A DNA stretch of 33,209 nt from an uncultured Lachnospiraceae bacterium (GTDB lineage: Bacteria; Bacillota; Clostridia; Lachnospirales; Lachnospiraceae). Within the stretch, counting starts at the first letter, position 1. Each line of letters starts with the position of its first letter. Position numbers and translations under genes: made by a program. The notes under the pieces are model-generated. The model worked only from the letters and a program-made list of their open reading frames with translations, was not told the origin of the DNA and did not search any database. Positions 1 through 33,209 of the stretch are shown piece by piece. The stretch is taken from contig CAOKQK010000039.1 in assembly GCA_948470905.1 (NCBI GenBank), positions 1 to 33,209 on the forward strand. Reading direction: 5' to 3'.

Positions 1-295
1 GACAGCCAGGAAACAGGTAAGGCGGATACAGGCAGGGCAGGTAAGGACAGCCAGGAAACAGGTAAGGCGGATACAGGCAGGGCAGGTAAGGACAGCCAGG
101 GAACAGGTAAGGCGGATACAGGCAGGGCAGGTAAAGACGGCCAGGAAACCGGCAAGACGGATAAAGACAAGACGGATGCGGGCAAGGCAGGTAAAGACGG
201 CCAGGGAACCGGCAAGACGGATAAAGACAAGACGGATGCGGGCAAGGCAGGTAAAGACAGCCGGGAAACAGGCAAGGCGGATAAAGACAAGGCAG
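1..295 (+). repeat. In-frame tandem repeats in the IF-2 N-terminal region
   Basis: Three 45-bp units (1-45, 46-90, 91-135) encode [15 protein letters not shown] with one E/G change. Two 60-bp units follow (136-195, 196-255) encoding the expanded form [20 protein letters not shown], then a decaying copy from 256. All lengths are multiples of three, so the IF-2 frame is kept. The array begins at base 1 and may continue to the left of the window. The product is highly charged and probably disordered. Confidence 0.9.
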
Positions 296-3200
296 TCAGA
301 GGCAAAAAGGACAAAGACAGGGAGGAGAAGGCGGCAGAGGCCGAAAACACCGGGACGGAAGACGTTAAGATGGATAATACGAGGGTAAAAGATACGAAAA
401 AGGAAACAAAAACAGACACAAAGACGGAAGGCATCAAAACAGAAGGTACAAGGACGGATGATGCTAAGGCGAAAGGCGCCCGGAAGGAAGGCGCTGTGAA
501 AGAAAATTCAGGAAAGGAGAATTCTGTGAGAGAGGAAAAGCCTGCGAAAGCGGATCCGGCACAGGCGGAAGGAAAGCAGGATGCGCCTGCCGCAAAGGCT
601 GCGGAGTCGGACGCTCCCAAAAAGAAGAAGACCATCATCTTTGTGAGCAATCCGCAGAATTCCAAGATGTCGGGCCAGCGCCAGAATCAGGGCGGGAACA
701 ACAGGGCGCAGGGAGGCGGCAGCAGACCCAATAACGGGCGCGGCAGCGGGAAGAGCAGCAAGCCCCAGGAGAAACCGCGCATGCCGATCAAGCCCCTGAC
801 GCCCCCGTCCCCGACCCCTGCGGTACAGATGGTGCCATCCAGGCAGCCTCAGCACAAGGCGCGTCCTGAACAGCAGGCAGAGAAGAAGGAGGCAGTGCAG
901 GCAGCTGCGAGGGAGCAGGATAAGCTGCAGGGCCAGCCTTCCCAGGGGGAGAAGACACAGAACCGTCCTCAGGGAGACAGGGTTCAGAATGCCCGTCCTC
1001 AGGGAGAAAGGTCCCAGAATCATCCTCAGGGAGAGAGAGCCAGGAACGCCGGGAATGGTCAGGACAGAGGCAGCCAGGACAGGAATAATCAGGATAGAGG
1101 CGGCAGGTTTAACGACAATCGCGGCGATAACAGGAACCGCGACAACAGAGGCCAGGGCGGTCGTCAGGACAGAGGGCAGTTCCAGAACAGAGGAGGCAGT
1201 GGAAATGGCGGCGGCAGACCTACGGGAGACAGACAGAATGGATTTCAGAGATCTGGCAGGCCGGGCGGTGAAGGCGGTCAGGGTGACAGGCGTATGCCTG
1301 GCGCTGGTCCGGACCGCGGTCGCGGCTTTGGAGGTGGTTCCCGCGATAACGGCGGCTATAACCGCGGCAATGGAGGAACGGGAGCTGGATTCCGGGATAA
1401 AGGAACAGGCAAGGGCTTTGGCACAGATGCTGCGCCCGCAAAGGATATGGAAAAGAAGCGCGAGGAAGAAAAGAGACGCGCAAACAGCCAGGAGAAGGAT
1501 AAGCGCTCCAGGAAGGATCACATTTACGAGGAAGAAGACACACTGAAGAACAGGCCCGGCAGGTTCATTAAGCCGGAAAAGAAGAAGGAAGAGGCGGTGG
1601 AGGAGGTCATCAAGGTGATCACCCTGCCGGAGATGATAACGATCAAGGACCTGGCGGACAAAATGAAGCTGCAGCCCTCCGCTATTGTCAAGAAGCTTTT
1701 CCTGGAAGGAAAGATCGTCACCGTCAACCAGGAGATCTCCTACGAGGATGCGGAAGGCATTGCCATGGAATACGACATCCTCTGCGAGAAGGAGGTCAAG
1801 GTCGATGTCATTGAAGAACTGTTGAAGGAGGATGACGAGGAGGAGAGCAAGCTGGTGGAGAGGCCGCCTGTCATCTGTGTCATGGGTCATGTGGATCATG
1901 GAAAAACTTCCCTGCTGGATGCCATCAGGAAGACAAATGTCACCGACAGGGAGGCAGGAGGTATCACACAGCACATAGGTGCGTATACTGTAAATGTCAG
2001 CGGAAGGAAGATAACCTTTTTGGACACGCCGGGACACGAGGCGTTTACCGCCATGCGTATGCGGGGTGCAAATTCCACCGATATCGCGATCCTGGTGGTT
2101 GCGGCGGATGACGGCGTCATGCCTCAGACCGTCGAGGCTATCAGCCACGCAAAGGCGGCTGGCATCGAGATCATCGTGGCGGTCAACAAGATCGACAAAC
2201 CCTCTGCGAACATCGACCGCGTGAAGCAGGAGCTGACGGAGTATGAACTGGTCGCTACGGACTGGGGCGGGAGCACGGAGTTCGTACCTGTGTCCGCAAA
2301 GTCCGGGGAGGGCATTGAGGATCTGCTGGAGACCATTCTGCTCACGGCGGATATCCTGGAGCTGAAGGCAAATCCTGAAAGAAGGGCGAGAGGGCTGGTC
2401 ATCGAGGCGGAGCTGGATAAGGGACGCGGACCTGTGGCAACCGTGCTGGTGCAGAAGGGAACCCTGCATGTGGGAGACTTTATTTCTGCCGGGGCATGCT
2501 ACGGCAAAGTGCGTGCGATGGTGGATGACAAGGGCAGGCGCGTGAAGGAGGCAACTCCCTCCATGCCTGTGGAGATACTGGGACTGTCCGATGTGCCCAG
2601 CGCAGGTGAGGTGTTTATCGCCCATGAGAATGACAAGACGGCAAAGACCTACGCGGAGACTTATCTGGCGCAGAATAAGGAGAGGAAGCTGGAGGAGACC
2701 AAGGCAAAAATGTCTCTGGACGATCTGTTCTCCCAGATCCAGGAGGGCAGCTTAAAGGAGCTGAACCTGATTGTCAAGGCGGATGTACAGGGAAGCGTGG
2801 AGGCGGTAAAACAGTCTCTGCTGAAGCTTTCCAACGAGGAGGTCGTGGTAAAGTGCATCCATGGCGGCGTCGGCGCCATCAACGAGTCCGATGTCACTCT
2901 GGCAAGCGCTTCCAATGCGATCATCATCGGCTTTAACGTAAGGCCTGACGTGACCGCCAAGGCGACTGCGGAGCGGGAGGGCGTGGATGTAAGGCTGTAC
3001 AAGGTCATCTACCAGGCAATCGAGGATGTGGAAGCTGCCATGAAGGGTATGCTTGACCCTGTCTTTGAAGAAAAGGTTATCGGCCACGCGGAGGTCAGAC
3101 AGATATTCAGGGCTTCCCAGATTGGAAATATTGCAGGTTCTTATGTGATGGACGGCATATTCCAGAGAGGCTGCAAGATCCGCATCACCCGTGAGGGAAA

Positions 3201-3360
3201 TCAGATCTATGAGGGCGCGCTGGCATCCCTGAAACGTTTCAAGGATGATGTAAAGGAAGTGAAAGAGGGCTTTGAGTGCGGCCTGGTATTTGAGGGCTTT
3301 GACCAGATCCAGGAGCTGGATATGATCGAGGCGTATATTATGGTGGAGGTGCCCAGGTAA
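1..3360 (+). CDS. infB: Translation initiation factor IF-2, 5' end outside the window
   Basis: IF-2 is the GTPase that places initiator tRNA on the 30S subunit and drives subunit joining. The frame is open from base 1. A Met at 370 would give 996 residues but has no good ribosome binding site, and the in-frame repeats upstream continue the same acidic/basic low-complexity style, so the true start is probably beyond the left edge. Numbering from Met370: a charged Lys/Glu-rich region, an RG/Gln/Asn-rich tract at about 195-350, an IF2_N-type domain at about 417-473, then the G domain with GHVDHGKT (505-512), DTPGH (552-556), NKID (606-609) and SAK (642-644), followed by the conserved C-terminal domains ending in MVEVPR. 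The visible protein of at least 1119 residues is longer than typical IF-2, all of the excess being N-terminal. It heads a cluster with rbfA, nrnA, truB and ribF. Identity is certain; only the start is unknown. Confidence 0.97.
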
Positions 3361-3386
3361 GTGCGAGGGCATTCTCCCGGACCTTG

Positions 3387-3444
3387 ATTCCCGCGGGCAA
3401 TGAGTCATGAGCCCGGGGAAGCTTCCTGAAAGTTTACTTTTCTG
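3387..3444 (-). repeat. Dispersed repeat element, copy A
   Basis: Read on the minus strand, this infB-rbfA spacer closely matches 11377-11435 read on the plus strand: a CAGAA(A)AGTAAACTT block, then GGAAG, then CTTCCCCGGGC, then a TGCC(C/T)GCGGGAAT block. The core CCCGCGGG is palindromic and folds with the nearby GCCCGGGGA. The stretch 3384-3405 is also identical over 22 bases to 29275-29296. No coding potential is seen. Whether it is mobile or a transcript-end structure is unknown. Confidence 0.55.
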
Positions 3445-3509
3445 AGGCGAATGCTGCGGGGCTGTTCATGGTGCAGCATACAAAAAGGATATAGGGACAG
3501 AATAAGAAT

Positions 3510-3920
3510 ATGAGAAAAAACAGTGTAAAAAATACCCGTATCAACGGGGAGGTGCAGCGTGTCCTGGCTGAGATCATCCGGGGGGAGATCAAAGACCCCA
3601 GGATCAGCCCGTGGACAAGCGTTGTGGCCGTGGAGGTGGCTCCTGACCTGAAGAGCTGTAAGGCGTGGATCAGCGTGCTCGGTGACGAGGAAGCCAGGAT
3701 CAACACGCTGCAGGGGCTTAAGAGTGCGGAGGGCTTCATCAGAAGGCAGCTGGCGCGGATCGTGAACCTGCGCAACACGCCGGAGATCAGCTTTGTCATG
3801 GACCAGTCCATTGAGTATGGCGTCAACATGTCGCGCAGGATTGACGAGGTTGTAGCTCAGGACGATGAGCGCGCCATGAACAGGGCAGATGAATGCACAG
3901 AGGAGACGGGGCAGGCGTAG
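3510..3920 (+). CDS. rbfA: Ribosome-binding factor A
   Basis: This 136-residue protein matches RbfA in size and pattern. RbfA is a small KH-like protein that binds the 30S subunit and assists late 16S rRNA 5'-end maturation. Visible family signatures are the N-terminal RINGEVQRVLAEIIRGEIKDPR segment (here starting NTRINGEV), the central VAVEVAPDLKSCKAWISVLG strand-helix region, and LRNTPEISFVMDQSIEYG near the end. The ATG at 3510 follows a weak AGGGA about a dozen bases upstream. It lies 150 bases after infB and one base before the likely nrnA start, so it is probably co-transcribed with both. The infB-rbfA pairing is widespread in bacteria, which supports the call. Confidence 0.95.
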   Translation: MRKNSVKNTRINGEVQRVLAEIIRGEIKDPRISPWTSVVAVEVAPDLKSCKAWISVLGDEEARINTLQGLKSAEGFIRRQLARIVNLRNTPEISFVMDQSIEYGVNMSRRIDEVVAQDDERAMNRADECTEETGQA

Positions 3921-3921
3921 T

Positions 3922-4896
3922 ATGGAACTGGATATTTTGAACGAATGTAAAAATGCGGGCAGGATCGGCATCAGCGGGCATGTGCGTCCCGACGGAGACT
4001 GCACGGGTGCCTGTCTGGGGCTGTGGCAGTATCTGCGCAGGTGCCTGCCGGAGGCTGACGTAAAGGTCTATCTGGAGAAGCCTGCGGATATCTTTTCAGA
4101 GTTAAAGGGGTATCAGGAGATAGTCACTGACTTTCCCGAGGAAGCTCCCTTTGACGTATATTTTGTGCTGGATACCAGCGCAGACAGGCTGGGGGGCGCG
4201 GAGAAGTATTTTCACGCCGCGGCGAAGAAGATCAATATTGACCATCATGTCAGCAATCCGGGCTGCGGCGATGTGAATTATCTGCGTCCACAGGTGGGTT
4301 CCACCTGCGAGCTTTTGTATGACCTGATGGATCGGGACAGGATGGACAGGGACATTGCCATGGCAGTGTATACCGGCATCATTCATGATACCGGTGTATT
4401 CCAGTACTCCAACACTTCCCCGGACACCATGAGGAAGGGGGCTGAGCTGATCAGCTATGGATTTGATTTTGCAAGGCTGATCCAGGAGACCTTTTATCAA
4501 AAGACTTATGTCCAGACGCAGATCATGGGGCGCACCCTCATGGAGAGCATATGTTTTATGGACGGCAGATGCATCGTTGGCTCTGTGGACCGCAGGACCA
4601 TGGACTTTTATCAGGCAGAGCCCAGGGACCTGGACGGGATCGTGAACCAGCTGCGCAACATCAAGGGGGTCAGCTGTGCTATTTTCATGTACCAGACAGG
4701 GGGACAGGAATACAAGGTCAGCCTCCGCTCTGACGAGACGGTCAACGTGGCTAAGGTGGCGGAATACTTTGGCGGCGGCGGGCATGTCAGGGCGGCGGGC
4801 TGTACCATGACAGGGACTTTTCATGACTGCGTGAACAATCTGTCCTTACATATTGAGGAGCAATTAAAGGCGTTATGTGGAACGGTATCATCATAA
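3922..4896 (+). CDS. nrnA: DHH-family oligoribonuclease / pAp phosphatase (NrnA-like)
   Basis: NrnA-type DHH/DHHA1 phosphoesterases degrade nanoRNAs of two to five nucleotides and dephosphorylate pAp, finishing cytoplasmic RNA turnover. The metal motifs are in order: GHVRPDGDC (residues 19-27, the HxxPDGD site), DTSAD, the DHH triad at 107-109, and the DHHA1 motif GGGGHVRAAG starting at 284. I start it at ATG 3922, one base after the rbfA stop; an upstream in-frame ATG at 3889 lies inside rbfA and adds an Arg-rich segment atypical of the family. The predicted length of 324 residues is normal. Its 3' end overlaps truB by 22 bases, implying translational coupling. The infB-rbfA-nrnA-truB-ribF order is common in Clostridia. 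Confidence 0.92.
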   Translation: MELDILNECKNAGRIGISGHVRPDGDCTGACLGLWQYLRRCLPEADVKVYLEKPADIFSELKGYQEIVTDFPEEAPFDVYFVLDTSADRLGGAEKYFHAAAKKINIDHHVSNPGCGDVNYLRPQVGSTCELLYDLMDRDRMDRDIAMAVYTGIIHDTGVFQYSNTSPDTMRKGAELISYGFDFARLIQETFYQKTYVQTQIMGRTLMESICFMDGRCIVGSVDRRTMDFYQAEPRDLDGIVNQLRNIKGVSCAIFMYQTGGQEYKVSLRSDETVNVAKVAEYFGGGGHVRAAGCTMTGTFHDCVNNLSLHIEEQLKALCGTVSS

Positions 4897-5780
4897 TCAA
4901 TAAGGAACCCGGATTCACCTCCCACGATGTGGTGGCGAAGATGCGGGGGATCTGCGGCCAGAGAAAGATCGGTCACACAGGGACCCTGGATCCGGCGGCG
5001 GTGGGTGTGCTTCCTGTCTGCCTGGGCAGCGCCACGAAGCTTTGTGACCTGCTGACCGACAAGGACAAGGAGTATGTGGCAGAGCTCCTTTTAGGAGTGG
5101 AGACGGACACCCAGGACACTACAGGGCAGGTTCTGAGGGAGAGACCGGTGTCCGTGACGCCGGAGCAGGTGCGGCAGTGCGCAGTGTCGTTCACAGGCCA
5201 TATCATGCAGGTGCCGCCCATGTATTCCGCACTTAAAATAAACGGGAAAAAGCTCTATGAGCTTGCCAGGGAAGGCAGGGAGGTGGAGCGCAGCGCCCGC
5301 CCTGTGACAATACATGAGCTGGAGGTCCTGGAGCTCCGGCTTCCTGTGGTACGCTTTCGTGTGGTCTGTTCCAAGGGGACTTACATCAGGACCCTCTGCG
5401 CGGACATGGGGGAGAAGCTTGGCTGCGGAGGCGCCATGCAGAGCCTGCGGCGCACAAGGTCAGGGAGTTTCCTTTTAAGCGATGCGATCACCCTGGGCGA
5501 GCTGCAGGGGCTTAAGGATGAGCGGAGGCTGGGAGAAGTCATAAAGCCCGTGGACAGCGTGTTTGCAGGGTGCCCGGCGCTTCATGTGTGCAGTGAGCAC
5601 ACAAAGCTTCTGGACAACGGCAACGCATTTTTGCCGGAGCACACCTGTGAGGGCAAGGTCCATGAACCTGGGGGCTGGGTGCGGGTCTACAGACAGGACG
5701 GCAGCTTCGCGGGAGTCTATGCCTATGTGCCGGAGGGAAAAAAGTACAAACCTGTAAAAATGTTTTTGGAGAAAGAGTGA
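4875..5780 (+). CDS. truB: tRNA pseudouridine-55 synthase
   Basis: TruB isomerises uridine 55 in the T-loop of most tRNAs. The sequence opens MWNGIIIINKEPGFTSHDVV, the typical start. It contains the catalytic motif GHTGTLDPAAVGVLP with the nucleophilic Asp at residue 39, the YSALKINGKKLYELAREG segment, and the RVVCSKGTYIRTLCADMG motif. At 301 residues it is full length, with a short C-terminal PUA-like extension ending near KYKPVKMFLEKE. The ATG overlaps the end of nrnA by 22 bases, so translation is probably coupled. ribF follows after seven bases. Confidence 0.96.
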   Translation: MWNGIIIINKEPGFTSHDVVAKMRGICGQRKIGHTGTLDPAAVGVLPVCLGSATKLCDLLTDKDKEYVAELLLGVETDTQDTTGQVLRERPVSVTPEQVRQCAVSFTGHIMQVPPMYSALKINGKKLYELAREGREVERSARPVTIHELEVLELRLPVVRFRVVCSKGTYIRTLCADMGEKLGCGGAMQSLRRTRSGSFLLSDAITLGELQGLKDERRLGEVIKPVDSVFAGCPALHVCSEHTKLLDNGNAFLPEHTCEGKVHEPGGWVRVYRQDGSFAGVYAYVPEGKKYKPVKMFLEKE

Positions 5781-5787
5781 CGGCTGA

Positions 5788-6702
5788 TTGGAGATCATAA
5801 CAAATACAACGGAGTTTTATCTGGAGACAGAGACCGCGGCGGCGCTGGGCAAGTTCGACGGGGTACACATAGGGCACAGGCGGCTGCTGGACGAGATCAT
5901 CCTGCGAAAGGGCAGGGGGCTTGCCGCCTGCGTCTTTACCTTTGATCCCACGCCTGCGGTGTTTTTTGGAAGCTCCGACGGCAGGGAGCTGACTACGAAA
6001 GAAGAAAAGAGGCTGTTGTTTGAGCGGCTTGGGATTGATATCCTCATAGAATATCCGCTGGATGCGGGCACTGCGGCCATGCCGCCTGAGGACTTTGCCG
6101 TGCAGGTGCTTGCAAGGCAGATGAATGTGCGCTATATCGCGGCGGGAAGCGACCTGTCCTTTGGGGCGGGGGGAGCCGGGGACGCAGCGCTTCTTGAGAG
6201 GCTGGGACCGGAGCTTGGCTTTGAGATTTCCACCATTGACAAGGTGTGCATGGATGGCGTGGAGGTCAGCTCCACCTATGTGCGAAGCCAGGTGGAGGGC
6301 GGGCATATGCAGGCTGTGGAACGGCTGTTGGGGATGCCCTATATGATCGCGGGCAGGGTGGCGGAAGGAAGGAAGCTTGGCAGGCGGCTGGGCTTTCCCA
6401 CGGTCAATCTGCTTCCCGGGGCGAACAAGCTGCTGCCGCCCAACGGCGTCTATTTTTCAAGGGTGCGCCGGGGCGGGAAAATGTACCGCGCCATCAGCAA
6501 TGTGGGCTGTAAGCCCACGGTGGCATCCGGGGGAGTCGTCGGGGTGGAATCTTATATTTATGACTTTGACGAGATGATCTACGGTGAGGAGATCGAGGTG
6601 TACCTCTGGGGATTTTTGAGGCCGGAACGATGTTTTGAGAACGTGGAGGCGCTGCGGGAGCAGCTGGAAAAGGACATTGCGGCAGGGGCAGGACAGTTTT
6701 GA
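5788..6702 (+). CDS. ribF: Bifunctional riboflavin kinase / FAD synthetase
   Basis: RibF phosphorylates riboflavin to FMN and adenylylates FMN to FAD. The N-terminal FMN adenylyltransferase half carries ALGKFDGVHIGHRRLL (nucleotidyltransferase GxxxxGHxxL signature, about residues 20-35) and the STYVRSQVEGG region. The C-terminal kinase half starts near GRVAEGRKLGRRLGFPTVNL, where PTVN is the Mg-ATP site, and includes GVESYIYDFDEMIYGEEIEVYLWGFLRPE. The start must be at or after TTG 5788 because an in-frame TGA lies at 5785; MEIITNTTEFYLETETAAALG fits family N-termini, so TTG is chosen despite a poorly spaced GGAG. The 304-residue length is normal. It is the last gene of the infB cluster. Confidence 0.95.
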   Translation: MEIITNTTEFYLETETAAALGKFDGVHIGHRRLLDEIILRKGRGLAACVFTFDPTPAVFFGSSDGRELTTKEEKRLLFERLGIDILIEYPLDAGTAAMPPEDFAVQVLARQMNVRYIAAGSDLSFGAGGAGDAALLERLGPELGFEISTIDKVCMDGVEVSSTYVRSQVEGGHMQAVERLLGMPYMIAGRVAEGRKLGRRLGFPTVNLLPGANKLLPPNGVYFSRVRRGGKMYRAISNVGCKPTVASGGVVGVESYIYDFDEMIYGEEIEVYLWGFLRPERCFENVEALREQLEKDIAAGAGQF

Positions 6703-6726
6703 AAGTGTTATGGACAGGGCGCTGCC

Positions 6727-6746
6727 AATTAAAAATTTAATTTTTT
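6727..6746 (+). terminator. Weak AT-only hairpin after ribF
   Basis: AATTAAA pairs with TTTAATT across two bases and is followed by TTTT. The stem contains no G-C pairs, so it is at best a weak terminator for the infB-ribF operon. Confidence 0.3.
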
Positions 6747-6779
6747 ATAAAAAAAATGTAAAATATTGAAAATTTTCTA

Positions 6780-6808
6780 TTGTAAGTTTTTGTTTTTTCC
6801 CGTAAAAT
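6780..6808 (+). promoter_or_regulatory. Sigma-A-type promoter for the Na/Pi cotransporter
   Basis: TTGTAA and TAAAAT are separated by 17 bases, with an AT-rich upstream stretch. It would give a leader of roughly 85 bases before the ATG at 6899. Confidence 0.55.
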
Positions 6809-6898
6809 GGAATCGATATGTGTCATCGTGGCTTTCAGAAACGGTTCAGTGATCTTCCTGAGTGGTCACAGTTTTAACAATCGAAGGGAAAAGACTGC

Positions 6899-8548
6899 AT
6901 GAATACAACTATACTTTTATCTATGGCTGGCGGCTTAGGGCTTTTTTTGTTCGGAATGCGTGTGATGAGTGATTCCATCGAGAAGGTTGCAGGCGCCAAG
7001 CTTCGACAGATCCTTGAATTTTTCACAACAAACCGTTTCACGGGCATGCTGGTGGGCATCGTGTTCACCGGGATCATCCAATCCTCCTCCGCCTGTACGG
7101 CAATGGTGGTAAGCTTTGTAAATGCCGGCCTTATGAACCTGTATCAGGCAGCCGGCGTTATCTTTGGTGCCAATATCGGTACCACAATCACATCACAGCT
7201 GGTATCCTTTAATCTGTCTGCATACGCGCCTGTCATCCTTCTGGCAGGGGTGCTGCTTGTGATGTTCTGCAAAAATGACAAGGTGAAGAAGTTTGCGGAG
7301 ATCATCATCGGCTTCGGCGTCCTTTTCCTGGGACTGAGCACCATGTCCGGCTCCATGGCGGAGATGAGGAATGTGCCCGAGGTAGTGGGGCTTTTGCAGT
7401 CCCTAAAAAATCCTTTCCTGGCAACCATTGTGGGCCTGCTTTTGACCTCGGTCATTCAGAGCTCCTCCGTGACGGTCAGCATCGTGCTGCTGTTGGCGAA
7501 CCAGGATCTGCTGTCCCTGCACATTGCCCTGTATATCATCCTGGGCTGTAATATCGGGGCCTGCACTACGGCGCTGCTCGCCTCCCTTGCGGGAAAGAAG
7601 GATGCAAAAAGGGCTGCTCTGATCCATTTCTGGTTTAATGTCATCGGCACGGTGCTTTTGTACCTGGTGCTGTTTGTGGCAGAGGAGCCTGTCATGAAGC
7701 TGATCTGGGCAGTCTCGGGGGATAACGGGCGTTTCGTTGCAAATGCCCATACGCTGATCAAGATTTTCCAGGTCATTATTTTATTCCCGTTTTCCAAATG
7801 GATTGTCAAGCTGGCATGCGTCTGTGTGCCGGGTGAGGACAAGAAGGTGGGCTATCGGGAGAGCTATCAGCTTAAGTTCATCGGGGATAAGGTGGTCTTT
7901 AATCCCGCTACCGCTGTGGTGGGTGTCATGAAGGAGATTGACAGGATGGCTTCTCTTGCATATGAGAACCTCAACCGCGCCATGAATGCGCTGATCACCC
8001 TGGATGAGGAGGATATGGAAGAAGTCTATGAGGTGGAGAAGAATATTGACTTCCTGAACCATGCCATCACGGACTATCTGGTGAAGATCAACCAGACCAC
8101 CCTGCCCATAGAGGACCTGAAAAGCATCGGTGCCCTGTTCCATGTGGTAAACGATATCGAGCGCATCGGCGACCACGCGGAGAATGTGGCGGATGCCGCC
8201 AGGCAGCGTAAAGAATCCGGCGTCGCTTTCAGCAAAGAGGCGCAGAAGGAAATGGGAGAGATGCTGGATATGGTCAATAAGCTGATCCAGTATGCCATGG
8301 AGATGTTCTACAAGGGGGATGAGACCCACATGCAGGATGTCATAGATCTGGAGGATGCGGTGGACGCCAAGGAAAAGGCGCTGCAGAAGTTCCACATCCA
8401 GCGCCTGACCAGAGGGGAGTGTACGCCGGAAGCAGGCATGATCTTCTCGGATATCGTCTCCGGGCTGGAGCGCGTGGCGGATCACGCCACCAATGTTGCG
8501 TTTGCCATCATTGCGGAGGAGAAGGAAGCGGACGCGGCGGAGGCATAG
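6899..8548 (+). CDS. Na/Pi cotransporter family protein with PhoU-like C-terminal domain
   Basis: A 549-residue type II (PF02690-like) sodium-phosphate symporter of the NptA/YjbB kind. The membrane half contains two inverted copies of the family motif, IIQSSSACTAM (QSSS at 61-64) and VIQSSSVTVSI (QSSS at 187-190), each followed by a GxNIGTT/GCNIGAC segment. Several hydrophobic spans end near residue 300. From about 340 the chain becomes helical and charged with LFHVVNDIERIGDHAENVAD and SGLERVADHATNVAF, two PhoU-type ExxxxxD/H repeats, suggesting a regulatory cytoplasmic domain. It probably moves phosphate with sodium; direction cannot be read from sequence. The start at 6899 has only a modest GAAGGG upstream. 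Confidence 0.9.
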   Translation: MNTTILLSMAGGLGLFLFGMRVMSDSIEKVAGAKLRQILEFFTTNRFTGMLVGIVFTGIIQSSSACTAMVVSFVNAGLMNLYQAAGVIFGANIGTTITSQLVSFNLSAYAPVILLAGVLLVMFCKNDKVKKFAEIIIGFGVLFLGLSTMSGSMAEMRNVPEVVGLLQSLKNPFLATIVGLLLTSVIQSSSVTVSIVLLLANQDLLSLHIALYIILGCNIGACTTALLASLAGKKDAKRAALIHFWFNVIGTVLLYLVLFVAEEPVMKLIWAVSGDNGRFVANAHTLIKIFQVIILFPFSKWIVKLACVCVPGEDKKVGYRESYQLKFIGDKVVFNPATAVVGVMKEIDRMASLAYENLNRAMNALITLDEEDMEEVYEVEKNIDFLNHAITDYLVKINQTTLPIEDLKSIGALFHVVNDIERIGDHAENVADAARQRKESGVAFSKEAQKEMGEMLDMVNKLIQYAMEMFYKGDETHMQDVIDLEDAVDAKEKALQKFHIQRLTRGECTPEAGMIFSDIVSGLERVADHATNVAFAIIAEEKEADAAEA

Positions 8549-8576
8549 AAAACCAAAATAAACCACTATTTTCTTG

Positions 8577-8605
8577 TTGACATATGACAGATGTGCCTGT
8601 ATAAT
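8577..8605 (+). promoter_or_regulatory. Consensus sigma-A promoter for the NlpC/P60 gene
   Basis: A perfect TTGACA and a perfect TATAAT lie 17 bases apart just after the cotransporter stop. Transcription would begin near 8612, about 60 bases before the ATG at 8671. Confidence 0.85.
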
Positions 8606-8670
8606 TTGATATGCGCGTAACAAATTCGTAACAATTTTGTAAATACATATTCATATTAGAGGGTACATAC

Positions 8671-9711
8671 ATGAGATATTTTAAGAACAGGAAATTAGTG
8701 TTTGCTTCCGCAGGGCTGATAATTTGTCTGAGCCTGGAGCCCATGAAGGTGTCGGCGTCAAACGATAACAGCGGCGTGCTGCAGGTGGCAGGCATAGCAG
8801 AGCTTTTTGAGAACAGGCTTTCCGAGAGGGAATACATTGAGATTGCCCAGCAGGCGGAAGGGGCGTCGTGGGGTTATACCAATATCGGCATTGCCAATGT
8901 GACGGACAGCAATCTGAATGTGAGGGAGCTGCCCTCTATGGAGGCGAAGCTGGTGGGCAAGATGCCGGAGGATTCGGCATGCGAGGTGCTGGAGCTGCTG
9001 GAGGGCTGGGCGCATATCAAGTCCGGCGAGGTGGAGGGTTATGTGAGCCTCGACTACCTGCTCACCGGTCCCGAGGCGAGGATCAGGGCAAAGGAGCTGG
9101 TACAGACGGTAGTCCTGGTAAATGTGGACGGTTTGAACGTGAGAGTGGAGCCGAATACGGACAGCGCAGTCCTGACCCAGGTGCCCAAGGGGGAGGAGCT
9201 TGAATATGTGGAGACCCTGGAGGGCTGGGTCAAGGTTGCAGTTGACAATGAGGAGGCGTATGTCTCTGGGGAGTACGTGACTGTGGAAGACAGGCTGAAA
9301 ACCGCAGTTACCATGACGGAACTCCGGTATGGCATGGGCGTGTCCGATGTCCGTGTGGATCTGGTGGAATACGCGAAACAGTTTCTTGGGAATCCTTATG
9401 TATGGGGCGGTACAAGCCTTACAAAGGGTGCGGACTGTTCCGGGTTCGTCCTCAGCATCTACAAAAAGTATGGCTACAAGCTGCCACATTACTCGGGTTC
9501 ACAGGCAAACAGCGGCACAAAGATATCTTTCAGCGAGATACAGCCCGGCGACCTGATCTTCTACAACAATGATCAGGGGGTGATCAACCATGTGGCAATT
9601 TACATTGGCAATAACCAGATCATCCATGCGAGCAGTCCCAAGTCCGGCATCAAGATCAGCAAGTACAATTACCGCACGCCGGCTAAGTATGTGAGGATCC
9701 TGTCAGAGTGA
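8671..9711 (+). CDS. Secreted SH3b-NlpC/P60 peptidoglycan endopeptidase
   Basis: A 346-residue exported cell-wall hydrolase that likely cleaves the gamma-D-Glu-meso-diaminopimelate bond of stem peptides. The N-terminus has basic residues and a hydrophobic core ending near residue 29 (MKVSASND), a Sec signal peptide. Two bacterial SH3 domains follow: one opening IANVTDSNLNVRELPS (about 74-130), the other VNVDGLNVRVEPNTDSAVL (about 149-200). The C-terminal NlpC/P60 domain has the catalytic Cys256 in GADCSGFV, His307 in NHVAIYIG and His319 in IIHASS. It has its own consensus promoter and a strong terminator, so it is a single-gene unit. The physiological role (daughter-cell separation or wall turnover) is inference. 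Confidence 0.93.
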   Translation: MRYFKNRKLVFASAGLIICLSLEPMKVSASNDNSGVLQVAGIAELFENRLSEREYIEIAQQAEGASWGYTNIGIANVTDSNLNVRELPSMEAKLVGKMPEDSACEVLELLEGWAHIKSGEVEGYVSLDYLLTGPEARIRAKELVQTVVLVNVDGLNVRVEPNTDSAVLTQVPKGEELEYVETLEGWVKVAVDNEEAYVSGEYVTVEDRLKTAVTMTELRYGMGVSDVRVDLVEYAKQFLGNPYVWGGTSLTKGADCSGFVLSIYKKYGYKLPHYSGSQANSGTKISFSEIQPGDLIFYNNDQGVINHVAIYIGNNQIIHASSPKSGIKISKYNYRTPAKYVRILSE

Positions 9712-9742
9712 GAATCGGCAGGTGATATAAAGTGATGATAAT

Positions 9743-9786
9743 TCGTAACAGCTCAGTGGCATGTCTGAGCTGTTACGATGATTTTT
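9743..9786 (+). terminator. Strong terminator after the NlpC/P60 gene
   Basis: A perfect 14-bp stem (TCGTAACAGCTCAG with its complement) closes an 8-base loop at 9757-9764. It is followed after TGA by a TTTTT run at 9782-9786. Confidence 0.9.
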
Positions 9787-9821
9787 CTGCAGGCAGAAGT
9801 GTATCAAGTTCCAGCATTCCC

Positions 9822-9934
9822 GCAGGCATAGACAATACAGCTGGCTTTGTGCCGATGCCTGCATGGGCATAAAGCCATATTCCGTGGCTTGGCGAATGCC
9901 GCGCCAGATACCAGAGCGTCCCTTGGACGCTCTG
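9822..9934. other. Run of three hairpins in a non-coding gap
   Basis: The 300-base gap before 10015 holds three successive inverted repeats: GCAGGCAT/ATGCCTGC (9822-9829, 9855-9862); a two-part stem GGCAT-AAGCCA with TGGCTT-ATGCC (9866-9900); and a perfect 10-bp stem CAGAGCGTCC/GGACGCTCTG with a 3-base loop (9912-9934). No T-run follows and no ORF is credible. It could be a palindromic repeat element or a structured RNA. Confidence 0.5.
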
Positions 9935-9958
9935 CGGCGTTGCAGGCTTGATAGCCCA

Positions 9959-9987
9959 TTGACTGCAGCGGGGGATTTGATTGTAAA
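9959..9987 (+). promoter_or_regulatory. Candidate promoter for the zinc-ribbon protein gene
   Basis: TTGACT and TGTAAA are 17 bases apart. The -10 matches consensus at four of six positions. The start point would be very close to the ribosome binding site at 10002-10007. Confidence 0.4.
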
Positions 9988-10014
9988 GTTTCCTTAAGGT
10001 TGGGAGGATAAATT

Positions 10015-10599
10015 ATGAGTACCTATTCTTATTACAAGCACACAAGGACAGAGCAGGCAGAGGTTCCGTATACTTTTCGGTGCGAGCACTGCTCCAAGGA
10101 CAGCGGTTCCATGTGGGCAGTCATCCTGGGAACAGCACAGGAAAAGAGCTATTTTAAGACTCTCAATGAGGAGCATGACAGAAAACTGTGTGAGAGAGCC
10201 CATAAGGATCTGGTCAAAAAAGTCAAAGAGGCCCATAAAGATGTGACGGAAAAGAATGTATATCCGCTGGACTTCAAGGATATATGCCCCCACTGCCACA
10301 AGCCCCAGGCGTGGGCGGTGTCCGGCTTAAAAAAGAAGCTTTTTGAAAATCCCATCGTTGCCCTGTGCGTGGGAGCTTTTTTCAGCGTGATCGCGGTGCT
10401 GGGGCATTATTTTTCTGACATGGAATATCTGACGCTTTCGGTTGCGTTCTGGATCATGGCGGCAGGGGTCGCGGCGGCGGTGGTGCTGCTTTTGTGGAAC
10501 CTGGTCCAGCTTGGCATCAAGACGAAAAAGACTTCCGGCCCACAGAAGAATCTGCCGGTCATAAATTGGGCTGCCGTGCAGAGCCTGCTTGATGAGTAA
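10015..10599 (+). CDS. Membrane protein with split zinc ribbon, unknown function
   Basis: I do not recognise a named family. The 194-residue protein has a CEHC pair at 23-26 and a CPHC pair (CPHCHK) at 91-94, likely two halves of one zinc ribbon separated by a charged, Lys/His/Glu-rich helical insert. Two hydrophobic segments follow (about 110-130, IVALCVGAFFSVIAVLG, and about 138-165, LSVAFWIMAAGVAAAVVLLLW), then a short cytoplasmic tail. There is no signal peptide, so the ribbon is probably cytoplasmic. GGGAGG at 10002-10007 supports the ATG. It stands alone between a terminator and the rpsO promoter. The other zinc-ribbon membrane protein in the window (17466) has a different layout. Confidence 0.8.
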   Translation: MSTYSYYKHTRTEQAEVPYTFRCEHCSKDSGSMWAVILGTAQEKSYFKTLNEEHDRKLCERAHKDLVKKVKEAHKDVTEKNVYPLDFKDICPHCHKPQAWAVSGLKKKLFENPIVALCVGAFFSVIAVLGHYFSDMEYLTLSVAFWIMAAGVAAAVVLLLWNLVQLGIKTKKTSGPQKNLPVINWAAVQSLLDE

Positions 10600-10679
10600 G
10601 ATTCCAGACGGGTCACGGAACTGTTGCCTTGATGAGCCGTAACCGTGCTCTCAAACTGTGCTTTCCTATAAAAAAATTA

Positions 10680-10708
10680 TTTACATCCGGGCCTGTCTGT
10701 GTTACAAT
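10680..10708 (+). promoter_or_regulatory. Promoter for rpsO
   Basis: TTTACA and TACAAT are separated by 17 bases. Transcription would start around 10715, leaving a leader of about 80 bases. Confidence 0.7.
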
Positions 10709-10714
10709 GTTTCA

Positions 10715-10795
10715 GTATGCATCAGCCGATGCTCAGATTTGGGATGCTCCGACCCGGTCTTGGTATCAGGCGTTTGAAAAACAGGAGGAAAGAAA
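10715..10795 (+). promoter_or_regulatory. rpsO 5' leader, possible S15 autoregulatory RNA
   Basis: The leader contains a GCATC/GATGC hairpin around 10719-10732 and further partly pairing G/C-rich segments before the AGGAGG site. Ribosomal protein S15 commonly represses its own mRNA in bacteria through varied leader folds. Assignment here is by position and folding potential only. Confidence 0.3.
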
Positions 10796-11062
10796 ATGAT
10801 TTCTAAGGAAAAGAAAACAGCTATCATGAATGAGTATGCAAGGACACCCGGCGACACCGGTTCACCGGAGGTGCAGGTGGCAGTCCTGACCGCGAGGATC
10901 AAGGAGCTCACAGAGCATCTGCAGGCAAATCCCAAGGATCACCATTCCCGCCGCGGCATGCTGAAGCTGGTAGGACAGAGACGTGGTCTTCTGGAGTATC
11001 TGAAGAAGAAGGATATCGAGAGATATCGTGCCCTTATCGAGAGACTTGGTCTGAGGAAATAA
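10796..11062 (+). CDS. rpsO: 30S ribosomal protein S15
   Basis: S15 is an 88-residue primary binder of the 16S rRNA central domain needed for assembly of the 30S platform. The full S15 pattern is visible: [36 protein letters not shown], then the rRNA-contacting [26 protein letters not shown] and [13 protein letters not shown] at the end. The length is standard. A strong AGGAGG precedes the ATG. It has its own promoter and is closed by a terminator, so transcription is at least partly separate from pnp, which follows 409 bases later; rpsO and pnp are neighbours in many bacteria. Confidence 0.98.
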
Positions 11063-11073
11063 TGGCGTAGTGA

Positions 11074-11120
11074 AGCGGAGGCAGGCCGAAGAAATTCGGC
11101 TCTCCGCTTGTTGTGTTTTT
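11074..11120 (+). terminator. Terminator after rpsO
   Basis: A two-part stem, AGCGGAG/CTCCGCT (11074-11080, 11102-11108) outside GCCGAA/TTCGGC, is followed by a T-rich tail ending TTTTT at 11116-11120. Confidence 0.85.
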
Positions 11121-11470
11121 ATATGGTGTGCCCGGCAAGACAGGACACATTTGTTGGCGCAGAGAGTTATGCTGTCGGGGCGGCGTTGCTTTCCCTGCCG
11201 AGACTATGGTCTGGTTTACTATAAAAAACTTTGGGGCAGATACTGTTCCGAGACCGCTGAAAAGGCTGGGTGGGACGAAGGGCACTGGCTTTTTCAGTAG
11301 TTTCGGTACATCTGCTCCTTAAGTTCAAATCAAAGACCCCGTGGAATACGCCGGGGCATTAGGGAAGTAAACTTCCCAGAAGTAAACTTGTCGGAAGTCT
11401 GCTTCCCCGGGCCTGTGGTTTATGCCTGCGGGAATAAAATGCCGCCGGAGGGCGGCGGATAGGAGGATTT
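11121..11470 (+). other. Non-coding gap between rpsO and pnp
   Basis: About 350 bases without a convincing gene. Short open frames exist around 11070-11322 but lack ribosome binding sites and family resemblance. The gap holds the dispersed repeat copy B (11377-11435), a small GGGAAGT/ACTTCCC hairpin at 11362-11377, and a GCCGCC/GGCGGC hairpin at 11441-11456 directly before the pnp ribosome binding site (AGGAGG, 11461-11466). I see no clear pnp promoter. Confidence 0.6.
11377..11435 (+). repeat. Dispersed repeat element, copy B
   Basis: This is the inverted counterpart of 3387-3444. It shares in order CAGAA-GTAAACTT, GGAAG, CTTCCCCGGGC and a TATGCCTGCGGGAAT block. Differences are small indels and a few substitutions. 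Confidence 0.55.
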
Positions 11471-13561
11471 ATGTACCAGAGTTATGAAATGGAGCTTGCA
11501 GGACGCACGTTGAAGGTTGATGTCAACCGGGTGGGCAAGCAGGCGAATGGATGTGCATTCATGCACTATGGGGACACGGTGGTGCTTTCTACTGCAACCG
11601 CATCTGAAAAGCCCAGGGAGGGGATCGATTTCTTCCCCCTGAGTGTGGAATACGAGGAGAAGCTGTATGCGGTGGGCAAGATTCCCGGAGGTTTCAACAA
11701 GCGCGAGGGCAAGGCCAGCGAGAACGCGATCCTTACCAGCCGCGTGATTGACAGGCCAATGCGTCCTTTGTTTCCCAAGGATTACCGTAATGATGTCACA
11801 CTGAACAATATGGTCATGAGCGTCGATCCCGAGTGCCGCCCGGAGCTGGTGGCAATGCTGGGAGCTGCTATCGCTACGGCCATTTCCGATATCCCTTTTG
11901 ACGGTCCCTGTGCCATGACGCAGATAGGCATGATTGACGGCGAGTTTATTGTCAATCCTTCCCAGGAGCAGTGGAAGAACGGCGACCTGAATCTGACCGT
12001 GGCTTCTACCAGGGAGAAGGTCATCATGATCGAGGCGGGTGCCAACGAGGTGCCCGAGGCAAAGATGATTGATGCCATTTACAAGGCGCATGAGGTCAAT
12101 CAGATTATTATTGCCTTCATTGATAAGATTGTGGCCGAGGTCGGCAAACCCAAGCATGAGTATACCAGCTGTGCCGTGCCGGAGGAAATGTTTGAGGAAA
12201 TGAGAAAGCTGGTTTCCCCGGAGGAGATGGAGACGGCGGTATTCACCGATGACAAGCAGACCCGTGAGGAGAACATCCGCAATATCACCGCCAGGCTGGA
12301 GGAAGCCTTTGCTGAGAACGAGGAGTGGCTTGCCATCCTGGGCGAGGCAGTCTACCAGTATGAGAAGAAGACTGTGCGCAAGATGATCCTGAAGGATCAT
12401 AAGCGCCCCGACGGACGTGAGATCACACAGATCCGCCCTCTTGCTGCGGAGGTTGACATTATTCCCCGTGTACACGGCTCCGCCATGTTTACCCGCGGGC
12501 AGACCCAGATCTGCAATGTATGTACCCTTGCCCCCCTGTCCGAGCAGCAGAAGCTGGACGGGCTGGACGAGAATGAAGTGAGCAAGAGATACATGCACCA
12601 CTATAATTTCCCTTCCTACTCTGTGGGAGAGACCAAGCCCTCCAGAGGACCCGGAAGGCGTGAGATCGGGCATGGAGCCCTTGCGGAGAGAGCGCTGCTC
12701 CCCGTCCTTCCCAGTGAGGAGGAGTTCCCCTATGCCATCCGCACCGTGTCCGAGACCTTTGAGTCTAACGGGTCTACTTCCATGGCGTCCACCTGTGCTT
12801 CCTGCATGTCCCTGATGGCGGCAGGCGTTCCCCTCAAGAAGATGGTGGCAGGTATCTCCTGCGGCCTGGTGACGGGTGAAACGGATGAGGATTTTGTGCT
12901 TTTGACGGATATCCAGGGGCTTGAGGACTTTTTCGGGGACATGGATTTCAAGGTAACAGGTACCACAGAGGGTATTACCGCCATCCAGATGGATATCAAG
13001 ATCCATGGACTGACCAGACCCATTGTGGAAGGTGCCATCGCAAGGTGCCGCGATGCCAGGCTTTATATCATGGACAACTGTATGAAGCCTACGATTGCTG
13101 CACCCAGACCGGAAGTCGGGCCTTATGCGCCCAAGATCATCTCTCTCCAGATCGATCCTGAGAAGATTGGCGATGTTGTGGGTCAGAGGGGCAAGACGAT
13201 CAACGAGATCATTGCCCGTACAGGTGTCAAGATTGACATCACAGATGACGGACAGGTTTCCATATGCGGTACTGACAAGGAGATGATGGACAAGGCTGTG
13301 GAGATGGTGAAGATCATCGTCACTGACTTCGAGGAAGGCCAGGTCTTCAAGGGCAAGGTGGTGAGCATCAAGGAATTTGGCGCATTCCTGGAGTTTGCGC
13401 CCGGCAAGGAGGGAATGGTGCATATTTCCAAGATTGCCAAAGAGAGGATCAACAGAGTGGAGGATGTGCTGACTCTGGGAGACGTAGTAACTGTAGTGTG
13501 CCTTGGAAAGGATAAGATGGGAAGGATCAGCTTTTCCATGAAGGACGTTGCGCAGAAATAA
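11471..13561 (+). CDS. pnp: Polyribonucleotide nucleotidyltransferase (PNPase)
   Basis: PNPase degrades RNA 3' to 5' by phosphorolysis and can add 3' tails. This is a complete 696-residue enzyme. The first RNase PH core includes FFPLSVEYEEKLYAVGKIPGGFNKREGK and the RPMRPLFP motif. An all-helical linker follows, then the second, catalytic RNase PH core with GSAMFTRGQTQ, HHYNFPSYSVGETKPSRGPGRREIGHGALAERAL and MDIKIHGL. A KH domain (IGDVVGQRGKTINEIIARTGVKIDI, about 560-620) and an S1 domain (GKVVSIKEFGAFLEFAPGKEGMVHISKIAKERI, about 625-690) close it. AGGAGG sits four bases before the ATG. A strong terminator follows. In other bacteria pnp is controlled through a 5' leader hairpin; a small hairpin lies next to this ribosome binding site. 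Confidence 0.98.
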   Translation: MYQSYEMELAGRTLKVDVNRVGKQANGCAFMHYGDTVVLSTATASEKPREGIDFFPLSVEYEEKLYAVGKIPGGFNKREGKASENAILTSRVIDRPMRPLFPKDYRNDVTLNNMVMSVDPECRPELVAMLGAAIATAISDIPFDGPCAMTQIGMIDGEFIVNPSQEQWKNGDLNLTVASTREKVIMIEAGANEVPEAKMIDAIYKAHEVNQIIIAFIDKIVAEVGKPKHEYTSCAVPEEMFEEMRKLVSPEEMETAVFTDDKQTREENIRNITARLEEAFAENEEWLAILGEAVYQYEKKTVRKMILKDHKRPDGREITQIRPLAAEVDIIPRVHGSAMFTRGQTQICNVCTLAPLSEQQKLDGLDENEVSKRYMHHYNFPSYSVGETKPSRGPGRREIGHGALAERALLPVLPSEEEFPYAIRTVSETFESNGSTSMASTCASCMSLMAAGVPLKKMVAGISCGLVTGETDEDFVLLTDIQGLEDFFGDMDFKVTGTTEGITAIQMDIKIHGLTRPIVEGAIARCRDARLYIMDNCMKPTIAAPRPEVGPYAPKIISLQIDPEKIGDVVGQRGKTINEIIARTGVKIDITDDGQVSICGTDKEMMDKAVEMVKIIVTDFEEGQVFKGKVVSIKEFGAFLEFAPGKEGMVHISKIAKERINRVEDVLTLGDVVTVVCLGKDKMGRISFSMKDVAQK

Positions 13562-13567
13562 AAGGAG

Positions 13568-13609
13568 AATCCCTTTGACCGTGCCGTCAGGGCACGGCAG
13601 GGGATTTTT
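13568..13609 (+). terminator. Terminator after pnp
   Basis: AATCCC/GGGATT encloses a perfect CCGTGCC/GGCACGG stem with a GTCAG loop and ends in a T-run at 13605-13609. Confidence 0.9.
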
Positions 13610-13619
13610 GCAGTTCATG

Positions 13620-13730
13620 ACAATAGAATTCTCGCAGAGCGTGAATTCTATTGTAGTGGCCGCAGAGGCGGAAACTTAAAACAGCCTCGAAGTGAAAAAA
13701 GCCTACCCAGGGGGGCTGTCGCGCAGAGGC
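13620..13730. repeat. Palindromic repeat element upstream of tldD
   Basis: It starts with a perfect 12-bp inverted repeat (ACAATAGAATTC and its complement, 13620-13631 and 13643-13654) with an 11-base loop. It then carries GCAGAGGCGGAAACT, CCAGGGGGGC at 13707-13716 and GCGCAGAGGC at 13721-13730. The CCAGGGGGGC and GCAGAGGCGGAA blocks recur in the gap before the nitroreductase gene. Confidence 0.55.
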
Positions 13731-13757
13731 TAAAACTTAATTCGGAGGTATACATAA

Positions 13758-15137
13758 ATGTTATCACAGGAATTGGTAAAGGAAGCTCTCCGCAGGGCTC
13801 TCTCCACGGGAGCCGATTATGCGGAGGTTTTCGCGGAGCATACCAGAAGCAAAAATATCAATATTATATCTGCAAAGGTGGATAAGATCGGCGACTCTGT
13901 GATCTCCGGCGTGGGGATCCGTATCTTTAAGGGGACGCGCTGCGTTTCGGGATCGGTTTCCTCTCTTGCTCCCGAGGCAATTTTGAACTGTGCCGACCGG
14001 GTGGCGGACGCAATGGACGGGTCGGCGCAGATATTGGATATCGTCCTGAGAGAGAGGCTTTTCGGAGATATCCACCCTGTCAAAATAGTGCCGGCAAGCG
14101 TGGAAAATGCCGGAAAGATCGACTATCTCAGGGAGGCGTGCATTGCCGCCCGGGACTACAGTGATGAGATTGCGCAGGTGAGCGGCAGCTGGCTGGAGGT
14201 GGATCACAAGATCATGATCGCTACCAGCGAGGGACTTTTGGCACAGGACAGGCAGATACGTACCAGGATTTCCGTCACCTCCATCGCCAGTAAGGATGGG
14301 GAGAACCAGACAGGCAGTACCTCTCCCGGAGCCAGAAAGGGAATGGAGCTCTTTGACGACCATGACCCCAGGGAGCTTGGGAGAAAGGCTTCCGCACAGG
14401 CTGTCACCATGCTGCACGCGGGTTATATCAATGCCGGCGTGATGCCGGTGGCTATTGAGAACGGCTTTGGCGGCGTTATCTTCCATGAGGCGTGCGGACA
14501 TTCCCTGGAGGCATCCTGTGTGGCTCTGGGGCAGTCCCAGTTTGCGGGCAAGCTTGGCACCACGATCGCCAATCCCAAGGTAACAGCCATCGATGACGGA
14601 ACCATTCCAAACGGCTGGGGATCCATCAATATTGATGACGAAGGTACGCCTGCCCAGAGGAAGGTGCTGATCGAGAAAGGGGTCTTAAAGACATACATGA
14701 TCGATAAGCTCAACGGTCGCAGGATGGGCATGGAGTCCACAGGCAGCTCCAGGCGCCAGAGTTATCAGTATGACCCCACCTCCAGGATGACAAATACCTA
14801 TATAGCGGCAGGAGAAGACAGGGATGAGGATATCATTTCCTCCATTGAGTATGGTCTCTATGCAAAGCAGATGGGAGGCGGTTCCGTCAACCCGGTGACA
14901 GGACAGTTTAACTTTGCCGTGAACGAGGGCTATATCATCAGAAACGGCAGAATATGTGAGCCGGTGCGCGGTGCAAGCCTGATCGGAAAAGGTTCCGAGG
15001 TGATACAGAATATCGACATGGTCGGCATGAATGTGGAGCGCGCCCAGGGAATGTGCGGCGCATCCTCCGGCAGCATTCCTACGGACGTGGGGCAGCCGCT
15101 TATCAGAGTATCTTCCATCACAGTCGGCGGACGTTAA
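13758..15137 (+). CDS. tldD: TldD family metallopeptidase
   Basis: TldD is the zinc-bearing partner of the TldD/TldE protease, which trims unfolded peptides and in some bacteria matures modified peptides such as microcin B17. The metal site HEACGH is at residues 243-248 within GVIFHEACGHSLEAS, the expected HExxxH. Other family segments are ADYAEVFAEHTRSKNI at the N-terminus, GVGIRIFKG, and the C-terminal NFAVNEGYIIRNGRICEPVRGASLIGKGSEVIQNIDMVG. The 459-residue length is normal. GGAGG just upstream supports the ATG. The TldE partner begins 19 bases after its stop, so the two form an operon. No peptide precursor gene is visible next to them. Confidence 0.93.
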   Translation: MLSQELVKEALRRALSTGADYAEVFAEHTRSKNINIISAKVDKIGDSVISGVGIRIFKGTRCVSGSVSSLAPEAILNCADRVADAMDGSAQILDIVLRERLFGDIHPVKIVPASVENAGKIDYLREACIAARDYSDEIAQVSGSWLEVDHKIMIATSEGLLAQDRQIRTRISVTSIASKDGENQTGSTSPGARKGMELFDDHDPRELGRKASAQAVTMLHAGYINAGVMPVAIENGFGGVIFHEACGHSLEASCVALGQSQFAGKLGTTIANPKVTAIDDGTIPNGWGSINIDDEGTPAQRKVLIEKGVLKTYMIDKLNGRRMGMESTGSSRRQSYQYDPTSRMTNTYIAAGEDRDEDIISSIEYGLYAKQMGGGSVNPVTGQFNFAVNEGYIIRNGRICEPVRGASLIGKGSEVIQNIDMVGMNVERAQGMCGASSGSIPTDVGQPLIRVSSITVGGR

Positions 15138-15156
15138 GAAGGAGGCACAGACAGAG

Positions 15157-16491
15157 ATGACATATCAGGAATTTAAGGAAGCGGTCATTGGTCATGCAAA
15201 AGAACAGGGACTTGCAGATTATGAGCTTTATTATACGGAGAGTGAATCCACTACCGTGGAAATCTATAAGGAAGAAGTCAAAGGCTACAGCACGGAGGGC
15301 AGCATGGGCATCTGCTTCCGCTGTATCCTGAACGATAAGGCAGGGTATGCCTCCACGGAGAATCTGACGGAGGAAGAAGCGCAGTCTCTTGTGCTCCGTG
15401 CCGTGGAGAATGCAGGGTGCATTGAAAGTGAGGAGAAAACTTTCCTCCATAAGGCGGGGGACAGCTATGGGGTCCTTCCTGAGAATAAGGAGGAGGCGCC
15501 TGCGGGGACAGAGCTGGTGGAGGCGGCGTTAAAGCTGCAGAAGGAGATGTATCAGGCGGATCCCCGCGTGTCGGACGGAACCCAGTCCTATGTGGCTTAT
15601 GGCAAAGAGAAGTATGCCCTGTGCAATTCCAACGGCCTGGATCTGGAGGACAATGTGGCTTATGCTCAGGCACAGGGCTTTGCGCTGGTGTCCCAGGACG
15701 GAGAAATGTATGACGGCAGCAAGGATATGAGAGGCAGCCTTAAGAATTTTGATCTGAAAGACATTGCGGAGAAAGCCGTGGAGGATGCGGTATCCACTAT
15801 TGGCGCAGGCGGCGTGGACAGCGGCAAATATACGGTTGTCTTCGGAAGCAGGGCGCTGGCTACTCTGCTGGCGGCTTATTCCAACATTTTTTCCGCGGAG
15901 GCGGTCCAGAAAGGGATGTCCCTTTTAAAGGACAAAGAGGGGGAAAAGATTGCGTCGGATATTGTCACCCTGGTGGATGATCCCATGTACAAAGACAGCT
16001 GTGTCAAGAGAACCTTTGACGGGGAGGGTGTTGCAGCCTATGCCAAAAATGTGGTAGAGAAAGGAGTGCTGACAACTCTGCTCCACAATCTGAAAACGGC
16101 GGCTAAGGCAGGTGTTAGGTCTACGGGTAATGCAAGTAAGGCGTCCTATGCGGCTACAGTGGGCATCAGTCCCTTTACCTTCTATCTGCAGCCAGTAGAG
16201 GGGACAAAGGAGGATTTCTTTGCAGAGACAGGAGAGGGTATCTATATCACGGAGGTAACAGGGCTTCATGCGGGAGCCAACCCCATTACGGGAGACTTCT
16301 CCCTGTCTTCCAGCGGATTTATGATCGAAGGCGGCAAAAAGGGCAGGCCCGTCAAAAGCTTTACGGTTTCCGGCAACTTTTTTGAGCTGCTGAAAAAGAT
16401 AGAAAAGGTCGGCGCGGACCTTGAGTTCCTCCGGGGCAAGTGGGGCGCGCCCTCCGTGCTGGTGAGAGACATGGCGATCGCGGGCAAATAA
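15157..16491 (+). CDS. pmbA: TldE/PmbA family protein, partner of TldD
   Basis: A 444-residue homologue of TldD without the HExxxH zinc site, the usual state of the TldE/PmbA subunit, which forms a heterodimer with TldD and shapes its cavity. Family features include YELYYTESESTTVEIYKEEVKGYSTEGSMG, KYTVVFGSRALATLL, FDGEGVAAYAKNVVEKGVLTTLLHNLKTA and the C-terminal GDFSLSSSGFMIEGGKKGRPVKSFTVSGNF. I use ATG 15157, 11 bases after GGAGG at 15141-15145. A longer in-frame extension back to 15031 would lie inside tldD and has no family support. It is directly coupled to tldD. Confidence 0.92.
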   Translation: MTYQEFKEAVIGHAKEQGLADYELYYTESESTTVEIYKEEVKGYSTEGSMGICFRCILNDKAGYASTENLTEEEAQSLVLRAVENAGCIESEEKTFLHKAGDSYGVLPENKEEAPAGTELVEAALKLQKEMYQADPRVSDGTQSYVAYGKEKYALCNSNGLDLEDNVAYAQAQGFALVSQDGEMYDGSKDMRGSLKNFDLKDIAEKAVEDAVSTIGAGGVDSGKYTVVFGSRALATLLAAYSNIFSAEAVQKGMSLLKDKEGEKIASDIVTLVDDPMYKDSCVKRTFDGEGVAAYAKNVVEKGVLTTLLHNLKTAAKAGVRSTGNASKASYAATVGISPFTFYLQPVEGTKEDFFAETGEGIYITEVTGLHAGANPITGDFSLSSSGFMIEGGKKGRPVKSFTVSGNFFELLKKIEKVGADLEFLRGKWGAPSVLVRDMAIAGK

Positions 16492-16527
16492 AATAGAATG
16501 AACAAAATAGCCCGTCTCGGAACGGAG

Positions 16528-16640
16528 GCGCCCCCGGAAGGAAATTCCAGCTGAGTCTTTATCAGATGGAATTTCCTTCCAGACCAGGGGGGCGCAAGTT
16601 CCCGTAAACGGGAACTGAGTGCAGAGGCGGAACTGGAATA
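16528..16640. repeat. Palindromic repeat element upstream of the nitroreductase gene
   Basis: A perfect 14-bp inverted repeat (GGAAGGAAATTCCA and its complement, 16536-16549 and 16567-16580) is extended outside by GCGCCCCC/GGGGGCGC (16528-16535, 16588-16595). A second hairpin AGTTCCCG/CGGGAACT with a TAAA loop (16597-16616) follows, then GCAGAGGCGGAACT. The CCAGGGGGGC block (16584-16593) and the GCAGAGGCGGAA block are shared with 13620-13730. Confidence 0.55.
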
Positions 16641-16655
16641 GGAGGATATTTTTCC

Positions 16656-17234
16656 ATGGATAATCTGATGGAATTGTTAAAGAGCAGGAGGACTTACCGG
16701 AGATTTGAACAGAGGCAGATCTCTCGGGAGATCATAGACGAGATTCTGGAGGCGGCAAGGCTGGCCTCCAGCGCTGCAAACAGACAGCCCTTGAGCTATA
16801 TTGTGGTGAGCGGCGCGGAGAAAGTGGAGGAGGTATTTGTCCACACCAAATGGGCAGGCGCCCTTCCGCCTGAGCAGGGACAGCCCAAGGAGGGTGAACA
16901 TCCTGTGCTGTTCATCGCTGTGGTGGAAAACCTGGACATCAACAAGAACTGCGATACCGATGCGGGGCTGGCGATCAGCAACATGACCCTCGCCGCCTGG
17001 AACCACGGTGTGGGAAGCTGCATGATCGGCGCCTGCAACAAGGCGGCGCTGTCGGAGCTGTTCGGGCTGACGGAGGATCAGGCGCTGCATACGGTGGTGG
17101 CGTTTGGCTATCCCACCCACGAGAGCCATGTGGTGGATATGGAGGATGAGGAACAGTTCAAGTATTATCTGGACGAAAAGAGGGACTACGTGGTCCCCAA
17201 GAGGAAGCTGTCTGACGTGGTGCGCTGGCTGTAG
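16656..17234 (+). CDS. Nitroreductase family protein
   Basis: A 192-residue FMN-dependent oxidoreductase of the nitroreductase superfamily; the natural substrate cannot be read from sequence. The FMN phosphate/isoalloxazine signatures are SRRTYRRF near residue 10, SSAANRQPLSYIVV near 38-50, and the GVGSCMIGACNKAALSELFGL segment in the C-terminal half (about 120-140). AVENLDINKNCDTDAGLAISNMTLAAW is the dimer-interface helix region. The length is typical of the compact members. GGAGG precedes the ATG. It is separated from tmembrane neighbours by a repeat element upstream and an AT-rich promoter region downstream, so it may be transcribed from tldD read-through or an unseen promoter. Confidence 0.9.
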   Translation: MDNLMELLKSRRTYRRFEQRQISREIIDEILEAARLASSAANRQPLSYIVVSGAEKVEEVFVHTKWAGALPPEQGQPKEGEHPVLFIAVVENLDINKNCDTDAGLAISNMTLAAWNHGVGSCMIGACNKAALSELFGLTEDQALHTVVAFGYPTHESHVVDMEDEEQFKYYLDEKRDYVVPKRKLSDVVRWL

Positions 17235-17341
17235 AAGTGTACCCGGCGGGCGCACAGGGAAAATTCGCGGCAGTTCGGACGTTGGCCCAGGGACTGTTAC
17301 AAAAATATCATAATTTACCAGTATATTTTATTTTTTTTTCA

Positions 17342-17369
17342 TTGCATTTCATCGCCAATCCGTTAAAAT
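17342..17369 (+). promoter_or_regulatory. Promoter for the small zinc-ribbon membrane protein
   Basis: TTGCAT and TAAAAT are 16 bases apart, preceded by an AT-rich tract with a long T-run that may act as an UP-like element. Confidence 0.5.
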
Positions 17370-17465
17370 AGAAATGTCGAATAAAGTAGATGCCGGGCAG
17401 TTAATGTCGGCTGCGGAAAAAGACAGCCTGCACTGCGCCCGGTTTGCCGGATAATGGAGGATGAG

Positions 17466-17858
17466 ATGAAGGAGAAGCTACAGCGCTTTATGTGGGGAAG
17501 ATATGGCATTGACCGTTTGAACCGTTTTCTGCTGGCAGGTGCGTTCCTGTTTATGATCCTGTCCATGACAGGGGTGGGATTCTTTTATGCGGTGGCGACG
17601 GTGGTGATGGTTTATGCTTATTTTCGTATTTTTTCCAGAAATATCGACAAGCGCGCCTCGGAGAACCAATGGTATCTGAAGCAGGAGATGAAGGTCAGGG
17701 GATTTTTTCTGAAAAAGAAAAAAGAATTATCCCAGCGGAAAGAATACCGCATTTACAAATGTCCCCACTGCGGGCAGAAGATCAGGGTGCCCAGGGGAAA
17801 AGGGAAAATAGCTGTCAGCTGCAGGAAATGCGGGACAGAGTTTGTCCGGAAAAGCTGA
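17466..17858 (+). CDS. Small membrane protein with C-terminal zinc ribbon
   Basis: A 130-residue protein of unknown function. It has a short basic cytoplasmic start, a hydrophobic stretch at about residues 20-55 that could form two tight membrane spans (AGAFLFMILSMTGVGFFYAVATVVMVYAYFRIF), a strongly basic linker, and a zinc ribbon with CPHC at 99-102 and CRKC at 119-122. I choose ATG 17466 over ATG 17454 because GGAGG at 17456-17460 is spaced five bases before the former and lies inside the latter. The ribbon is of the MJ0042/zinc-finger type by appearance. A promoter and a terminator bracket the gene, so it is monocistronic. Confidence 0.8.
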   Translation: MKEKLQRFMWGRYGIDRLNRFLLAGAFLFMILSMTGVGFFYAVATVVMVYAYFRIFSRNIDKRASENQWYLKQEMKVRGFFLKKKKELSQRKEYRIYKCPHCGQKIRVPRGKGKIAVSCRKCGTEFVRKS

Positions 17859-17884
17859 CAGGGACAAAGATAAATTTTTTTGAT

Positions 17885-17921
17885 CAGGCTTTTGGAAAAA
17901 TTTCCAGGAGCCTGTTTTGTT
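17885..17921 (+). terminator. Terminator after the zinc-ribbon membrane protein
   Basis: CAGGCT pairs with AGCCTG (17885-17890, 17909-17914) with an inner GGAAA/TTTCC extension, followed by TTTTGTT. Confidence 0.75.
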
Positions 17922-17929
17922 AAAGCTCA

Positions 17930-18274
17930 AACACTATTTGGGTAAGGCCGCTTATTTCACATTTTACTTGCAATTCTTATCCCAACATGATAATCTAAAA
18001 CCAAGGCGCTGTTAAAAAAATAACCTTAAGACATACAGGTTATTTATCAATGGAGCCTCAGCAAAGAATTCAAATTCTATGACCATTCTAAAGGCGGTAT
18101 CAGCCTTTTCTGTAATTCTTGACGATAGGAGCCTCACAGGGAGGGTCCTGTTGTATTGAACTTCTTGCTGGGCGGGAGCCTGTATCCCATGGAACCGAAA
18201 TCCACAACCAAAGGCAGGAAGGGAGAGGATACCTTTTCTGCACGGATCATTTTCAGGAAAGGAAAGGTATTTTT
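17930..18274. other. Non-coding gap before the Rpn-type gene
   Basis: About 345 bases with no convincing gene. It contains an AAATAACC/GGTTATTT hairpin (18018-18025, 18038-18045) whose left side is an A-run, so it could terminate minus-strand transcription. An AAAGGC/GCCTTT hairpin followed by T's lies at 18090-18109. A loose TTGCAA...GATAAT pair near 17968 is too poorly spaced to call a promoter. Confidence 0.45.
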
Positions 18275-19342
18275 ATGAAGGAATTAAAAAGGCCGGATGA
18301 AGCAAAGAAACTGGAAGAGACGGATATTTACAAGCCTCATGACAAAGGATATAAGAAAAGCCTGTCGAAACCGGGGGAGTTCCTGCATTTCCTCCGCAAA
18401 TATGTAGGGGCGGACTGGATGATGGATCTGAAGGAGTCGGATCTGGCCCTTTGTGACAAGGAAATGCTGGAAAAGGATTATGAGGGCAGGGAGGCTGACC
18501 TGATTTACAGAGTGTACATGCCTGACGGGAAGGATGTCTTTGTCTTTATCCTTCAGGAATTACAGTCTTATGTCGATCATACTATGATATTCCGCGTCCT
18601 GATCTACGTGGTGAATACTCTGGTGAAGTATTTCCTGGATGTGGAAAAAAAGGAGCGGGAACGGATTGGCTTCCAGGTCCCGGCGATGGTGCCCATTGTA
18701 TTTTATAACGGACTGGAGCAATGGAACGCGGTGACGGATCTTAGGAGCTACCAGAACAATGGGGACATTTTTGGGGAGTACATCCTGAATCTGAAGTATT
18801 ATCTTGTAAATCTGGCGGAGATTGAGGAAGACTATATTTTGTCTACAAATACGGTGTTGGACAACATTATGTACTGCGACAAGTTCAGGAAGAAGCTGGA
18901 ACTGGCAGGAGCGATACGGGAAGCCTACGGGAGGGTGCAGGGTTTAGGGCCACAGGAACGGGAAGAATTCCGCAACTGGGTGAAATATATCCTGCTCTCA
19001 GTCTGTGGGAACAAAGAGGCTGTGGTGAAGGAGATCCTGGCCTGGGCAGGCAACGGGGAGGAAGATATGGCGTTTAAATATAATATCATCAGGGCATTTG
19101 AGGAAGAACGGGAGGAAGGGAGAGCAGAAGGAAAGGCAGAGGGGAGAGCGGAAGCCATAATAGACTTGCTGGAAGAACATGGTGATATTCCGGATGCTCT
19201 GCAGGAAAAGCTGCTCCATGAAAAGGATCCCGAAATACTGAGGTCCTGGCTTAAGATGGCTGCCCATACTCATACCATCGAGGAATTTGAGCGGGGTATC
19301 TGTGAAAGCGCAGGCATGCATATGGAAAAAAACCGGACATAA
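18275..19342 (+). CDS. Rpn family PD-(D/E)XK nuclease (recombination-promoting nuclease / putative transposase)
   Basis: A 355-residue member of the Rpn (PF04754-like) family, long labelled transposase_31 and shown in E. coli to be DNA endonucleases that raise RecA-independent recombination. The N-terminus reads HDKGYKKSLSKPGEFLHFLRKYV. The nuclease core has Asp75 in READLIYRV and the E-L-Q of QELQS at 94-98, fitting the D...ExQ active site. MVPIVFYNGLEQWNAVTDL is the other family hallmark. The tail carries the usual EEGRAEGKAEGRAEAI repeats at about 286-300. I start at ATG 18275 after AGGAAAGG; an upstream extension to 18119 has no family support. Rpn genes often occur in several variable copies per genome. 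Confidence 0.88.
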   Translation: MKELKRPDEAKKLEETDIYKPHDKGYKKSLSKPGEFLHFLRKYVGADWMMDLKESDLALCDKEMLEKDYEGREADLIYRVYMPDGKDVFVFILQELQSYVDHTMIFRVLIYVVNTLVKYFLDVEKKERERIGFQVPAMVPIVFYNGLEQWNAVTDLRSYQNNGDIFGEYILNLKYYLVNLAEIEEDYILSTNTVLDNIMYCDKFRKKLELAGAIREAYGRVQGLGPQEREEFRNWVKYILLSVCGNKEAVVKEILAWAGNGEEDMAFKYNIIRAFEEEREEGRAEGKAEGRAEAIIDLLEEHGDIPDALQEKLLHEKDPEILRSWLKMAAHTHTIEEFERGICESAGMHMEKNRT

Positions 19343-19375
19343 CAGAAAATCCCGGTGTCTGAAACCATTTTCCTG

Positions 19376-19404
19376 TTGCATTTTCTCAGGGCTTCCCTTA
19401 TAAT
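19376..19404 (+). promoter_or_regulatory. Promoter for nrdDG
   Basis: TTGCAT and a perfect TATAAT are separated by 17 bases. The predicted start at about 19411 gives a leader of about 200 bases before nrdD. Confidence 0.75.
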
Positions 19405-19408
19405 GAAA

Positions 19409-19456
19409 ATACAAGATGTTGATGCGAAATATAAGGTAACACACAATATATGGATA
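19409..19456 (+). promoter_or_regulatory. Tandem NrdR-like boxes
   Basis: ACACAATATATGGATA (19441-19456) matches the NrdR box consensus ACACAATATATTGTGT at 12 of 16 positions. ATACAAGATGTTGATG (19409-19424) matches at 10 of 16. Their starts are 32 bases apart, the three-helical-turn spacing known for NrdR tandem boxes, and they cover the predicted transcription start. NrdR represses ribonucleotide reductase genes in response to dATP/ATP. No nrdR gene is in the window. Confidence 0.5.
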
Positions 19457-19491
19457 AACCGTATTTGCAATATCCTTGCAGTACGGTTTTT
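19456..19491 (+). terminator. Terminator-like hairpin within the nrdD leader
   Basis: AAACCGTA/TACGGTTT (19456-19463, 19482-19489) encloses TGCAA/TTGCA with a TATCC loop and runs into TTTTT at 19487-19491. It lies downstream of the nrdD promoter and about 120 bases before the nrdD start. It may end Rpn transcripts or attenuate nrdD. Confidence 0.55.
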
Positions 19492-19609
19492 GCTTGAGAA
19501 GAACATGAAGGATTGGTGTGGGAAGGCAGCATCCTGGGGGAATCAATCATTGGATCATAAAAATAGACATTAAAATAATAAGTCAGAACAACAGATTGGA
19601 GAAAAAGGA

Positions 19610-21736
19610 ATGAGAATTCAGAAACGTGACGGGCGTGTGGTGCCTTATGAGGAGAGCAAGATTATTGATGCGATCCGCAAGGCGAACAACGAGGTGGAGG
19701 AGGGTGACAGGGCGGACGAGGCGCTGATCAGCGAAATCCTGGAGACAGTGAAGAATGAGGGCAGAAAGATGCAGACGGTGGAGCATGTCCAGGATCTGAT
19801 TGAGCAATGTCTTGTGGAGCACAATAAATATATTTTGGCAAAGAAATATATTGTATACAGATATCAAAGGAGTCTCCTGCGCAAGTCCAACACTACGGAT
19901 GAATCCATACTGAAGCTGATCCGCAATGAGAACAAGGAGCTTGCCGAGGAGAATTCCAACAAGAACACCCGGCTGGCATCCACCCAGAGAGACTATATCG
20001 CCGGGGAGGTATCCCGGGATGTCACAAGGCGCATGCTGCTTCCGGAGCACATTGCCCTGGCACATGATAACGGCGTGCTGCATTTTCATGATGCAGACTA
20101 TTTTATCCAGCCTATTTTCAACTGCTGCCTCATTGACATCAAGGATATGCTGGACAACGGCACTTCCATAAACGGTAAGCTGATAGAATCTCCCAAGAGC
20201 TTTCAGGTGGCATGCACGGTGACAACCCAGATCATTGCAGCCGTGGCCAGCAACCAATACGGCGGTCAGTCCGTGAACATAAAGCACCTGGGCAGGTATC
20301 TGCGCAAGAGCAGGCTTAAGTTTGAGGCACAGCTGGAAGATGAATTCGGAGACGACCTGGACAAGCTGGCGAAGGACAAGATTGTAAGGATGCGCCTGAA
20401 GGACGAGCTAAAGTCGGGTGTCCAGACCATCCAGTACCAGATCAATACCCTGATGACTACGAATGGACAATCTCCCTTTGTCACCCTGTTTCTACATGTG
20501 GACGAGGAGGACGAGTATGTGGATGAGACGGCGCAGATCATTGAGGAGATCCTGCGCCAGCGTCTGAGAGGCACAAAGAATGAGAAGGGCGTATTCGTCA
20601 CCCCTGCATTTCCCAAGCTGGTGTACGTGCTGGATGAAAATAACTGCCTGAAAGGGGGAAGATATGACTATCTGACCCGGCTTGCGGCAAAGTGTTCGGC
20701 AAAGAGAATGTATCCGGACTATATTTCTGCGAAGAAAATGCGCGAGAATTACGAGGGTAATGTGTTCTCCTGCATGGGCTGCCGTTCTTTCCTGTCCCCC
20801 TGGAAGGACGAAAACGGGAATTATAAATGGGAGGGGCGGTTCAACCAGGGTGTCGTCAGCCTGAACCTGCCCCAGATCGGCATTATCGCAAAGGGAGATG
20901 AGGAGGTCTTCTGGAAACTTCTGGACGAGCGCCTGGGACTGTGCTATGAGGCTCTGATGTGCAGGCATAAGGCGCTTCTGGGGGTGGTGTCCGACGTGAG
21001 CCCGATCCACTGGCAGTACGGTGCCATTGCAAGGCTTAAGAAAGGTGAAACCATAGACAAACTGCTGATGGACGGCTATTCCACCATATCTCTGGGCTAT
21101 ATCGGGCTTTATGAGCTGACTTACCTGATGAAAGGCTGCAGCCATACGGCAGAGCCGGGAAAGGAATTTGCCCTGCGGGTCATGGATCATTTAAAGGATA
21201 CGGCGGCGCGCTGGCGGGAGGAGACGGGGCTTGGCTTCTCGCTCTATGGCACGCCTGCGGAGACTCTCTGCTATCGTTTTGCCAGGATTGACAAGGAGAA
21301 GTATGGAGATATTCCCAATGTGACGGACAAGGGCTACTACACGAACTCTTATCATGTGGATGTGCGTGAGCCCATTGACGCCTTTGCCAAATTTACCTTT
21401 GAGAGCGAGTTCCAGAATAAGTCTCTGGGCGGCGCTATCTCCTATGTGGAGATCCCCAATCTGATCAATAACCTGGAAGCGATCGAGGAGGTGATCCGAT
21501 TCATCTATGACAATATCCAGTACGGTGAGTTCAACACCAAGTCTGATTACTGCCATATCTGTGGATACGACGGTGAGATCATGATCAATGAGGATAATGA
21601 GTGGGAGTGTCCCCAGTGCCACAACAAGGACCATGCCAAGATGAATGTGACCAGAAGGACCTGCGGTTATCTGGGAGAAAATTTCTGGAATACCGGCAAG
21701 ACCAAGGAGATCAAATCCAGGGTGCTGCACCTGTAG
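19610..21736 (+). CDS. nrdD: Anaerobic (class III) ribonucleoside-triphosphate reductase
   Basis: NrdD reduces ribonucleoside triphosphates to deoxy forms under anaerobiosis using a glycyl radical. Residues 1-90 form an ATP-cone regulatory domain (MRIQKRDGRVVPYEESKI...). The barrel includes HFHDADYFIQPIFNCCLID and YGGQSVNI. The active-site cysteine region is CMGCR at 388-392. A zinc site is formed by C648, C651, C667 and C670 (CHIC...CPQC). The radical glycine is Gly686 in RRTCGYLGENFWNTG. At 708 residues it is complete. The activase nrdG follows after a short gap. The leader carries NrdR-like boxes and a hairpin, so dNTP-linked repression is likely (inference). Confidence 0.97.
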   Translation: MRIQKRDGRVVPYEESKIIDAIRKANNEVEEGDRADEALISEILETVKNEGRKMQTVEHVQDLIEQCLVEHNKYILAKKYIVYRYQRSLLRKSNTTDESILKLIRNENKELAEENSNKNTRLASTQRDYIAGEVSRDVTRRMLLPEHIALAHDNGVLHFHDADYFIQPIFNCCLIDIKDMLDNGTSINGKLIESPKSFQVACTVTTQIIAAVASNQYGGQSVNIKHLGRYLRKSRLKFEAQLEDEFGDDLDKLAKDKIVRMRLKDELKSGVQTIQYQINTLMTTNGQSPFVTLFLHVDEEDEYVDETAQIIEEILRQRLRGTKNEKGVFVTPAFPKLVYVLDENNCLKGGRYDYLTRLAAKCSAKRMYPDYISAKKMRENYEGNVFSCMGCRSFLSPWKDENGNYKWEGRFNQGVVSLNLPQIGIIAKGDEEVFWKLLDERLGLCYEALMCRHKALLGVVSDVSPIHWQYGAIARLKKGETIDKLLMDGYSTISLGYIGLYELTYLMKGCSHTAEPGKEFALRVMDHLKDTAARWREETGLGFSLYGTPAETLCYRFARIDKEKYGDIPNVTDKGYYTNSYHVDVREPIDAFAKFTFESEFQNKSLGGAISYVEIPNLINNLEAIEEVIRFIYDNIQYGEFNTKSDYCHICGYDGEIMINEDNEWECPQCHNKDHAKMNVTRRTCGYLGENFWNTGKTKEIKSRVLHL

Positions 21737-21824
21737 GCGGAGGAGAACCCTGGGGCGTGCAGATGGCAGGAATGTTTTTTTAAACATGCTCTAAGAGCAG
21801 TTCCTTGAAATGGAGGGAAATCAA

Positions 21825-22388
21825 GTGCATTATGCTTCCATTAAAAAGACTGATGTGGCGAACGGCCCGGGTATCCGGGTCTCGCTTTTCGTCAGCGGCT
21901 GTACCCATGGCTGTAAAGGCTGCTTTAACAGCGAGGCGTGGGATTTTAGTTTTGGAAAGGAATATACCCGGGAGACCCAGGAGGAGATACTGGCGGCGCT
22001 TGCCCCGGCTTATATCAGGGGCCTGAGCGTGCTGGGAGGAGAGCCCATGGAGCCTCAGAACAGAGGCACGGTGCTGGGGCTTCTGGAGGAGGCGCACATC
22101 CGCTATCCGGAAAAGAGCATCTGGTGTTATACGGGTTATGGTTATGAGAAGGACCTTCTGCGCTGGGAGGCGCAGGAGAGAGCGTGCGGCGGGATCAGGG
22201 GCGAAGCGGGTATGAAACATCCCGGCACGGTGTCCCGTCTGCTGGAGCTCATAGATGTGCTTGTGGACGGGGAGTTCGTGGAGGAAAAGAAGAACCTGCG
22301 CCTTGCCTTCCGCGGATCAGAGAATCAGAGGCTGATTGACATAAAAAAGTCCAGACAGCTGGGAGAAACGGTCTGTCTGGACTTGTAA
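21825..22388 (+). CDS. nrdG: Anaerobic ribonucleotide reductase activating protein (radical SAM)
   Basis: NrdG uses a [4Fe-4S] cluster and S-adenosylmethionine to make the glycyl radical on NrdD. The radical-SAM motif CTHGCKGC (CxxxCxxC) lies in VSLFVSGCTHGCKGCFNSEAW. VLGGEPMEPQN is the SAM-binding GGE motif and VDVLVDGEFVEEKK (here LIDVLVDGEFVEEKK) is the family C-terminal signature. I choose GTG 21825, giving a protein that opens MHYASIKKTDVANGPGIR, because GGAGGG at 21812-21817 is seven bases upstream. An ATG at 21810 overlaps that site and is less likely. The 187-residue product is normal. Its last codons contain the stem of a terminator used by the opposing gene. Confidence 0.95.
   Translation: MHYASIKKTDVANGPGIRVSLFVSGCTHGCKGCFNSEAWDFSFGKEYTRETQEEILAALAPAYIRGLSVLGGEPMEPQNRGTVLGLLEEAHIRYPEKSIWCYTGYGYEKDLLRWEAQERACGGIRGEAGMKHPGTVSRLLELIDVLVDGEFVEEKKNLRLAFRGSENQRLIDIKKSRQLGETVCLDL
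22340..22384 (-). terminator. Terminator of the DtxR-type gene, inside the 3' end of nrdG
   Basis: A perfect 12-bp stem (AAGTCCAGACAG and complement, 22347-22358 and 22373-22384) is followed on the minus strand by TTTTTTAT at 22348-22341. On the plus strand the tail is poorer (GTAAGAGCTGTTTTG), so it mainly serves minus-strand transcripts but may stop both. The stem is entirely within nrdG codons. Confidence 0.8.
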
Positions 22389-22427
22389 GAGCTGTTTTGT
22401 GTCGGACAAAAAATCAGGCTGCGGATG

Positions 22428-22787
22428 TTACCGGATCGCTTTCTTGATCGCCTCGAAGCTTTCCTTGCTGATGACGTGCTCCATTTTGCAGGCGTCCTCC
22501 AGGGCGACTTCCTCTGCCACGCCCAGTCGAATCAGCCAGGAGGAGATCATTTCGTGGCGTTCGTAGATCATCTCCGCAATCTCCCGCCCGGAGGGAGTGA
22601 GGGTGATAAAGCCGGAGGAATCCACCACAATATGCTCTTTTTCACGCAGATTCTTCATCGCCACGCTGACGCTGGACTTCTTAAAACCCAGCTCATTGGC
22701 GATGTCCACGGAGCGCACCACAGGCAGTTTCCTGCTCAGTATTAAAATTGTCTCTAAATAATTTTCGGCGGATTCGTTTACAGCCAT
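22428..22787 (-). CDS. DtxR-type metal-dependent transcriptional regulator, short form
   Basis: A 119-residue repressor with an N-terminal winged helix (AENYLETILILSRKLPVVRSVDIANELGFKKSSVSVAMKNL, then the wing GFITLTPSGREIA) and the helical metal-binding/dimer domain. The SH3-like third domain of full DtxR is absent, as in MntR. Candidate metal ligands are His78 in ERHEM, and Cys100, Glu103 and His104 in DACKMEH. A Cys at the first of these positions resembles the iron-sensing DtxR/IdeR site rather than B. subtilis MntR, which uses Glu, so iron or manganese sensing is open. AGGAGG at 22796 supports the ATG. It has its own promoter and terminator and no metal transporter neighbour here. Confidence 0.9.
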   Translation of the reverse strand: MAVNESAENYLETILILSRKLPVVRSVDIANELGFKKSSVSVAMKNLREKEHIVVDSSGFITLTPSGREIAEMIYERHEMISSWLIRLGVAEEVALEDACKMEHVISKESFEAIKKAIR

Positions 22788-22923
22788 TCTTACAACCTCC
22801 TGTTTTCAATCGCCTGTAACGATCACAGGGTAATCATGGTATAGATAATCCCTGCCTTGAATGTGAATCTATTTTATGAAAATTGCATACTACATTCCAG
22901 TTTACTTCAGCATATATGAATAT

Positions 22924-22952
22924 ATTATAGCATTTCCGCCGATATAAATCTA
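22924..22952 (-). promoter_or_regulatory. Promoter of the DtxR-type gene
   Basis: On the minus strand TATAAT (22929-22924) is preceded by TGC, an extended -10. A weak TAGATT lies 17 bases upstream. The leader to the ATG is about 130 bases and AT-rich. Confidence 0.6.
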
Positions 22953-23052
22953 CAAAAAAATCCTTAATTTGTGTGTATTAAGTCCCTTAATGGTAACGGT
23001 TTAGTGACCTGCTGAACTGCTGCCGCAACATGTGATTGCCGGTTGTAAAAAC

Positions 23053-23081
23053 TTGACAATTGTGCAGGGTTTTATTATAAT
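23053..23081 (+). promoter_or_regulatory. Perfect consensus sigma-A promoter in an intergenic region
   Basis: TTGACA and TATAAT, both exact, are separated by 17 bases. The next start codon is about 270 bases downstream. The region from 22788 to 23360 holds no convincing protein gene. Confidence 0.85.
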
Positions 23082-23087
23082 GCCCGT

Positions 23088-23238
23088 TAAGTCGGTGCAA
23101 ATGATAGTGATATCCACACCATCTTCCCAGGCAGTGTAAAATCAAAGATTCTGCAGCAAGCCGGATGCGATTCCCCGGACCCCATTGGCAGTGTACCCCT
23201 CGGGGCAAGGAGCCAAGACCTTGCAGGTTTTCTGTTTT
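23088..23238 (+). ncRNA. Candidate small RNA from the consensus promoter
   Basis: A transcript from the exact promoter at 23053-23081 would run through a segment with several short stems, including GGTG/CACC near 23095 and CCCC/GGGG near 23195. It would reach a GCAAGG/CCTTGC hairpin (23205-23210, 23219-23224) followed by the T-rich AGGTTTTCTGTTTT. That gives an RNA of about 150 nt with its own start and end signals. No known family could be assigned. It could instead be a leader of the sigma factor gene. Confidence 0.4.
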
Positions 23239-23303
23239 CCGGCCAGGCGGATACGCTGATTTGCGGCGGGCATGGCTGTGGGGGAAAATATTTATTATTT
23301 TTT

Positions 23304-23335
23304 TGCAACCAAAAGAAAAAAATCCTGTATATATA
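23304..23335 (+). promoter_or_regulatory. Candidate ECF-type promoter of the sigma factor gene
   Basis: TGCAACC (23304-23310) resembles the AAC-containing -35 of ECF promoters. It is followed after 17 bases by TATATATAG (23328-23336). It sits 25 bases before the start of a sigma factor gene, the usual place for autoregulation. Confidence 0.4.
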
Positions 23336-23360
23336 GGTAGGACGGCAGGACAGGAGAAAG

Positions 23361-23930
23361 GTGTACACGGTGGATGACAACGAGATTGTAGAAATGTATT
23401 TACAGCGTGACGAGCGGGCGATTGCGGAGACTTCCCGGAAATATGAAGCATATTGCATGAAAATTTCCATGAATATACTGAACAGCCGGCTCGACAGCGA
23501 AGAATGTGTCAATGACACCTATATGCAGACCTGGAAAGCTATTCCCCCGCATCGTCCCACCGTGCTTGCGTCTTTTCTGGGCAAGATCACCAGGAACCTG
23601 GCGATCAACCGATACAACGCGCTGCACGCGGAGAAGAGGGAGGCGGGAGAGTTTGCGCTGTCGCTGGACGAGCTGGACGACTGTGTCGCCGGGGAAAGCA
23701 CTGTGGAGAGCGAGGCTGAGATCAGGATGCTGAGCCAGGCTATCAGTGAATTCCTGCGGAAACAGCCTGTGCTGGCGCGAAAGGTTTTTGTCTGCCGTTA
23801 CTTTTACTGTGACTCCATCGCGGAGATCGCAGCCCTGTTTAAGATGAGCGAGAGCAAGACCAAGTCCATGCTTTTTCGGACCAGGAACAAGCTTAAGAAG
23901 CATCTGGAGGAAGGAGGTATCACAATATAA
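23361..23930 (+). CDS. ECF-like sigma-70 family RNA polymerase sigma factor
   Basis: A 189-residue sigma factor with regions 2 and 4 only. Region 2 spans about 20-95: KYEAYCMKISMNILNSRLDSEECVNDTYMQTWKAIPPHRP, then the -10 recognition part LASFLGKITRNLAINRYNALHAEKR. Region 4 near 130-185 has VFVCRYFYCDSIAEIAALFKMSESKTKSMLFRTRNKLKKHL, the helix-turn-helix for -35 binding. I start at GTG 23361 with AGGAG four bases upstream; GTG 23370 is the alternative. It overlaps the next gene by four bases, and that gene encodes a membrane protein with an anti-sigma-like layout, so the two form a sigma/anti-sigma unit. The signal sensed is unknown. Confidence 0.9.
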   Translation: MYTVDDNEIVEMYLQRDERAIAETSRKYEAYCMKISMNILNSRLDSEECVNDTYMQTWKAIPPHRPTVLASFLGKITRNLAINRYNALHAEKREAGEFALSLDELDDCVAGESTVESEAEIRMLSQAISEFLRKQPVLARKVFVCRYFYCDSIAEIAALFKMSESKTKSMLFRTRNKLKKHLEEGGITI

Positions 23931-24475
23931 AAAACGAAGCATTGGTCAGGGCGATCAGCGAAATTGACGACGACCTGATAAGCGATGTACATACGGTGGA
24001 AGAAAATCGTGTCGTTCTCTGGAAAAAGCTGGGTACACTGGCAGCCGGGCTTGTGCTGATCATCTCAGCAGGTTTTTTGTTCACACCGGGGGCGGAGATT
24101 ACGGTCAGTGTCTTCGGGCAGAAGCTTACGGCGCAGCCTGTCATGGTGGAGCAGGCGGATCAAGGCGCGGGGATTCGCGCTTACAGCCTGGAGCCGGTGA
24201 CGGTCTTTACCGTTCCTTTGGAGGTCAAGGTCAGCGGGCATACAGCCATAAAAATATCGGGCGGATCCATGCAGGTCTTTGACAGTGAGGGAAGCAGCCT
24301 GCTGTATGAGGGAGAAGCTTTTGACGCAGAGGAGGATGTGAGGATTTTCTGGAATGTGGAGGATGCCGGGACGCCGGTCCGGTATGAGATGTCTGTGGAG
24401 GGAAAGAAAACCGCGGATACAGTGATCTTGACCTGGGAGGACGGAGAGTGGAAGATCCGCAGGGCGGGAAGCTGA
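23927..24475 (+). CDS. Single-span membrane protein, probable anti-sigma factor, apparent AUA start
   Basis: The 182-residue product reads MKNEALVRAISEIDDDLI when started at ATA 23927, which overlaps the sigma stop as ATAA and sits eight bases after AGGAGGT (23912-23918). The first standard start, TTG 23942, is 23 bases from that site and would lose five residues of the N-terminal motif seen in proteins encoded after such sigma factors. A cytoplasmic segment of about 33 residues precedes one membrane span (LGTLAAGLVLIISAGFLF, about 35-52) and an outer domain of beta-rich character. This is the layout of membrane anti-sigma factors, but no known anti-sigma domain is evident. Function is inferred from context. 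Confidence 0.75.
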   Translation: MKNEALVRAISEIDDDLISDVHTVEENRVVLWKKLGTLAAGLVLIISAGFLFTPGAEITVSVFGQKLTAQPVMVEQADQGAGIRAYSLEPVTVFTVPLEVKVSGHTAIKISGGSMQVFDSEGSSLLYEGEAFDAEEDVRIFWNVEDAGTPVRYEMSVEGKKTADTVILTWEDGEWKIRRAGS

Positions 24476-24589
24476 CCACACAGGGCTGATAACTCCAAGT
24501 GCAGTGTCTGCAAAATGAAAAATGGCAGAAATGCTGTAAAATGGAGGCCAGAAGAAAGGGAAGCACGCCGGAAAACAAAAAGCCTGTAA

Positions 24590-24735
24590 TTAAGGAATAA
24601 AAAATCCTTAAAGTGGAAGTAATAATAAGTAAGAGCCAAAGGAAATAATGAAAGGTATAAAGTAATAAGTAAGATAAAGCAGTAAAAAAGATTAAAAAAG
24701 CGAAAGCAGTAAGTAAAAGAATTCTAACAAGATAT
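24590..24735 (+). other. A-rich, purine-biased low-complexity spacer
   Basis: Part of the 270-base gap before the lipoprotein gene. It is almost free of C on the plus strand and is built from degenerate AGTAATAAGTAAG and AAAGCAGTAA units seen at about 24626, 24667, 24685 and 24705. A TTAAGGA/TCCTTAA hairpin lies at about 24593-24614. No clear promoter is visible. Confidence 0.5.
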
Positions 24736-24748
24736 AAGGAGGCATATT

Positions 24749-25318
24749 ATGAAAAAATTATTAGCAATGTTCATGGCAGTAGTTATGATGACAGGCTTTG
24801 CAGCCTGCGGTACCGGTGATGACAAGGGAAATAAGGAGCAGATCGAGAGCGCTGCTGCGCTTCTGACAGCAGTGTGGGAGACTTACGGAGAGGAGGACAT
24901 GTTTGCTGCCATGGGAGGCGGCGGTTCCGAAACCGCGCAGCTGGTGGACGGTGCTCCCGGGAAATTCGAGACCGGTTCGGCTGATATGCTGGATTATTCA
25001 TTGGGCCTGCCGGCAGCTTCCGCTTCCAAGATTGACGATGCGGCTTCTCTGATGCACATGATGAACGCCAACACCTTCACCTGCGGTGCGTTTCATGTGG
25101 CAAAGTCTGATGACGTGACCGCAGTGGCGGATTCCCTGAAGGAAAACATCATGAAAAGACAGTGGATGTGCGGCTTCCCGGACAAGCTGGTGGTGATCAC
25201 AGTGGGTGACTATGTGGTTTCCTTTTTCGGCAATGAGCAGCTGGTCAATACCTTTAAGACGAAGCTGACAGCGGTATACCAGTCCGCAGAAATAGCTTAC
25301 GAGGAGGCTATTATGTAA
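24749..25318 (+). CDS. Putative lipoprotein, possibly DUF4358-like
   Basis: A 189-residue exported protein. The start MKKLLAMFMAVVMMTGFAAC is a lipoprotein signal peptide with Cys20 as the lipidated residue (FAAC lipobox). The mature part has an acidic linker, then a domain with ADMLDYSLGLP, FTCGAFHVAKSDDVTAVADSLKENIMKRQ and LVVITVGDYVVSFFGNEQLVNTFKTKL. This pattern and its place before MBOAT and DHHW genes resemble DUF4358 proteins of Clostridia, but I cannot confirm the family. TAAGGAGG precedes the ATG. It may serve surface polymer modification together with its neighbours (inference from context). Confidence 0.75.
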   Translation: MKKLLAMFMAVVMMTGFAACGTGDDKGNKEQIESAAALLTAVWETYGEEDMFAAMGGGGSETAQLVDGAPGKFETGSADMLDYSLGLPAASASKIDDAASLMHMMNANTFTCGAFHVAKSDDVTAVADSLKENIMKRQWMCGFPDKLVVITVGDYVVSFFGNEQLVNTFKTKLTAVYQSAEIAYEEAIM

Positions 25319-25339
25319 CTGCCGCGGCAATGTCTGTCC

Positions 25340-25426
25340 GGGGATCGGAGTGAGAAGCATTGTGTGTTCTGCCCCGGGGACCGGAGTGAGAAGCATTGTG
25401 CATTCTGCCCCGGGGGACCGGAGTGA
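25340..25426 (+). repeat. 36-bp direct repeats between the lipoprotein and MBOAT genes
   Basis: Two nearly identical 36-bp units (25340-25375 and 25376-25411) each run from GGGGAYCGGAGTGAG through AAGCATTGTG to CTGCCCC. A third, partial copy starts at 25413 and diverges after GGAGTGA. They end about 40 bases before the MBOAT start. Confidence 0.85.
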
Positions 25427-25467
25427 CGGTGCATTACGCGGATTATCAGGAAACCAGAGGAAACAAT

Positions 25468-26871
25468 ATGGTATTTTCAAGTATTCCATTTCTATATTAT
25501 TTTCTGCCCTGTGTGCTTATTTTGTATTTTATGGCGCCCAGGCGGCTGAAAAATTCAGTACTCCTGTTGACCAGCCTGGTCTTTTATGCATGGGGCGAAC
25601 CAAGGTTTGTACTTGTGATGCTTTTGACAATATTGCAGGGGTATATATTTGGCATACTGATAGAAAGGTACAGGGACCGCCGGGCGAAGCTTTGTCTGGC
25701 GGTCTCCGCCGCTGTCAGTCTTGGGCTGTTGGGGTATTGTAAGTACGCTGATTTCTTTATTGAAAATTTTAACGCGGTGACGGGGCTGTCCGTCCCGCTG
25801 CTGAAGGTGACGCTGCCCATCGGCATCAGCTTCTACACTTTCCAGATTTTAAGCTATATTGTGGACGTGTACCGCGGGACTGTGCCGGCACAGCGCAATT
25901 TCATTAATTTGGCGGCATATATCGCCATGTTCCCCCAGCTGATCGCAGGCCCCATTGTCAGGTATTCCGATATTGCTGCCCAGCTGGAGGACAGGACGCA
26001 CAGTGTCTCAAAATGCGCCCTGGGCATCAGGCGTTTTGTGCTGGGGCTGGGGAAAAAGGTGCTTTTTGCCAACACGCTGGGTGAGCTCTGCAGCACCTTC
26101 AGAGAGTCGGATGACAGGTCGGTACTGTTTTTCTGGCTGTATGCGGTTGCCTGCGCACTGCAGATTTACTTTGATTTTTCCGGCTACAGCGACATGGCAA
26201 TCGGCCTGGGAAAGGTCTTTGGATTTGACTTTCTGGAAAACTTTAATTATCCCTTTGTCTCCAAAAGCGTCACGGAATTCTGGCGCAGGTGGCACATGTC
26301 CCTGGGCTCGTGGTTTCGGGACTATGTTTACATTCCCCTGGGCGGAAACCGTGTTAAGAAGTTCAGATGGCTGTGCAATCTGATGATCGTATGGTTCCTC
26401 ACAGGCTTCTGGCATGGTGCCGCGTGGAATTTTATCGTCTGGGGGCTTTTCTTCGGCGTATTGCTCATCATAGAGAAATTGTGGTTCTTAAAGGTGTTAG
26501 ATAAAGAAAGGACAGGGATCCTGCGCCATATTTATGTAGCGATGGTGGTGCTGTTTAGTTTTGTGCTTTTTGACGCGGCAGATATATCCCAGGCATTTTA
26601 TCACATCAGCTCCATGTTCGGGGCGGGGAATCTGCCCCTGGTTACTGCGGAGAGCCTGTATCAGTTAAAGAGCTACGCGGTCATCCTGGCCGCCGGGATT
26701 CTGGGAGCTACGCCCCTTGTATCATATGGCATTCATAAGCTGCGGGAGAGGGGCGTTTTTGAAAAACTGTTCAACGCTGCCGAACCGGTATTCCTGGTCC
26801 TGCTGATGCTGGTGATAACGGGTTATATTGTGGACGGTTCTTTTAACCCCTTTTTGTATTTCAGGTTTTAG
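25468..26871 (+). CDS. MBOAT family O-acyltransferase (AlgI/DltB-like)
   Basis: A 467-residue multi-span membrane O-acyltransferase. It opens MVFSSIPFLYYFLPCVLILYFMAPRRLKNSVLLLTSLVFYAWGEP, the standard AlgI-type start. It contains LPIGISFYTFQILSYIVDVYRG, FPQLIAGPIVRY, FDFSGYSDMAIGLGKVFGFDFLENFNYPF, the VTEFWRRWHMSLGSWFRDYVYIPLGGNR motif and the conserved catalytic His316 in GFWHGAAWNFIVWG. Such enzymes move acyl, usually acetyl, groups across the membrane for extracellular polysaccharides. I start at ATG 25468 after AGAGG; an upstream in-frame ATG at 25396 lies in the repeat region and is unlikely. The next gene encodes the DHHW/AlgX-like partner 11 bases later, so the pair likely acetylates a surface glycan. 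Confidence 0.93.
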   Translation: MVFSSIPFLYYFLPCVLILYFMAPRRLKNSVLLLTSLVFYAWGEPRFVLVMLLTILQGYIFGILIERYRDRRAKLCLAVSAAVSLGLLGYCKYADFFIENFNAVTGLSVPLLKVTLPIGISFYTFQILSYIVDVYRGTVPAQRNFINLAAYIAMFPQLIAGPIVRYSDIAAQLEDRTHSVSKCALGIRRFVLGLGKKVLFANTLGELCSTFRESDDRSVLFFWLYAVACALQIYFDFSGYSDMAIGLGKVFGFDFLENFNYPFVSKSVTEFWRRWHMSLGSWFRDYVYIPLGGNRVKKFRWLCNLMIVWFLTGFWHGAAWNFIVWGLFFGVLLIIEKLWFLKVLDKERTGILRHIYVAMVVLFSFVLFDAADISQAFYHISSMFGAGNLPLVTAESLYQLKSYAVILAAGILGATPLVSYGIHKLRERGVFEKLFNAAEPVFLVLLMLVITGYIVDGSFNPFLYFRF

Positions 26872-26882
26872 GAGGTGGCGGA

Positions 26883-27983
26883 ATGTGGGAAAAAACGAAA
26901 AATACAGTCACAGTATCTGTGATGGCGGCCTTTTTTCTGGTCTTTTTTGTCTGGTGCCTTTTTAAGCCTGCGGACGAGGCTTCGGACAGCGAGAGAAGAA
27001 AGCTTGCAGCTATGCCCGCATGGAAGCTTGCCGATGTTATGTCCGGAAAATATATGAAAGATTTTGAAGATTACGCCATGGACCAGTTCCCGCTTCGGGA
27101 CAGCTTCCGGACGGTAAAGTCCTACACGGCTTTTTACCTGCTTGGGCAGAGGGATGTGGGAGGGATTTATTTAAGGGACGGATATGCTTCCAAGCTGGAA
27201 TATCCTCTGCACACAGACTCGCTTGACTATGCGGCGGCAAGGCTTGAACGCATTTATGACAAGTACCTGAGCGGCAAAAATGTGAACCTTTATCTGTCTG
27301 TAATCCCTGATAAGAATTATTTCCTGGCGGGAGCAAACGGTTATCCTGCCATGGATTACGGGGAGCTTGTCTCGTACCTTCGGGAGCGGACGGACTATAT
27401 GCAGTATATAGACATCTTTGACTGCCTGGAGCTTTCAGATTACTACAGGACGGATACCCACTGGCGTCAGGAAAAGATCGTGGATGTGGCGCAGAAGCTT
27501 GGGGAGGGCATGGGAGTTACGCTTTCCGGGCAATATACCCGGCGGCTTCTGGATAAGCCTTTTTATGGCGTGTATTATGGGCAGTCGGCGCTGCCGCTTC
27601 CCGCCGAGCAGCTTTATTATCTGGACAGCGAGGTCATCAATGCCTGCCGGGTATACGACTTTGAGACTAATTCCGAGACGGTTGTATACGATATGGAAAA
27701 GGCCCGGGGCAAGGATCCCTATGAAATATTTCTGGCAGGCCCCAAGTCCCTGATGACCATAAAAAATCCCGGCGCAGACCCGGACAAAAGGCTGATCATT
27801 TTCCGGGATTCCTTTGGAAGCAGCATTGCGCCGCTGCTGGTCGAAGGCTATGGGGAGATCACCCTGGTGGATATCCGTTATCTATCAAGCGATATGCTGG
27901 GCAGCTTCCTGGACTTTGACAACAGCGACGTGCTGTTCCTCTACAGTACCCTTGTGCTTAATAACAGCGTTACGATGAAATAG
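26883..27983 (+). CDS. DHHW/AlgX-like protein, probable surface acetyltransferase partner
   Basis: A 366-residue protein with one N-terminal membrane span (VSVMAAFFLVFFVWCLF, about 11-28), so the main domain is outside. It shows the SGNH-hydrolase-like pattern of AlgX/AlgJ/DHHW proteins: YMKDFEDYAMDQFPLRDSFRTVK, GIYLRDGYASKLE, VIPDKNYFLA, the DTHW motif at 191-194 and RDSFG at 308-312 with candidate nucleophile Ser310. These enzymes take acetyl groups delivered by the MBOAT protein and place them on a polysaccharide. AGGAGG lies just before the ATG at 26883 and the two genes are 11 bases apart. The acceptor polymer is unknown. Confidence 0.88.
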   Translation: MWEKTKNTVTVSVMAAFFLVFFVWCLFKPADEASDSERRKLAAMPAWKLADVMSGKYMKDFEDYAMDQFPLRDSFRTVKSYTAFYLLGQRDVGGIYLRDGYASKLEYPLHTDSLDYAAARLERIYDKYLSGKNVNLYLSVIPDKNYFLAGANGYPAMDYGELVSYLRERTDYMQYIDIFDCLELSDYYRTDTHWRQEKIVDVAQKLGEGMGVTLSGQYTRRLLDKPFYGVYYGQSALPLPAEQLYYLDSEVINACRVYDFETNSETVVYDMEKARGKDPYEIFLAGPKSLMTIKNPGADPDKRLIIFRDSFGSSIAPLLVEGYGEITLVDIRYLSSDMLGSFLDFDNSDVLFLYSTLVLNNSVTMK

Positions 27984-28067
27984 CGGAATGTTGGTTCCCG
28001 GGGCGGAACCATGCGGGATTTTCATTTCACATCGGTGATAAATTTGCAACATTTTTTTATTTACATC

Positions 28068-28096
28068 TTGAATTATGATGGAAAATTATGTAAAAT
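28068..28096 (+). promoter_or_regulatory. Promoter for gapA
   Basis: TTGAAT and TAAAAT are 17 bases apart. The start near 28103 gives a leader of about 90 bases. A CAATCTG/CAGATTG inverted repeat (28114-28120, 28146-28152) lies in that leader and could be an operator or RNA stem. Confidence 0.6.
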
Positions 28097-28190
28097 GAAT
28101 TTGCTGATAAAATTTTGACAATCTGCGGCGTATGAAAATGCGGGCCAGATTGCAAAATAATATAAAATATAATTTCAGGAGGAAACTAAA

Positions 28191-29204
28191 ATGGCAGTAA
28201 GAGTAGCAATTAATGGTTTCGGCCGTATTGGTCGTCTTGCTTTCAGGCAGATGTTTGATGCGGAAGGGTATGAGGTAGTTGCGATCAACGATCTGACAAG
28301 CCCTGAGATGCTTGCACATTTGCTGAAGTACGATACCGCTCAGGGTAGATACAAGTATGCGGACAAGGTAGAGTCCGGCGAGGATTCCATCACCGTAAAC
28401 GGCAAGAAGATCACAATCTACAAGGAGGCGGACGCTTCCAAGCTTCCCTGGGGCGAGCTGAAGGTTGACGTTGTTCTGGAGTGTACCGGATTCTATACCT
28501 CCAAGGAGAAGTCCATGGCACACATCAATGCCGGCGCGCGCAAGGTTGTTATCTCTGCACCTGCAGGAAACGATCTTCCTACCATCGTATACAATGTAAA
28601 CCATGAGACTTTAAAGCCCGAAGATACCGTTATCTCCGCAGCTTCCTGCACCACAAACTGCCTTGCGCCCATGGCAAAGGCCCTGAACGACCTGGCACCC
28701 ATCCAGTCCGGCATCATGACCACTGTTCATGCTTACACCGGCGACCAGATGATCCTTGACGGACCGCAGAGAAAGGGCGACAAGAGAAGAAGCCGTGCAG
28801 GTGCCTGCAATATCGTTCCCAACTCCACCGGCGCTGCAAAGGCAATCGGTCTTGTTATCCCTGAGCTGAACGGCAAGCTGATCGGTTCCGCTCAGCGTGT
28901 TCCCACCCCTACCGGCTCCACCACGATCCTGGTGGCGGTTGTCAAGGGCAAGGTGACAAAGGAGCAGATCAACGACGCCATGAAGGCTGCTCAGACCGAG
29001 TCTTACGGCTACAACACAGACGAGATCGTATCTTCCGACGTTATCGGAATGACCTACGGTTCCCTGTTCGATGCAACCCAGACCATGGTAGCTCCCATGG
29101 AGGATGGCAATACTCAGGTTCAGGTTGTTTCCTGGTATGACAATGAGAACAGCTACACATCTCAGATGGTCCGCACCATCAAGTATTTCAGCGAGCTGGG
29201 CTAA
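28191..29204 (+). CDS. gapA: Type I glyceraldehyde-3-phosphate dehydrogenase
   Basis: GAPDH converts glyceraldehyde-3-phosphate, NAD+ and phosphate to 1,3-bisphosphoglycerate. The NAD-binding start is [18 protein letters not shown], and AINDL supplies the Asp that favours NAD over NADP. The catalytic site is [12 protein letters not shown] with Cys153, and His180 in [52 protein letters not shown] and [15 protein letters not shown] are also conserved. At 337 residues it is complete. AGGAGG supports the ATG. A good terminator follows, so gapA is separable from pgk although the three glycolytic genes lie in pathway order. Confidence 0.98.
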
Positions 29205-29244
29205 GTCTGAAACAGCGGATAAGGGGCAAACAATGAGACCTTTG

Positions 29245-29276
29245 GGGTCCGGTCTTTTGGACCGGGCCCTTGTTTT
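29245..29276 (+). terminator. Terminator after gapA
   Basis: GGGTCCGGTC pairs with GACCGGGCCC (one G-U pair) across a TTTTG loop and is followed by TTGTTTT. Confidence 0.88.
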
Positions 29277-29300
29277 GATTCCCGCGGGCAATGAGTTAAG
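29275..29300 (+). repeat. Partial copy of the dispersed GCCCGCGGG repeat
   Basis: Bases 29275-29296 are identical to 3384-3405 over 22 positions, including CCCGCGGGCAATGAGT. The match stops after that. It directly abuts the gapA terminator tail. The remaining spacer to pgk (29301-29472) shows no gene and no clear promoter. Confidence 0.6.
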
Positions 29301-29472
29301 TCAATTACATTGACTTTGTGCGTGCCTGCACGGGGGTGTTGGTTTCGGGCGGGGAGAGTGGAGTTTCCCGTCTGGCTTCTGAGATGGAAAACAGTTTCGG
29401 AAATTTTGGTGACATATTTTGAAGAATTTTGGAGATATAAAGTTTTAGAAATGTTAAAAGGAGATTTATAAA

Positions 29473-30696
29473 ATGAGTTTGAACAAAAAGTCTGTTGACG
29501 ATATCAATGCAAAGGGAAAGAGGGTTCTGGTGAGATGTGATTTCAACGTGCCTTTAAAGAACGGGGAGATCACTGACGAGACAAGGATCGTGGCAGCTCT
29601 GCCCACCATCAAGAAGCTCATTAATGACGGCGGCAAGGTGATCCTCTGCTCCCATCTGGGCAAGGTGAAGGAAGGACCCAACGAGAAGGAGTCCCTGGCG
29701 CCCGTGGCAAAGAGCCTTTCCGAGAAGCTGGGCAAGGATGTGGTTTTTGTGGCTGATTACAATGTGACGGGCGCAGATGCCACCAAGGCCGTGGAGGCTA
29801 TGAAAGAGGGAGATGTGGTGCTGCTCCAGAATACACGTTTCCGCGGCGCGGAGGAGACGAAGAACGGAGAGCAGTTTTCCAAGGAGCTGGCTGACCTGGC
29901 TGACCTTTATGTATGCGATGCCTTTGGTTCCTCCCACAGGGCTCATGCTTCCGTGGAAGGCGTTACCAAATTTATCACGGCAAAGGGCGGCACAAACGCT
30001 GTGGGCTATCTGATGCAGAAGGAGATTGATTTCCTGGGCAACGCTGTGGAGAATCCCGTAAGGCCTTTCGTTGCCATCCTGGGCGGTGCGAAGGTTGCAG
30101 ACAAGCTGAATGTTATTTCCAACCTGCTGGAGAAGTGCGATACCCTCATTATCGGCGGCGGCATGGCTTATACATTCCTGAAGGCACAGGGCATGGAAGT
30201 GGGCAATTCCCTGGTGGACGACGAGAAGATCGGTTACTGCAAGGAGATGATGGAGAAGGCAAAGAAGCTGGGCAAGAAGCTTCTGCTTCCCATTGATACC
30301 ACCATTGCGGCAGGCTTCCCCAACCCCATAGACGGGCCGGTTGAGGTTTCCCATGTGGATTCCGATAAGATCCCGTCCGACATGGAGGGGCTGGATATCG
30401 GGCCTAAGACACAGGCTCTGTTTGCGGACGCTGTAAAGAGCGCAAAGACCGTTGTGTGGAACGGGCCCATGGGTGTGTTTGAGAATCCCACCCTTGCGGC
30501 AGGCACCATCGCGGTGGCGAAGGCGCTGGCTGAGACGGACGCAACGACCATCATCGGCGGTGGCGATTCCGCTGCGGCTGTGAACCAGCTGGGCTTCGGG
30601 GATAAGATGAGCCACATCTCCACCGGCGGCGGCGCTTCCCTGGAGTTCCTTGAGGGCAAGGTACTCCCCGGCGTTGCGGCAGCAGACGACAAATAA
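29473..30696 (+). CDS. pgk: Phosphoglycerate kinase
   Basis: PGK transfers phosphate from 1,3-bisphosphoglycerate to ADP. The substrate-binding N-domain shows [49 protein letters not shown] and NTRFRGAEE. The hinge and C-domain show [52 protein letters not shown] and [15 protein letters not shown]...[16 protein letters not shown]. The 407-residue length is normal. The last codons, VAAADDK and the stop, form the first copy of the 52-bp tandem array that fills the gap to tpiA. AAAAGGAG supports the ATG. Confidence 0.98.
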
Positions 30697-31006
30697 GACG
30701 GACCGGGAAGCAGCAACGCCGTGAGTTGCGGCAGCAGACGACAAATAAGACAGACCGGGAAGCAGCAGCGCCGTGAGCTGCGGCAGCGGACGACAAATAA
30801 GACAGACCAGGAAGCAGCAGCGCCGTGAGTTGCGGCAGCAGACGACAAATAAGACGGTCCGGGAAGCAGTAACGCCGGGGGCTGCGGCAGTGGACGACAA
30901 ATAAGACAGACCGGGAAGCAGCAACGCCGTGAGTTGCGGCAGCGGACGACAAATAAGACGGTCTGGGAAGCAGCAACGCCGTGAGTTGCGGCAGCGGACG
31001 ACAAAT
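30673..31006 (+). repeat. 52-bp tandem array from the pgk stop to the tpiA promoter
   Basis: Seven copies: a first partial one at 30673-30720 that includes the last codons and stop of pgk, five full 52-bp units starting at 30721, 30773, 30825, 30877 and 30929, and a last partial unit at 30981-31006. Each contains TTGCGGCAGCRGACGACAAA (or close variants) and TAAGAC...GGGAAGCAG. Unit boundaries form a hairpin GCAAC-GCCGTGA-GTTGC. Between copies 2 and 3 both arms change together to GCAGC/GCTGC, and between 3 and 4 the pair is G-U. The length is not a multiple of three, so no coding frame is kept. Confidence 0.95.
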
Positions 31007-31014
31007 GATATAAT
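30986..31014 (+). promoter_or_regulatory. tpiA promoter built on the last repeat copy
   Basis: A perfect TATAAT at 31009-31014 with an upstream TGA (extended -10) is 17 bases after TTGCGG at 30986-30991, which belongs to repeat copy 7. The other copies have GACRGA at the -10 position and would not be promoters. Confidence 0.6.
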
Positions 31015-31048
31015 GATGCGGAATTGAAAAGGAATCGAGGAAAAGATT

Positions 31049-31801
31049 ATGGCAAGAAGAAAGATCGTAGCCGGCAACTGGAAGATGAATATGACTCCCA
31101 GCCAGGCAAAGGCGCTTTGTGAGGAGCTCAGGGAGCTTGTAAAGACCGATGACGCAGACGTTGTCTACTGCGTTCCTGCTATTGACATTGTGCCTGTGGT
31201 GGAGGCAGTCAGGGGTACAAATGTTGAGGTAGGCGCGGAGAATATGTACTTTGAGGAAAAGGGCGCCTATACAGGAGAAATTTCAGCGGCAATGCTTGTG
31301 GACGCAGGTGTCAAGTACGTCATTATCGGACATTCTGAGAGGCGCGATTATTTCAAGGAGGACGATGCACTTCTCAATAAGAAGGTTAAGAAGGCGATTG
31401 AGGCGGGGCTTATCCCCATCCTTTGCTGCGGTGAGACCCTGGAGCAGAGGGAGATGGGTGTTACCATGGATTGGATCCGTCTGCAGATCAAGTCTGATTT
31501 AGACGGTGTAACCGCAGATCAGGTGAAGGAGCTGGTGATCGCATATGAGCCTATCTGGGCGATCGGAACCGGCAAGACCGCCACTACCGAGCAGGCGGAG
31601 GAAGTCTGTAAGGGCATCCGTCAGTGCATTGCCGAGATGTACGACGAGGCAACTGCAGAGGCAGTCCGCATTCAGTACGGCGGCTCTGTAAATGCCGGCA
31701 ATGCGGCAGAATTGTTCGCACAGCCCGATATTGACGGCGGCCTGGTGGGCGGCGCTTCCTTGAAAGCAGACTTTGGCAAGATTGTAGCCTATAACAAATA
31801 G
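31049..31801 (+). CDS. tpiA: Triosephosphate isomerase
   Basis: TPI interconverts dihydroxyacetone phosphate and glyceraldehyde-3-phosphate. The 250-residue TIM barrel carries AGNWKMN with Asn10 and Lys12, the electrophile His95 in [11 protein letters not shown], the base Glu167 in [15 protein letters not shown] (loop 6) and [30 protein letters not shown] for phosphate binding. The order gapA-pgk-tpiA follows the pathway. It has its own extended -10 promoter inside the array and a clear terminator. GAGG is eight bases before the ATG. Confidence 0.98.
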
Positions 31802-31816
31802 TAAAACTGCAAAATA

Positions 31817-31857
31817 ATATCCCGGGATTTCCTTCATCAGGATTCCGGGATATTTTT
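31817..31857 (+). terminator. Terminator after tpiA
   Basis: ATATCCCGG pairs perfectly with CCGGGATAT (31817-31825, 31845-31853) and is followed by TTTT. Confidence 0.88.
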
Positions 31858-31926
31858 GTGTCACAGTAAAAAATAAACCACCGGCTATGCCGGTGCGTCC
31901 CCACCAGCTTCAACTATAAGAAAAGA

Positions 31927-31984
31927 ACCTCCTATGGTATGATGGATATGGGTTTGCCAACCATAAAAAACATACATAGGAGGT
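31927..31984 (+). promoter_or_regulatory. Inverted repeat sequestering the transposase ribosome binding site
   Basis: ACCTCCTATG (31927-31936) is the exact complement of CATAGGAGGT (31975-31984), and the latter holds the AGGAGGT that serves ATG 31992. In an mRNA starting upstream the site would be paired. IS200 is known to limit transposase translation in this way. Confidence 0.65.
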
Positions 31985-31991
31985 ATCCAAA

Positions 31992-32468
31992 ATGGATAAT
32001 AACAGTTTAGCGCATACCAAGTGGGAATGCAAGTATCATCTGGTGTTTGCACCAAAGTACAGAAGGCAGATTATATATGGAAAGATTAAGGCAGATGTGG
32101 AACAAATACTGAGTACCCTTTGCAAGAGGAAAGGAATAGAGATAATAGAAGCGGAGTGCTGTAAGGATCATGTGCATATGCTGGTAAGGATCCCGCCCAA
32201 GTACAGCGTGTCGGAAATTATGGGTAATCTGAAAGGGAAGAGCTCGCTGATGATATTCGAGCGGCAGGCAAACCTGAAGTACAAATATGGGAACCGTCAT
32301 TTCTGGTGCAGAGGGTATTATGTGGATACGGTGTGAAAGAACACCAAGCGGATTCAGGAGTACATAGCAAATCAGCTGAAAGAGGATCACGAAGCGGATC
32401 AGATGACGCTGAATGAGTATATAGACCCGTTTACGGGTGAGCCAGTACAAAAAGGCACAAAGAAATAA
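31992..32468 (+). pseudogene. tnpA: IS200-type transposase with premature stop
   Basis: The frame encodes a Y1 transposase that would be 158 residues. It begins TKWECKYHLVFAPKYRRQIIYGK and has the HUH metal motif in CKDHVHMLVRIPPKYSVSEIMGNLKGKSS and the FWCRGYYVDTV segment. A TGA at 32334-32336 (codon 115) interrupts it where relatives usually have Gly (DTVG-N), consistent with a GGA-to-TGA change. The same frame then continues KNTKRIQEYIANQLKEDHEADQMTLNEYIDPFTGEP to TAA at 32466. The probable catalytic tyrosine, Tyr124 in QEYIANQ, is nine codons after the stop, so the truncated product lacks it. Confidence 0.85.
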
Positions 32469-32646
32469 AGCCCCTGAAAGGGGAAGCCAGTGAAGGAAGC
32501 CATCGCGGGAGGCTCAAGGAGCCGGCAAGAAAAAGGAGGCGATGGGAAAGCTTTAGGGCAAGCCTGAGAAAGAAGTGCGGTTGGCAAATCCCTCAGGCGC
32601 CTTCCGGGCGCAAGTCGGTAAGAGCCCCTTATAGGGGCAGAGCAAG
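32469..32646 (+). other. Hairpin-rich non-coding tail of the IS200 element
   Basis: Between the transposase frame and the right-end hairpin lie four short stem-loops in series: CCCC/GGGG (32471-32483), GGCTC/GAGCC (32511-32523), GCGCC/GGCGC (32597-32611) and GCCCC/GGGGC (32624-32638). There is no coding frame of note. Such a tail is longer than needed for the right end alone. Confidence 0.55.
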
Positions 32647-32726
32647 CCACCGGCTAAGCCGGTGGTCTTGACTTATGCGCCCGCGGGGGGATTGACTCTC
32701 GTATTATGATCGTGGGCGCCGCCTTC

Positions 32727-33209
32727 TCACTTTCTCTCATCCAGGTACAGCTGCACCCGGTTGTGGATGACCGCCGTTACCTCCTGGATGCTCTTGCTGC
32801 CGTTAAAATAATCCGCCGCTTCCATATAGACGATGTCCAGGATCGGCCCAGTGCGGTATGGCAGGACGTACACATTTTCCAGCGCCGCCAGGTATTCCTC
32901 TATCCGTTCTTCCGTTATGTCGGCTCTGCGGAAGGTCTTCATGAATTTAACGATTTCACCTTCATCCACATAGGAGCCCCCGTGGGAATGCGTCCCGGTC
33001 TCTCCCAGCTCCTCCAGCCCGTTTTCAATCCACTTTTCCAGAGCAGCCCTGTTCACGGGGACATTGCTTTCCAGCTGTACCTGTGACTTCTCATCCAGCA
33101 GGTAAGCCAGGAACTTCAGCGCTCCTTCTCGATGGGGGGACGCGGCATTGACTGCCAGGGTATTTCCGTCATCCACCGCCCCATGGCAGCCGTCGTCAAA
33201 GAGCACGCC
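32727..33209 (-). CDS. Extracellular solute-binding protein, C-terminal part only
   Basis: The frame is open to the right edge, so about 160 C-terminal residues of a larger protein are visible on the minus strand. The pattern NTLAVNAASPHREGALKFLAYLLDEKSQVQLES, then VPVNRAALEKWIENG and a final segment with YFNGSKSIQEVTAVIHNRVQLYLDER, is that of family 1 ABC-transporter substrate-binding lipoproteins, where the C-terminus packs against the sugar or oligosaccharide site. The ligand cannot be told. The signal peptide and permease genes, if present, lie outside the window. No terminator with a T-run is evident after its stop. Confidence 0.85.
   Translation of the reverse strand, partial: GVLFDDGCHGAVDDGNTLAVNAASPHREGALKFLAYLLDEKSQVQLESNVPVNRAALEKWIENGLEELGETGTHSHGGSYVDEGEIVKFMKTFRRADITEERIEEYLAALENVYVLPYRTGPILDIVYMEAADYFNGSKSIQEVTAVIHNRVQLYLDERK

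Follow-up and report, generated by a model that had tools for sequence, protein, structure and literature searches.

REP and BIME sequences are hairpin-forming intergenic palindromes that sometimes lie between the genes of an operon, and REPs are dispersed in many copies. Intrinsic terminators place a GC-rich stem past the stop codon. In E. coli operons, PMC5927463 describes protective structures at decay boundaries, often inside coding ends, and notes that Firmicutes have RNases other than those of E. coli. Template switching, in turn, is reported in PMC8794818 to give rise to stems and to be consistent with compensatory changes. Here we describe an element at the 3' end of pgk in an uncultured Lachnospiraceae bacterium (33,209 nt of contig CAOKQK010000039.1; "the window" denotes this whole stretch). 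Its core is a predicted stem between the last pgk codons (arm a) and a 3' UTR arm (a'), which is followed by a non-coding copy of the pgk tail (a2). Like the protective structures of the malE-malF type in PMC5927463, it is a gene-end structure within a gene cluster, partly coding and evolutionarily conserved. Those structures, however, were mapped there through RNA 3' ends in E. coli and its relatives, whereas the pgk stem is known from sequence and in another phylum; unlike them, it has a 3' arm that is a reverse-complement match of coding sequence, and it joins tandem arrays. The template-switch hairpins of PMC8794818 share with it a nearby reverse-complement stem with multi-base compensatory changes, but were studied in RNA genes, whereas the pgk element has one protein-coding arm, belongs to one gene and keeps a near-constant boundary. 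With REP/BIME it shares a hairpin-forming repeat but, unlike REPs, it is confined to one locus; membership in that class was rejected, since all matches in its own genome lie in the array and 47 of 48 matches in the genus lie at pgk. A GC-rich stem past the stop codon also recalls an intrinsic terminator, an assignment rejected because no U-tract follows a' in the window. Among the relatives compared, one (L032) has a T-run, but past its a2. We lean slightly towards the reading that the pgk mRNA of some species of the genus can form a stem-loop spanning the stop codon. In this gene of central glycolysis, the choice among synonymous codons appears to be linked to an arm in the 3' UTR.

Pfam confirmed the gene order gap, pgk, tpi. 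The junction between the last two carries a 52-bp tandem array (Table 1) with 90% matches and zero indels. A preliminary description had seven copies filling this gap. The array is real and contains seven copies of the pgk tail (one coding, five complete and one of 22 nt) and six spacers, but it amounts to 6.4 copies, begins inside pgk, whose last codons (VAAADDK) and stop make up its first 24 nt, and leaves the final 42 nt upstream of tpiA outside. Each unit consists of the pgk tail (24 nt), spacer V (14 nt), arm a' (11 nt) and TGA (3 nt). The array occupies a single place in its genome, the four matches found there all falling inside it. A dispersed repeat of this genome was rejected, as a looser pattern gave 8 matches (three in the array) against 12 for the reversed control. 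Rfam returned two weak matches in 28000-32000, both below the gathering score and neither in the array. The terminator and promoter scan placed none of its nine terminator-like sites of 27900-32100 within 30673-31006 and listed no promoter in the array. A limited search of the open-access literature found no description of the element.

Table 1 Features of the pgk-tpiA junction, with positions in the window
Feature	Position	Strand	Basis
pgk (phosphoglycerate kinase), ends ...PGVAAADDK*	29473..30696	+	ORF; Pfam PGK, E 1.7e-153
Arm a, CGGCGTTGCGG: last base of Pro codon and Gly-Val-Ala codons of pgk	30669..30679	+	nine paired bases, 30669-30677
Tandem array, period 52, 6.4 copies	30673..31006	+	TRF
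pgk stop codon, within loop of a:a' stem	30694..30696	+	ORF
Spacer V of unit 1, 14 nt, species-specific sequence	30697..30710	+	comparison of loci
Arm a' of unit 1, CAGCAACGCCG	30711..30721	+	30713-30721 complementary to 30669-30677
TGN linker	30722..30724	+	TG in 26/28 first units
a2, first non-coding pgk-tail copy; first bases also able to pair with a' (local hairpin)	30725..30748	+	
Arm a' of unit 2, CAGCAGCGCCG	30763..30773	+	unit listing
Arm a' of unit 3, CAGCAGCGCCG	30815..30825	+	unit listing
Arm a' of unit 4, CAGTAACGCCG	30867..30877	+	unit listing
Arm a' of unit 5, CAGCAACGCCG	30919..30929	+	unit listing
Arm a' of unit 6, CAGCAACGCCG	30971..30981	+	unit listing
Last pgk-tail copy, partial, 22 nt, continues into tpiA leader	30985..31006	+	sequence, TRF
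Extended -10-like TGATATAAT, 17 nt past TTGCGG (30986-30991)	31006..31014	+	regex; consensus match only
tpiA (triosephosphate isomerase)	31049..31801	+	ORF; Pfam TIM, E 5.8e-98

The preliminary description also held that unit boundaries fold as hairpins (GCAAC-loop-GTTGC) preserved by a compensatory change. The arms it quoted are present, GCAGC/GCTGC at 30765-30769/30777-30781, as are the G-U pair at 30817-30821/30829-30833 and the mismatch at the following boundary. The compensation itself proved to be at chance level: when two C's and two G's are distributed over six boundaries, at least one C faces a G in 9 of 15 arrangements. Because such a lucky pair is expected that often, the window by itself is no evidence of covariation. 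The local hairpin folded no better than shuffles (z 0.08), and the whole array gave z -1.28. On the mRNA strand, the a:a' fold of unit 1 was not unusual for its composition (z -0.05 against shuffles), and the opposite strand of the same unit folded better than its own shuffles (z -2.35). Long antisense ORFs (507, 256 and 141 aa; minus strand, 29554-31077) cross all or much of the array. These ORFs and the opposite-strand fold signal are possibly a by-product of base composition.

Comparison with relatives pointed to another stem. Among 182 distinct pgk loci, 28 carry the element as first defined, and L244 adds one that differs at the last base of a'. An 11-nt pgk stretch, CGGYGTNGCNG (last base of the Pro codon, codons for Gly, Val and Ala, and a further base), can pair with a'; in the window the match is perfect over 9 bp, CGGYGTNGC (30669-30677) facing 30713-30721 past the stop. 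The distance from stop to a' is 13-16 nt in 22 of the 28 loci, 29-30 nt in five and 10 nt in one (L245), which has one extra pgk codon and still a 30-nt loop between a and a'. The spacer varies between species; the downstream arm nevertheless tracks each species' own pgk codons. We aligned 26 first units (alignment A1), excluding L137 (masked stretch) and L165 (contig end), which were also left out of the energy set and were kept in the 28-locus set and the pgk tree; L244, whose a' ends in ACCA, is counted among the 29 and lies outside both the 28-locus set and A1. RNAalifold selected exactly the 9-bp a:a' stem. Its cells are paired in 93.7% of cases, compared with 22-55% when the arms are slid by 1-3 columns, and on three of five measures (pairing percentage, doubly changed cells and covariation score) the observed value was attained by none of 500 shuffles. 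The remaining two, which count doubly changed pairs and types of pair, were not above shuffles, because only three pairs vary on both sides. At the Val codon the pair is U-A in 11 sequences, C-G in 8, G-C in 6 and broken in 1; at the Gly codon it is C-G in 18, U-A in 7 and U-G in 1. RNAalifold and these pair counts in 26 species support a conserved RNA structure, as predicted from sequence, at the end of the upstream gene. GTA for the paired valine occurs in 0 of 29 element-bearing and 32 of 84 other genus loci (Fisher 2e-5, relatedness ignored).

As the 28 loci were picked partly by complementarity, the independent check was made on 22 loci found with a pattern blind to the pgk codons. There, the Val position was Watson-Crick in 21 of 22, compared with 36% when species were swapped, and the Gly position was Watson-Crick in 21 of 22 plus one G-U, compared with 61%. 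This match rate disfavours a neutral minisatellite, that is, an ordinary slippage array in which pairing arises by chance. Array copies do differ mainly by single substitutions with no segment clearly protected, and other gene-tail arrays occur in G053, as such a process would have it, but it leaves unexplained both why the downstream arm follows the pgk codons from species to species and why some elements consist of a single unit with no array (L018, L025, L136). We hold it to be very unlikely.

The covariation test across related genomes suggested in the preliminary description thus did find covariation, yet the best stem joins pgk codons to the 3' UTR and is other than the hairpin proposed there. 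Structure at the pgk 3' end remains the best reading of the comparative data; the proposed local hairpin, a':a2, is less well supported than a:a'. Were each such hairpin selected as a rung of a ladder tuning pgk mRNA stability, its pairing and covariation should exceed shuffles, and they do, as must follow if a2 copies a. However, a':a2 covaries less than a:a' and has 85.2% paired cells against 93.7%, and its predicted stability is lower (median -7.1 against -16.0 kcal/mol); the minimum free energy structure contains a:a' in 19 of 26 units and the local hairpin in 1 of 26. Nor do copies within arrays show clear constraint: per-site diversity within 13 arrays was 0.030 for the arm core, compared with 0.044 for the spacer and 0.025 for the tail (first units included; no significance test), so that the arm core is not clearly less variable than spacer or tail. 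The selected ladder is therefore unsupported, and we give it scant credence.

The changes recur along the phylogeny. On the pgk tree of the 28 loci, parsimony requires the Val base to change at least 12 times, its partner 11 times and the two jointly 12 times, compared with a mean of 19.2 and a minimum of 15 joint changes when the partner is shuffled (1000 shuffles); for Gly the counts are 8, 6 and 8 jointly, against a shuffled mean of 12.5 and minimum of 9 (1000). These counts are parsimony on one gene, the shuffles ignore relatedness, and gene transfer is likely. Such recurrent compensation could come from selection on the stem or from its main rival, template switching (quasipalindrome correction), in which a replication fold-back copies the pgk arm onto a' and renews the pairing in the absence of selection or function. 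On whether compensatory change reflects selection or template switching, PMC8794818 calls the role of the latter less clear. Two loci are instructive. In L250, two units differ at a single a' base, the one opposite the Gly codon of pgk: the unit next to pgk fits its GGC, and the second keeps the A suited to GGT. In L244, pgk has GGT, and the spacer of its second unit is almost identical. Because the Gly-paired base of a' falls in the loop of the local hairpin, only pairing with, or copying from, the coding arm explains this base. In L009, unit 1 matches its own pgk at both changed positions, and the arm of unit 2 fits the pgk of its sister L014 (tree support for the grouping, 100/99). Both cases are compatible with either copying or selection. 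Template switching would explain in one event the two-base compensation between L009 and L014, one base being a transversion, as well as the single matching base in L250, and units within arrays look unconstrained, as it would leave them. Against template switching as the sole cause, correction would be expected to act more easily on the tighter hairpin, with its 7-nt loop, than on a stem with a 30-47-nt loop, but a:a' is the better kept: at the Val position in A1, the pair between a' and a2 is missing in 6 of 26 sequences and that between a' and a in 1. Independent events would not be expected to leave the same arm boundary, RCCG followed by TG, in 26 of 28 loci. Core G-U pairs persist in L018, L165 and L011. 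In the 9-bp core of the 28 loci, four G-U stand against no A-C mismatches, with three other breaks (four to one once L244 is added), an excess too small to decide between the two. We give template switching an appreciable but minority chance. Both processes may act, template switching supplying changes and selection keeping them; the pgk-tail copies may record earlier codons, making the locus a natural test of RNA selection against DNA template switching. On position, complementarity, species-by-species covariation and near-exclusive location at pgk, we infer that the RNA folds as a:a' and that selection keeps the stem.

How specific is the element to pgk? Of the 113 loci read in the genus, 29 carry it at pgk, as does one species belonging to another genus. 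In 138 genus genomes, the search pattern matched at 48 places in 26 genomes, 47 of them at pgk-tpiA and one with neither pgk nor tpi nearby; a reversed control pattern gave 5 matches. Thirty of the 48 were read as loci, and the other 18 share contigs with these and lie beside them or, in the case of G013:C8, beside tpi. G080 has the units on a contig that lacks pgk, and a match in G424 was rejected as a pgk element, since neither pgk nor tpi was matched within its 3-kb locus. Among 394 family genomes outside the genus, only G243 carries the exact pattern at pgk; its pgk is 77% identical and is followed by a 49-bp array with the same arms, and the pattern was not found in 12 other genomes of its genus. 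The pattern is strict, missing L011, L013, L027 and L132 within the genus, and its absence does not equal absence of the element. Of the 27 element loci scored, 22 had an exact stem of at least 9 bp, compared with none of 83 further pgk loci of the genus, none of 69 from other genera and 4 of 339 genes other than pgk; on these counts we rejected a general property of pgk ends or of genes. The element-bearing bacteria are probably gut-dwelling.

The preliminary description held that arrays absent and stems unpaired in close relatives would point to neutral slippage. The first part of this applies to most relatives, 29 of 113 genus loci having the element; but since none of the 83 loci lacking it that were scored has an exact 9-bp coding-UTR stem, the element looks present or absent as a unit. 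Its distribution is patchy, with 16 changes on the tree, 7 of them forced by well-supported branches (24 elements then known). This patchiness would be accounted for by a small element, mobile or moved by site-specific recombination, that inserts at the end of pgk and restores its frame, with a', linker and a2 as the recombination core. Such an element would also account for the tail copies in L009, L018 and, up to the stop, L013, whose differences from the coding tail are all synonymous (by eye), and similar spacers in distant species suggest transfer (by eye). This explanation is nonetheless the least probable of the explanations considered: 47 of the 48 pattern matches in 138 genomes lie at pgk, the intervals read (up to 1302 nt; loci at contig breaks are uninformative) held no large element with flanking tail copies, and clean loss by slippage would also account for the patchiness. 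Indeed, because a', linker and pgk-tail copy leave direct repeats at the locus, slippage between tail copies would make arrays, and a slippage deletion between them would remove the element cleanly and so would account for its patchy occurrence. The repeat array is probably a by-product of the stem at the pgk end, an example of an array arising from a neighbouring structure.

If selection keeps the a:a' stem, as we favour, it is probably a 3' shield or insulator ahead of tpiA, maintained by compensatory change. Its 3' arm beginning 10-16 nt past the stop, or 29-30 nt in one subgroup, the stem would block 3' exonucleases once the transcript has been cleaved or terminated between pgk and the gene that follows, and gap and pgk mRNA would stay more abundant than downstream mRNA. 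A translation-sensing switch at the end of the enzyme gene is an unlikely further role. The a:a' loop is about 31 nt, and a ribosome footprint is near this size. Ribosomes finishing pgk would keep arm a open and leave a' free for a2; when translation drops, a:a' would close over the stop codon and alter decay or termination before tpiA. Extra array units would provide competing arms, and their copy number could tune the switch. Uncoupling of pgk from tpiA, also raised in the preliminary description, may apply in the window, because the extended -10-like TGATATAAT sits at the array end. This possible tpiA promoter is the sole such site among 110 genus pgk-tpiA intervals (regex), and it is absent from the list of the consensus promoter scan since its first hexamer fails the rule of that scan.

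Other features of these intervals and of the window were recorded. ORFs of at least 80 aa lie between pgk and tpiA in 10 of 26 bearers compared with 8 of 84 others (relatedness ignored), a difference that speaks for the protective reading of the stem; three of their products, inspected by eye, are a MazG-domain protein, one with no Pfam match and an alpha-L-fucosidase-domain protein. Two types of tpiA adjoin pgk in the genus, one sharing about 90% and the other about 73% identity with that of the window, while pgk stays mostly above 85%; this suggests that tpiA has been replaced. Elsewhere in the window, 45- and 60-bp tandem repeats (1-319) lie in the N-terminal part of an open-ended ORF (1..3360) identified by Pfam as translation initiation factor IF-2, and a 36-bp repeat of 2.4 copies (25338-25426) overlaps the 5' end of an ORF whose product has an MBOAT acyltransferase domain. 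Among genes chosen by codon scoring, a direct repeat of the gene tail of at least 12 nt follows the stop in 7 of 150 genes of G053, one of them pgk, and in 1 of 165 of G096; the G053 gene-tail arrays (L203-L212; G053:C11 1-200000) include minus-strand genes at 72045, 126349 and 151850. Finally, a second hairpin family, of the AGAAAATCTAAG...CTAAGATTTTCTAAG type, lies just past pgk or its element in L015, L031, L037, L130, L131, L139 and L160, and its outer arms are complementary to the sequence around the stop codon (AGGCCTGA/TCAGGCCT, CGGAATAA/TTATTCCG and AGGCATAA/TTATGCCT).
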